Assembly: GCA_033064195.1 (NCBI GenBank)
Contig: JARBJD010000268.1
Coordinates: 40,118 to 104,117 of the forward strand
Direction: 5' to 3'
From: Blattamonas nauphoetae
Lineage: Eukaryota; Preaxostyla; Oxymonadida
Length of the DNA stretch: 64,000 bases
The notes beneath the pieces were generated by a model. That model was not told where the DNA came from. It searched no databases and saw only the letters and a list, made by a program, of their open reading frames with translations. Positions 1 to 64,000 of the stretch are shown here, one piece after another (the first letter of the stretch is position 1; each line of letters opens with the position of its first letter). The position numbers and the translations under genes were made by a program.

Positions 1-1459
1 AAACGAGATACAGTGCAGCATTTTCATCTGCCGTTGAGAGTTCGAAAAAGCAATAGTTGATCGTAATTGATGACACACGCCCAACATAGACGCTTCCGGC
101 TTCATAAACTGAAGAGCATTCGGTGAACGACGAGCCAGACAGGGATAACTGTTCATTGCCCCTGAAATTGGAGAAGCACACTGCGCCTCCTGCACTGTAT
201 ACGTCAGTGCAGATGCATTTGTGGAAGAAACAGGACTTGATGGCGAGGGATGAGTATGCGACATAAATGGAGATTGCGGCTCCACCAAGTTCATCATCAC
301 TTGTGAGTGTCATCTTGTTGAATGTGCAGAGAATGAAGGTGACGGATGCGGCATCTGATTTGGAGTCTAAGGCGAATCGACCAATCTCTGACTGTGTTCG
401 GTTTTCGAAGGAGAAGTCATATTGTCCGTTCGAGTTGCGGATGCACGATGAGAACGATGTGTTCAAACACACCAAATTCCCTCCCAAGTTCGGCGACATC
501 ATTCCCGTCCCGCTGTCGTGGTTCGTGCTTTCTCTCACGCAACTCCCAACCACTCGTTGACACACTTCACTCCCAAACAGCTGTTTTCCAAGTGGGAAGG
601 AAGAAGAGCATGTCATGTTCACAAGATTGCTTCCCACCAGACTCGTCTCCATCTGCAGTCCACAACGAGATGCTCCCAAAGAGAAGTCTCGTTCAGTCAC
701 ACCAAACGAGAACAGAGGGCCAGTTCCTCCAATCAAATCCTTCGATTCCAGCCACAGACCAGTCCCCACTATCGTGACGTGTTCAGCGTGTCCTGTCACG
801 TCATCTCCCTTTTCGACAGCGCGAGGGGAGATCAGCGATGGTTGTGGACGTGTCAGACCAACAAACGGAGCAACATGGTCGGATTTCGAGAGGTGAGTCA
901 CATCTGTCAGGATGATGGTCGAACCCAGCGTCATTCCTTCAGTTGATGATGTCCTGATCATGAAGGGTGAATAATCGCCATTTGAAGTGATCGAGCTTGA
1001 CGAAAAGCGGACAGTCGAGCCAGAGACTGAACAGACCCCATTTCGTTCCGAGGTCAGGACGGTGTGAACTCCGCTCATCGAAAAGGTGCTATTCAGCACA
1101 TCAAACATGAATGATGCGACAGAGATTCCGTCAGTTGCATCGTTTGGTGTTGGTTTTGGTTCGGCTTTTGTCGACGCTTCATTTGGAGACCAAGAAGAAG
1201 GCCCGGAACTTGGTTGGATGTCGCGTTGAAACAACAATCTCGAACTGTTCCCAATTAGCGTCAGATCTTCCGATCGGATCTCGATGCTGGAGTAGACGAC
1301 GACATCTTTGCTCAGTCGCAATATCTTTGGATTACGACAACACACTTCCAATCTGTTTTCATGATCGACTCGTAGAAGTGACAGAAGAGAATTCGGAGAA
1401 TTCGAAAGGTCAGTTTGGGTCGAGATGAAGATGGCGACAATGACGAGGAAACTGTTCAT
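1..1459 (-). CDS. Secreted beta-helix (Pmp-like repeat) surface protein, 3' end outside window
   Basis: Reading the minus strand from the ATG at 1459-1457 gives 486 codons open to the window edge. The product starts with a signal peptide (MNSFLVIVAIFIS...). After about 200 residues come repeats with GGA(A/V) motifs and 'SFxxC / CTFxKM / CFFxKC' strands, typical of right-handed parallel beta-helix (pectin-lyase-like, chlamydial Pmp-like) proteins. It is clearly a paralogue of the N-terminal part of the gene at 40744-47730: both share LGxQLFGSE.CQRVVGSC, STNHDSGTGMMSPNLGGN and CLNTSFSSCIR. Two stops in frame at 1501-1512 just upstream fix the start region. By analogy with the paralogue, the missing 3' part should encode Ig-like repeats, a transmembrane segment and a pseudokinase tail. 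Ligand and role are unknown. Confidence 0.75.
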   Translation of the reverse strand, partial: MNSFLVIVAIFISTQTDLSNSPNSLLSLLRVDHENRLEVCCRNPKILRLSKDVVVYSSIEIRSEDLTLIGNSSRLLFQRDIQPSSGPSSWSPNEASTKAEPKPTPNDATDGISVASFMFDVLNSTFSMSGVHTVLTSERNGVCSVSGSTVRFSSSSITSNGDYSPFMIRTSSTEGMTLGSTIILTDVTHLSKSDHVAPFVGLTRPQPSLISPRAVEKGDDVTGHAEHVTIVGTGLWLESKDLIGGTGPLFSFGVTERDFSLGASRCGLQMETSLVGSNLVNMTCSSSFPLGKQLFGSEVCQRVVGSCVRESTNHDSGTGMMSPNLGGNLVCLNTSFSSCIRNSNGQYDFSFENRTQSEIGRFALDSKSDAASVTFILCTFNKMTLTSDDELGGAAISIYVAYSSLAIKSCFFHKCICTDVYSAGGAVCFSNFRGNEQLSLSGSSFTECSSVYEAGSVYVGRVSSITINYCFFELSTADENAALYLV

Positions 1460-3128
1460 TGACACGCTCGGACAAATCCAAATTCCTGCAGCCCAATATC
1501 ATTTTGTTGAACTTCACAAAGATGTGTTCTTGAATACTTTAGATCCGATGATCCGGCAGAGATTTCTGTGATTCACGTGAAGTCTATCAGATGATGGTTC
1601 CAAGGTTCTCTGCATCGTATCATCGTTTTAGTCCAAATGAAAGTGAAGAAGGCGTATTGACCTCGATTTGAGTGTTTGTCGATGACACGAATCTTGTAAA
1701 TTCATAGATGTTGGTTGATAAATGCGACAGCCTTTTGCTTGGCCAAGATACAGCTGCAGAGCCACCTTTCCATCTGAAAACAAGAGTTTCGATTCCATGG
1801 AAAACTCTTGGGCAACATTTGATGAATTTCGTGTTGAATGAACAGAACTTAGTGCGTGGAAATGGCCAATTTTTTCATTATTCTCTCCGTCTGAAAGAAC
1901 CTTCCCACACTCCACACAATGACAAGCTCCGACTGATTCGTTGTGCTGATATCGAAATTTGATGAAAAGATGTTACTCTCGCATCGCAATGGTCTTCCAG
2001 TCTCTTCGTTCCAACGTGGATTTCGAAGTTCCCAAGTTCCTTGTCATTTTGACCACGTCCGAAAGATTCCTCAAAAGGAAGAATAGTGGAGTTGAATGTT
2101 AGCGCTGAGGGAGAATGCCACTGCTCTCTTCGCGGCAGCCGGCTTGTTCTCACTCAGTGGAACAAGCTGTGTGCATCAATTTCGGTTGATTGAGTATTGC
2201 GTTAGGTCGTTCACAGTCTTCTTCCTTTTCATTCGAGTCAACGCCGTGTCCACCAAACCAAACACGAACAGACACCCAGCGTGTTCCCAGAGTGACTTCT
2301 CTTCACTGGCTGTTGGAACTGCAACACAGTGTCTCGGTGTGGTTCCCACGAGTCGTTTGTCGGCACAAAGGAATGGTCGTCGGTCAAGAGCAGTTGTCGT
2401 CGCTCCTTCCGATCAACTCCCACAATCCCCCCAAATCCAGAGACACTGCAGTGGACACACGGGGTGTGGGAACTTCGTCGATGGAGTTGGAGACGAGAGT
2501 GCATGTTGGGCGGGAATCGACGGAGATCTTCAAGTCATCATCAACTGTCCCGCTGTGCACTCACCCGGAGAGATCGAACGTGATCCGTGCTGAGACGTGG
2601 ATTGGCGGCTGAAGAGCGATTGAAGGGCGACCGGATCGAGTTTGCGAGGGAGGGAGTGTTCGTCGCTGGCCTTCATTCGATGTTGGCAGAATCGGATGAA
2701 TTTGGGATCCACCTGTCGTGCCGACTTCCCCAGCATCGTCAAACACAAGAAGAATACTCTCTGAAAATCAATTTTTGCGCAGTCCTTCCGTTTCCCCTCC
2801 AAAACCGAACCACAACCAACCACACGTTTTCCATCCACAGCCTGTGCAACCACGAGGGAGGCGAAGAGAGTGGCGAGAGTGTGGTGAATCAACTTCGAGC
2901 AATGTCGGGAGCGGTTGGATCAGAGAAGGATGGACGAGGCGTGAAAGTTGGGTCGAGAGAAGATGGTTGGAACAATCTGTGATGTGCTGAGGGATTGGCC
3001 AGAATCAATATTGGAGAGATGAAATGACGTGGGGAAGATGGATGTTGTAACAACCGCAAAGAAAACAATGAGTGTTGTCCAAAAGCAGTCAGAAACAGTT
3101 CGGAAGGATCACTGGTTCATTTACATTT
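1460..3128. other. Intergenic stretch without a supportable gene
   Basis: Only short overlapping ORFs on both strands are present. Minus-strand ORFs at 2561-2746 and 2530-2892 look vaguely like decayed repeat protein (for example a run of DAGEVGTTGGSQIHP), but they do not align convincingly with any other gene in the window. The part next to 1459 presumably holds the promoter of the beta-helix gene; no motif could be fixed. Confidence 0.4.
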
Positions 3129-4200
3129 CTATTCCTGTTTTGGAACGTTCATGCCCAGCATGTTGTTGCAGTCGATCGACTGGGCAACAATTAATCTTCC
3201 ACAGCGTGAATCTTTCTCGTTTTGCAGCTTTTCCTCCATCACATCTTCGATACCCTTCATTCTCAACTTCCGAGACATTACCTTCCACATCTGTCGCTGG
3301 TTTTCCCGTGTTTTGTCCCATTCCCGCTGGGAAGCAATCATGACATGCAGAAAAGCCAAAATTGAGTAACCATTTTCGAAGAATGAGAGGCAACTTGGGA
3401 GCGGGATAACGACTTGCATATCAAGAACAACATCCATTGTTGGTCGATAAGAAGGAGATATTTCGATGAGTTGGGTGAGGAGTATCACCAAATATCTGGA
3501 TTGTTGTCCATCAACGATCGAAAATCGGTTCACAAACAAGTGCCAAATAAACGTCTCCAAAGGAACAAGAACTTTCCTGAAAACTGTCTCGTGAATAGCT
3601 TGTTCTTCAGTGCCATTTTCAATTCCGAGCTCTGAGAGACCATGTGGAGATGTGAGCCAGATCGAATTGATGATGGTTCCCATGAGATAGGTGTGGATAT
3701 CGACTGCTTCTGCCAAGGAAAGAGAGAGTGGATTGAGAGTGTTGATGAGACGAGGGATCAGATCAGCTCTGACAAGGGCAAGTCTGGTGTGCTGAACTGT
3801 TCGAAAACACAGTTTCGAGCATATCCATCGTGGTTGTGGTGATCTTCTGATTGGGCGAAGAAATGAGCACCACAATGGATTCTACGAATCGGATGGAAGA
3901 TTCATCTCCCGATTTCCCAAATCTGTCGAGAAAAGAGTCTGCTGATTTCCGATCATTCCAAGACAAGTATCGAAGAAATCGCACCACTTTATCTTTCAGA
4001 GAGTCATCAAAAACATGCTGGGACTTCACAGTGGCAACAAGAGACTGAAAGACAACGGCCATTTCGTGTTCAGATTCAGTTCGATTGATTTGCCAATTCA
4101 GAAAAGGAGAGCAATCTGTGAAGAATACCAAAGAACATCAAGACAAACCTCGAGATGGATAAACAGTGTAGGAAGGTATCTTCGAGGCTAAAGCACCCAT
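3129..4200 (-). pseudogene. Helical-repeat (ARM-like) protein, family A, frameshifted copy
   Basis: Exon 1 (4200-4149, MGALASKIPSYTVYPSR) joins exon 2 (4115-3129) across a 33-nt GT-AG intron to give ...DCSPFLNWQIN. The product is about 345 aa, all alpha-helical, Leu-rich, with no signal peptide or membrane segment, and is a close paralogue of the gene at 7887-8980: LNPLSLS.A...DIH, EQAIHE...RVLVP.E..I, SIVDGQQS. Near 3780 the frame breaks. The upstream frame ends ...VFSNSSAHQTCPCQS and the downstream frame resumes ...HTRLALVRADLIPRL. The exon total (1039 nt) is one base out of frame, and alignment length with the paralogue supports a single-base indel rather than another intron. Biochemical role unknown; an armadillo/HEAT-like fold is inferred from helix pattern only. 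The shift is either real decay or an assembly indel. Confidence 0.65.
4116..4148 (-). other. Spliceosomal intron, 33 nt
   Basis: On the minus strand GTTTGTCTTG...TTCTTCACAG separates MGALASK...PSR from DCSPFLNW. Splicing supplies the G of GAT (Asp) and gives the family N-terminus; without it the ATG exon is out of frame. Confidence 0.6.
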
Positions 4201-4371
4201 TCCTTTCGGTTGGTTTGTGGAATCACAGTTAATGGGTTGAGATGAAGAAGACAGTTTCACAACCTGTTAAGTGAGATATTCAACGAGTGAGAGATTCTCT
4301 GAATAATTCCAAGTGATAGCTGAAATGACGTGAGATGAAAAGAAAAGTGGATCTTGATTTGTTTCAGTTCG

Positions 4372-6364
4372 TTATTCCCGCCATCTTCGGTAAACACGGC
4401 TGGAGCTGGCATGGTTCGAACCGATAACCCCCGTCACACGGCAGATGAAAGCCTCAACCTCATTTGGGACAGTCAAGTGTCTTGTTCTTGGCAGCCAGGC
4501 TTCGACAACGTCCTCAGCGCCAACTTGTCGGAGTCTCTCCACTCTCCGCTTCCATCTCGACCATCGTCTGTCTTTCAAAAGCTCGTCGTTTCTTTTGAAG
4601 AGTGACAATCGATTGCAAAGACTCTTCTCGTCGGTTTTCTCCACCAACCACCCCACTTCCCACGACTCCCTTCCTATATCCTCATACAACCCTTCGCTGT
4701 ACAGTTCCTTTTCCAGCCTCATTACGTTTTCAAGAATTCGATTGATGTGGCTTTCGAAGAGACCGTCTGGCGTGGCAAGATACTCGTCTCGTTGGAAGAC
4801 AAACAGAAGGTATGGCTGTGACGGAACCACAACTCGATTGAACTGAAGAAGTGGCTCAAACGGTTTTTCCTCCCTCTTCCAAAAATCTGGAAAAGTGCCA
4901 CGAGTCATGTTCCAAATGAGTGAAAGGACGTGACTGTGGAAGTCTCGATCAGCGAGTGGGACAGCTGTCGGTCGAACACGCTCGAACATTCGTTCAATCA
5001 TGTTCTCCTTCAGAAAGATGAAGATTGCTCGGGTTTCTGATGGCTTGTTGTTTGTGAGGCTGAGGATGTCCATCAGGAGATTCGTGTTGAAGTGTCGACT
5101 GATCTGTTCGACGAGCGTGAACAAGTCCGGCCCTTCCACAAACAGTGACTCGAGAATTGGATTGAGAGACTTCATCGACATGACCAGCGAGCGTGTGATG
5201 ATCTTCCATGACATAGTCAGCACAGAGTTGATTGTCGCATTCAACGCATCCTTCTGGTCGGTTGGTACGTTCGTGAGGTGTGATGGGAGTTCAAGACATG
5301 TTGTGATGGCTGTCTTGACGGTTGGTAACGAGGCATGAGTAATTTTTTCCTTCAAAAAGGTTGACAAGAAACAAGGCAGACGATTAGTGAGTGGTAGAAG
5401 CGGGATGTAATTCGTTCGAAGAGGATTGTCACTCCACTCGACACGATCTCCAAAGTGTGATGGAGTGATGTCACTGCAGCGCTGGTCAGAGTGGCTGAGG
5501 TGTGGACAAGTTCGTTCGTTTTGGAAAGACCGACATCGATGGCTGAGACGAAAAGCTCGACATAGCGATCATCACGAAGAAGTAGGAGATTGTTACAGAA
5601 AGAGATTCTGTTGTTGACAAAGGACCAGAGATTGTGGATGCTCACGATGGACGATTCCTCGAATGGTGATGTTGTGGGTGTTGGAATCGGTGAAGATTTG
5701 ATCAAATCAAGACCAACGTTGATAATCGACACCATCGCCTGGGTGTTTTCAGACTTCGCCAGATGATTGAGATTGCACAGCTGATCCAGGAAGTGGAGTT
5801 TACTCACCACAAAGTCCCAGATGTCGCCGATCGTTGTGAATGTCGATTTTTCGAGAGATTGGTGCGGGACAGTCGAAGAAGTGAAGAGTGACTTGATTTG
5901 CAAGAGGTGGTCGGTGAGAACCTCGGATAATCGTTCGATGAACGTGACAGTCTTCACAGCTGGATCGGAAAGGGAGAAGATGAGTCGGTGGTTGGCCAAC
6001 AGCGAAGCAGCTTCTTGATTGCGGGCGTGTCGGCTGAGGGACTGAAAGACGAGTTCGAAAACAGTTGCGTTGGGAGAGAACATGATCGCAGCCAAACTTT
6101 CCAAGAAGAAAGCTGACAAGTCGCTCTTCTCGATCTCTTCAAGTGTCGTGCGGAATGCGGTTTCGTGATAAGAGAGGAAGGCGGAAGAGGAAGCAGGGGT
6201 GGATGTCATCATTTGGATGCACTTTCCAATCTGAGAGAAGAAAGGGAGGAAAGAACGCAGACTGACAAACGGACAAGAACATTTCTGGTGGCGACGAATT
6301 GCCCAAGGAGTGACGATGGGAGTGACGATTCACAGATGCGAACATTCTCGTCTTCTGACGACAT
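4372..6364 (-). pseudogene. Large helical protein, family B, frameshifted
   Basis: Two minus-strand ORFs, 6212-5352 (starting MMTSTPASSSAFLSYHE) and 5367-4372 (...KEKITHASLPTVKTA...), form one gene. The correct frame switches near 5445: downstream of it the second frame reads WSDNPLRTNYIPLLPLTNRL and runs straight into the second ORF. A one- or two-base indel explains this. The combined product would be about 600-650 aa, helical and Leu-rich, with a basic, Trp-rich C-terminus (GWLVEKTDEK, RWSRWKRRVERLRQVG). The first frame is open upstream of 6212 to about 6335 without an ATG. In another frame, from 6364, MSSEDENVRICESSLPSS looks coding, so a first exon joined by a short intron whose 3' site could be TTCTTCTCTCAG (about 6230) is likely. 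Function unknown; not in the same family as the neighbour at 3129. Confidence 0.6.
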
Positions 6365-7886
6365 CCCTGAACGAGAAGAACACATTTAAGAACAGAATGA
6401 ACCAACACAACTACACCACACCGATCAGGAGCAACAACTGTGGGAGAGAGAGCTGAAGATAAATCGTTGAAAAGAGGAGCAGACAGGGCAAGACGACAGA
6501 GGCATCTGTACGCACAATTGTGCAAGGAAAGGAACTGGTGCATGCTGCAAGACAAAATCCAGGCCGTGTTCAGTTTCTGAGAGTCAGAAAACAAATGGAT
6601 GAAGTTGAACGAACGATCTCGAACAAACCTGAAGCCACAACGAAGAGAACGTCCAGAAGAGAGATTTTCAGGGCTGGTGCTTCATTACAGGCAAGACTTA
6701 TGAGAATTTTCGCAAGAGACTGGGATTCATAATTATTCTGGAAAGAGAAAGCAGACTGTCACTTTTGTCTTTCTATCATCTTCAGAATGGCTGGGAGGCG
6801 AAATATGTTCGAATATTGGGTTCAACATGGGATCTTGCGAATCAGGCATCACAGACATGACCGTTCAGAATTGGAATCACGAACAGCTTTTTGAATAGAA
6901 ATAAATGTGGGCTGGATCGTGTGATCGTTGTTCTTTTCACGTGAATCAGCTTGAAAATGTAATATGCGAACTGAAAATATCCAAATCATGTGTCATGCAT
7001 TTCGCCACCGATTAATACTGCTATTTAGAGAGTATCTGACGATCAGTTCCATCAGCGGTGGATGTTGAGTTTTTCTCCCGATAAGACCCGGAACTCCCCG
7101 ATAATTAACATGTTACAGCGACAATACAGTGTGTGGAGAGGTAAAGGTCAACTGGGGACGAGGTGATGGCTTTGATAGAGGATTGATTGACCTTGAGATG
7201 AATACTGTGTTTTGGGTCTTGAATGGGAGGCAGCAGGATGAATTGTGCGGAGTGACTGAATATGCCCCACGGATTTGGGTAATGAGGACCGCAGATTTGG
7301 GGTGAGATAAAGTTGGTGTCGACCGTAGTATGGATGAGCTTGCATGTCTGCTGTTGAATTTTACTCGGGAGTAGTTTGTGAAAACATCTGAAAACATGAT
7401 TCAGATGATCGCTTCGACCAAAGAAGGAGGTTCTGCGGTGGTTGTTCGATCGAACCGTCCCAACCTTCCACTTTCATGGAATAAAGAAGAATCGCCCCTG
7501 ATTGATGAATGAATCCCCCTCTTGGAAGCTATTTGTGTTGAGGATTGGCCATTCCGGCGAGGAGACTCCATCAGGAATTCGGATGGTCGCTTTGCGTGAA
7601 TGAACTTGAGTGTGAGGATGACGGGTAGTTCCGGAAGTATTATGACAAGCCGAGGCTATGCATCGACATCCGTGATTTGATCATCGTTGTCGATTTGCTG
7701 TTTTGTCGGTTTCCGCAACGTTTCTGGAGGATCGTTGCCAACTTCCAGCCTCTTCTGGTTTTGAGTTGCTTCGAATTGGGAACTCGATTCCCACGATCAT
7801 ATGATTCTTTTTCGGTAACGTGAGCTTGATTCGGTGAGAGCTGAACGTGCCAGAATATCTGGGCCTTCGTCGATCCAGTGCATCTT
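6365..7886. other. Intergenic stretch without a supportable gene
   Basis: No ORF here carries repeat, family or codon features like those of the neighbouring genes. ORFs at 6520-6732 (plus) and 7113-7397 (minus) are isolated and unlike anything else in the window. No repeats or inverted ends were seen. Confidence 0.5.
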
Positions 7887-8980
7887 CTACGAATACTCCG
7901 AAACGTTCAAACCACGCAAGTTGTTCAGTTCGACCGAGTATCTCACAATGGCCTGTGCGTTGAAGCTTGTGTTCGTGTACTGCAGTTGTTGTTGGAGCAC
8001 ATCTTCAAGGCCTTCCTTTTGCAGGGAACGGATGATGATCTGTCCTGTCTGAGATTGTTCCCCATCCTTCCTGTTCAATTCCTTCACAATTCTTGAAAAT
8101 TCGAAGAAAAATCGTAAAGTTGTGAGGTTGTCCTCGAAAAAGGAGAGGAAGCTGGGGATCGTGAGAGTAATTGGCAAATCCAACACAAAAGTCAATGCTG
8201 GTTGGGACAATTGAGATGTTTCTAGTGGCCGAGTCAAAAGATACGTGAACTGTTCAGACGAAGCTCCATCGGCGATGAAAGAGTAGTTGGTACACAAATA
8301 ACGAATATATGCTTCTGTTGGTACAAGAACACGATTTAAGATGGCCTCGTGAATAGCTTGTTGTTCAGAAGAATCCTTAATGTTGAGAGCGTTCAGTACA
8401 TACGGATTAGACAGGCAGAGTGATAGAGTGATGATGGAGATGACAGATGAGTGAATATCTTGAGTATCAGCAATAGACAGAGATAGTGGGTTCAAAGAGG
8501 TGAGGAGATGAACGATTAAATCCGCGTTAATCAGCCTCAGGTGCATCCGAGTCGATGTGTTGTGGAGAAGACTGTCGAGCATCTTCATCGTTGCAGTGAT
8601 GAGTGTATGATTGGCAGAAGAAAGAAGGATCATGAAAGATTGCAGAAATTCCATCAGATTCTGATCAGTTGACTCCATGGCTGGACAAATGAACTTGTTT
8701 GTATCTGTTGAGTTCGAAAACCGAAGTTGCTCCAGTAATAAGACAGCTTTCTTGACGAAATCATCAGTAAAGACAAAGTCAGGTTGAATCAGGGATACTA
8801 GAGAGTGATAGACGACAGATTTCTCGGATGGAGATTGGAATAGTGCGCCATCCCAATTCTGGAAGGCTGGATGGTCAAAATGGAATTAGATTGAAGAAAA
8901 GGCATACCATCAGGGGACTGTTCAGTTGAGATTGATGTTGGAGAGATCTGATGATTCATTGAGGTGGAGATATTTGACAT
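7887..8980 (-). CDS. Helical-repeat (ARM-like) protein, family A, intact copy
   Basis: Exon 1 (8980-8908, MSNISTSMNHQISPTSISTEQ...) joins exon 2 (8866-7887) across a 41-nt intron, giving 350 codons in one frame. Exon 2 begins ..FQNWDGALFQSPSEKSVVYHSLV, matching DCSPFLNW...VVFQSLVATV of the copy at 3129-4200 and confirming the splice. The protein is helical and Leu/Ser-rich, ends ...ELNNLRGLNVSEYS, and lacks signal peptide and TM. An armadillo/HEAT-like fold is inferred from pattern. It lies head-to-tail with the family C gene starting at 11779, 244 bp upstream; both are minus strand but there is no evidence for co-transcription. Function unknown. Confidence 0.7.
8867..8907 (-). other. Spliceosomal intron, 41 nt
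   Basis: On the minus strand GTATGCCTTTTC...TCTAATTCC...CCATCCAG, with a branch-point-like TCTAAT 23 nt before the 3' end. It contains an in-frame TAA if read through; removing it restores a family-like N-terminus. Confidence 0.7.
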
Positions 8981-9223
8981 AAACAATTATGGGACTCGAG
9001 CGAAGAGCACAAATTGAGAAAAAAGGAATGATACAGCTCAGAATCAACAGAAAAGTGATAAAACACAGAAAAATGTGAGTTTCGAAAAAGCCTGAGCTTG
9101 CGAAATATCGTCCAATGTGTTAGAACGCATCTTGCCACAGTTCCAATACCCGCAGAAGAGGACAAAGTCAGAAAAATCACAAAATCAACGATAATTGAAG
9201 ACATCTGGACAAAAAGTAATGAA

Positions 9224-11779
9224 TCACCAATAATCATCCCACCATAACCCTCTTCGTCGACGACGAGGTTGCGCACATCGAACCAGAGGAGGAAGGAGAG
9301 CTGGTGTTGTAAATCCGGGAATCGTGGAAGGTTCAAAGACGAATGACGCGACTGTACAGTTCATCCCAATCTTCATCCCCAGATCGGAGAGTGACTGTTT
9401 CAGAATCACGTTCAGCATGTCTTCCCACCCTTCCTCGCGAAGCACCACTCGCCATCTCTCTTCACTGTCGGTCTCGTTTGGGAAAGCTCGCAGCAAAAAG
9501 ACTGACATCAAGCAACACGTTTCTTTGGCACAAACAGGCGGTGATGGATTGCGTGCAACGATGACTGTGTCCATGAGAGAGTCGATGAGTTGACTTGTGC
9601 CAAGTGGAACACCAGGAAAGGACTTCAGCACTCCACAAACAGCAGAAGGATCAAAATCATTCATCCTCTTCAACGCCGACAACAGATGCAGAAGGAGTTG
9701 TCGTCGCGTCTGATCTGGCGTTGTCGTGTTGTTCTGTTGGAGGAGAGCGGCATCCTTCACTCCAATGCACTTCACTTCGAAGTCCACAAAGAATTCCAGA
9801 AGAGAGACGGGACGAGAAATCATACAATCTGCACCAGCTGAGGAGTGCTCTGCGGAAGAAGGGGGGAAGATGGTGTGGTGTGTGATGTCGTATCCATCCA
9901 GTCCGTGTGTCACCACGTCCACTCGGAGGAAGAACTCCTTCACTCGAACATAAGAAGCTGGGAGCTTGATAAAGCCAGGACGACAAGATTGTTGTGTGGG
10001 TCGATTCGTTGGTTGAGGAATCAAGTTGAGGAAGGACGAGACGAGGTGGACGAGAGGGAAGCAATCAACTGTGCGGAGCAGCGGGGTCAGTTCAGAGCAG
10101 ACACGCACCAGAGCAAGCAGCAGCGTCTCCCTCGTTTGTTCGACACGTTCGTCTTTGCTCAAGAGTGCGTTCCCTCTCTCCTTCAATCGCTGCAAGATCA
10201 GTGGATACAGCACGTGCAGTCTCTCCAATCCTGACGGCGAGCCAGCAAGTGAAGACACGGCCATTCGCATCACTCGCCACACATCCACAAGCTCGTTCAC
10301 ACCCGTCCCTGTTCTTGTTGACGATGTTGGTTCCCCATTCCCGTCGACATGTGGTGTCTGTGTCATTCCATCTGTGGTTGTCTTTTCAGTTTCTTGTGTG
10401 TCCGTGTGGAGAGGATGCCGCTGCTCGATCTCCAACAGCCTGTCCACAATCTGTTGTGCCTCGTCTTTCTCCAATCCGTCTCGATTTGCACTGTCCGAAT
10501 TCTGGCTAAGCAATGACAGGAGGAAGGAGAGTGCAAGCTCGTCCAGATCCTGCAGAAGGAGTTGGGCGATTCTGGGCACAATCTGAGACGGTACGATCAA
10601 CGTGGGTGTCTCTTTGAGGCCGATGTTGATGACGGCCAGGAGGGACAGAGCGAGTGTGTTCGACGGTTCGGGGCGGGAGAGACATTTCAACAAGGTGTGC
10701 CAGAGTGAGGAGGAAGAAGTGAGGCGGGTCACAATCTTCGACAGCGCGACGAGGATCGGATCATTTGAATGTGCATTGTGAGGGAGGAGGGCAAGAAGTC
10801 GTTTCATGAAGGGTTCTTGGATCTCGATGTAAATCTCGCAAGATGCGAAGAATTCCAGATACATTGTAAAAATTTGGACATGGTGGGAGGGTGGGGCAGC
10901 AGTGAGTGCTGTCACGAGGAGCGTGAGCGGAAGACAGTTGGCCATGTTGTGGAGGGCTTCCTCTGATGTCAAGAGGGACGAGGCGATCCGAACCAGAAGT
11001 TTGACTGTTTCGACACAAGGCGATGAGACATCGGAATCTGGAAAAAGAGCTGAAAGATGTCCGAGCAGAGTTGAAGCAGCTGCCATGTTGATCGGTGATT
11101 TTCCCCACACACGAGGTCCGCGTAAATCTATGTCGGCCTGTAGAGCGACAGTGTCAACACTGCATAAGGCTGGGAGGCACTCGTTTGGTGGGATTGAGGT
11201 CACGGAATGGAGGATGGAGACAGCCTTGTTTGTGATGGTTGTGTCCGACGATGTGACGAATAAGAGCATGTATGGCACAATTGGATCAATCATGTTCAAG
11301 GGATAGTTGTCAGTCCGCACAGAAGGAAGCCGTCCCATCTCGATGAGAACGAAATCGAGGAGATGGATTGTCGCTCGTTTGAGGACAGCGTTTCTCCCAC
11401 TATCAGAAGAACTCCCCAACGTGGTAGGACAAAAAATTGAACTGGATTGTTTCAGCGTTTCTTTGATGGTCCGTCCGATTTCATATCTGGCATTCCAGTT
11501 GTCATTGAAGGAGAACTTCTCCACGAGTGTCACGAGCATTGACCACATTTTGTCTGTTTCAAAGAGATAAAACCGATTAAATAAGCCTTCGGTTTGGCTA
11601 GATCGATCTGAAAATATCAAAAAAGTGATGGACACACTTTGGAGAATGTCGATGATTCGTTCAGCATAAAATGCTTGTGCATTGTTCTGTGTCTCGGCAA
11701 AACTGGTCACAATTTCATAGAATGAATTCCAAGTTCTCCGAAAACGACGGGAGGCCTTTTCAGGAAACAGGTATGTCAT
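9224..11779 (-). CDS. Large helical-repeat protein, family C
   Basis: Starts MTYLFPEKASRRFRRTWNSFY at 11779. A 30-nt in-frame intron (11637-11608) is predicted, giving about 841 aa. The body is alpha-helical and Leu-rich, with repeats of the type LLVTALTAAPPSHHVQI, GLERLHVLYPLILQRLKERG and SSFLNLIPQP. It has an acidic/Thr linker (about residues 470-510) and an aromatic-acidic tail RRRGLWWDDYW. No signal peptide or TM is seen, so it is probably cytoplasmic. It is a close paralogue of the transposon-split gene at 22205-26863, which continues past WWDDYW with FDPSYPDSFT, so this copy may stop early or have a further 3' exon. HEAT/armadillo-type architecture is inferred; no catalytic motif was found. 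Confidence 0.75.
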   Translation of the reverse strand: MTYLFPEKASRRFRRTWNSFYEIVTSFAETQNNAQAFYAERIIDILQSVSITFLIFSDRSSQTEGLFNRFYLFETDKMWSMLVTLVEKFSFNDNWNARYEIGRTIKETLKQSSSIFCPTTLGSSSDSGRNAVLKRATIHLLDFVLIEMGRLPSVRTDNYPLNMIDPIVPYMLLFVTSSDTTITNKAVSILHSVTSIPPNECLPALCSVDTVALQADIDLRGPRVWGKSPINMAAASTLLGHLSALFPDSDVSSPCVETVKLLVRIASSLLTSEEALHNMANCLPLTLLVTALTAAPPSHHVQIFTMYLEFFASCEIYIEIQEPFMKRLLALLPHNAHSNDPILVALSKIVTRLTSSSSLWHTLLKCLSRPEPSNTLALSLLAVINIGLKETPTLIVPSQIVPRIAQLLLQDLDELALSFLLSLLSQNSDSANRDGLEKDEAQQIVDRLLEIEQRHPLHTDTQETEKTTTDGMTQTPHVDGNGEPTSSTRTGTGVNELVDVWRVMRMAVSSLAGSPSGLERLHVLYPLILQRLKERGNALLSKDERVEQTRETLLLALVRVCSELTPLLRTVDCFPLVHLVSSFLNLIPQPTNRPTQQSCRPGFIKLPASYVRVKEFFLRVDVVTHGLDGYDITHHTIFPPSSAEHSSAGADCMISRPVSLLEFFVDFEVKCIGVKDAALLQQNNTTTPDQTRRQLLLHLLSALKRMNDFDPSAVCGVLKSFPGVPLGTSQLIDSLMDTVIVARNPSPPVCAKETCCLMSVFLLRAFPNETDSEERWRVVLREEGWEDMLNVILKQSLSDLGMKIGMNCTVASFVFEPSTIPGFTTPALLPPLVRCAQPRRRRRGLWWDDYW
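11608..11637 (-). other. Predicted 30-nt (3n) intron in family C gene
   Basis: On the minus strand GTGTGTCCATC...ATATTTTCAG sits exactly where the paralogue at 22205-26863 has a 25-nt GTGTGTTAATC... intron that must be removed. Being a multiple of three without a stop, it does not break the ORF; unspliced, it would add SVSITFLIFS. Confidence 0.7.
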
Positions 11780-14342
11780 GATTGAGGATCCAAATTAACG
11801 AGAGAACACACTAAGGGCAGGATCGAACTGGATTAATTGAATTGAAGAGAAATAGTCATATTTCAGCTTAATCATCCCTTTTCATTCCTATTATGTGGAA
11901 ATCTGAGCTGTATCGTTGAATACTATCATTATTGGCGCAGGAAATGAGGATGGAGTCGTGGATCAATCCATTCTTCGCAGTATCATCAATCCGTCTGATG
12001 AACCTTCTTGGTCTCATCCTTGTTCATCGACTCTATGTCGAAGCCACGTCCACAAAAGAGAGAATTCTGCCGCTATCTCTCCAGATGGACTTTGCTCCTC
12101 CCACAGAAGCCGCGCACATCTCTGGAAAAGAACGAGCTTTCGTGCCGCAAATAAACCTGAACCACGGAACATATCATTCGAATGTGTATCTAATGGACTC
12201 TATCTCTCTTTCGCTGCAAGGATCAGGCACAACAATCTGCCATACATCGTCTTTGACCAAGTCTGAAACAGTGAATGATCCGGACCCGGAAAACCATGGA
12301 AATGAAAATGAAAACTCGACACCATTCATATTTGTATTCTCGAATTCCACAATATCGATGTCTCAAATCTCATTGGATTGTGGATGGCGCGGCACGAGTG
12401 TCGGAAGAATCTCGTCATCCAGATTAACGATCGACAACTGCCCAATCATCTCCAACGCTGAGTCGTCTCCATTTGTGATCCACAACGAAAGGGATGACTT
12501 TGGAAGCTCGATTTTCTTTGTTGATTGTTGTCACAAATCGATTGAGAAGTCGAGCCTACTCGCGTTGGTCAGCCTCACCCCGTCCCACACAACCCACTCC
12601 TGTCACACAGACACCGACCAGGAAGTACCACCAACACTGGTCAGCTGTTCTGGCCTCTCACTGTCCGACACGCATCTCGTGTTGGGATCTGGTCCGTTGG
12701 TTGCTTTCTCGTCATCGACAGAACAAAACACGGGATTCTGGAACAATTTGGAGACTGTGTTGATGAAGAGCAGACTCGTGAACATGACAAGTGATGAGGA
12801 TAAGGGGGCGTTGGAAGGATGGCGCAGAAGTCAAAAGATTCTGGGTTCGTCTGTGACTCAGAGCACAAACCATCTTTCTGGAACAACATGCATTGACATG
12901 AACTTGGGAGGGAGTCTTCTGTGCTCAAACACGTCCTTCTCACACTGCCAATCCTCCCTCGAACCAGAAATGATAAGAGACACAGATGACCGCAACATCC
13001 GTCGCTGCACATTTCTCTCGATGACTTCTTCTGAATTCGGAGCAGCAATCTATCATGCATTGAGAATCCGTCCCCTCATCGTGTCTGAATGCTCTTTCTC
13101 GAAATGCTCAGCAGAAGGAGGTGGCGGATCTATCGGTTTCCATCAATTATCAGATGGACACACTCCAATCACAATCTCTTCCTCGCTCTTCGTCGATTGT
13201 TCAGCTCAAGCAGGCGGGGCAGTTGACTTGATGGGTGCAAGCATCTGCACCATGGACAAAGTTGTCTTCCTCAATAACAACGCGTCTCTGTATGGAGGTG
13301 GTCTCGCGGTGAGCACTACTGATCAACTTACACTCTCGAACTGCGTCTTCGAGAAGTGTGACACTGATGTCTCTTGGGCATCGTATGGAGGGGGAGGGGT
13401 GTATCTGTATAACATCACGTCGCTCAGTCTGGATTCTGTGCTTTTCAGACGATGCAGTGCTAAGGAAGGAAATGACATTCATATTCTCTCTCAAGTTATT
13501 ACGATTCAGACACTTTTGCCAAACGTCACGAATTGTGATTCAACTTCAGAAAGGCCGAATGTGTACTTATCGTTCTCATTTGACAATACTCTGATTCCTG
13601 CTGTGCCAGACGCCTCAACTGCAAGTCTTGTGATGATTGACAACACACCAAGTGTTGATCAGACATCATCGACCATTCGAATGAGAGTGTCAAACAATGT
13701 GAATGGGAAGATGTTGGTTTTGGTGGACAACCCCAACCACGAACGACCAAACGACGACTCTCCCCCAGCGATTGCTCGTCTTCTGACGTTCGACTTCAGC
13801 ACGTCGACCAAATCAGCCACTCAAGAAGTGTCATTTGGAGATTGGGAAAAACTGCAATATGAATCGGAATATTGTGTGATTGCTGCATCGATTACAAACA
13901 CTCGCCTCACCATTCCACCATCGATTACTCTGACGACACCGAATCCTCCTCGTATTGTGCAAATCACATGTTCACTGGGCTCAGGAACAGACCACTGCTG
14001 GCTGCAATTGAAGGGTCGAACACTTCCAATTGGTCGATACACCGTGAAACTTGTTGCAGTTCCAGAATTGACATTCTCCGTTGAGTTTGATGGATCGAAA
14101 GGGGGACCAAACACTCTGAACATGTTCTCGTCTCGTCATTCCGAGAGATTGTTTGGAGCAGGAAGCAAACTGACATTCTCGACGAAATACGAAGTGGCAT
14201 CGATCAGATTCGAAGACGACACTGAACCATTCTTCCTCGACCCTCCTCGCCTCTTCTTCACACCAGTGGAACAGCCTCGATTGATTTCAATTGGTCCAGT
14301 CAGCTTCAAAAACGAATCAACGAAAGACACTATCCTGATCCC

Positions 14343-14863
14343 CAGGCTTCTGATTTGATCCCAGTGATCCCAGTCGGATCTGATCCCACTAAATACCTAC
14401 AATACCATTTCGTTTCTTTCATTTCAAAAAAGTCTTCTTATATATGATATTTGAATGGAAAAAAAAGTAAAAAGGAAAATGGTCACTTCATAGATCATGA
14501 AAATGCAAACTTTGGGTGCTGCTGTTTCAGTTTGTTCTACAACAATAATTATAAAACCAAGTCGATAATGCGTTATTATGTCTTCTTTGATGGTTTTTTC
14601 TCACTGACTAAAGTCAATGAAGGGAATACATCGAAAAAAGAAGTGTTGGTGATTGTGATCGTGCGTGTTTTTGGGAAATAAGAGCTGTCTGAAATATTGA
14701 AGAGCATTATGTGAAAACAAGAAGTGAATTGAACATGATTAATGAAGTGATAATGAGAAAATCTCAAAGGAAAAGAGTTGAAATTTGATCTCAGTCCAAA
14801 TTTAGGCACTGACATCAATTGATCCCAGTTTTACCTATTTTGATGGGACTACTCAGATGCCTG
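14343..14863. mobile_element. 521-bp non-autonomous hAT-like element
   Basis: The ends are CAGGCTTCTGA (left) and the reverse complement of CAGGCATCTGA (right), 10 of 11 matching. Both sides carry the 8-bp duplication CTGATCCC (14335-14342 and 14864-14871). CAGG... ends with 8-bp target duplications are the hAT hallmark. Several TGATCCCAG / TGATCTCAG copies lie near the ends, as expected of subterminal transposase-binding repeats. There is no transposase ORF. Removing element plus one CTGATCCC joins ...DTILI to PLVAGSLP in frame in the host gene. Confidence 0.85.
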
Positions 14864-17800
14864 CTGATCCCACTCGTTGCTGGATCTCTCCCCAACGGAC
14901 AATATGTCCTCAAACTCCGTTCGTCGTCATCAGAATATGTTTCTTTCACAGTGACGTTCCATAACAGTGTTACAAACCCGATTGAAGCGGTTGTTTATTC
15001 GAAAGACGCCAGTGAAATCAATCTAAAATATGGAGAAACGTACACAGTTGAAGATCTGTCAAAAGCTGATGTTCCCCTTCTTCAGAATCTGATTCCTCTC
15101 TCATTCGTCATTCCACCCGAACCGAAGCGAATCGAAGAAGGAAGGGTGACATTGAATGGAGCGAAGGATGAGGCGACAATCCTGCTGAAAGGAATAGCGC
15201 TACCTGATGAAAGCTACAGACTGATCCTCACTTCTGTGTCGTCGGAGCTGACATCTGAAGCGAGTTTGAACGATGATGGGGAAGTCGTGTTCAAAGTGCC
15301 GATTAGCACTTCGCCAACCTCAATTCTGGCATTCGGGCAGAATTACACAGTCTCATCGTTGAAGATTGGGAGCGAGAGTGTAGTTGTGAACTCCGATGTC
15401 GAATTGGCTGTCCCAAAAGCACCAATTGCGACAACAACATCATGTACGCTCGACACAGCATCGAACTCGAAATTCACTGTCACTTTCACTGGCTCGAACC
15501 TTCCAACATCAGGATCGTTCGTTGTGTCGTTTGATGGCCTGACTCAGACGATCGCAGTGACAATGAACTCGAGTGGAGGATTTTCGTCTCTGGTTGAAGT
15601 TAATACAACCACAGAAATCAAATTTGGCCAGATCTACACTATCTTATCGATTGTTGAGAAAGTGGACGGAAAAGAGGACGAACACATTCTGTGCAGTGGA
15701 CTGACGATGACAACACCAGATGGACCATCGTTGTTGAAAATTGACTCAGCAACGCTGAACAAGAACGATCTGAACCGTGTTGTGCTGGGTGTGTCGTTTG
15801 AGAACATGGTGGGTGGATCGTTCGAGATGAAAGTGACGAACAGTGCGACATCTTCAGAATTCGTCCTCTCCTCTCCAATCATTGTGACAAGTCATTCACG
15901 CACAGGAACAGTGACAGAGCTTGTATACGAGTCTGAAAAACTGGAATATGGAGCGAGCTACACGATTGTGTCACTGGAAAGCTCGACGCTGCCGATTTTG
16001 ATCAAAGACACAGCTGGATTCACCGTTCCACCAGCACCAACTCGAATCAAGTCGTGTTCTTGTGAGTTGGGAGGTGAAGACAAGAAATCAGCGATTTTGA
16101 GGATGGGAGGAGTGAACTTGCCAGTTGGGAAAGAGATTACAGCGACGATGAAGGAACTGAGAGGGGAAGAACTTGTTGGATCAGCGATCACTGTGTCGTG
16201 GAGATGGGAAGGAAGTGGAACAGTGTCGTCTGGAGACGTGTCAGTTGTGGTGTACGGTGCTGATTCTGTGCGCCTTCGATACGAGACATCGTATTGTGTG
16301 ACCTCTCTTGTGATCGCCGACACTCCCTCTGTTCTGGATCCAAAAGTGACCTTTATCGTTCCTGAGGAACCTGCACGTGTGGAGAATGCGTCACCAACAC
16401 TGAATTCTCTCCGAACATCAGTAATTGTGGAACTTCGTGGTCGAGAACTGAAAAGTGGATCGTTCTCTGTTACTCTCTCATCACATCCCTCAAACCCCAT
16501 CACATGTCCATCGACCAACGGCGTTGTCCGATTTGAAGTCTCAACTGTGACATCTAACTCGATACATCTTGGTTTTGGAGACACAGTCACCATTATGAAG
16601 GTCATGCTTGGACTCGACGAAGTGTTTGTGAACTCCAACACACTGCTGGAGTACACTCTCTCCTCTCCAATCGTCACCACACTTGGGTCAGTGACTGGAG
16701 CATTGACCGAGCTTGTTTACAAGTCTGGAAAACTGGAATATGGTACAAGTTACACGATTGTGTCACTCGAAAGCTCGACGTTGTCTGTATTGATCAAAGA
16801 CACAGCTGAATTCACAGTTCCTGATGAACCGAAGCGAATTGAAGAAGGAAGAGAGACATTGAATGGAGTGAAGAATGAAGCGACAGTGAGACTGAAAGGA
16901 AGAGCGCTGACTGATGGAAGCTACACACTGACACTCAATTCAGTGTCGTCGGAGCTGACCTCCGAAGCGAGTCTGAGCGAAGATGGGGAACTGCTATTCA
17001 AAGTGCCGATCAGCCTTTTGCCAACCTCGATTCTGACATTCGGACAGAATTACACGATCTCGTCATTGAAGTTTGGAAGCGACAATGTGGTGGTGAACTC
17101 GGATGTCAAGCTGGCTGTTCCCAACCCCCCAATCGTGAAAACCGCAGAAGTTCATCCAAACTCAATCAACACGACAATAACGCTTGGCTTGACAGGGACA
17201 GATCTCAGATTGGATGGATTCTACACTGTCACTCTCACTCCGCCAAACTCATTCGACATGCTGTTCAACAACTCAGAAACAACTTCGTCTCCAGAACTGC
17301 TTCTTGGCTGCACAGGAAGTCTGCAACACAACTCAAAATACACGATTGAGTCAATCACTCGTGTTGGAAATGATTCGGATGTGATCCTGACAGCTGGAGC
17401 TGTTTCGTTCACAACACCCAAATTGCCTGTGCCTCTTGTGCTCCACGTTAACCAAAAGGAAGGGGAGGACGATCAGTTCTGTGGAGAGAACGATCATCCT
17501 TGCTCAACGATTGATTTCGCGTGGTCGATTGTGTCTGCTCTGAAAGCGAAGACAGCAACACTTGCGATTGTGAACTCATCTCAACAGTCACAACCAATTT
17601 TCGTCTCAGCGGGAATGTCGATCCTGTTCACCAACGGAGGGAACTTGGAGCCGACTCTGACAATCCCTTCGAAGGCGTCGATGGCGACCAAAGCAGGAAT
17701 AATTGTTGTTGACAACGCTGGGTTCGAAGTGATTGACGTGACAATCAGAATTGAATCGACTGATCCTTCCTTCGTCTTCCTGTCTGCCTCCGAATCGACA

Positions 17801-19359
17801 ATCATTTTGAAGGAGGGTTCTTTCGTTGGTGAACCTCTACCAACTCTCGCTTCTAATTCTGAAAGCGAGAATATCTGTTCATGGAACAGTGGAATCATCA
17901 AACTTGACAATTGTATCGCAACTCTCAATCGAATGACCTTCTCATCTATCTCACAAGGAGCGATCCACATGAAAACTGGCACGCTGACGTTCAGAGAGTC
18001 TTCGTTTGATGGAAATTCCCCGAATCTCGACTCGTTTCCATCCGCCCACCGCAACATCCGCTGTGTTGAGGGAGGAAATGTGACGATTGGGAGTCTGAGT
18101 GGAGGCGATGGGTCAACAGACAAGCATCCCCATCTCTGGATCTCAACCACAGATTGCACGCTCAGTGGAGACGATGCCAGACCCGATTCCCCTCTCTTCA
18201 TTCCAACGCTTTCGTCGAAATCAGAAAGCTCTTGGAACAAGAACGAGAAACAATTCTCCGTGACAATTGTTGGGACAATGATGATTCCATGTGGCCTGTC
18301 TCTGAAAGTGTTTGAGATAAAGAAAGACAAATCGGAAGGAAAATCAGAGATTATTGAACTGTCATTGGGCACAGCTGACTCCTTCAACGAAACTCACATC
18401 ACCCTCTCCGTTCCTCTCACCTCGCTTTCCTTGTTGGACAAGTCTTTGGAATGGCAAGGCCGACTCGTTTTCGGATTGAATCAAACAACCACCGACTCAT
18501 TCGTTGTCCAAAAGAACTCTGCTGATCGGATGGCCCAGTCCTCTCTCGACAACATGAAATGGTGGATTCCTCTGGTCATCGTCTTGTCGTGTTGTGCTCT
18601 CGTCGTCATCTTTCTCGTTGTTCTCATTCTCCGTCGTCGCAAACAGCAGAAAACTCAGAAAGGTTTAGCAACACAACAGGAGTCACAGAACGAGATGGAG
18701 GAAGAAAAGATCGATGTGGAACAGATCGACAACGAAGGAGGGAATGCAGTTCGCACGAGTGCGGGCGTGTTGAAAGGAGGAACGCTGAACCCGGAAAGAG
18801 GAGACGAAGCTAAACCAATGCTGACCAAACAGATGGACACACCACTCGCGGAATGTGTGAGTGTTTTGGACTGTGCAAAGTTGGAAACGAAAGAGATGCT
18901 GAAAATGGAGACACTTTTCGATCGGCTGCATCGGAACAAGAAGGGTCTCCTTGATAAACGAGCAAAACAGATCGAGCTGACTCGTGGCCTCCAAAAATTG
19001 GGAAAACTGAACCCCCACGCCGACGTCCTTCTTCATCTTTCATCTCACTGGATTCTGATTGACGTGGATGGGAGGCTGAGGCATGGATTCGGTATGTATG
19101 TCAAGCTTCGGTATGTATGTCAATTCGGTATGTATGTCAAAGAACTTCGGTATGTATGTCAAAACAAAAATGAGTTTCTGTCGCTTTAGAGGTGCCAATT
19201 CGATCAAATTTCATACTTATTCATCGTTTCACAATGCATTATTTTGTGGGGAGGTGATAGAAAGCAGATGAATACCAATGAAGTGAGAAAAATGAGATGA
19301 GATCGTCTTGAAATCTGGTGTACCACTTATATACGATTTAAGATCAATACAGCTAAACT

Positions 19360-19590
19360 TGTTCTGAAATGAAGAAGAATAATTCAGAAATGAAAATGAT
19401 TGTTCAGAAATGAAGAGGAATTGTTCAGAAATGAAAATGATTGTTCAGAAATGAACACGACTAATTCAGAAATGAAAATGATTGTTCAGAAATGAAGAAG
19501 AATTGTTCAGAAATGAAAAATGATTGTTCAGAAATGAACACGAATAATTCAGAAATGAAAACAAATAATTCTGAAATGAAAATCATATTT
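19360..19590. repeat. Left array of ~20-bp units (TTCAGAAATGAA...)
   Basis: About eleven head-to-tail copies of a 20-21-bp unit with core TTCAGAAATGAA and variable spacer (AATGATTG, GAGGAATTG, CACGAATAA). Spacers recur in a fixed order, so a higher-order repeat exists. It is the inverted partner of the array at 20265-20580. Confidence 0.9.
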
Positions 19591-20264
19591 AGCAGGCCTG
19601 GATGATCACAAAAAAGTTTAAATCCACTCTTTTATGTTGTGAGAACGGTTGATTAAACGCTCGAAGTCATAAAAAAGCTGTTCACGTGGTGTCAGAAATA
19701 CGTCCCGTATCACATCAAAACAGTGTTGTTTGTGTCAATATCTCTATAAAAGACATACACAGAGATACATATTGTGTGTTGAAGTGCATTTTTTTAAAAG
19801 ACCATTATTTTTTTGATAAATATACTTTGCGAAACCGGTACTACCTGGAGATGTTTTTCCAAAGTTATTCTTGTTGTCCAACAAAATAAAGTGATAATAA
19901 ACATGAAAAAATGGTTGAGAATCCAAATCTTCTGAACCAGAGAACAGATCTTCACCAACTTTTGCATGACTCTTATCATAACATAATCGAACTTGTGCGG
20001 GTTTTTGGGATCATGTGCGGTTTTTCATGGAACCAAAACTTTATAAATACCCTCTTTTATCACAATTGACAAACAATGGCTATTTCACCCAGAAACCAGC
20101 TGTCCAAGTGGATGAACCGGATGAATGATGTTTTTCGTGATTTTTTACCAGTTTTATTTGAGATTTTTCATATAGTTCTGTGTGTTGTATGGTTTAGGTG
20201 GAATGGGGGAGCAACGTTCTCTCATCCGATACCAGTGTACAGCAGTATCAATAAAATGCCAGAC

Positions 20265-20580
20265 TTGTTTTTCATTTCTGAATTATTCGTGTTCATTTCT
20301 GAACAATCATTTTTCATTTCTGAACAATTCTTCTTCATTTCTGAACAATCATTTTCATTTCTGAATTATTCGTGTTCATTTCTGAACAATCATTTTTCAT
20401 TTCTGAACAATTCTTCTTCATTTCTGAACAATCATTTTCATTTCTGAATTAGTCGTGTTCATTTCTGAACAATCATTTTCATTTCTGAACAATTCCTCTT
20501 CATTTCTGAACAATCATTTTCATTTCTGAATTATTCTTCTTCATTTCAGAACTATTCTTCTTCATTTCAGAACAAGTCTA
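20265..20580. repeat. Right array, inverted relative to 19360-19590
   Basis: About fifteen units with core TTCATTTCTGAA, the reverse complement of the left array core, with the same spacer variants. It is longer than the left arm by what looks like one internal higher-order duplication. Transcripts or single strands across both arrays could fold into a long hairpin. Confidence 0.9.
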
Positions 20581-21525
20581 CCTGTATTCCAAGATATTCC
20601 AACTATCTGAATCTCTTATCACCATTAAAAGTGGTCTCAACTCGAAATAGAGCATCAGCACCCCGATCCACCAAAGACACAGATCGTCCATTTTTTCTCT
20701 TATTATCAGTAACTTCGTTTCAGTTTCTCAATATAATCTCATTATAGCACCTCTGAACATGATCAATAACAATATATCCTCAGAAAAAGCAGATTGAGCA
20801 CATGAAATTGAAAGACACAAAACGGAATCCAAATGATCGATAACTTTCCAGGAACACTTACAACCGACTCTTCTCCCCGTGATGGTATGTATTGATGTCC
20901 TTTCTTCATTTTGCATATATGGCTGTTGCAAAATCTGATAGTGATGTTGCGTCAGATGGGCTTGACATACATACCGAATCTTGACATACATACCGAATTT
21001 ATGCCGAGGCTGAGCATCCAAATGAATCGAGCGCCGATTGCATCATTTGGCGGACAATCCAATGCGAACCGTTCCACCGCAATTGAATCGGTTCTTCCTG
21101 AAGATTCGCGTTCGATGAATGTGAACAATGAGAATGCAGATGGGATGGATCGAGCAGCGAAGCTCGCGAGAGAGAAAGAGGATCAAGAAGACCAGCGATG
21201 GCAGGCACCTGAACAAGAGGGAAACACTTCGATCCCTTCATGCGATCTGGAGAAGGTGACGGTTTTTCGGCTCGGCCTTGTGTTGTGGGAAATGGAGACT
21301 GGACAGGTTCCGTTTCGAGAAACAGATGGAGTGAATGCGGGTCGTCAGCTGAGGGCAGGAGTGAAACCGAACATGGAATCTGTTCAGAACAAAGATATGC
21401 AAGAACTGCTTCTGAAATGCCTGGAACTGCAGCCAATTGACCGAATTACTCTGGATAACGTGATCTCGTCCCTCAATTCAATCCCCGACGATCCTGTTCC
21501 AGCACAGCAACTCTTCGGATCGTAG

Positions 21526-22204
21526 CTGGTCACCTCACAAACGTCAATCATCATTCGCTCCACTCCACACCACTTCTTTTTTTGCTTCATCATCTCACCA
21601 GAACACAAATCTCCTGATTTCGAATGTACAAGCAGCACCTCACCCCCAAACACGTCACTGGGTAGTTCCTAGTTCTTTGTTCGCACACTGACACATCACT
21701 GACATCACTGTGTGCTTAGATTTATCTCTTGAGTCTTTCCTGATTCTCCCCATAGACAACCTTACTTCACTTTTTTTCTTATTTGTCATTCTTCGTTGCA
21801 CAGAACATCACCGTCCTGATGATGGTCGAATTGGAGGCTGGCTGCCCACTTCCATTCGACCGCACATGTCGGAAAGGTCGAGCTCTGTACATCCCTAGAT
21901 TCTTTCGTATCTGTCAGACGCTTTTCTATCACTTCCGTATGCTTCTAAACAGTTTTGAATGAACAGTATTTGGTGGTTGTGACCAAACAATCGAGCGTAA
22001 CCTCTTCACTGTGATAAGAGATGTTTTCAAAAAGTTCTGCTCAGATCAATCAGACAAAACAGAAATGTGGAGAAAAAGACAGAAAAAGGTGAGTTTTGAC
22101 ATTGCCTGAGCTTGCGGAATATTGTTCAATGTGTCAGAACACTTCACGACATATTTCCAATATCCGCTGAAGAGTACAAAGCGAGAAAACTCACAAAATG
22201 AACG
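21526..22204. other. Intergenic, no gene seen
   Basis: This is the 3' region between the convergent receptor gene (ends 21525) and the helical-repeat gene (ends 22205). Part of it, 22080-22200 (TTTTGACATTGCCTGAGCTTG...), resembles 9060-9200 downstream of the paralogous family C gene, so the 3' flank was duplicated with the gene. Confidence 0.6.
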
Positions 22205-22954
22205 TTAAGTGAAGGAATCCGGGTATGAAGGATCAAACCAATAATCATCCCACCAGTCATCATCCGATGGTGAATCTGGTTCTGTCCATTGGAACACAGG
22301 AGTGGGAGATGGTTTGGTAAATCCGGGAATGGTGGAAGGCTCGAAGATGAATGATGCGACAGTGCAGTTCATTCCATTTCTCATCCCCAGTTGGGAGAGA
22401 GGTTCTCGGAGGATCACGTTCAGCATGTCTTCCGACCCTTCCTCGCGAAGCACCACTCGCCATCTCTCTTCGCTGTCGGCCTCGTTTGGGAGAGCTCGCA
22501 GCAAAAGAGCTCTGAACAATCGACAGGTTTCCTCTGCATACACAGGCAGCGAGTCATAGAACGTGGGTGAATAACATCCGCACGAAACCCGAAATCGGCA
22601 CGTTACCCGAAATCGAGTCTCGTGGCCGAATTCACCCATATCCATTACTTTGAACATTTCACCCTATTCTTCGACATTGATGATTCTTCAGAAAACCTAG
22701 AAGTGTAGCAGGGTCATTTAATTCAGAAAAGAGTTGAAATTTAGCTATAATTGTGAAATCAGACAAGAAAAATCATTCTCAATCATCTCTAAGAACTCTC
22801 ACATTCCCCACTCGGTACTCATGTCTCAAGCGGTCTAACTGGGTTAATTCATCTGTTTTTTGTGATTGAATAGGATCTGATCCTGCTGTTTGTCGTTTTG
22901 TTTTCTGTGGTCGAAATTGTGACGTGACGAAAGATCGAGGACGAAAATATTGGT

Positions 22955-24367
22955 CTATAGTTGGAGAATTGGCTGCCTTTGGAAGTGATTGTTGAGTTGT
23001 GTATATTCGCCCAATTGAGGATGGTTGCGATGGTGCCGCAGGTGATTCGGGAGGGAGAGCCGGTCTTGTTTTTCCTTGATCAGGATCGAGAGATCAGAGA
23101 TCTTTGATTTCCTAGTTTTCGACAGAGCGTGCAAAAGTGTTGATAAACATAGTGGATGCACACCCGCTGCACGAAACGATGCTAATATCGTTGGCGGATG
23201 AAAAGCGTTTGAGATGGCGATCGGGAGGACCCGTGCTAATTCTGTGCGATAAGCTAGGATTGATTGAGAAGAAGGAGGGCAGAATTCTGCTCTGAGCGAG
23301 TTTTTCAGTCTTGCGAAGACCCACCTATCGAGAGGTTGGGTCAGATGGGTGGTGTGAGGTGGAAGACCCATCACCATGATTCGGCATTCATCTGCAATTT
23401 GAAGAACGTCAGGATTGTTATGAGAGGCATGGCCGTCTAGGAGGAGAAGTGCTATTTCATTTTTAGTGTTTTTCGTTCTTTTGGAGGCGATCGCTGGAAA
23501 AACAATGTTTTTCATGTATCCTTCGAAGATGGACCCGTTTGACCATCCGACGCCCTGATATGCACAATCAATGTTGAATGTTTTTAAATTTGAAAACTCG
23601 GCCACAGGACTTTTCGTTGGCCAGAGGAGTTGCGGTGTGATGGACGATCCATCAGCGCACACGGTCACGAGAAGGGATGCGTTTGCAACGCGGGCAACAT
23701 CGGAAATCATTGGTGGCGGCTCAGTTTTCGGATGCACTCGAATCGTTTTGTCATCCACGTTGATTCTTAGTGACGTTTCGTCAAAGTTGAACAAAAATTC
23801 AGGTTTGATTTGATACTTCGTCACCGTTTCAGTCAGAAGTTCCATCCAGGCACACATGTTACTCTCGGTACTGGCGTCGATTCTGGCCTTTTCAAGTATG
23901 GTTGGTGTTGATCCATGGAAACAGGAGGACTTTGTCAACCATCTGTCGAGCCATTGTCTGTTGAGGGGATTCGTTTGCTGTTCTTCTGGTTCGATCTCTT
24001 CGTAGTATTTATTAGCCTGAACCATAGAAATGAAAATCAGACATACAATCCCAAGGACTACTGGCTTTCTGTCGTCGCCACCATGAGCGAGATGGTGAGT
24101 AATCCGATTCTCTAATTCCCGCGATTGGTGACGATTCAGCTTTGGTGGATGTCCATTAATGCCCACATCACGTCCTTTATCCAATGAAGATTTTCCACGG
24201 GAAATGGCAGCTTCACTGATTCCAATTTCTTGAGCGAGGGTTTTTTGGACGACATGTTCTGTTGATACGATATACACTGCTTTTTCTGCTGGATTATGGA
24301 GGGCTCTAACGTCTGCTGTGGCCAATATGCGATGAATGTTGGATGGACTGAGAAAAGGGTCCGACAT
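22955..24367 (-). CDS. Pogo/Tigger-like DDE_1 transposase
   Basis: 470 codons from MSDPFLSPSNIHRILATADV; the frame is open further upstream but that part only translates the TIR. An N-terminal helix-turn-helix (QKTLAQEIGISEAAISRGKSSL, ~40-65) and a CENP-B-like segment (WLDRWLTKSSCF) are followed by the DDE_1 catalytic core: NFDETSL (first Asp), LLLDGHASHNN (second Asp) and LPPHTTHLTQPLDRWVFARLK (third Asp). This cut-and-paste transposase would bind the TIRs and move into TA sites. A 30-nt intron is predicted at 24046-24017. The frame is intact, so the element may be active or recently so. Confidence 0.85.
   Translation of the reverse strand: MSDPFLSPSNIHRILATADVRALHNPAEKAVYIVSTEHVVQKTLAQEIGISEAAISRGKSSLDKGRDVGINGHPPKLNRHQSRELENRITHHLAHGGDDRKPVVLGIVCLIFISMVQANKYYEEIEPEEQQTNPLNRQWLDRWLTKSSCFHGSTPTILEKARIDASTESNMCAWMELLTETVTKYQIKPEFLFNFDETSLRINVDDKTIRVHPKTEPPPMISDVARVANASLLVTVCADGSSITPQLLWPTKSPVAEFSNLKTFNIDCAYQGVGWSNGSIFEGYMKNIVFPAIASKRTKNTKNEIALLLLDGHASHNNPDVLQIADECRIMVMGLPPHTTHLTQPLDRWVFARLKNSLRAEFCPPSSQSILAYRTELARVLPIAISNAFHPPTILASFRAAGVHPLCLSTLLHALSKTRKSKISDLSILIKEKQDRLSLPNHLRHHRNHPQLGEYTQLNNHFQRQPILQL
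24017..24046 (-). other. Predicted 30-nt intron inside the transposase gene
   Basis: On the minus strand GTATGTCTGATTTTC...ATGGTTCAG has an ideal 5' site (GTATGT) and a 3' TTCAG. It is 3n long and stop-free; unspliced it adds hydrophobic VCLIFISMVQ into an otherwise polar stretch (VVLGI|ANKYYEEIE). Confidence 0.65.
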
Positions 24368-26696
24368 CTGAACCACAACTTTTTCAAAATGAAACAACTT
24401 CATATCGAACTTGATTTTAGAATTCAAAGCAAACGACACCATTCGGAAAAGGAAATGCTTAACATCTGAACAAAAACGAAAATGATATTTGACCTGTAGG
24501 GAGCAAAATATTAAGTTTGGACAATCGAATCTCCATTGAAAGAACACTGGCAATTTCGGGTTCCGTGCGAATTTCGGGTTTCGTGCGGATGTTAGCAATG
24601 TGTGTGTGGGTGAAAGCGAGTGATGACGATGACGTCCTCGAGCGAGTAGATGAGTTGACTAGTGCCAGACGGAATACGAGGGAAAGACCGAAGGACTCCA
24701 CAAACAGCAGAAGGATCGAAATCATTCGTCCTTTCAATCTTCCCTAGAAGAAGCAGGAGGAGTTGTCGTCGCGTTTTATCTGTCGCTGTCGTGTTGTTCT
24801 CTTGGAGAAGAGCAGTTTTGGGGACTCCAACACACTTTACTTCGAAGTCCACAAAGAATTCCAGAAGAGGGATGGGACGAGAGATGACACAATTCGCACC
24901 AGCTGAGGAGTGTTCTGTGGAAGAAGGGGGGAAGATGGCGTGGTGTGTGATGTCGTATCCATCCAGTCCTTGTGTCACCTTGTCCACTCGGAGGAAGAAC
25001 TCCTTCATTCGAACATACAATTCTGGGAGTTGGACAGAGTCAAGATCATAAGACTGACAGTATCCGATTGGGATTGGTTGGTGTTGACTCGTCGGGCGAG
25101 ACATCAAGTGGAGGAAGGACGAGACGAGGTGGACGAGAGGGAAGCAATCAACTGTTCGGAGCAGCGGGGTCAGTTCCGAGCAGACACGCACCAGAGCAAG
25201 CAGCAATTCGTCTTTCTTGGGTTCCGCTTGTCTGCCTTCCCTCAAGAGTGTGTTCCCTCTCTCCTTCAATCGCTGGAAGATGAGTGGATACAGCACGTGC
25301 AGTCTCTCCAATCCCGACGGCGAGCCAGCAAGCCAAGACATCACCATTCGCATTACTCGCCACACATCCACAAGCTCGTTCACACACGCATCTGCACCAG
25401 CAGATGCACCAGCTTCCCCTTTCCTGTCGACATGTGGTGATAGTGTCGTTCCATCTGTGGTTGTCTTTTCGGTTTCTTGTGTGTCCGTGTGGAGAGGATG
25501 CCGCTGCTCGATCTCCAACAGCTTCTCCACAATCTTATGTGTCTCATTTGCTTCGAATCTGAAATAATCTGTGCGATCAGCATTATGTCCAAGCAAGGAG
25601 AGGAGGAAGGACATGGAAAGCTCGTCCAGATCTTGAAGAAGGAGCTGGGCGATACCTGGTACGAGCTGAGGATGGACGGGATACGTTGGTTTCATCTTTT
25701 GGTCGGTGTTGATGATCGTCAGAAGAGATAGAGCGATCGTTGAGGATCGTTCTGATCGAGACAAACAAACAACGAGAGGCTCCCACAGTAAGTATTGTGA
25801 AATCATGTGGGTCAGGAATGTCAACAGCGTGACGAGTAGCGGGTCATCCAAGCGTATATCTGGAGAGATGACCGAAAAAAGGCAGTTCATGAAGGGCTCT
25901 TGGATTTCGAAGGTAACAGTACTCTTAGCGATGAATTCTAGAGACATTGTTAAAATATGGACATGGTGGGACGGTGGGGCAGCTGTGAGTGCCGTCACGA
26001 GGAGCGTGAGTGGAAGGCAGTTTCCAACGCTGATGAAGATCTCATCTGAAGTTAAGAAGGACGAAGCGAGTCGAAGCAGAAGCTTGACTGTTCGGACACA
26101 AGGTGATGAGACATCTGCATCTGCAAAAAGAGCTGAAAGGTGTCCGAGCAGAGTTGAGGCTGACGTGTGTTTTAATTGGGGTGATCCCGAGGAGAATCGT
26201 CCGGGCAAGTCTATGTCGGCCAGCAGAGCGACAGCATCAACATTGCATAAGGTTGGGATGCATTCGCTTGTCGGCACAGAGGTCATTGAATGGAGGATGG
26301 AGGCAGCTTTGTCTCGGATGGCTGTGTCCGACGATGTGATGAATAAGAGCATGAATGGCAAAACTGGATCAATCATGTTCAAGGGATACTGGTCAGTCCG
26401 CACAGAAGGAAGTCTTCCCATCTCGATGAGAACGAAATCGAGGAGATGGATGGTCGCTCGTTTGAGTACATCGTTTCTCCGAGTATCAGAGGAATTATCC
26501 AATGTGGGAGGACAAAAAATTGAACTGATTTGCTTCAATGTTTCTTTGATGGTCAGTCCGATTTCATATCTGACAGTCGAGTTGTCATTGAAGGAGAACT
26601 TCTCCACGAGTGTCACCAGCATGAACCACATTTTATCTGTTTCCAACATATAAAATAGATGAAATAAGCCTTTTGTCTTGTTCGAATCTTCTGGTA

Positions 26697-26721
26697 CTCT
26701 CAAAAACAATGATTAACACAC
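26697..26721 (-). other. Spliceosomal intron, 25 nt
   Basis: On the minus strand GTGTGTTAATCATTG...TTTTGAGAG joins ...EIIDVLK to VPEDSNKTKGLF, matching the paralogue's IIDILQ-NRSSQTEGLF. At 25 nt it is the shortest intron supported here by a forced frame change. Confidence 0.65.
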
Positions 26722-26863
26722 CTTTCAGGACGTCGATGATTTCGTCAGCTAAATCAGCTCGCTCAGCATTTTGTAATTTCTCAAAAGCACTCAGAAATTG
26801 ATATAAGGGATTTCGAGTTTTCTGAAAACGACGGGTGGCCTTTTCAGGATACAGGTATGTCAT

Positions 26864-27566
26864 TATTGAGGATCAGAATTATGGAGCGAACAGGTTAAGG
26901 GTAGGATCGATCCTCAAACAGTGAATTGTCGAAAAAAAGCATCATCTCTCAACTTAATCATACTGTTGAACTATTTTAATGATTGAATCAGAGCCTTTTC
27001 GTTGGAATAGACGTGGTATGGTCGAATTCATCAATATTCTAAATTATCTTTCGTATTTTGGGCACAAAAACAGGCAGAAGAAAGACTAACAGAACGATTG
27101 AAAAACGGGAAAGGTCTTTCGTGAGAGATGGAGAGGTGAGTGACGTGGCAGAGTTGACGAAAGTCAACCCCGTTCAACAAAACAAGTCGAACCATCCAAA
27201 GCCAGCAACCAGGATGAAGAGCAACGCGAAACGAAAGAGAGGAATCATTTCACTCATCGCGAAGAGGGAGAAACAATCCCAAAGAGACTTGACAAAGAAC
27301 GGCGTCCATCGGAGAAACACAAGAATGACAATCGACGTCGTTCGGACGATAGAACGACAGTGAAAAGAGAGTGTCACTGATAAGAAGAGAGGTACAGGTG
27401 TGTGAATATCAATGGGACGGACGAGTGAGGAATGTTCATGAAAATGTGTCGGGGTGCGGTTGGAACACACGAATGAAGGTCAACTTAAGAATGAGATTGA
27501 AATGAAGAGGTTTTCTGATGAAGAGGAGCAGGGTCTGCCTCGTTGTGAACTCTGTGCATTTAAGTT
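26864..27566. other. Intergenic; 3' flank shared with 40200-40743
   Basis: No gene is supported. The segment near 27180-27230 (GAACCATCCAAAGCC, then ACCAGGATGAAGA) is nearly repeated at 40300-40340, downstream of the other receptor gene. It is a duplicated 3' flank. Confidence 0.5.
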
Positions 27567-27970
27567 TCATCCTTTCGTCGACATCACGTTCCCATCTTTC
27601 TCGTTCGATTGGTCAGGAACGCTCTCCAGTTCGTTCAGCAGAGACAACACTGTTTTCAGTGATGGTCGTTGAGCTGGGTCCAGGGAGAGATATGGAACGA
27701 TGATCGCCTGCATCTCATCACTCACTTTCTCCATTTTTGGCTGCTCGCCAGATGCCAGTCGACGCTGAGCTGCCGCTCCATCCACTTCCCCGAAGGGCAC
27801 ACAACCAGTCTCAATTTCCCACAAGACAAGGCCGAGACTAAAAACTGCCCCGTGGTCAGCATTCTCTTTCGCCTGCATCCAGCTCTCCTTTAACACTTCT
27901 GGCGCTATCCATCGCTGTCCGTCTTCCGACATCTTCTTTCCTCCTTCCCCAATTCAAGTCTCACCAATAG

Positions 27971-30900
27971 GACCGCCCTTCCAGTAGGTCCATTACGAAA
28001 CCTGGGGCTCCTCTCATGACGAGATATGGTGTGATCAATTATAAGAATAAGTTATTAATGGGTAGGCCTGGTCAATTTCTTCATTCAAATACATTTATGC
28101 CACCTCCTCATCGTTACTCATGGAAATATCTCTTTCCAATATCGATCCTTAACAAGTTGATGCTCCTTTGATGGTCAATCATATTATTGAGACCTCACTT
28201 CTGTCAACAATTAGTTGCCTTCTCTGGCAGTACAACCCACAAACCCACTCTCCCATGACACGCTAGTTAACAATAGTAGCTCACGGATCTCGTATCCAGA
28301 CATTTTGTCAACGAATGGCTCACTCGACACCTAGTTGGAGCAGATTGATCCTCGAATCATTCACCAACTCCAGATGTAGTTATTAGCTCAGTGTCTTTTC
28401 GATTTGGTGATTACCGTCGAATTAGTGTTCATCACGAGTGCGAAGGTTAGTTGTACAAGATATCGCACACTTCACCAACCGGACTCAGAGTCCAGAACAC
28501 AGACAGAATAGGAGGCAACCCTACGATGAGGAGGCAGGAATACGCATCAAAGATATGAAAGGACGACAAACCGGCGAATGTTATCAGATTGGATCCCTCC
28601 AGTCGGAAGAACCCTCGACAATTTCAATTATCTTCACCTGAAGACAGCCGGACTTTCATCCAAGTTGTCCGTACAGACAGGGTAAGAAGATTACGAGGGT
28701 GAACTCAGCATATCGATCATGTGAGGTGTGGGACTCATGTGTCCCTCTCACCAGCGACTTCGATCGACACAATGACGTGGTAAAGTCCAGTACCATCATG
28801 CAATGAACAAACTCAAAAGGAGTGGAGGACAGAATCAGCAATGACAACGCACGATAAGCGAAGCCGAGATCCACAAAATCAAGGTCCCATCGATACTGGG
28901 AGAGTGGTATTTAAACAAAGGCAAACCGTAAATAACCCTCTAAGCCGAGCCACAAGCGTCTATTTACTGTTGCCACTTCATCGTGAGTGCACTGTCGACG
29001 CAACAGGGATCCTCTATCCCGACTCCCTCTAGATATCCGACAACTTCAAAAATTCCAAAATATTGGACACAAATCGGCTTCTATCCATCGACATCTTGAA
29101 TTATTCCCTCTTCCTTGAGTTCTCTCATGTTTTGAACACAACAGCGCCTCTCGTTTCTACAACTCTTAAAATTCCAACAATTGCAACATACATCTCTTTC
29201 GCTGACCAATTATAGCATCTATGCCTCAACCAGTATAGGGGAACGATCTTATTGACGAGTATTGTTACTCTGAGGCGGACTACAACCAGTTGTAGCCACA
29301 TCTTCCATCACGGACTATCAAGATCACTGGGGTCAGCATTCTGCCTGAATAAACATCAAAACACCATCTCCGAGTTTCTTATCGAGAATTGTTCGAAACT
29401 GGAGGTTTGTATGCCGGCACAAAACAGCTCTCGGTGCAAGCTTATCATCGACACTGATATGTCAGTCAGACCCCCAACAACTTCAACTCGCATTGCTATT
29501 TCGAAAACGAATGTAATTACGTTCCTTTATGCGTTTGTCTTCAAAGACACTGTCAGTTTCCCCGCACCACGAAACAGCTCCGTCGAGAAAGGTGACGACC
29601 CTTGCGATTTCACCACCATTCATTCATCTCCGACGGGCATTGACGATCATCAAACTCTGTGTCGCTTCCTTCTCTCTCCCTGAGGACACAACGACCACAA
29701 AATTGTCTGTTGCGAACTCACGAGCTCTCAGAGATTCGGCTGTATGTCTCGACAACAGTCTGAAATTCACCATCTCCAAGTTTGGTGTTGACAGATGTTG
29801 CTAATCGGAGACAACTCTGTCGAACAAGAAGGCAAATTTCGGAACCCAACATCGAATTAGTTCTCTCACATCCCGAGGAAGCTCGGTTGAGAAATGAGAT
29901 AACTTCCGTGCGATTTGGTCATCCCATTGGCTCCGTCTCCAATCCTTGCTTCGATGCTCCCCGACCATCCTTTTTTTCTTACAGCCTGAACGACAAACTC
30001 TGATGTGAACACACCAACCACCGATAGCCTCGCTGTCTTCATTGCTGATGTATCCAGATAAACTAAGTTCACCATCGTATCTTCCTCCCTGACTGTCGAC
30101 GCCACAGATCCAGTACTTGTCAAATGGACCGTGACAGAAACGAGATAGAGAACTGAATTGGTTCTTCACCTGGACAACTCGTTGTTGAAGAAAGGTCCGT
30201 CCGCAGCACCAGCTCTGCCACGTTCAGTGTGAGTTGCATCCGCTGGGCAGAATTGGTCAGCGATGACATTGTCACCTGTTCAGAACGTTGTTGTAGAAAC
30301 GCTGGGAACATCGCTCAGCGAGAGAATTATCGGTCAGCGTCGATGAATGGATGGAGAATGTTGCAATCCATCCCAACCACAAAGATCTCCTCGGTTCGAC
30401 CATTGTCGAGCTTGATATGTCCGTGCAAGGCTCAGAACTGCAACGATGGCTCAAACAAGTTGACCATCGAAAGGAGACAAGGTTACGACCGAGACACTCC
30501 ATTGTGAATGATAGTTACAGTGTCATTGTGAGTCAGCTTTGTTGTTCCTGATATAGTTCGACGGAACGGACTTTCAACACCGAATTATTTGATGAGTGTG
30601 ACATTGATCGAACAGTTTCCTGAGGGAAACTCCACAGCGAGCATCTCAACAACTCCAGTCTCCACTGCTCGTCTGATTGGTATTGGCGCAGTATTGCGCA
30701 CTGATTGACAGGAAGACAGGACTCTTCCATTCATATCTTCTGGATAGTTTCCATCACAGATGTTGGGAAGACGTCGATTGTGTTCACAATCGTTCAACAC
30801 TAACGAATTCTCATCCGAACACTTTTCACCACCGACAGCCTTGACTCGCGAACTTCATTCAGGTTTCCTGTTTCTCCGCAGACATTGTCTCTCCATTTGT

Positions 30901-32367
30901 TCGAATCCAACGAAACTGTGTTGTACTCACACTTTCTGGTCGTGCGCTTCCCCCACACGACCACATCCTCAGCCCTGAGAACCCACCAGACCTGAAGGAC
31001 TCTTCCAGAGTGTGGCCAGACGATCATCGCGACAGGATTCGAGGGTAGGAATGAAAATGGAGAAGATGTGCATGTAAATGGAGCCCTTACGATCTTTTTG
31101 ACAACAAAGCTAGCTGTCATCATCAACAGCTCTCTGAATCCCGTTGTCACCAGGAAGGGAGAGATACCGTTCAACTAAACTGGATCTTCAACGGTATTGA
31201 CAACAGAATCGGGTCAATTGCTATGACTCGTGATTCAGCAACAAATGTTATTCAAATGGAATATGGGACACTCACGCGATCAAATGATCATTGTGCACTC
31301 TACGAGCAAAGGGCAGTCTTTCACTCGAGGGAGATCTGGGTATTCACAAAGCTGTTTCTCATCTGATTATGATTCAGAGACCGAATGACTTCGAGAGCGA
31401 AGAACTCATAATAGAGTTGACCAACACGACTGCAGGTACTGGAGGCGAGGTACTCTCCGAAGTTGCCCGATCGATGGTGGTGAAGGGGGAAGCAGTCTAT
31501 TCCGGGCACAACCTTCTTCTATCCAGAAGACATTGCCACATTGAGTTCGTCACACTCACACGAAGGGTCATCCTTTGCACTCTCTGTCACCTCGCCGCAA
31601 GCATTATTCACAACTGTCCCGTCTTTCAGGCAGACCGGAACGTTTAGTGTGGAGTCGGAGTATCGTGTCTGAAGGAGCCGGCATCTTCAGTTCGGACACC
31701 GATCTTGTCTTCGAAGGGTCGAAGCAATCGGATGTTCATAATGACAAGTGGGGGAGAGACAAGAAGACATGAGTGAGTGAGCACTTCGGCTGGTCACCGA
31801 ATGGTCTTGCGCTCCAAACTCACTCCACCTTGTTCTATTATGTTTGGTGGCAGCAGCTTGTCGCTGGTCACGGCCTGCCTTCACCATCACCTCTATCAGT
31901 TGAGACTTCAGGCTTGTTTTCTTCCTTATTCATCCCTTTTTTGGTCCTTTCAAGTCTCGTCATGAGAGGAGCCCCAGGTTTCGTAATGGACCTACTGGAA
32001 GGGCGGTCCTTTTACAGAAACCAGGGCTCCTCTCATCTAATAGTCTGCCACACCCACAGGTTTTCTTCTCCAATGGGAATTGGAGTTTCTTTTACCTTTT
32101 TTGCTCCTTCTCCCGGTCTTTGACCAGAACCAGGTGCTCACCGAGAGGTGGCAACTGGGAATATTATGGGAGAGCCTCTTGAACTCAAAGAGAGAACTCG
32201 TACAAGTTCCTACACTTCTCTCTTTACTCTTGATTTGTTTCTCGGTTCACGACCGAGAAAGATTTCATTTGAATGTTCATTATTTACAGGCCTACCCATT
32301 AATAACTTATTCTTATAATTGATCACACCATATCTCGTCATGAGAGGAGCCCTGGTTTCTGTAAAAG
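27971..32367. mobile_element. Composite inverted-repeat insertion, 4397 bp
   Basis: It interrupts the receptor gene between ...CACCAATAG (27970) and CAACACTCTG (32368); the undisturbed sequence is seen at 37194-37213. Two element units abut at 32008/32009. The first, 27971-32008, has 54-bp perfect TIRs starting GACCGCCCTTCCAG. The second, 32009-32367 (359 bp), has TIRs of at least 28 bp starting CTTTTACAGAAACC. Both share the inner motif GGGCTCCTCTCATGACGAGA and are one family. The left end 28025-28070 also carries an inverted copy of 32290-32339, so ends have been exchanged. No obvious target duplication and no long ORF in 28070-31950. Confidence 0.75.
28071..31954. other. Interior of the composite insertion: no intact gene
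   Basis: Only short ORFs on both strands. Some (29252-29683 plus, 29801-30311 minus) have Ser/Thr-rich strands like decayed surface-protein gene, but no family motif survives. It may be captured and degenerated host sequence. Confidence 0.4.
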
Positions 32368-32593
32368 CAACACTCTGCTTCTCTCGCATCTTCAGACACA
32401 CTCGATCGTTCTTGTCAAACAGAACCCAGTGCGGTGATAGTCTAGTCACAACTTCCGAAATCACTCCCATCTCCACAAGACCAGCAAGTCCTTTCGCAAT
32501 CGCCTGACTCACTTTTCGTTTCTCCACAAATCGAGTCGATTGGGGATTGTGCAGAGCATTGAACAGCGTGTCTGTCTCCACTGCCACTGAACG

Positions 32594-33938
32594 GGTAGGT
32601 CTAGACTCAGATCCGAAAAAGTCTAGGCGCAGATCTGCAGATCGGTCTAGGCGCAGATCTCGAAGTCTACACGCAGATCTCTCTTTCTTCGTGTTATTTT
32701 CGACTTTGAATCACATTTTAATCTTCTCAAACCTAAATATAGACATCGTATCCTGTTTTTGGGCTTTTCACTTCACTTAACAGCATTATTGCATCAGTTG
32801 ATTCAAATCTCGATCAGAACCTGGGTTGATCAAGTCTCATCGCCTGCACAACGAATAACTGCACCTGGCTGGATGCTCCCCAGCAAGTGTTTGTTCTCCC
32901 ATTCCTTTTCCATACTCCTTTTCATCATCATCGTTTCCACTACTGAATTCCACCAGCAACCAGCGTTTGCCAATACCCCTGTAAAATTCTGGATTCAATT
33001 TCACCAGATATCCTCTCTCCTCATGTCTCCAAGTTCACTCTCACTGATCTCCTCATCCATCCTCCAGGATCTCCAATCAGAATCGACGGTTCACTCACCA
33101 ATCGTATGCCCTTCTCTTCTTCGAATATCTCTCTTGACTTCATCATCAGCATCTCATCATTATTCTGGTCATTACCTTCCCATCTTTCTTAATCCTGATG
33201 ACACTCTCGTTTCCTCCACACCTCAATCGATTTTGATCTGGAACCAGTCTCCTCCGCACATGGCTGAACATTACACCCCGCTTGAAAGAAGAACAATGAA
33301 ACCAGGATGACAGGAAATGATGACGCAGGAAGAAATGTGCGAGAAGGAGCGAGAAAGGGGCATCTAAAAGATGCAAATTCGGAGGAGAGTGAACGAGGAC
33401 TGAGAAAGACTGTTGAAGAACAAAGGCTGAAAGATGAAACCAAAAACCAAAGATAAACATAATTACAAGGCTGTGGACAACATAATGAGGTCAGACCAGG
33501 AAAGAAGCTGAAGGCGTGAGGAGTAACCAACTATGGCCCAAACGCGTTGTCCTCCCTGCCCAGTGCAAAGAGACATTGCAGATATGAGAAAAGCCGGAAA
33601 AACACGAAGAATATACAAGAGGGAGTGCAAAGGATGAGGAGACGAGGCGGAGACACAGACATCGTTAAGGACACGCTTGTTTGAACAAATGCGGTCTTCA
33701 TGACATGCACCTTTGGCTTTGCGAGTGGTGGTTCCAAGGAAAAGACCATACACCCCTCGCTGTTGAAGATGGATGGTGGTACACAGTCAATCACCCTTCT
33801 GAACATGACCAGCAGATCTACATCGATTTTGAAGCTGTCGACAGCTGATTCTGGACGAATAGTGTCCGAAAACGCAAACTCTCTTCCAGGCATCTATCGC
33901 CCTCGTCCAATCGTTCCTGGTCTCAATTGCCAAGCGAG
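32594..33938. other. TIR and leader region of the cargo element
   Basis: After the TIR, ORFs at 32873-33310 (starting MLPSKCLFSHSFSILLF, a possible signal peptide but then only Ser-rich) and 33700-33942 are weak. None was accepted as a gene. Confidence 0.35.
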
Positions 33939-36809
33939 ATGATGGCATGGAAATCCTCCTTCTTCTCGTCGCTTTCTGAGAACTCGGAGTCTGTTCAGCG
34001 GATTGATGAACAGGAATTGGACCGTCTTGGCGGATGGAGGCGAGCAGTCCTCTTGATCGACGAAATCTGCATCATGTGCCGTGGACAGGAAGACAATTTA
34101 ATCCAATCTGTCGTCACAGAACTTGTCGACAACGGCGTTATCTCCAAACTAACAAGGGTCCTCACGAAGATCATCGTAATCCCAGATGCCAACGCTAACA
34201 CAAGACACCATCACACTCGACCACCTGACACTCAATTCAGTCAACAGAACAGCCAACCATTCTTTTCATATTTGCGAGAGAATGACAAGGCAGATCAGAT
34301 TTCTACGCCCCTCACGCCAACACCACCGAAACAGACGTCGCCTTTCCTTGCCCTCACGAATACGCTTCTGTCGTTGCTCTCGTTCAACGCACAGGCTGTT
34401 ATCACCGCACATCAGGACGAACATGTCCAGAATTATCCCTCTCTGCACACCATCGTGTTCGCGATCCTCTTTGCATCACCGAGATCAATCACGCAACAAT
34501 TGTTTGATGTGGTTTTTCTCATAATGACAAATACACCAGCGTCCCATCCCCTTTCTTCGCTGATCACTAAGCACCTAATTCCGCTCCTATTCAGCCCCAT
34601 CACGTCAGTCCCTCTGACCCATCAACTCTCCCTCTTTCCTCCCCCAAAACCCAACCTTTCCGACAACCACGCCCTCCAAGAAGTCCTGACACTCTCACTC
34701 GCGGGTATTCCCTCATCTTCAGACGAGATCTCCTCGCGTGATCTGGTGTCCCTTCATCCGTGTACCGATTGCTCATACTGCCTAAACGCATGGAAACACA
34801 GAACAGGTGTTGCAGATCTCGAAGATGAATCGATCCCGACATTTCCTCTTTCTTCTGTCCCCCTCCAGCAACTGTGTGAACTGGCGTGCCATTTGGTATC
34901 CACGAGTCACCCTCAAATCCTCTCTTTCTTCTCAAACTCGGTGTTCACCCAGCATATTCTTATTTTGTTCGGACAGATCCCCATTTCTTCCTCGTTTAGT
35001 TTGCCCGCTCTTCGCTACCTTCGAACCGCCCTCCATTCGTCCAACACTCTTTTGACCTTATTTTTCCCCCCAAACACGCCAAACATGACACTTCCGTCAA
35101 TTTCTGGATTAGATTTTCATCATCCCCTTTCTTTGCTGGACCAGGTGAACCTGTCGTCCTTCCTCCCGCCCGCTCTCTTCGACCACCCGTCATTCGCCCC
35201 AACCAATCCCTTCTATCTCATCTTCACTCCATTCCTGAAACACCGTCTGTCAGATCACGCTCTGAGCTCGTCCCTTCTCGAGTTTCTCCTCACCCTCCTT
35301 CCTCAAAACCACTCATCAGAAGAAACACGCCACGGGATCCTTCTTCTCTTCGTGTACCCGTTCATGGTGATGCAGTTTGCCCAGCGTGTCCGGACCATCG
35401 AGATGGAGGGGATGGAAGAACGGCGATTGGAGGAACAGAGCTTTCGGGAAGAGATGGCACGAGTCGAACAGAACTGGGTGGGTAACCTGAAGGACAAGGG
35501 GAAGGAAGAAATCATGCTTGATTTTGTCGAATGGCGTCTTGCTCGATTTGATTGTCATTCTGTAGCAACAGTCCAAACAATCAACAACCACTCCCACACT
35601 CGCACAGTCTCTTTCACCCACAACTCCCTTCTCGAGCTTCCTGAGGTGAAGGGAGTGGGGATGGTTGACGTGTTGGAGTGGCTGTGTCGAGACGAGTACA
35701 TCCTCGAGCTGTGCGACGCTGTCTCCGAAGCGTTGGACGAAGATGGGACCCTCGAAGCTGATCTGGAGAAGTGGTGTTCGAAGACAAGCGAGATTCAAGA
35801 GCAGCTTCTCGTCGACCTCAAACAACGAAACGCGCAGACGAGACTCGACGCCGAGCAGCAAAGGCAAGAGGAATGGGAGTTCTTCGTCAAGTCGAGAGCG
35901 GAAGAGGAGGAGTCGAAGGCACAGAAGGCCACTGTAGTCTCAATCGATTCTCCGCCAACCCAGCCTTCGCACATTCGGGGATCGTCGCCGTGGCAGACAG
36001 ACTCTCCGCTGTTCTCAACATCGCAACACTCACCGGCGTCGATCTCTCGCTCCTTCCTCTCTCTTCAGATGGCGTCGACTAGTTGGATGCCCCCGTTCCC
36101 CTCCACCACTCCTCAGCCACGCAGCATCAACCACTCCCTCTCTGCCCAGCGCTTCATGTTTGAGGCTGGCAGTCCGAGCACAATGTCCGACAGCACACCT
36201 CCCCTGATCAGTCTCAAAATCATGTCTCGATCGCCAGCCACGTCGGAAGAGTCTTCGGAGGCTGAGCAGAGCATCCCAACCATCTTCCATTCGCTTCACA
36301 AGTCGTCGTCTGGGAAGCAGACAGTCCCTACAGCACAATCACCGAAATCAACCCAGTCACCACCGCATGAACCAAAGCAACCGATCTTCGAGGAACTGCA
36401 CTGTTCGCCGACAGATTCGCATCAGCTTCTCTTCAACACACCTCCCTTCCCACACTCCCTCCTCTCCGCTGCCACATCCTCCTCCCTGCCTCGACCCACT
36501 CCTCGCCCGCCTTCTCGCCAGTCCCCCACACTCCGTCCCTCAGGCAAAGAGGTCGAGACCGACACGTTGGGATCGTTTGAACTGGTTGGGATTGACGAGA
36601 TTGAGGCTGTCGACACTGGACACTTCAACGCGTCGTCGCCCTTCTCTTCCTCTCCTTTCACGGCTTCTCTCTCGCGGTTCAGTGTAAGTGTCCCAAGTGA
36701 CACCGCAACAATCTCATTCCTTCCTCAGAACTCGCCTTCAGACACGCAATCACTCGGCTTGGGAATGTCTACCGCGTTTGAGTGTGAAAGCGATGATGGA
36801 GGACATTAA
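33939..36809 (+). CDS. Unknown 956-aa protein carried inside the TIR element
   Basis: The ORF starts at ATG 33939 (MMAWKSSFFSSLSENSES); the frame is open slightly further but only from a TTG. The N-terminal two thirds are Leu-rich helical, resembling the host helical-repeat families in texture (AVLLIDEICIMCRGQEDN, LFDVVFLIMTNTPASHPLSS). A Cys motif CTDCSYC lies near residue 275. Residues ~490-680 form a charged coiled coil (RTIEMEGMEERRLEEQSFRE; LDAEQQRQEEWEFFVKSRAE). The last ~270 residues are Ser/Pro-rich and disordered, ending ECESDDGGH. No transposase, nuclease or polymerase motif was found. Composition is like the host, so it is probably a host gene captured by the transposon. Confidence 0.6.
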   Translation: MMAWKSSFFSSLSENSESVQRIDEQELDRLGGWRRAVLLIDEICIMCRGQEDNLIQSVVTELVDNGVISKLTRVLTKIIVIPDANANTRHHHTRPPDTQFSQQNSQPFFSYLRENDKADQISTPLTPTPPKQTSPFLALTNTLLSLLSFNAQAVITAHQDEHVQNYPSLHTIVFAILFASPRSITQQLFDVVFLIMTNTPASHPLSSLITKHLIPLLFSPITSVPLTHQLSLFPPPKPNLSDNHALQEVLTLSLAGIPSSSDEISSRDLVSLHPCTDCSYCLNAWKHRTGVADLEDESIPTFPLSSVPLQQLCELACHLVSTSHPQILSFFSNSVFTQHILILFGQIPISSSFSLPALRYLRTALHSSNTLLTLFFPPNTPNMTLPSISGLDFHHPLSLLDQVNLSSFLPPALFDHPSFAPTNPFYLIFTPFLKHRLSDHALSSSLLEFLLTLLPQNHSSEETRHGILLLFVYPFMVMQFAQRVRTIEMEGMEERRLEEQSFREEMARVEQNWVGNLKDKGKEEIMLDFVEWRLARFDCHSVATVQTINNHSHTRTVSFTHNSLLELPEVKGVGMVDVLEWLCRDEYILELCDAVSEALDEDGTLEADLEKWCSKTSEIQEQLLVDLKQRNAQTRLDAEQQRQEEWEFFVKSRAEEEESKAQKATVVSIDSPPTQPSHIRGSSPWQTDSPLFSTSQHSPASISRSFLSLQMASTSWMPPFPSTTPQPRSINHSLSAQRFMFEAGSPSTMSDSTPPLISLKIMSRSPATSEESSEAEQSIPTIFHSLHKSSSGKQTVPTAQSPKSTQSPPHEPKQPIFEELHCSPTDSHQLLFNTPPFPHSLLSAATSSSLPRPTPRPPSRQSPTLRPSGKEVETDTLGSFELVGIDEIEAVDTGHFNASSPFSSSPFTASLSRFSVSVPSDTATISFLPQNSPSDTQSLGLGMSTAFECESDDGGH

Positions 36810-37111
36810 CAAGGCGATACGTCCTGTGGATGAAGACTGAACGGCCAGTGATTGGGATGAGGATACTGCAGCGGCAGCAAGCGACATTCATGGGTGGGAT
36901 CAACTCTGAAGTCAACTCCAAACTGCAATGCCGAAAAATGCGAAATGATCAACACAAAATTCACATTTCACGTCGTATTCTTTGATTGCAAACATTTTTA
37001 AGTCGAAATGAACCAAAACAAGAGAGATCTGCGTGTAGACTTCGAGATCTGCGCCTAGACCGATCTGCAGATCTGCGTCTAGACTTTTCCGGATCTGAGC
37101 CTAGACTTACC

Positions 37112-37429
37112 CCAGCTCTCCTTTAACACTTCTGGCGCTATCCATCGCTGTCCGTCTTTCGACATCTTCTTTCCTCCTTCCCCAATTCAAGTCTCACCAA
37201 TAGCAACACTCTGCTTCTCTCGCATCTTCAGACACACTCGATCGTTCTTGTCAAACAGAACCCAGTGCGGTGATAGTCTAGTCACAACTTCCGAAATCAC
37301 TCCCATCTCCACAAGACCAGCAAGTCCTTTCGCAATCGCCTGACTCACTTTTCGTTTCTCCACAAATCGAGTCGATTGGGGATTGTGCAGAGCATTGAAC
37401 AGCGTGTCTGTCTCCACTGCCACTGAACG
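37112..37429 (-). repeat. 318-bp direct duplication, upstream copy
   Basis: It codes for VAVETDTLF...KESW of the pseudokinase region. The other copy is 32368-32593 joined to 27879-27970, almost identical (one mismatch noted, CTTTC vs CTTCC near 37159). Each copy abuts a TIR end of the cargo element. Confidence 0.85.
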
Positions 37430-39175
37430 CTCCATCTTCTCGTTGCACACAATCACTTCCATACACAATTGTGCGGGTGAAATCTCTCCGTCACACGCAA
37501 ATCGCGTTCCCTCGAATTGTGTGCTTTGTTGTTCAATTCTCGACGGAAGTGAAGAGATTGCGCTGTTTGGTGGATCAGTGATTGGATCATTATCTTTCAT
37601 CTTCTCCTCTTCTTCAACTTGTGCTGGCGTCATTTCCTCGTTCATCAGCAGCACATTCCGAGCTGAGTGTCGCTTTCGATGCATACAGACACACACCACA
37701 ATCACCAGTGAAACAAGAAGCGCACACGACAGACAAATGATCACAGGAATCCACCACTTTGATCCTACTCCTCCAAGCGATTTGTTTCCTGAACCCAATT
37801 CGGACACAACCATCCAATTCTCAGTTCGCACATCATTTCCAAACACAAGACGACCTCGCAACTCCATCTTTTTGTTCAGATTGGGAATATCTGCAGCTGA
37901 GAATGGAATGATGATTTCAGTTTCGTTCCAATGTGTTGCTGATGACGTTGAGAGATCAATATTCTCACTTTTACCTTCAATGCCCTTCGACGAATCCCAC
38001 TCAAACACTTCCAACGATAATCCACATGGCATCAGTGTCTTCCCAACAACTTTCACTGTCCGTTTCCCACTTTTGTCGGATTCAACTTTCGATTCGGTTG
38101 AGTTCAGAGTTGGGACGAAGAGTGGTGATCGAGCAATGTCTTCATCTCCTTCGATTGTGCATTCGGACGCGTCCAACCAGGCAGAAGGGGAGTTCTTTGT
38201 CCCATCGCCCTTCGCTAGACTGTCTATCACAAGTCTTCCTTCTCCCTCGCAGTGCATGTTCTGGCGAGCGGAGGGGAAGTCGGCGATCGATGGTCCGTTT
38301 TGAGAGAACACTCCAGCTGCCACTTTCAGCTTCCCTCCTCGCATCCAAATCCCTCCCATTTCAATTTCTCTCATCGACACACCATTCAACTCAGTGTCTG
38401 TCTCGATCAGCTCAATCAATCCTCTCGACCATCCACAAATCCATTCATCCTCGATGTTCGACTCGATGTGTGGTGTTCTTTCAATCGAGCAGCTTCGAAT
38501 CACAACTGTCCCTTTCGATGCTGACACAAGTTTGAACGTTGAGACTGACAAGTCGACTGTGATTGTGAGCAGCGTCAGCCTGCACTGTGCGTCCTCCTCC
38601 ACTGAGAGTAGCACTGATGTTGGCTGGGACGAGGATATGCGGGCACGAAGGGTTGCTGGTTCAGCTTGGAATGAAATAAGAGTGAATGGGACACGAGTTG
38701 TGACGATGAGAGGAGAGGTGAGGTCAACTGAGTCGACAATTCGCATTGTCGTGTCCAGAATCCCGAGAGAAGTCGCTGTGTTCCACGATGATTGTAATCC
38801 AGCGCAGGTTTCTGCATCAGCTTTGCTCATTTCCATCCCTGACATCTCATCTTTTCCACAAACACACAACGACAACTTCGATGGCTTCGGAGGTGTTTTG
38901 ATGGTTGTTTCTGTGAGTTGGATTGGTTGCCGGTTTGAGTCTTTAATTGTTGTGATTTTGTATTCTGAACCAAATGCGAGAGAACCACTCACTCCAAGTG
39001 CGATCACGGCGCTTCGACCAAATGTTGACGAACTGAATGAGACAGCGAAAGAGAACGAATCATTCAGTGTTATCAGTCCAACTGTTTCAAAAGGAAGATT
39101 CGTTCCAGAAACTTCAACCACGATCGATGTGTTCAGTGAACTGGCGAGAACAACTTCGATTCTCGTGATCAGTTC

Positions 39176-40122
39176 TCAACTGCGGGTGATTCTGTCTGGT
39201 CTTTCTCTTGAACTCCGAAATCGTGATGTCAGTTGATCTCCTCGCAACATGGTTGAGAACTGGATTGAGGGTTATTTGAAAGATTGTGATGATGAACGAT
39301 TTTGGTTCTTGATCGTTCAGATGGGCAGTTTCAATTCTGTTTCGTTCAGCTGGATTTGAGGGGAACAATTGCGTCACATTTATTGCACTGATGTCATCAA
39401 AAGGAATGAAAATGCCGACAGTGTCGGTTGAAGTGACATGGAAAGAGAATGAGAAGTGTGGATGACATACGAGGATTGCGAATGATATTGTTGATGGATT
39501 GTTGAAGGGACTCCCTGAAACCTTCTTCAAAACACGTTGCTGCGTCGATTAGGCACCTGGGAGGTTCATAAGTACATTCGGAGAAGTCGAATCTAAGATG
39601 GAATCCGTTGTTGTTAATAGTGAAGCTTTGTCGAGTTTTTCCGCCGCTCAGGAGGTTATCGTCACATTTGATCGCAAATAGACGTGAGTCCTGTCGGTTT
39701 GTTGATGCTAGGGTCGATCGTTTTGAGCTCGATTCGGTTGGATGGTGCGGAATCTCCTGCTGTTCATTACTTGATGAGGGGATGGTGGAACTCGAAGTGT
39801 CAATCAGGGAACTATCAGTCATGCTTGCCTTGCTCGAGGGAGACGGCAATGAGGGCAGGGATGGGATGTGTTTGAGTGGGAGTGTGTTGTCAGATTTATC
39901 ATTCGGTGGCGATAGGTCTCCTGATGAGGGTTTAATATCCTCACGAAGTTCTTCAGATGAGCAGAATATTGTTTGACAGGGAGAGCCGGGTGAAGAGGAC
40001 GTTTCGAGCAAACTGCAAACAGATGTCTTCTTTGGGTCTTCTCGAGGAGATACAGAAGTGTCCATAAGTCGAAAACCAAATAAATGGAAAGTTTCGGGAA
40101 CTGACTGAATTAGTGAATCCAT
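39176..40122 (-). CDS. Ser-rich protein of unknown function, 3' end lost at a junction
   Basis: An ORF from ATG 40122 (MDSLIQSVPETFHLFGFRLMDTS) is open to about 39397. Its Ser/Pro-rich middle (PSLPSLPSPSSKASM) is followed by a better-ordered part (FHLRFDFSECTYEPPRC). At ...INNIIRNP a GTATGT 5' splice-like site (about 39470) is met. Possible exon 2 sequence (AERNRIETAHLNDQEPKSFII, ~39230-39370) runs up to the truncated receptor gene. Intron limits and C-terminus are unresolved, and the family is not recognised. Upstream (40123-40330) no further exon was seen. Confidence 0.4.
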
Positions 40123-40743
40123 CGACACTTTTCTGATCCCATAATCAAAAGATACCGAATCAAGAGAGATCTTCGATTTGTTCGTTCAGTTTTCGAGAAG
40201 AGTGTAGTCAGATGGAATGCGAAATGATAAAACCAAAAAAAAAAAGAGAAATCAAAACAGAACGACGCAAGACACGTCATCCATTCAACAAAAATCAACC
40301 GAACCATCCAAAGTCTGTTAACCAGGATGAAGAACACTGAAAAACAGAATCATGTGTGTGGTGAGAAAGAGACAACGAACAGAGAAACAGCGACACCGAA
40401 AGGAAGGAGTGGCTGGCGTTGGTCAACGTCAGGGCGCGAGATTGAATCACATCTCGCAGGCCAGCAACCAGAAAAAGCGATTCACAGAAGACGAGTGAAG
40501 GTGGGGACAGGAAGACACCACACATCCATCACAATCAAAAGGAACGACGACGTGAGAGAAAGAGAGACTGCGGTGGAGTGTGGGCAGAGCCACCAATCTG
40601 CGTGTTGTGCGGTGGATAGTTGAGAACGAAAAGTTGGCTTTGCGATTTGGGCAGGGGACAACAGAAAAAATGAAAATACGAAGTGAAGAACACGAGACAA
40701 CTGTGAAGAGGAAGACGTGAAGCGATGTGGATGAAGTGATTGT
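40123..40743. other. Intergenic, no gene accepted
   Basis: 3' flank of the receptor gene ending at 40744. The part 40300-40340 is shared with 27180-27230. It includes an A-rich run at 40230-40250. ORFs on either strand are low complexity. Confidence 0.5.
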
Positions 40744-43700
40744 TCAATTTGTTTTCGAAGCGAGTTTGTTTTGGTGATCGTCAGTTGGAAGTGGTGGACT
40801 GTCCAACTGGTCGAGCAAAGAAGACACTGTTTTCAGAGAAGGTCGTTGTGACGCATCCAAATTTAGACAAGAATCGATGATCGCCTGCATCTCCTCACTC
40901 ACTTTCTCCATGTTCGGCTTCTCTCCCAATCGAAGTCGCCGCTGAGCTGTCTGCTCGTCCACTTCCCCAAACGGCACAAGACCAGTCTCGATTTCCCACA
41001 ACACCAGGCCTAGACTAAAAACTGTCGCGTGGTCACCCTGCGCTGAGATTTGGGTCGAATTCTGATTCGCGATTTCAGGTGCCATCCAGCGCTGAAACTC
41101 CAGATTCCCTTTCTTCAAGTCCGCAATTTGTGGACTCTTTTGTGTTTGTTTGTTCTCCCCCATCGATTTCTGATCACTTCGAGTCTTCAGACAGACGCGG
41201 TTCAGTCCGTCAAAAAAGACCCAATGCGACGACAGTTTCGTCATGATGTCCACAACAGGCTTGACTTGGGCGAGCGAGACGAGTCCCCGAGCGATCTGTT
41301 GTTGAACTGAGAGCTTGCACACTTCGCGCGTCGAGTCCTTCGAGTGCAGAGCAGAATAGAGCGTGTCTGTCTCTTTCGCTGTCGACAGCTCATTCCCATT
41401 TTCGCACACAACAACTTCCACACACGTCGAATTGGGCATTTCTCCAGCTTGTTGGAGTTGTGTGTCTTCGACGTGAGATTTTTCGATTGGCTGAATCGAG
41501 GACGAGACGGCGAGAGCGCTGTTGGAGGGGTTGACGTTGAACTCGTCAACAGCAACCTTCTCTTCGTCCATCGGTTGGATCGTCATTTCTTCCAGGTTCT
41601 TCGGCAGTTCCTTCTTCTGCTTTCGTCTCCACAGAATCACAGCAACGATGATCAGAAGAACGGAGAGACAGACAAGAATAATGACGAGAGGAAGCCACCA
41701 CTTCATGTTCTTTTTCGCCGATTCTGATCTTCGCGCAGAAAGTGAAGCCTGTATTTGGAATGATGTTGATGTTCGTTGGTCTTTCTCGAATGTCAGTCGA
41801 CCTCGCCATTCGTGTTTGTCGGACAGAAGCGAGAACGAGGAGCGGTCGATGGAGAGAGTGATGTTGGTGTCAGTGAACGTGGTGGACGACGACGGATCGA
41901 GTGGGATGGGGACTGCGTTGCCTTCCACATCGTCCTTCTCCATTTCAAACACTTCCAGCGACAGACCACACGGAATCAATGTCGTTCCAAGAACAACAAC
42001 ATTGAACTCATTCTTCCTCTTCTCCAAAGTGCTCGTCGAGTTCGGCGAAAGTGTTGGGACGAACAGCGGCGCGTTCGATTCGACGTCACCCATTGTCACT
42101 GAGCACGTGTCGGTGGAAATCCACGCAGACGACCCATTCGCTCCATCCCCAATCGTCACACCAATTATTTCGATCTTCCCTTCTTCCGAACAATGGATGT
42201 TCCGACGAATCGATGTGAACGGCGAGGACGGAGGAGTGTTGGACTCGAACGATGACGATCGGATCTTCAGAAATCCCTTTTTCATCTCGATCGCTCCGGA
42301 AGGAATATGAATGAACTCTGTTTTCAAAACGTCAACCTCACACGAGTTCAATCGAATCAATCCTGTCGTCCACGAGCAGATATTGTCATTGCTCGCGTGG
42401 GAGGCGGCGGCTGACGATTCAACTGTGAAAAGACCATCTCTCAATTCGATCGTGGCACTGTCACCATCCAAAAACACGAATGTGGGAGAAGTGTTCTGGA
42501 CGATCACATCCACATTCCGAAGCTCGATGAATCCACTCGTCACCATAATCAATCCAGCTCCCTCCGCGACAGACGTGGACGACGGAACAAACAGTTTTGG
42601 TTCTGTGTCCCATCCATTCGAGACGAGCACATGCATTGATCCTGTCACTTCCATTTGTGATGAAAGTGTCGACGATTTAAGGATGAAGATGCTCGGATGG
42701 AGGAACGAGAACGCTGCGACAATCCTCCACGCCTCGTCCATCGTCTTGCACGGTCTGGTCTCGTCCCCACAGAACGCTGTGTCTGTGCCTGTTTCTGTGT
42801 CCACATAGAAGCGAGGGCTCGGCATTGAATCCGGAAGCCTGAACGTGAGTGGTTTGTCGAACAGCACGTCGCGATCGATGGGGTTGAGTGGCGTGATGGT
42901 GTCGACTTCGTATTCCGTGCCGAATTGAAGCGAGTCTGCTGATTGAAGTGACATCTCGTCAGATATCGCGTTGGTTGCGCTCTCCATCGTGATGATGAAG
43001 GAGAGAGTTGTGGTGAGTGTCACTTTGTACTTCTTCCCCATCTCCAAATTCGTCCCTTTAAACGACACAACGCATCCAGTGGAGGGTGTGTTGATGTGAA
43101 CAGACGGTGAGTGGATTTCGGGCGGTGCAGTGGGAACAGTGAATGAACATGTTTCGACATCGAAGTTGAGTGATGTGCTTCCTCGCTTGAACGATTGAAC
43201 GGTGTACATCAGACCATACTCGAGCTGTTCTCCTCGTTTTGGTTCTTCCTCGATTGGATACAGGGAATGATAAAACGAGGTGATCGTGCCATCGTTCTCA
43301 GTTGTGACGGTGATTGACTTTGTGTGACTGGGGATTGACGAAACAGCGGTGGATAAGACCGTGATCGTGTACTTAGTGTTAGCGAGAAGTGCACACGATG
43401 AGAATGTCAGAAGCAGCTCCGATTGTTGAGGATCAGAGCAGGAAGAAGCACAAGAGACACTCACAAGTCGCTCTGGTTCTTTTGGTGTTGAGAAGACGCA
43501 TGCAGATTTCTCAATCAACACAGGTGACGAGTCATTCGTTCGATTCATCTCCTCAACTGAGTACGTGTATCCATACAGAAGCTGACGGACAGGACAAAGT
43601 GTCACGGAGAGTGTGTTCGATGTTGCTGATGACGGTGTTAGTTTCAGCGTTGTCGAGTGCTCCTCATTCGATCCTGATGTCGCAGTGGGAGTTCCAACAA

Positions 43701-46700
43701 CCTTGATTGAGTATTCTGATCCTGGTGTCAGAGCACGAGAGTTCAATGTCAGTGTTGTTCCATTGTCATCATGGACATTCGATATTGAAACAAGACGAGC
43801 TGGCTCTTCCATGATTGGGATGTCAGGAACAGTGTCTCGAATCAGTTCTGTCGAATCAGCTCCCTTCCTGAACGAACTCACTGTGTACGTCGTACCATAC
43901 ACCAGTTCAGCTTCAGTCAAAGGATAGAGAGTTGCCGATCCCTCCCATTGGTCACTCGGTGTGTTGAAACTCATCTCAATCGTGTGATTCTCTGTGGCTG
44001 ATGCACTCAGCACAACTTTGTATGTTACTCCTTCTTCCAACACTAGACCTGTCATCACGAATCCAATCCTCTTCTTCTCGTTGTCGTATTGTCCCTTAGT
44101 GAACGTAACAAGACGTGTCGGTTCTGCAGGGGTTGAGAAGTCATGGTCCGACTTCTCAATCAGCACAGGTGACGAGTCATTCGTTCGATTCATCTCCTCA
44201 ACTGAGTACGTGTATCCATACAGAAGATCACCAGGGAACGGATAGAGTGATGCTGACAGTATGTTCGATGTATCTGATGTCGCTGTCATCGTGAGAATTG
44301 AGCTGTGCTCCTCATTCGATTCTGGAGTCGCCGTGGGTGTTCCAACAACCTTGATTGAGTATTCTGATCCTGGTGTCAGAGCACGAGAGTTCAATGTCAG
44401 TGTTGTTCCATTGTCACCATCCACTTTCGATATTGAGACAAGACGAGCCGGCTCGTCCATGATTGTGATTACAGGAATAGCTTAGTTATATGGATCACTG
44501 TATTCATAACTGACCCCGAAGTTGCCGAACGAGTACTTCTTCCCATACACCAGTTTAGCTTCTGTCGAAGGATAGAGAACTGCTGATCCTTCCCACTTTC
44601 CATTCGTCTGGTTATAGTCCATATCAATGGAAGGATATTTTGGTGATGCTTTTAAACTAACATAGTATGATTTTGTCTGATCCAAGGCTCGACCTTCCAT
44701 CACAAATGTAACTGTCTTCATCTCGCTGTCATAGTGGCTCACTTTGAACCCAGTCAGACGCAACGGTTCTGTCGGCATGGAGATAACAGTTGTCGAATTC
44801 TCAATCAGCACATCTGAGTTATCACTCTTTCGTTTCATCTCTTTCACCACATAGTCATGCCCATAACGAAGCCGATTATCAGCAAAAGGATAGACTGTCA
44901 CATAATCAGAAGTGTAGGTGGCTTGCTGTGCAGTCACAGTGAACGTGGTGTTGTGCTCCTCATTCGATCCTGACTCTCTGGGAGTTCCACTCACTTCCAT
45001 CAAGTAATCTGACCCTGGTGTCAGAACGCGAGTGGTCAGATTCAGTGTGAGTCTATATTGACTTGCCGCCGTCCAAATCCTCGTGAGACGGGCTGGTTCG
45101 GGTATGATTTCAATGTCTTGGAGAGTGTCTCGAGGTAATTCTATCGGATCGGTTCCGCTCCTGAATGAATACACTGTGTATTTTTTGCCATACATCAGTT
45201 TAGCGTCAAACGAAGGATAGAGCACTGCTGATCCCTCCCACTTCCCATTCGTTGTGCTGTATTTCATATCAATCGTGTGATTCACGCTGGCTGACGCACT
45301 CAGCCCAACTTTGTAAGTTGCTTTTGGATCCAAACGCATCCCGGTCAGGTTGAAGTACACAACCTTCTTTTGTTCGTCGTATCTATCAAGCAGGAACGAG
45401 GTGAGTGCGGGCGGCTCTGGAGGAGTGGTGAAAGTGACCTTGCCTGCAATCGCGACTTCTTGTTCCGTTGGTTCATCTTCGGGAATCCAAAGAACTTTCG
45501 TCACTTCGTATTCTGTCGCCCATTTCAGTCTCCATTCTGCTGATTCTGGAGAGAGAGGTGCTGTTGCTGTCAGAGCTGTCGTCCATTCGGACCAACTGAG
45601 TGTGATGTTCAACTCACTTCCTCCGTTCTCAACAAGCATCGAATAGCTTCCTCTGCCCAGATGTGTCCCTCTCAACACAATCGTTGTTGTTGTTAAGTCA
45701 TTCAGTGTGGCGGCAGCTCTCCGAACAGTTGGCTGAAAGAATTGAGCGGTCGCCAATGCTGTCTTGTGATGCTTGTATGTTGCACTCGGAAGAACCCCGT
45801 TTTTTCCAGACGTGACGACGACTGTTCCGATGGTCGACTTGGTTGATTGTGTTCCAAACACGACATGGACGAGTCGAGGAACAATCGATCCATTCAGCAG
45901 CACTCCCATCGTTCCACTGATCTCTTGATCAGACTCAACTGTCACGGTCGCTTTGTCTCCATTTCTCGAGACACTCACAGAGTTGATTGTGGGTGTTGAG
46001 CTGATCTGCGGGATAAGAGTGTTGTCTGATTGTTTATCTTCTTTGAAATACACATTGTCTTCACCTGATGTAGAGTCACAGAAATGGAACATGTCTGGTG
46101 TGATTTGGGATGATGCATTGTAAGAGAAATACACGTCCTTTCCGCTTGGATCATTTGTGCTGGAACATTCTCTGAAAACACAGGAGAAGAGAGACAACGC
46201 TACCGCGGTGTAGAGTGTGAGAGCTCCAGAATGGTGTTCCGCAGAACAGTTGACGAACGAACAGTACGCAACTGTGACATCTTCGGAGCTGATGTAAAGA
46301 GCACCGTCCGTAGACGCGTAGGAACTGTCAAAGAAACAGTGATCGATCAACGCGGATTGTACTCGGCGAACAGATAGACTTCCAGCGCTGTTGAATTTGG
46401 TCTGAAAGTCCAGGTAACAATCAGTGAAAGAGGAGCCAGTGACGGAGATCGGGCCTGGATCGTTGGTCAAAGTTCCGAAGAAAACGGCGCCACCCATATC
46501 ATCTTCCAACAAGCATCTGCAGTTGTGGAAGAAGCAGGATGTGATTGCGAGCGACGACGATGTTTGGGACAGACTGATCGCTGCCCCTCCTCCAAAAGAG
46601 ATCCAAGCTCCTGTTCCGTTGATGTCTGGATCGACGGTGACTGAGGCTGACATGTCTTTGAATGTGCAGAGAGTGAATATGACTGATGTGGCTTCTGAGT

Positions 46701-47730
46701 TGAAGTCTATTGCGAATCGACCAAGAGTTGACTGTGTTCGGTTCTGGAATGAGTAGTCATACACTCTGTTCGATTGGCGGATGCACGACGAGAAGGAGGT
46801 GTTCAGGCACATCACATTCCCTCCCAAGTTCGGCGACATCATTCCTGTCCCGCTGTCGTGGTTCGTGCTCTTCTGAACGCAACTCCCAACCACTCGCTGA
46901 CACAATTCACTCCCAAACAGCTGCTGTCCAAGTGGGAAGGAAGAAGAGCATGACATGTTCACTAAACTGCTTTCGAGGAGACTCGTTTCCACATCCATCG
47001 AACAGTCGAAGACAGGACGAGAGTGGAACGTGAAAAGAGGACCAGTCCCAAGTTGAAAGTGTTGGTTGGTCATCGAAAGTCCAACTCCACTAATCGACAG
47101 GTGTTGATGTGATTCATTGTCTGACATGTCATCATTCTTCATTTGCAATCCGATAGGATTCAAATGTGGGTGTTGAGACGTTCCCACAAGTGGAAGAACG
47201 AGATTCGATGTCGATTTGTGGGAGCTTCGCATAATCTGGATTTGGCACCCGTGTCCATCCAAGTCACCCGTCACAATGAACGGTGAGCATTCCATGTTTG
47301 AAATGATCTCGCTTTCGACGATTGTCAAATCAGACGACGAAATCACACACGCTGAGCATCCAGCTTGTTCCACATCCAGACACCACGATGTCATCCACAG
47401 TGTGCTGTTCTGCACATCTAGCAACCACAGCTTGGGAGGGTTGCCAACATTGCTATCATGCACGGTGTTTGGCTTCAGAGATGTGATCAACGATTTCGGG
47501 TTCTCTTCAGCAATTGATAGTCGGGTCATGTTTCCACGCAAATCCATCCGACACGATATGATCTCAAATGATTCTGTCGAAAACCATCCTGATTCAAACT
47601 GGATTACTGTTTGTTCAGAGGTTCGATCATTCCAGTTTCGGTTCGATTGTTCAGCAAATCCGGTCTTAAAATCCCGGCGAACAGCATCCAGAGGGTGAGC
47701 GAATCGTAATAGCGTGATTATGATGATCAT
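40744..47730 (-). pseudogene. Beta-helix / Ig-like repeat / TM / pseudokinase receptor-like gene with one in-frame TAA
   Basis: One frame of 2329 codons from MIIIITLLRFAHPLDAV (signal peptide) to ...HQNKLASKTN, interrupted only by TAA at 44484-44482. Order: unique N-domain; beta-helix with GGA motifs (46700-46180; SSFTDCYLD, CFFHNCRC); at least eight ~100-residue repeats with EPARL.SI..., Y.VKVVGTP and LYGYTYSVEEM signatures (45700-42850). Then a second beta-helix block FYVDTETGTDTAFCGDETRPC (42820-42000), TM WWLPLVIILVCLSVLLIIVA with WRRKQKK (41700-41620), and a pseudokinase tail. That tail has LSSHWVFFD for HRD, LNRVCLK for DFG, an intact APE (QRWMAPE), VFSLGLVLWEIETGLVPFGE and ASQRPSL. The stop aligns within a repeat boundary with no gap, so it looks like a point nonsense change; a 30-nt GT-AG window covering it is an alternative. 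It is the most complete family member here. Confidence 0.8.
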
Positions 47731-48238
47731 CGAAAATTAAACGAGTATCGAACGAAGATGGAGAAGTGATCGGAAGTTTGGACACCCATAGTTTGAGACT
47801 AATCAAGCTGAATTAACTTTGATGGAAGATTAGGATCGAAAAGCGAAGAATAATTTGATTGTCCTTTCTCAAACCTATTTCATGACTGAACATTCTGCTT
47901 CGTCCATTCGATATGTTCTCGTGGTGATCGAAACCCCATATTAAGGAACACCAAACAACCGTGATGCCATCATCTGACAGTATCCATGTGTCTCTGCTAA
48001 TTCTCAATATCCCCTCACAGATCCTGAATACAAACCATTCTTATTGCTTTTGCTTTGGCAGACATCAGTGATCCAAGGATACAGGGGATTTTCACCTCAC
48101 ACACTATTAAGGGAGACAGTTTCCACTGACATTCTCATACTCTCGCTTTATCAAAAACCGAACAACTATATTGTGGCTAACTGTCCATTTATGAAGTGAC
48201 TGAACGGAAAGGGCGGAGCACTCGATGCTTACTTTCTT
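47731..48238. other. Upstream region of the receptor gene
   Basis: No ORF of substance. It presumably holds the promoter of the gene starting at 47730; no conserved element was identified by eye against the other receptor genes. Confidence 0.4.
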
Positions 48239-48870
48239 TTAGATGATTTCGGTTTGCTCGCTTTTTGTGCGATTTTCATGCCTTCTCTCCTGTAATTCCT
48301 CCCAAAAACAAATTTTTTGTTGGTCCGTGCGGGCCACGAAACCATGAGATTCCTGATGCATCATGATCCCTCCAGCCTTCCAGGCTGCGGTTACTTGAAC
48401 TGATCCCGAACACTGGTGATAGGCTGAGACAATATGGGCCAGTATTTTGGCGAAAGAATCAGATGTTGATAGTCGTCGATTATCGGCGATAATCTGTTTC
48501 CAGCGGGCAAATATACCTAGATCCAAGGGCTGAAGGAGGTGGGTCGCGTTAGGAGGAAAGACGTAAAGATCAACCCCATGATCAGCAACGAATGAGCGAA
48601 TTGTTTCAGTGGTATGAATTTTACAGCCATCTAAGAGTGGAAGTGCCCTTCTATCGTTGTTTTGACACTCTTTTCTTTTTCTTTGTATCTCAGGAACCAG
48701 AATTACTTCCAGAAAGTCACGAAATATTGCAGAATCCACCCATTGACTGGCATTGTCCGTGATCTCACAGTCCCGCCCGATCAAAACACCATACGAAGCT
48801 AATTCTTCCTGATTGAATTTCCCTGCGGTAGTAGTGATATAGGCGAATGTGGAACCACGTTGGCAAAGAC
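48239..48870 (-). pseudogene. 3' fragment of a second DDE_1 (pogo/jerky-type) transposase
   Basis: The frame from about 48870 reads QRGSTFAYITTTAGKFNQEE, then ...DCEITDNASQW. The DDE_1 half-core follows: LPLLDGCKIHTTETI (second Asp), VDLYVFPPNATHLLQPLDLG (third Asp region) and IFARWKQII. The N-terminal HTH and first Asp are missing, and a TAG blocks the frame just upstream. It is not the same family as the transposase at 22955 (different spacing and sequence). No TIR was found, so this is a dead remnant. Confidence 0.7.
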
Positions 48871-48989
48871 ACCACTACTATAGCTTTTTCTCCATGCCGA
48901 TTGACAATTCAGAAAATACTTGGAGTAAAAGTCATTTTCATTTCAGAAAGTTGTCAATCTTAGAGAAATATTCTCTTCCAGAGTTCAGT

Positions 48990-49305
48990 TACTTCAAACT
49001 TTCAAGTTGAAGCAAAAAAATCGAAAATTTTCAAAAATGCAAAAACCTTGATTTTGGCGGAAGCTGGTGTATTTTTTCAAGGTTCCGAAGGTTGCGACCC
49101 TTCTCATCGGTCCCTTTTAGACCGGCATCGGAACTCATTTTTATCGGTTTGAGTTCCGGAGATGTACGTTGGTCTTGCCAAGGGCCTAGACCATGCCAAA
49201 GGGCAGTGATATGTGAAATTAAATGCTTCCGCCAGGAATTGAACCTAGGACCTTCAGCTTTGTAGTAGTAGTGCGTGCACTCACCATTACCACTAGACTA
49301 TCCGG
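48990..49305 (-). repeat. tRNA-derived (SINE-like) sequence
   Basis: The minus strand from about 49305 holds TAGTCTAGTGG (A-box) and GGTTCAATTCC (B-box) about 55 nt apart, with a T-arm CTAGG/CCTGG. The 7-nt acceptor ends do not pair, so it is not a working tRNA. A ~200-nt unrelated body and an A/T-rich end follow, as in SINEs. Confidence 0.4.
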
Positions 49306-49413
49306 TCCTGAAATTATCCCGAAAAATCAGAAACTTTATACCCGAAAAAAAGACACTATAGCAGATTTAAAATTTGAAAACTTTGTCAAGAAATTCACTA
49401 TATAGCAAAAATG

Positions 49414-49640
49414 CTCCCGTGAAAAAGTCATGCTTTTTAACGAGGGTAACAAGTGGCCAAGAATTAAGATCTAGCAGATCGCTCCCGTGAAATAGTCATG
49501 CTTTTTAACGGGGGTAAAATGTTAAAACGGAAAATCTAACTTATTTTGAAAAAATCGCTGACGAGAAAAAGTCATGCTTTTTAACGAGGGTAAAAAAGTC
49601 GTTCCCGTGATAAATCCATGCTTTTTTAACGAGGGTAGAT
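49414..49640. repeat. Four copies of a ~32-bp hairpin repeat
   Basis: Copies start at 49414, 49482, 49558 and 49602, with consensus CTCCCGTGAAAAAG then TCATGCTTTTTAACGAGGGT. Each can fold as CCCGT.AAAAAG / CTTTTT.ACG.GGG. Spacing is irregular (68, 76, 44 bp). Confidence 0.8.
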
Positions 49641-49719
49641 AGGTAGACGATAAAAGGAATATATAGCAGATCTGAACATTCGAGGATATAAAGCACAGGT
49701 CGAAACTAACATTTTCAGG

Positions 49720-49795
49720 AGCTAGTAGCTCAGTGGGTATGTTCCAGTGTCCACCCGTTTCTAGGGGTGGTTCGATTCAGGCGAGGGCAATCTTA
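49720..49795 (+). repeat. Second tRNA-like head followed by A/T-rich tail
   Basis: TAGCTCAGTGGG (A-box) and GGTTCGATTC (B-box), then a run of AATTTCAAAA-type repeats to 49950. The T-stem and acceptor do not pair well. It reads as a degenerate tRNA or SINE head, not a gene. Confidence 0.4.
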
Positions 49796-49799
49796 ATTT

Positions 49800-49955
49800 C
49801 AAAAAAATGAAAAAGTTTCAAAATGCCAAAACAATTTCAAAATTTAAAAAATTCAAAATTCAAAAATTTCAAAAAATGCTTCGGAAAATTTCAAAATTCA
49901 AAATTCAAAAATTCAAAATTCAAAAATTCAAAATTCAAAATTCAAAATATCCAAA
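49800..49955. repeat. Low-complexity TTCAAAA repeats
   Basis: Irregular tandem AAAATTCAAAATTC units; no coding or structural role seen. Confidence 0.85.
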
Positions 49956-49968
49956 AGTTGAGTATGAA

Positions 49969-50640
49969 ACCTCGACGTAATTTCCCTTGATACTCAGGCA
50001 AAATGGTGCCCTCGTGGCTAATGCGTAGAACGAATTGAAGGTTGGATTGGAGCGGGACGAGCTGGGAGGCTGTCCCCGGGGGTTCACTGTGGGCATCACT
50101 TGAATGTGACCGTAAATCATGCCCCCCCAATACCATAGCCCTTCAAGGAATTCGCCAGCAGTAGTCATTGAGTAGGATCATGATAGAGTGATCCTCAAAG
50201 GAGTATCGGGTTGTCCTACGGTACAATCATACAAAAACTTGATAAAGGAAATGATGAACGATTGAACGATGAAGGCTTGAATGATTGAATTTCAAGTTGA
50301 AAAATGATACCTCGACGTAATTTCCCTTGATGCTCAGGCAAAATGGTGCCCTCGTGACTAATGCGTAGAACGAATTGAAGGTTGAATTGGAGACGGTGGA
50401 TTTCTAGGAATCCGCCCCGGGGTTCATGTTGGATTCAGATTCTCTACAGAGAGTTTGACCGTAAATCATGCCCACCCAAGACTTAACCCTTCAAGGAATT
50501 CGCCAGCAGTAGTCATTGAGTAGGATCATGATAGATTGATCCCCAAAGGAGTATCGGGTTGTCTCATGGTACAATCATACAAACTTGAATGAATGATTGA
50601 ATGATGAAGGCTTGAATGATGAATGATGAATTGAATGAAA
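49969..50640. repeat. Two tandem copies of a ~340-bp unit
   Basis: Copy 1 49969-50308, copy 2 50309-~50640, both starting ACCTCGACGTAATTTCCC. Each carries ATGGTGCCCTCGTG, CCGTAAATCATGCCC, CAAGGAATTCGCCAGCAG and CGGGTTGTC. Divergence lies in one ~60-bp block (GAGCTGGGAGG... vs GGTGGATTTCTAGG...). It sits just outside the first Polinton gene and may be part of the Polinton terminal region. Confidence 0.8.
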
Positions 50641-50819
50641 GAATGAAGAAACTGAAAGCATGCACTGCAAAGAAGGAAGAAACAAAAAAGAAAGAACAAA
50701 AAAGAAAGAAGCAAGATGAAAGCTGGCACAACAAGGAACAAGAAATAAAAAGTTCCAACACCTCACTTCACATTTCATTTATGTTTTTTATTTTTTTTTG
50801 ATTTTTTAATTTGTATTAA

Positions 50820-51209
50820 ATGAAAACAGTGAATACTACATACGAACGACGTCGAACAGATGCCAAGCAAGCTTTAATTCAGTCAATGAAAGAAGAGAAC
50901 TGTGAACTTGTCTCTGAGTATGTCAGACATAATATCCCAGTCATCTATGTTCATGAAGGTGGTGAGTGGAGGATAAAACCAAAGTTGTGGAAACAAGGAA
51001 ACAGACCACACATGTCACAACGTCGACACTACACTCAATCATTTGTGGAGAATGAACTGAGGAAGTACAACTGTGAGCTCGTTGGTGAGTACAAGCAGGT
51101 TCTGACTCCATTCACATATCGAGAAATTGGTGGATCTGAAGTCTTCAAAGTGCGACTAGATTCCTGGCTAAAGGCAAAGAAGAAGCCACATTTGAGGAAG
51201 CCAAAATAA
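50820..51209 (+). CDS. Small protein with two internal ~50-aa repeats
   Basis: 129 aa from the ATG right after TTTGTATTAA. Two repeats: ...NCELVSEYVRHNIPVIYVHEG...KPKLWKQGNRPH and ...NCELVGEYKQVLTPFTYREIG...LDSWLKAKKKPH. The shared pattern is NCELV.EY, then a beta-rich stretch, then W and (R/K)PH. Strongly basic (Arg/Lys-rich), so nucleic acid binding is possible. Not recognised. It precedes the polymerase by 43 bp and has its own T-rich leader. Confidence 0.6.
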   Translation: MKTVNTTYERRRTDAKQALIQSMKEENCELVSEYVRHNIPVIYVHEGGEWRIKPKLWKQGNRPHMSQRRHYTQSFVENELRKYNCELVGEYKQVLTPFTYREIGGSEVFKVRLDSWLKAKKKPHLRKPK

Positions 51210-51217
51210 TCACTCAA

Positions 51218-51252
51218 CTTTTTTTATTTTTAATTTTTTTAATTCGTAGTAA
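51218..51252 (+). promoter_or_regulatory. T-rich leader before the polymerase ATG
   Basis: TTTTTTTATTTTTAATTTTT followed by AATTCGTAGTAA-ATG. It is the clearest example of the leader shared by 50820, 55683, 58631, 60904, 61528, 61874 and 62205. Confidence 0.65.
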
Positions 51253-54200
51253 ATGACACAACTCTGGAAAGTGAAGGAACAAATCAGAGAGGTTAGAGAA
51301 CTATTTCCAAACACTCAATTCGCATTTACTGATGGTCGAACATACAAACCTGACAGCCCATACAAGCAACATCACTATTCATTTCTCCTGGCAATGCTTC
51401 AACACCCAGATGTTGGATATCGAAATCCTAATCCAACAGCATATCTCAATATCAATTTAATTCCAAAATTCCTTCAAGAAGTTAGAAACCAACGACAAAT
51501 GGAACAAGCTCAATTCATTCAGAAACAGAATGAAACAAACAACAATGCAATGATGAATGATGAGGATAAAAACGTAATCATCATTGACATGAAAGCAAAT
51601 CCAAGAGTGAACGAAACTGAATTGAAAAAGCAAGTGTTCAAGATCACTAGGAAACTAAAGTCGATTGAAGAGAAGCTGATGGATCATTGGATGAAGAATC
51701 TGTTGATCATTCAGAAGAAGAATGAACAAATGGAAACAAGAAAAGTGAAGCAGTTTGATGGATTCAATGAATGCATCTTACTTGCTGAACCAAGAGACAA
51801 ACTTGCTTTCAATGAATGTTTGACCAATGCACGAAAGAAGTTCAAGAAGAATGAAGTCGAGAAGGTTGAAGACAATGGAAAACCTTATCAGCTGTACTTC
51901 CACAATCATCTGAAGAATGTTGAGGAAATCACAACCTCCATCAAAACAGTGTATGAAAAAGAGAAGGATCGACCATTCAAGATCAGTCTTGACTTCGGAA
52001 AGATTGTTGAGAGAAAAGACAAAGATGAGACACTGTACAATGATTTCAGACCAGAACTGGAGAACACATCTAAGAGCTTTCCAACAGTGATAAGAAGTGA
52101 AGCAGACATCACTGAGTATTCTAAATATGCGATCAATCTAATCAAAGAGTCACAAGAGAGAACACTGATGGACACAAAGACAATGTTCATCGCCTTCCAT
52201 TCGATTCTTGTTGCAGTTTACAGATTCCCAGTTGCTGGAAAAGCTAATGCCATTCTCACTGAACACATAAAAACATACAACGTTCGGTACGTCGATTCTG
52301 AGTACAATATCTGCTTCTTTCAAGCACTATCATTCCTCACTCTTCCTGAGGTTCCAAAGAAGAAAATCTCAATCAATATGAGGAACAGTGAAGCCTACAG
52401 ATTGTTTGCACAATGGATGAAGCTTTCACATCTGAAGTCTCGACAATTGACACCACATCTTCAGAAGTATCCTGGATTTGATATTGCATGTGATATTGAG
52501 AAAGCAATGATTGAATTCAACATTACCGTCCACATTTATGAATACGACGAAGACAAGAAGCGATATTTCCTCAGTCAATCGTACATCAACGAGAATGATG
52601 ATGCAAGAGTTCTCCCACTTCTGATGATTCCGCTCACTGCAACTCTCGTTCATGTAATGTACATTATCGATCCTGAGAAAATCACTGGATACAAACTCTG
52701 TCCCTACTGTCAATCGAGAGGATTCCAAGTAAAAGATTCTCACTTCAAGGCTTACTACGAGAAACATCTCAAAGAATGCAAAGAAGTCGATGGAAAACAT
52801 GTGAAGAAGATCTCACTTGATAAAACGCCAAGGCCATATGTACCACACATTCTTAACAACAAGACTCATGATTTTCTGATGGCACACAAAAGACAAGACG
52901 AATTCAAACCAACACAATACTACATCACTTTCGATTTCGAAACAATGGAAGATCTCATTCTTGACAATCTATTCTCAGATGACAACACACAATTGATCTC
53001 TCATCTAAAACCTCTCTCTGTTGCATCAGCAATCAAAACAAAATCAGGCGTTCAATCGATCTACTTTGATCTTCGAGATGGAAAAGACTTTGTGAAGCAA
53101 TGGATCAGAGAACTCTTCAAATATGCTGAGACAGTAAGAGAGAACAATCAATATGAAGACCCAGAGATTCCTTCACAAAATGAAGTCAGTGTGATTGGAT
53201 TCAACAGTTCCAGATTTGACATCAATCTCATCTTTCGTGATCTCGTTGACAAGGATTGGAAAGTGGTGAGCTTCCTTGGATCAACAACAAAGTACAAACA
53301 ACTAATGATCAGACATGAGAAATCACAGCAAGTACTTCGGTTCATTGACATGATGTCGTACACCGGACCAATGACATTGGATAATGCAGTCAAAGCCTTC
53401 GGAGGAAACACAACACTTCAGAAATCATTCTTTGCTTACGAATCATTTGATTCATCAGACTACGATACAGTGCTGAGCAAACAAGAACCTTTCTCCAAAT
53501 ATGAATTCTATTCCAGTCTGAACAACAGTGAAATGTCCGACACCGATTACCAACTTTACCTTGATGATTGGAACAAACAAGGATTCAAGAACAGATGGGA
53601 CTATCTAAAATTCTACAACATCAGAGACGTCGAATGTATGATTGCACCTTTGGATAATCTCATTAATTTGAACTTCCAATACAAAGTGGATATGTTGCAC
53701 AATCTCTCTTTATCAGCGAATGCTTCTGCAATCAAGTATGCTTATGCCTACAAAGACTTTGATATTGATGCTGACTACAACGAATGTGACGAATCTGGTC
53801 CAATCAAGATCACCAAACAATACTGGAAATACAAAGTTGAAGGATACAGGTATCAAGACCAGAAAGCTCATCGCAATACTACAGCCAATGTCACTGAAGC
53901 AGACTACGACTGGTTTGTTCAACAGTGCAGGAGAGTGTGCTATATCTGCAAGTGTCACTTCACACAAGCAATCAAACCAACATTGGATAGACTCGACAAT
54001 GCAAAAGGACATTCTAAAGAGAATGTGAAGATCTGCTGTGACTACTGCAACACTTACAAGTCAGACCATGATGAACATCTCACAAGATTGAGAATTCAAT
54101 TAAAGAAAAACTGCATCTGGAAATCACTTCCAATGACTCTGACACACGAGCAGACCTATCACAAACTGAGAGCAGCAGTTACTGGTGGACTATCGAATGT

Positions 54201-55659
54201 TCAACATCGACAGAACATCAAAGACGTGACTCCAATCAACCACTTCTCATTTGAAGATGGTGTTGTCAAATCAACCGATACTGAACACATCATGACTCAC
54301 GTCTGTGGTGTTGACTTTAATTCACTGTATCCAAGTGCATTCTCATCAATCAAGAACAAGAACAATCCATACACCAAGCACAGAATGTACATGCCAGGAA
54401 GATGCTTGTACACAGCAACAGGAGATAAAGAATGTCGGGAGATCATCGAGAACAAGAATCAGAAGACATTGTTCGTTGCTGAGTTGAAAGGACACATCGA
54501 TGAAAAGTACATAAATGATTTCATTCACTTCCCACCAATCTTCAGAAACATCGTGGTCAATACGACAGAAGAGAACATTGGAGAGAAGACGTATTCGTTG
54601 ATGAAGAAACATGGATTGAAGACTGATGACAAACAAAGAAAGCTGACCCAACTCTTGAGCACACACGATCAGTATATGTTCTTTTCGACATACTATCTGT
54701 GGTTCCTCATCGACAATTGTCACTTCATTATTGATGACGTAAAGAGTGTGATGGTGTTTTCGAGACACGCTGGATTTGAACCGTTCGTGACATCATTTAT
54801 GAACGATAGAATAGAAGCAATGAAGGTTGGAAACAAGGGAAAAGAACAATTCTGCAAGACCAACTTGAATGGAAGTTACGGATATGATGGAATGAACACT
54901 GAGAAGTACAACTCAATCACAATCTGCAATGAGAAGAGAACATACTTGAAACAAATGATGAAAGGATTTGTAGCGACAAGAGAGATCAATGAGGACAACT
55001 ACATTGTGATTGAAGACAGAGAGAAAGCAGCATGCAAAACATGTCTGCAAGAAGCGGTGTTCACACTCGACAATGCCAAGTTCTGGTATCTGAATTTCAT
55101 CTACAACTTCATGTATAAATGCCTAGACATGAACAAGATTCACTTCTGTGAGGGAGATACTGATTCTGCATACTGGGCAATTAGTGGAGATCCAAATGCT
55201 GGAATTCATCAACAATTTGAACATGTGATTGCTGACAAGGAATTTTATGATGCACACAAATATGAATGGTTTCCCAATCCTGAAAAGGGAGTTGATGATG
55301 AGAAGAAGCTGTTGGGATTCGCAATTGAGAAAGAAGGTGAACAGATGATCTGTCTTGCACCCAAGTGCTACTCTCTCGATGAGAAATGCAAAATCAAAGG
55401 AGTGTCACTGAAGAAAACAAACATCACGAGTGACGATTATGTGAAGTGTCTAAACGGAGAGAAAACTGTGACTACCACCTTGAACTTTCAAACGAGAAGA
55501 GTTCACTCTGACGATGACAGCAATGGATTTGAGATAGCCAAAATACAACAACAGAAACTCAGTCTCAGTGGAATACATCTGAAGGCAATCGTTCTTGAGA
55601 ATGAATCATGTCCTCCATTCATTCATGGACTGAAAGCAACTGATTATATATTTGAATAA
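51253..55659 (+). CDS. polB: Protein-primed family B DNA polymerase (pPolB) with OTU-like and HNH-like insertions
   Basis: 1468 aa, intact. Exonuclease: Exo I DFE (561-563), Exo II NSSRFD (651-656), Exo III YNIRD (788-792). Polymerase: motif A DFNSLYPS (1021-1028), motif B KTNLNGSYG (1202-1210), motif C DTD (1302-1304), KxY-like KCY (1371-1373). Upstream, residues 340-475 resemble an OTU-like fold seen in some Polinton polymerases (Cys354 in NICFFQAL; His467). A C-x2-C-x18-H-x3-C zinc motif follows (C483, C486, H505, C509). Between Exo III and motif A sits a second Cys cluster C896/C899 ... C929/C932 enclosing TLDRLDNAKGHSKENV, which looks like an HNH nuclease core. It would replicate the element's linear DNA from a protein primer. 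The N-terminal 330 residues are unassigned and may include the terminal protein. Confidence 0.9.
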   Translation: MTQLWKVKEQIREVRELFPNTQFAFTDGRTYKPDSPYKQHHYSFLLAMLQHPDVGYRNPNPTAYLNINLIPKFLQEVRNQRQMEQAQFIQKQNETNNNAMMNDEDKNVIIIDMKANPRVNETELKKQVFKITRKLKSIEEKLMDHWMKNLLIIQKKNEQMETRKVKQFDGFNECILLAEPRDKLAFNECLTNARKKFKKNEVEKVEDNGKPYQLYFHNHLKNVEEITTSIKTVYEKEKDRPFKISLDFGKIVERKDKDETLYNDFRPELENTSKSFPTVIRSEADITEYSKYAINLIKESQERTLMDTKTMFIAFHSILVAVYRFPVAGKANAILTEHIKTYNVRYVDSEYNICFFQALSFLTLPEVPKKKISINMRNSEAYRLFAQWMKLSHLKSRQLTPHLQKYPGFDIACDIEKAMIEFNITVHIYEYDEDKKRYFLSQSYINENDDARVLPLLMIPLTATLVHVMYIIDPEKITGYKLCPYCQSRGFQVKDSHFKAYYEKHLKECKEVDGKHVKKISLDKTPRPYVPHILNNKTHDFLMAHKRQDEFKPTQYYITFDFETMEDLILDNLFSDDNTQLISHLKPLSVASAIKTKSGVQSIYFDLRDGKDFVKQWIRELFKYAETVRENNQYEDPEIPSQNEVSVIGFNSSRFDINLIFRDLVDKDWKVVSFLGSTTKYKQLMIRHEKSQQVLRFIDMMSYTGPMTLDNAVKAFGGNTTLQKSFFAYESFDSSDYDTVLSKQEPFSKYEFYSSLNNSEMSDTDYQLYLDDWNKQGFKNRWDYLKFYNIRDVECMIAPLDNLINLNFQYKVDMLHNLSLSANASAIKYAYAYKDFDIDADYNECDESGPIKITKQYWKYKVEGYRYQDQKAHRNTTANVTEADYDWFVQQCRRVCYICKCHFTQAIKPTLDRLDNAKGHSKENVKICCDYCNTYKSDHDEHLTRLRIQLKKNCIWKSLPMTLTHEQTYHKLRAAVTGGLSNVQHRQNIKDVTPINHFSFEDGVVKSTDTEHIMTHVCGVDFNSLYPSAFSSIKNKNNPYTKHRMYMPGRCLYTATGDKECREIIENKNQKTLFVAELKGHIDEKYINDFIHFPPIFRNIVVNTTEENIGEKTYSLMKKHGLKTDDKQRKLTQLLSTHDQYMFFSTYYLWFLIDNCHFIIDDVKSVMVFSRHAGFEPFVTSFMNDRIEAMKVGNKGKEQFCKTNLNGSYGYDGMNTEKYNSITICNEKRTYLKQMMKGFVATREINEDNYIVIEDREKAACKTCLQEAVFTLDNAKFWYLNFIYNFMYKCLDMNKIHFCEGDTDSAYWAISGDPNAGIHQQFEHVIADKEFYDAHKYEWFPNPEKGVDDEKKLLGFAIEKEGEQMICLAPKCYSLDEKCKIKGVSLKKTNITSDDYVKCLNGEKTVTTTLNFQTRRVHSDDDSNGFEIAKIQQQKLSLSGIHLKAIVLENESCPPFIHGLKATDYIFE

Positions 55660-55682
55660 ACACAAACTTTATTTTTGTAGAA

Positions 55683-58595
55683 ATGGCTAGACCATTTTTG
55701 AGTTCAACACAAATTGATCAAATAGTGAAGAAACTCCTGGACAATACGTTCCATTCCGAGACTAAAATATACAGAGTCACATTGACGTTTTCCCAAATTC
55801 TACCAACCTATCATGTCAATGATTCAAATGGACAATACGACGCAAATGATGAGACATATTTCAATGATTGGCTGAATGGAGAATTACCTCCTGATTTAAA
55901 CATTGCTGATGGAAAAATAGTTGTTCAAAGATTTGTGAAACAATTCACCGGATGGATCCTTAGTAACAACGATGCAAGACAAGCATACAGAGCATATCAA
56001 CGATATTTTCAGGAAGCACAGAATAGTCATTTTAATCAACCACCAGCCATCGTAATTCCGACACAACTTCCACAACCAATTGCTATTGAACCTCCGGAAT
56101 CTCCAATCATTCCTGGACAGAAGAGAAACCCGACATCAATTGGTTCAGAATATGAATTCCCAATGAAAGAGATGAGGTTTGAAGATGATGATCAGGGCTT
56201 AGAGCCGTCAGACGGTTTTCAATAGAAGCTGAGATCAATTGATATCACGGTCGATTTTTGGGCCTGAGATCAGAATCCCTAATCTGGAGTTTCGAGATCT
56301 CCCTCAACTTATTTCAATCTCTTCAGATTCAGTCTGTCTCTTCATTGTTTCCTGCTATGATTGCTCTCCCAGCTCTCTCAATCTGTGGCAACCACATATA
56401 GTCCATTTTGTTCCTTCCCAAGTTCTGTTCGTTCACTATCCATCCGTCTCTTTCTTCCCAGATCGAATCTCGATCAAGCATTTATTCGAATCAAACTCTG
56501 CCTCTCACTCGTTTTCTGTTTGATTGAACAAAATGAAGAAAGTATAACACTCATCCAACCACGAAGAGGTCTCCCACCACTCTCGAACAATCAGCGGACC
56601 ATTCCTGTTCAAGGATCGAAACACTGCTTTCCTTATCCATCCCAGACGGATCATTCAATGGTCCTGACATTGATTGCACGAACATCACACTTGAATCTGT
56701 GTATGAACAAACACCGCGATGATCCTCTCTTTGATCGCGAATTATCGCGACATATGGATCAAAAAGAAAGAACTCTGTCGAAGACTCCAAATTTGGAGAT
56801 CTTGCAAGCTTTATCAGATCACTTTGGAAAGCTTAACGCTGTCGATGAAACTGAAGCACTTTCGATCATCGACGATTCTAAAGAAAGAAGAGATACACAG
56901 TCTTGTCGAGAGACTCTAACAGTCAACATTGCACATTTCAACTCGACCCACCCTTTGAACAGACTTGTTCATCGATGATAGCACATACAGAACTTGTCGA
57001 AAACTCATCACATTTTTCTCATTCAATAACAACTTATCATATCTCTAATTTTTGCTGTAATCTTTGTTTCATGAAATACTTGTGCAAAGAGAAAATGATC
57101 GCGAAATACAAAGTGGTTATTTCGTGAGATCTGAAAAGGGTGAGATCCGTGAGATCACGATCTAAGCCCTGATGATGATCCACTGATCCCCAAGTCACCA
57201 GATCCACCAACAATTGTGAAGATTGACAAAGGTTTTGTGCCAAATGTGAGAGAGATCAACAAGATCGAACCAACGACAAGGCAAGTACTGGGAATGTTGG
57301 AACAAGTGAAAGGTTATTTTGACCATCAACAGAAGGACAATTCAGAGGAGGAACAAATCAAAGCAGAGAATTCAATGATGGACAATCAACAGAAAATGGA
57401 ACACTTCATTGACAAACAGATTGTTGAATCAAAGAAACTGAATCGAAATATGTTTATTCTTTCACACGTACGCAGAACTCTCGGAAATGACGAAACTGAG
57501 TTCATTTTAGCACATCCTAAACAAATCCCATTTGGTGGAAGATCATTTCAGGAATGGTACGATGAATATGTTCACCGATGGGATTCTACACATCCTCGGA
57601 AAATAAGGAGGGAACAAGGAGGTAACACATTGATGATTGACCAACCAACGATTCCAAAAGCCGTGACAAAAATACAATATCCGTTTCGATCAAAGATGCA
57701 ATTCATGTCCAAAGACATCACTGGAGATTCAGAAAAGACATCAGACAAAAAGGTTCCTCAGAAGTGTGACCGACCTTACTTCTCTCCCAAGTTTGGATCT
57801 TGGGAAATTGATCTTGTATTTCTCCAATCTCCAACGTCGAAAACAGTTCTGCAGATTTACCTCTTTGCCATCAACATAAACACTAAGTACCTTGTAGTAA
57901 TTCCTGTTCTGGATAAATCATGGAGCAAAGTCAAGACTGCAATCAATGATCTGATTAATCATCGTGGAGTTCATGTCAACAACATTCGAGGAGATGGAGA
58001 AGCAGCATGGACAAGCGGAGAAGCACAAACGTATTTTGAGGAACAAAAAGTCAGCACATATTTCACGAGTTCACCATTCACAAATCACAACAGAATTGTC
58101 GATCGAGTGATTAGAACAATAAGAGATGGATTCCAAGACAATGCAACACAGATGGCCAATCATTCGCTGATGAATCAGATGGTGGAATACTACAACATGA
58201 CTCCACATCGAGCGTACTGGAACAAGTTCACTCCACAGCAAGCACAAAACAATCGTGAAATCGAAGCACTGTATATCTCCAGTTGTGAAGAACAATTGAA
58301 GAACATCCAGAGACATCAGTCAACACAACTGCTTTGGCGATATAAATCAGGAAACATTCTGTTGATCCACCTTGACTTGAACAAGACTGTTGCCAAATTT
58401 CAGAAGAAGCGAAGACAGTTTCAATTTGTTGGTCAGTTCATTGAGTACAAACACGGAAATGTTGTAGCTAGACTTCTGAATGGACTCACATGTCTACCAA
58501 AAATAGTGTACGTTCCCATTCAACACACAAAGTTCCATGCAAACTCAATTGACAATTTAACTCCTGAGTTCATTCATGAGTTCAATTTAGTTTAA
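55683..58595 (+). pseudogene. Retroviral-type integrase of the Polinton, split by a hAT-like element
   Basis: Reading 55683-56192 then 57180-58595 (omitting 56193-57179) gives 642 codons in one frame, joining EMRFEDDD to PLIPKSPDPP. Catalytic core: WEIDLVFL (first Asp), IRGDGEAAW (second Asp), then NRIVDRVIRTIRDG, where the third acidic residue appears to be Asp rather than Glu. The C-terminal SH3/chromo-like part reads QFQFVGQFIEYKHGNVVAR and KIVYVPIQHTKF. The N-terminal ~170 residues, now a separate ORF ending ..QGLEPSDGFQ, are of unknown fold with a Pro-rich linker. The downstream half still has a long ORF (from about 57216, GTG) but no normal start context. The protein would insert linear element DNA into the host genome. 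Confidence 0.85.
56193..57171. mobile_element. 979-bp hAT-like non-autonomous element inside the Polinton
   Basis: The ends are CAGGGCTTAGA on both sides in inverted orientation (11/11) and the 8-bp target duplication is ATGATGAT (56185-56192, 57172-57179). Many GAGATC(A/C) motifs lie near the ends. Several short ORFs (e.g. 56361-56978) show no BED finger or hAT dimerisation domain. The interior matches no other part of the window. Confidence 0.85.
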
Positions 58596-58630
58596 ATCAA
58601 AACTGTTTCGAATATTTTTATTCCATTGAA

Positions 58631-58990
58631 ATGTCATCACTGAAAATTTTAGAACCGTTTGATCCTGAACAGAAATGTTTTGAAAACATCTATGACTTTC
58701 AGAGACATTTGGAAAAGAACAGAGAAGAACTGAATAAATACACAACTCAGAAACTGAATAGGTGAATCAGAATCGATGGGTACAGAATCACAAAAATAAG
58801 AGGTGAGATTGCTCTGAGGAAATCAAGTTCAGAGACCATCGGTGACTCCAACTCACTTTCGATTGATCAGAGACTTTCAGACATTGAAGAATCAATTCGA
58901 GCGTTGACAGATACTCTCAGTATGAGGCTTCGAAGTCTTGACGAGACTATTGGTAACCTTATCCAAGAGTTAATGGACAGTTCGGTTTAA
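58631..58990 (+). pseudogene. Small coiled-coil protein with in-frame TGA
   Basis: 119 codons from MSSLKILEPFDPEQKCFEN, with TGA at 58763-58765. The frame then continues sensibly: IRIDGYRITKIRGEIALRK and a heptad-like tail SIDQRLSDIEESIRALTDTL. Its 3' end overlaps the ATPase gene by 21 bp on the opposite strand. The leader TTTTTATTCCATTGAA directly precedes the ATG. The stop may be a CGA-to-TGA mutation or may lie in a 24-nt GT-AG window (58762-58785). Function unknown; a short coiled coil could serve virion assembly. Confidence 0.55.
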
Positions 58991-59851
58991 ACCTTCTTTG
59001 TTGATCTCAGTCAGTGCAACTCCATCAGTATTGTATCGAAGAATGATTGCTTCACATTTTTGTTTTCGTTGATAGACATTCCAGAAGTGTCGAATATCAA
59101 TTGGTGAGTTCAACTGAGGATAGACTCTACTGATTCGTTCTTTGTTGAATCCTCCAAAGATCCACATTGAATCAATGTTTGACTTCATATCTGCTGACAA
59201 ACTGAACAGCTCATGCATCGTCAGAAAGAATGTGAATTTCGGTTGTCGATTCTCCAATAATAAGTCCATCATTGTCATTCTATTTTTGGATGTTCTTCGT
59301 TCACCTAGGATTCTGCGACAGTCATCAAGGAGAATAATTGTTTGGAGATTCTTCACTGAGAAGTCATCGATGTATAGAGCATCGAACAGTTCATCTCGAC
59401 ACTCATCAGTAATGCGATCTTGCCACTGGTTGTCTATGATCTCTTCATAGGCTGCTTTTGATTCAGAGAGTTCCAACAGAAACGGTAGTGCATCTTCATA
59501 TTTGACTTTCACATACGGTACGTTCAGTATTGGTTTGAATTTGTCGAAGGTTGGATCAATGTTCTTATCAGTGACGAAGACAAACAAATGGAATAGTTCA
59601 TTCCGAACTTGAACATTCTGGAGCTTGGCAACCTCTCGAAGAGCATTGAATGTTTTTCCACTTCCTCTGTTTCCAACGAGGACATTGACACTATTGCGAT
59701 TGAAATTCAAGTCTGGATGAATCTGTGATTGCACTTCATGAGAAACATTCCTACTAGATGCTTCACTCAGTTTTGCATTCACGTATGCTGTAAGCGAAGA
59801 GGGTTCCACCCTCCGCGAAACAAAAGGTTTTGTTGTTGAAGATCTTTTCAT
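58970..59851 (-). CDS. A32-like (FtsK/HerA superfamily) DNA-packaging ATPase
   Basis: 293 aa, intact, the only Polinton gene on the minus strand. Walker A GNRGSGKT (60-67), Walker B IILLDD (172-177), and an Asn/Gln-rich sensor-like ENRQPKFTFFLTMHEL follow. This is the order of the poxvirus A32 / Polinton packaging ATPases, which pump genome DNA into preformed capsids. The basic, Ser-rich N-terminus may be a leader. It is divergent from the gene at 59898 across a 46-bp shared promoter. Confidence 0.88.
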   Translation of the reverse strand: MKRSSTTKPFVSRRVEPSSLTAYVNAKLSEASSRNVSHEVQSQIHPDLNFNRNSVNVLVGNRGSGKTFNALREVAKLQNVQVRNELFHLFVFVTDKNIDPTFDKFKPILNVPYVKVKYEDALPFLLELSESKAAYEEIIDNQWQDRITDECRDELFDALYIDDFSVKNLQTIILLDDCRRILGERRTSKNRMTMMDLLLENRQPKFTFFLTMHELFSLSADMKSNIDSMWIFGGFNKERISRVYPQLNSPIDIRHFWNVYQRKQKCEAIILRYNTDGVALTEINKEGLNRTVH

Positions 59852-59897
59852 TTATGATTTCTCTCTAATTAAAATATAGTTTTGGATTTTTTTTTTT
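59852..59897. promoter_or_regulatory. Bidirectional 46-bp promoter
   Basis: Only 46 bp separate the two divergent start codons. The right side has TTTTTTTTTTT next to ATG. The left side reads (minus) AATTAGAGAGAAATCATAA before ATG. Both fit the T-rich or TAA-ATG leader found before the other Polinton genes. Confidence 0.6.
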
Positions 59898-60866
59898 ATG
59901 TATGAAAACACAATGTCGAAGATACAATACATTCCCGCAAAGAGAAAGGCACCAGCGAAGAAACCGAAAATGAGATATGATCAGGGGGCTTTGGATGCAA
60001 TGAAAAGAATCTATGCTGATGATGACATTCGCACTAAATTCAATTCTGCACTCAGTAGTGTTCCATCAGCTTTGGAATACATTGAAAGGACTGGACAAAA
60101 TTGGACGGTTCAGATGGAAAAACATGGAAAAGTTCCTGATGTGATGGTCTACGACAAAGACAATGGAGATCTGGTTGCAGCAAATGGTTTCATGCTTGCA
60201 TCATACAACAGTCGACCTGTCGTCGAGACATACTATTCAATGAATCCAACACCAGATATGCGAAGACAAACTTCATACTCATCATTTCGTCAAGATCATG
60301 GAAGAAGAATCAAAGCTGCACACAACAACTTCCTCAAGACTGGAACATACGATTTACCAGGAAACTATCGTGAAGTCAACTACCAAGAAATGCAAGCACA
60401 ACGATCACAACAACCTTATGCAAGAATGAAGAAAGCAGTTGGTGAATTCATGAATGATACTTTGAAGGTGTATCGGGCAAGTCGAGATCAACCAGCAGAT
60501 CTCAGCAAAAATGTGTTGGACAATATGGTTTTCAATTCCATTCAATCCAAGATTGCATCAAAGATGTGGGATCAGTGGCTTGAAGACTATGTTGAAGGTT
60601 TCATCAGTTCAAATCCAGATCATCAGAGGACGAAAGCAAGAAAAGCGTTTAAGGAACAAATTCATCCCCAGTTCCTCGAAATCATCACAAAAACAGAAGA
60701 TTTGCAAACTTTCCTTGGTCGTTATTCAGCAAACATCTCAACATTTGTGAACGAACAGACAACTGCAGCGTACCGAACAAGAACGGGAGATATCTGTAGA
60801 TTCCAAACAGGACATATGTCTGAATATGCTCGATTCGCACACTTGGAGAAAGATATGAGTGATTAA
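59898..60866 (+). CDS. Unknown Polinton protein, 322 aa
   Basis: Starts MYENTMSKIQYIPAKRKAPAKKPK; a second ATG at 59913 is possible, but the T-run touches the first. A basic N-terminus (nucleic acid binding or nuclear targeting) is followed by a mixed alpha/beta body: ALEYIERTGQNWTVQMEKHG, DMRRQTSYSSFRQDHGRRIK, VLDNMVFNSIQSKIASKMWD. No TM, zinc or catalytic motif was recognised. It lies between the ATPase and small virion-like ORFs, so a structural or core role is possible but unproven. Confidence 0.65.
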   Translation: MYENTMSKIQYIPAKRKAPAKKPKMRYDQGALDAMKRIYADDDIRTKFNSALSSVPSALEYIERTGQNWTVQMEKHGKVPDVMVYDKDNGDLVAANGFMLASYNSRPVVETYYSMNPTPDMRRQTSYSSFRQDHGRRIKAAHNNFLKTGTYDLPGNYREVNYQEMQAQRSQQPYARMKKAVGEFMNDTLKVYRASRDQPADLSKNVLDNMVFNSIQSKIASKMWDQWLEDYVEGFISSNPDHQRTKARKAFKEQIHPQFLEIITKTEDLQTFLGRYSANISTFVNEQTTAAYRTRTGDICRFQTGHMSEYARFAHLEKDMSD

Positions 60867-60903
60867 AAACATAAATATTTATTTTTTATTTTTATAGAAA
60901 GTG

Positions 60904-61491
60904 ATGCAGCCAATTCTAAGTTGTCAATTTACGAAACACACAAGTTCTTCTTCAGTTCCAACGTCAATCACCAACAATGTGATCATCGAAAATAAAGGAT
61001 CAACTTCTGGAAGATCAAAACTCGAAGATCGAAATGAACAATGCGCGAATGTCGAACTAGACAATGTTCCAGGAACGAATGATCCACCACCACTTGAGAT
61101 CTACCCATCTGCACCAATCCAAAGTCGTTCAATCCCACTTCGTGAGTACACATCCAACATTACAGCATTCAAAGATCAATTTTTGCTTGTTTACAAGAAT
61201 GCATTTGCTTGTGAAAAGAAACTACTGAATAATCTCATTGAACCATCGAAGAAACTGATCACAAACCAAAGTGATTTATGTGCACTGATTGCGACTCTCA
61301 CTGGAATCAATGATGTGGTGATTGAACTGGATGATTTGTCTGACAAGTGTCTATGTCTGAATAAACTACCAATCTTTCGAACAATTGTCAAGATTCTTGT
61401 TGGTGGAAAAGATATGAGCATTGCCTTCAACGAAGCATACAACACTATTCTCAATTTTGGAATTTCATTGACAAAGGCAATTCCTCGTTAG
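60904..61491 (+). CDS. Unknown Polinton protein, 195 aa
   Basis: ATG at 60904 follows TTTTTATTTTTATAGAAAGTG. The N-terminal half is Ser/Asn-rich and disordered (TSSSSVPTSITNN; PPPLEIYPSAPIQ). The C-terminal half is helical and hydrophobic (ACEKKLLNNLIEPSKKL; VKILVGGKDMSIAFNEAYNTI). Two Cys-rich spots (DLCALIATL, KCLCLNKL). Not recognised; 37-bp spacer to the next gene. Confidence 0.6.
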   Translation: MQPILSCQFTKHTSSSSVPTSITNNVIIENKGSTSGRSKLEDRNEQCANVELDNVPGTNDPPPLEIYPSAPIQSRSIPLREYTSNITAFKDQFLLVYKNAFACEKKLLNNLIEPSKKLITNQSDLCALIATLTGINDVVIELDDLSDKCLCLNKLPIFRTIVKILVGGKDMSIAFNEAYNTILNFGISLTKAIPR

Positions 61492-61527
61492 AAAAATTAA
61501 TGAATTGTATTTTTTATTTTTACATAA

Positions 61528-61839
61528 ATGGCACCAGGAAGTTTCAACAAACTCAAAAATATTGGCAAACAGTTCTTTCAATTCATCAAACCGCTTGCTC
61601 CATCACTGCTTCAGGTTGGAGGTGGCTTGCTCTCACAGACAAACAACAAGTTTGGACAAACAGCAGGATGAATCCTCAGTGGCTTAGGCGGAATGATGGA
61701 TGTGTACCAGCAAAACAAAGCAATCAATCGAGCACCACAACAACAGATGATTGATTATGAACCTCCACGAAATGCTCGGTATGTTCATGATGACATGCCC
61801 CAGTCGTCAAATTCCAAAATTCAATTCAAAGGATTATAA
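61528..61839 (+). pseudogene. Small amphipathic MAPG protein 1 with in-frame TGA
   Basis: 103 codons from MAPGSFNKLKNIGKQFFQFI, with TGA at 61669-61671 after codon 47. The frame continues ILSGLGGMMDVYQQNKAINR to a natural TAA. The N-terminus is an amphipathic helix followed by a Gly-rich hydrophobic patch (LLQVGGGLL, GLGGMM), like membrane-active minor virion proteins (compare adenovirus pVI in general character only). Same MAPG start and leader as the gene at 61874. A 30-nt GT-AG window (61651-61680) would remove the stop. Confidence 0.6.
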
Positions 61840-61850
61840 GTTGTTTATGT

Positions 61851-61873
61851 TCTAGTTTTTTATTTTTACATAA
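61851..61873 (+). promoter_or_regulatory. T-rich leader before MAPG protein 2
   Basis: TTCTAGTTTTTTATTTTTACATAA then ATG. The last 17 bases are almost identical to those before 61528 (TTTTTTATTTTTACATAA) and close to TTTTTTTATTTTTGATAAA before 62205. Confidence 0.65.
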
Positions 61874-62176
61874 ATGGCACCAGGTTGGTTATCAAAATTA
61901 GCAGCAGTCGGAAAAAACATACTCAGAGTTGGAGCTCCATTTCTGAATCTCATTCCCTTCGTTGGACCACTGATTTCGAAGGTTGCACAGACAGGTGTTG
62001 AGATGATTCCAGATGTGAAGTCGGATCAGCAAATCCATGCAGAAAAGATGGCACAATATGAGCAAGCAATCAATGAAGGAAACACAGCAGTTGCGAACAA
62101 GCTCAGAGGAGAAATACTGAAGCTAGAAGAAAAGCTGAAGCCGAAAGCGAAGAAGAAGAAACTGAAAAAGAAATAA
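61874..62176 (+). CDS. Small amphipathic MAPG protein 2
   Basis: 100 aa. MAPGWLSKLAAVGKNILRVG and then APFLNLIPFVGPLISKV form an amphipathic/hydrophobic helix-turn-helix. A charged helix follows (HAEKMAQYEQAINEGN), then a Lys-rich tail ending KPKAKKKKLKKK. Likely membrane- and nucleic-acid-interacting minor virion component (inference). It is probably related to the preceding ORF through its first ~35 residues. Confidence 0.65.
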   Translation: MAPGWLSKLAAVGKNILRVGAPFLNLIPFVGPLISKVAQTGVEMIPDVKSDQQIHAEKMAQYEQAINEGNTAVANKLRGEILKLEEKLKPKAKKKKLKKK

Positions 62177-62204
62177 GCATTATTGTTTTTTTATTTTTGA
62201 TAAA

Positions 62205-64000
62205 ATGAACTCGCATATAACACATCTGACAAACAAAAGAACTGGAGCATCATCATTGACTGGAAATACAACTGGATCAATCAAGTACACTCGAGATGAC
62301 ATTGGTCAAATACAACAACAACTCATGTCTGAACATCACATTAATTGTCTTCTGAATGATGGAGCACACAGTACTTCCATTCAGGAATTAAAACCATCCG
62401 AGAATTCACGATTCTACAAAGGACAGGAAATAATCATTCCGTTGACTGGTAATCAAGACATTTGTCAAATCGATGATTCCTTCATTACGTTCACAATGAC
62501 AGCAAGGCTTACAGTGAATAATTGGAAGACAAATTCCAGTAAAATGGATCGTACATGAATGAGAGGATATTCATATTCGTTGGACTCAAACATTCGGCAT
62601 CAATCTTTCGTGACCTTACTGTTCTTCACAACAATCAGAGAATCATCAGCACAACAACTAATGACGTGTCAATGGAGTCTCACATCTACAATATGATCAA
62701 GCCAAAGAGTCAATTGGAGAATCGTAAACATTGTCACACACCTTGGCAGAATGCATGGAATCATGACGAATCTGTTGCTGGTGTTTATTTTCCACTTTCT
62801 GATTTCACAACAACTTCTGGAACTGGAGTATTCAAAGACAGTATTGATGTACCTATTCGTGTGTCAATCAATCTTGAAGATCTTCTCATCTTCTCTGGAA
62901 TGACTGACTATCCTGCGTGTCTCTTTGGAGATTTGAAACTGAGCGTTCACATCAATGAAGATGCATTTGTGTGTTGTCCAGTTAATCCTGAACTCACTCT
63001 GAAGAACACACTTTCATTAATCGTTACTGGGACTGCTGCAGCGCCTAAGATAAAGCATCAATTGCCGATTGTATTCAGCATCGTCCCTATTTCTTAAACA
63101 ATCTCGTAACCTCATGCACAAAGAACTTCGTTCAAATTGGTCAATCATTTCTGCAACCATCAGTTACGAAAGACATTGTGTATTCATCAGCTGGTACAGT
63201 TACGACAGAACCAGAATACGTGGATCAGTACATCTCACTAAACATCACCGAGTATCAAATTGATGATGTGTATTGCATGAGCTCTGGATACAATATGAAA
63301 GAAATTGCGAAAGAGAATCTCAAGAAAATGTATCAGGATCGTCCAGGAACTATTCCAGCAGAAAAGATATCGTTCTATCCATTTCAGAAGACACCAACTG
63401 AAACAGGCATTAATTGCACTCAACAAATGGTGGTTGTTAATGCCAAGGACATCATGCTTCTCTTCCGTCACTACGACAATGAAGTCACTTGTTTCCACAA
63501 TCCAATGCAGAAGGATTTCCAAGTGAATCTACTCGACAAATACTATCCAGATCAACCGACAACAACAATTGGAGCTCGCTTCTATCAATTTGCATTATCG
63601 ACTCTAAATCTCGATTCCTATCTAGCTGTTCCTGACGACTTGGAGCGATCACTGACAGATTCTCTCGTTGAAGAGAAACTCACTGGTGATCAGAATTATC
63701 CCAATGAGACAATGACAAGAGTTCGACCGATTCATGACAACACTGACTTCCTTATGTGCTTTTCAACACAGAGAAGTGGGTGTCCAACGAACTGTAATGA
63801 TTCCATCAGTTCCAAAGGAAACGTTCCTGTCACTTTAAGATCATATCCCATTTATCAAGGTAAGCTGGACACACTACAATGTCTACAATCAAGTCAAAGT
63901 AAGTGGAACGACAGACAACATATGTCTCCGCCAATTTTGATAACAACCGCAACCACATGGTGGGTATTACGATACAGTAATGGCAAACCAAAAGTTGAGG
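62205..64000 (+). pseudogene. Capsid protein gene (probably major, double jelly-roll), frameshifted, 3' end outside window
   Basis: Three reading frames are needed. 62205-62555 runs from the start MNSHITHLTNKRTGASSLTG to a TGA. About 62555-63075 contains FVGLKHSASIFRDLTVLHNN, ESHIYNMIKPKSQLEN and NHDESVAGVYFPL. About 63060-63785 contains RPYFLNNLVTSCTKNF, ITEYQIDDVYCMSSGYNM and FYQFALSTLNLDSYLAVPDD. The last ~215 bp shift again and meet TAA and tandem stops. Segment order and beta-rich character fit Polinton major capsid proteins; a minor capsid protein is less likely but possible. Frames break without obvious loss of amino acid pattern, so recent decay or assembly indels are both possible. 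Confidence 0.6.

Follow-up and report, generated by a model that had tools for sequence, protein, structure and literature searches.

A duplicated stretch of a kinase-like gene around two elements

In the window (the whole 64,000-nucleotide stretch of Blattamonas nauphoetae DNA analyzed here) a kinase-like host gene is interrupted by two elements, E1 and E2, and a 316-bp segment of the gene is found on both sides of E2. The features of the locus are:

27567..27879, minus strand: far (3') part of the host kinase-like gene, left flank; collinear with paralogues in C117, C335 and the window (40744-44460)
27880..27969, minus strand: duplicated host segment, copy 1, first 90 bp (repeat comparison)
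27970..32366, plus strand: E1, DIRS-like by anatomy (inverted ends, internal complementary region), inserted in copy 1 only
32367..32592, minus strand: duplicated host segment, copy 1, last 226 bp, ending in CCACTGAAC
32593..37112, no strand assigned: E2, Mutator-type element of 4,520 bp with terminal inverted repeats (TIRs), GGGTAGG...CTTACCC; one of 12 examined at ~4.52 kb
32593..32684, plus strand: left TIR of E2, about 92 bp (inverted-repeat comparison)
33927..36809, plus strand: E2-borne open reading frame, 960 aa, distant relative of a B. nauphoetae PP4R3-domain protein
37021..37112, minus strand: right TIR of E2, about 92 bp (inverted-repeat comparison)
37113..37428, minus strand: duplicated host segment, copy 2, intact, starting with CAGCTCTCC
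37429..39121, minus strand: near (5') part of the host kinase-like gene, right flank; 1,200 bp aligned with C117 and C335
40744..44460, minus strand: paralogue of the host gene, 1,238 aa, with matched pieces spaced as in a single-copy arrangement

The first-pass annotation had described a 4.5-kb TIR element between two nearly identical host-gene copies, each ending exactly at a TIR. Our comparison confirmed this, as copy 1 runs to 32592, copy 2 begins at 37113 and the two differ by a single mismatch (position 47). The positions also stood, and the sizes changed slightly: the duplicated unit is 316 bp rather than 318 bp when the ambiguous edge bases are assigned to the TIRs, and the TIRs are about 92 bp rather than 91 bp. 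The duplication is thus real, but copy 1 is not intact, since E1 divides it (90+226 bp) while copy 2 is whole.

When the host sequence was given one 316-bp copy, the paralogues in C117 (80.7%, 1,873 columns, 22 gaps) and C335 (82.8%, 1,839 columns, 6 gaps) both aligned to it in one piece. The segment is present once in the paralogues, and the window locus therefore carries a true duplication and not a chance resemblance. A genome-wide search with the segment found relatives only, at no more than 88% identity in matches of at least ~300 bp and up to 91% in short pieces (82 bp), and did not turn up another near-identical version of the locus in the assembly. Since the two copies differ at one base and other long matches reach at most 88%, both derive from one gene; recombination between paralogous genes as the source of the duplication was rejected on the same figures.

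Unequal inverted ends, an internal region complementary to both ends and the lack of a target site duplication (TSD) are hallmarks of DIRS-like elements. The inverted ends of E1 are unequal, its internal region (from 31989) is a fusion of sequences complementary to the left end and to the right end, and the window copy has no TSD. Five of the longest E1 frames gave no significant Pfam match, neither to a reverse transcriptase nor to a tyrosine recombinase, and E1 is DIRS-like in anatomy only.

The 9-mers beside E2, CCACTGAAC on the left and CAGCTCTCC on the right, are unrelated, so that E2 has no TSD; each of them forms one end of the duplicated 316-bp segment. The 11-mer GGTAAGTCTAG, earlier assigned to the TIR, was found at the right end only, and the left end reads GGTAGGTCTAG. 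E2 in the window carries no transposase. A protein search returned six relatives of its reading frame, all from B. nauphoetae, and a search of genome contigs, in a collection that may omit the window's own genome, found none outside this genome. The nearest relatives of E2 (C158 and C334) differ from it by two substitutions each. E2 is young and non-autonomous, and comparison with the copies of its subfamily showed no clear mosaic structure.

The TIR family and its 9-bp target duplications

All 40 TIR matches scored, out of 294 candidates, were at least 96% identical. Among the matches listed, 40 elements (the window copy included) had both ends paired, and 36 of these are flanked by a 9-bp TSD, 35 of them perfect and one matching at 8/9 positions. 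The remaining four have none, and all four belong to the 12 elements of ~4.52 kb, the commonest size among paired elements; the other eight of that size have a TSD. Ten ~4.52-kb copies, compared over their full length, are 99.7-100% identical by substitutions, and six of these have 9-bp TSDs. The count took only elements with both ends among the matches listed; ends lacking a partner at a plausible distance were dropped beforehand (e.g. C4, C9, C17, C27, C35, C46, C58, C66, C69, C78, C90, C106, C129, C161 and C213), as was C115:80866, whose other end was missing where a 4.52-kb copy should have it. A search by end pattern gave 286 places against 149 for a reversed-pattern control, which makes it unusable as a count of ends, and its sole use was to supply a loose guess of 143 elements for the chance estimate given below.

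The first-pass annotation had taken the long duplication as a possible new mode of integration by way of a 318-bp target duplication. The check it proposed, measuring the duplications that flank further TIR copies, gave short ones of 9 bp in 36 of 40 elements, which is the outcome it had itself named as refuting. Long duplications are thus not made by the transposase as a rule. This was further supported by the flanks (0.4 kb or 1.4 kb) of 36 other elements, where no long direct duplication was found; for C756, C779 and C168 the comparison covered the 9-mers only. Diverged direct similarity (95 bp, 74%) was seen in the flanks of C85, but it does not abut the TIRs.

Target duplications of ~9 bp, long TIRs and a transposase with a MULE domain characterize the Mutator-like elements (MULEs). 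The family of E2 resembles them in its 9-bp TSD, its TIRs of ~92 bp, its size classes with different interiors behind common TIRs and the host-like gene inside. At three of the six loci with transposase matches of at least 84%, a PF10551 transposase (E 5e-19) or a close relative lies inside a family TIR, at a distance of 1.4 kb (C212:44980), 2.7 kb (C212:273638) and 2.3 kb (C161:58121), the last two with internal stops. A search of 6.6 kb did not reveal the second TIR of the C212:44980 copy, which enters a tandem-repeat array there, and none of the places examined could be closed into a complete element having two TIRs and an intact transposase. At C115:74953-79932 two frames, of 353 and 195 aa, resemble a transposase by eye; they gave no significant Pfam match and were set aside. 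The window E2 differs from a typical MULE by lacking both transposase and TSD. The 9-bp TSD, the long TIRs and the MULE transposase genes lying inside a TIR of the family together mark it as Mutator-type, one more member of an established type of transposon.

Copies lacking a target duplication

The four copies without a TSD are the window E2, C113, C341 and C634. Their concentration at ~4.52 kb (4/12 vs. 0/28 among the others) has p = 0.005 in a hypergeometric test made post hoc, and the same test on the first 37 elements gave p = 0.003. When five differently sized elements with E2-type ends or interior (C3, C89, C116, C447 and C168) were grouped with the 12, the contrast became 4/17 vs. 0/23 (p = 0.03).

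The sequences flanking C113 are separated by 5,583-5,585 bp at three paralogous loci, corresponding to a 5.58-kb deletion. C341 and C634 have the pattern of a flank swap; the left 400 bp of C634 are identical to places in C679 and C35 that continue without the element, and its right flank is a multi-copy sequence continuing in C174. No long direct duplication was found around C113 and C341 (1.4 kb on each side) or C634 (~0.4 kb), and the 9-mers of the TSD-less copies, compared by eye, had no matching partners except for a left 9-mer common to C113 and C341. These two copies share a junction on one side, and over the 1,990 columns next to it they differ by no substitution and two 1-base gaps, whereas the other 2,536 columns hold six substitutions. 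Such a skew has a chance of 0.03 if the six fell evenly, and is as would be expected of a chimeric element. Within the subfamily 13 pairs of SNPs are incompatible, and all involve either column 765 (beside a gap column) or column 3038; two recurrent changes would therefore remove them, and the signal of exchange within the subfamily is weak. Among the four TSD-less copies are the products to which recombination between dispersed elements leads: a duplication in the window, a deletion in C113 and swapped flanks in C341 and C634.

Origin of the arrangement

Unequal recombination was one of three options offered by the first-pass annotation, and it is the one we favor, given the unmatched 9-mers and the TSD-less relatives with deleted or swapped flanks. 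We infer, with a probability of roughly 0.58, that the arrangement arose by unequal exchange between two E2 insertions in the same orientation, 316 bp apart. The family would have inserted normally, with a 9-bp target duplication, at two targets in the host gene, CAGCTCTCC and CCACTGAAC, each on its own homologue or sister chromatid. A single unequal crossover within E2 would then join the stretch between the two targets, E2 and the same stretch again, and leave the 9-mer of the first site (CAGCTCTCC) on the right and that of the second (CCACTGAAC) on the left; the DIRS-like E1 would have entered copy 1 afterwards. Elsewhere, family elements lie 155, 723 and 933 bp from each other, so close insertions do occur. 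At random, 0.07 pairs within 316 bp would be expected from the loose guess of 143 elements, and local transposition or a hot spot would thus be needed. Neither parental insertion (E2 at either site with its own TSD) was seen in the assembly.

The same letters would result if two haplotypes, or cells of the culture, carried E2 at the two sites and the assembly switched between them within the near-identical 4.5-kb repeat. We regard such a chimera as a possible but clearly less probable origin. The assembly was made with Canu from Nanopore reads of DNA sheared at ~20 kb (PMC10703272). A redundant contig, C797, ends within a TIR of the family, so the repeat did trouble the assembler, and all four TSD-less copies are of the commonest paired size. 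However, a 4.5-kb element should fit within reads of ~20 kb, the assembly yielded no alternative contig for the locus, and two insertions 316 bp apart are still required. Unlikely, in our judgment, is a single aberrant insertion, in which the ends of E2 joined two sister chromatids at positions 316 bp from each other, or an open break during a duplication, and left the element at the centre of the duplication with no TSD. A comparable event has precedent in Pseudomonas fluorescens SBW25, where a new IS481 copy is reported to have arisen de novo at the junction of a 59.9-kb duplication, also between the two copies and without a TSD, which its authors ascribe preferentially to insertion into a break (PMC11708052); that duplication is far larger and bacterial. 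Alternative Ac/Ds transposition in maize likewise leaves a transposon separating tandem duplications, but those reported measure 8 kb to 5.3 Mb and the duplication/composite-insertion alleles have normal 8-bp TSDs at the new insertion (PMC4270019), compared with 316 bp and no TSD here. Aberrant insertion should moreover occur in all size classes, yet among the matches listed the TSD-less copies are confined to one, and the common junction of C113 and C341 with differing far halves points to exchange. By analogy with the IS481 event, a Mutator-type transposase may have made this duplication-coupled, TSD-less insertion at sister chromatids or a collapsed replication fork, with the deletion and swap copies produced by the same aberrant pathway; we consider this at least as doubtful.

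A 316-bp tandem duplication that existed beforehand would give the same outer arrangement, but E2 must then have hit one exact base, and the 9-bp TSD expected at the junction is absent, which makes this origin highly improbable. The least probable is a true 316-bp TSD from widely staggered transposase cuts. Both copies abut a TIR exactly, as it predicts, but the 9-bp TSDs, found even among six of the ten copies at least 99.7% identical, speak against it, and in the flanks compared no other copy had a long direct duplication adjoining its ends; as a family rule it is already contradicted. What the E2 locus likely records is the rearrangement of an oxymonad gene by way of a transposon, instead of a new mode of integration.

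As the family is young and near-identical, and a third of its examined ~4.52-kb elements lack a TSD, it could be used to gauge how often transposon recombination duplicates, deletes or swaps pieces of genes in a protist, or alternatively how often assembly errs at such repeats. In Drosophila buzzatii, ectopic recombination between copies of the transposon Galileo made an inversion from copies in opposite orientation, unlike the small direct duplication from same-orientation copies proposed for E2; the likeness lies in target duplications that are missing or have been exchanged, in indications of chimeric copies and in rearranged flanks (PMC2775673).

The duplicated host segment around E2

In the assembly (88.3 Mb, 837 contigs), the TIR element E2 lies between two copies of a 316-bp piece of a host kinase-like gene, the first copy being split by a second element, E1:

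27880-27969 and 32367-32592: duplicated host segment, copy 1 (316 bp), split by E1
27970-32366: E1
32593-37112: E2 (4,520 bp), termini GGGTAGG...CTTACCC, TIRs of about 92 bp
37113-37428: duplicated host segment, copy 2 (316 bp)

The two copies differ at a single base and, as the first-pass annotation had described, meet the E2 TIRs exactly. When the left flank, one segment copy and the right flank were joined, the construct aligned in one piece with paralogues on contigs C117 (80.7%, 1,873 columns, 22 gaps) and C335 (82.8%, 1,839 columns, 6 gaps), and the spacing of matched pieces in the paralogue within the window also agrees with a single-copy arrangement. Near-identical copies of the segment were found in the genome only as the window pair; other matches reach at most 88% when long and up to 91% over 82 bp when short. 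The 316-bp duplication is genuine as sequence, and the claim that host DNA is duplicated around E2 was confirmed, as the paralogues on C117 and C335 hold the segment once. The 644-aa host frame itself (37190-39121) gave no Pfam match, so the label 'pseudokinase' is borrowed from the intact paralogue at 40744-44460, where residues 1117-1214 of 1,238 match a kinase family (PF07714).

E1 is DIRS-like in anatomy only: its inverted ends are unequal, an internal stretch from 31989 consists of the fused complements of the left and right ends, and five of its longest frames gave no significant Pfam match. The termini, GGACCGCC...TGTAAAA, were constant in all six copies inspected (window copy counted), and no TSD flanks the insertion in copy 1. 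As copy 2 is free of E1, this element either arrived after the duplication or sat on one of two parental chromosomes.

Target duplications and relationships of the family

A 92-base TIR query of the genome gave 40 scored matches among 294 candidates, and more ends were listed by pattern searches. Ends facing each other at a plausible distance were paired and their flanks read, which gave 40 elements in batches of 17 (window counted), 20 and 3 (C756, C779 and C168). Perfect 9-bp direct duplications flank 14, 18 and 3 of these, respectively, and together with C158, where 8 of 9 bases match, the 9-bp rule is obeyed by 36/40 elements (35 perfectly). As a rule for the family, the suggested new mode of integration with a long target duplication is therefore contradicted by the other copies. 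A TSD is absent at the window copy (C188), C113, C341 and C634:88939-93457. Sizes range from about 1.5 to 6.2 kb, apart from C168, which spans 9.6 kb. At C115:74953-79932 a member of 4,980 bp, flanked by a 9-bp TSD, carries frames of 353 and 195 aa; by eye these resemble a broken transposase, and Pfam gave no significant match.

A 9-bp TSD and long TIRs are features of the Mutator family, and at C212:44980 a MULE-domain transposase (PF10551, E 5e-19) is encoded 1.4 kb inward of a TIR of the family, for which Mutator-type is the best name. Six loci match the transposase at ≥84% identity, three of which (C212 twice, C161) are found <3 kb inward of a family TIR from the list that points the matching way, and another (C170) 7.7 kb inward of one; at C9 and C158 no family TIR was nearby on the appropriate side among the ends listed. 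No element combining an intact transposase gene with TIRs at both ends could be closed. At C212:44930-51600 the transposase gene sits between long short-tandem-repeat arrays on both sides (MVLTKRLVAE-like units in one frame).

E2 itself is non-autonomous, and its cargo is a diverged host-type gene rather than a transposase, since its 960-aa ORF (33927-36809) matches a PP4R3-domain protein of B. nauphoetae at 37% identity over 67%. Several sister copies have a shorter frame; they differ by gaps of one base, which are possibly errors of the assembly. No description of the TIR family was found in the open-licence papers searched, and no word beginning 'transposable' occurs in the main text of the B. 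nauphoetae genome paper (PMC10703272).

Elements without a target duplication

The exceptions are not scattered. All four belong to the 12 elements of about 4.52 kb (ten fully read and matching end to end, C756 and C779 assigned from size and TIR only), with none among the 28 others (p = 0.005, hypergeometric, post hoc; 4/10 vs 0/27, p = 0.003, before C168, C756 and C779 were included). The dividing line is blurred, however: C3, C89, C116 and C447 have the coding interior of E2, C168 has an end of the E2 type, and each of these five is flanked by a perfect TSD; adding them gives 4/17 vs 0/23 (p = 0.03; 4/14 vs 0/23, p = 0.015, before the same three joined).

The flanks of these copies had different fates. 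In the window they form a direct duplication. Those of C113 are 5,585, 5,583 and 5,583 bp apart (computed from coordinates) at three paralogous places, so that a 5.58-kb piece would be missing at the element; within C113:93717-101230 they also contain an inverted repeat whose arms are 100% identical for 665 bp or more, which is a second rearrangement there. At C634, 400 bp of left flank recur with 100% identity on C679 and C35, where the sequence continues without the element, and the right flank comes from multi-copy sequence continuing in C174 (89%); each flank being uninterrupted elsewhere, one element joins two different targets. C341 has one flank in common with C113 and contig C797. On one side, element and flank meet at the same junction in C113 and C341 (common flank of 227 bp at 99.6%; 222 bp at 100% in a second comparison); no match was found between their other flanks. 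In the alignment of the two elements, the last 1,990 columns next to this junction hold no substitutions and two 1-base gaps vs six substitutions in the remaining 2,536 (chance of such a split 0.03).

Proposed recombination between insertions and rival explanations

Recombination between members of one family inserted at different sites results in duplications, deletions and exchanged flanks. For a Galileo inversion in Drosophila, exchanged TSDs and chimeric copies are given as signs of ectopic recombination (PMC2775673). Unequal recombination between two insertions, an ordinary explanation already among the options of the first-pass annotation, is the most likely origin of the window arrangement. 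One chromosome would have carried E2 at site x (CAGCTCTCC), and its partner would have carried it at site y (CCACTGAAC), where the 316 bp end; a single crossover within E2 would then give the sequence through y with the y 9-mer, E2, and the x 9-mer with the sequence onward from x. This predicted product is exactly the arrangement in the window, edges included. Close insertions do happen, as family ends face one another across 155 bp (C161), 723 bp (C213) and 933 bp (C115). By random placement such a pair is unlikely: the expectation for two of 143 elements (a loose guess) within 316 bp in one genome is 0.07. Neither parental allele was found. Among the ten fully read elements (99.7-100% identical by substitutions), 14 informative SNPs form 13 incompatible pairs, a Hudson-Kaplan minimum of three exchanges, but column 765, the neighbour of a gap column, or column 3038 is part of every pair, and two recurrent changes explain them equally well.

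An assembly chimera at E2 is the next and a serious rival, because contig C797 (12.6 kb) ends within a TIR; a chimera would also account for the clustering of exceptions among near-identical copies. Against this, the genome is a polished Canu assembly of Nanopore reads from DNA sheared at about 20 kb (PMC10703272), and such reads should span a 4.5-kb element. C797:11050-12616 is a nearly exact duplicate of the sequence to the left of the C341 element (1,584 columns, one mismatch, 21 gaps), so C797 is a redundant contig broken at the repeat.

A one-step insertion of E2 coupled to the duplication is possible but less likely. In P. fluorescens an IS481 copy was observed to arise, with no TSD, in the middle of a 59.9-kb duplication, for which the authors prefer insertion into a break (PMC11708052); E2 likewise lies between duplicates without a TSD, though of 316 bp. 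Alternative Ac/Ds transposition in maize yields tandem duplications and a new insertion with 8-bp TSDs (PMC4270019), whereas E2 has none.
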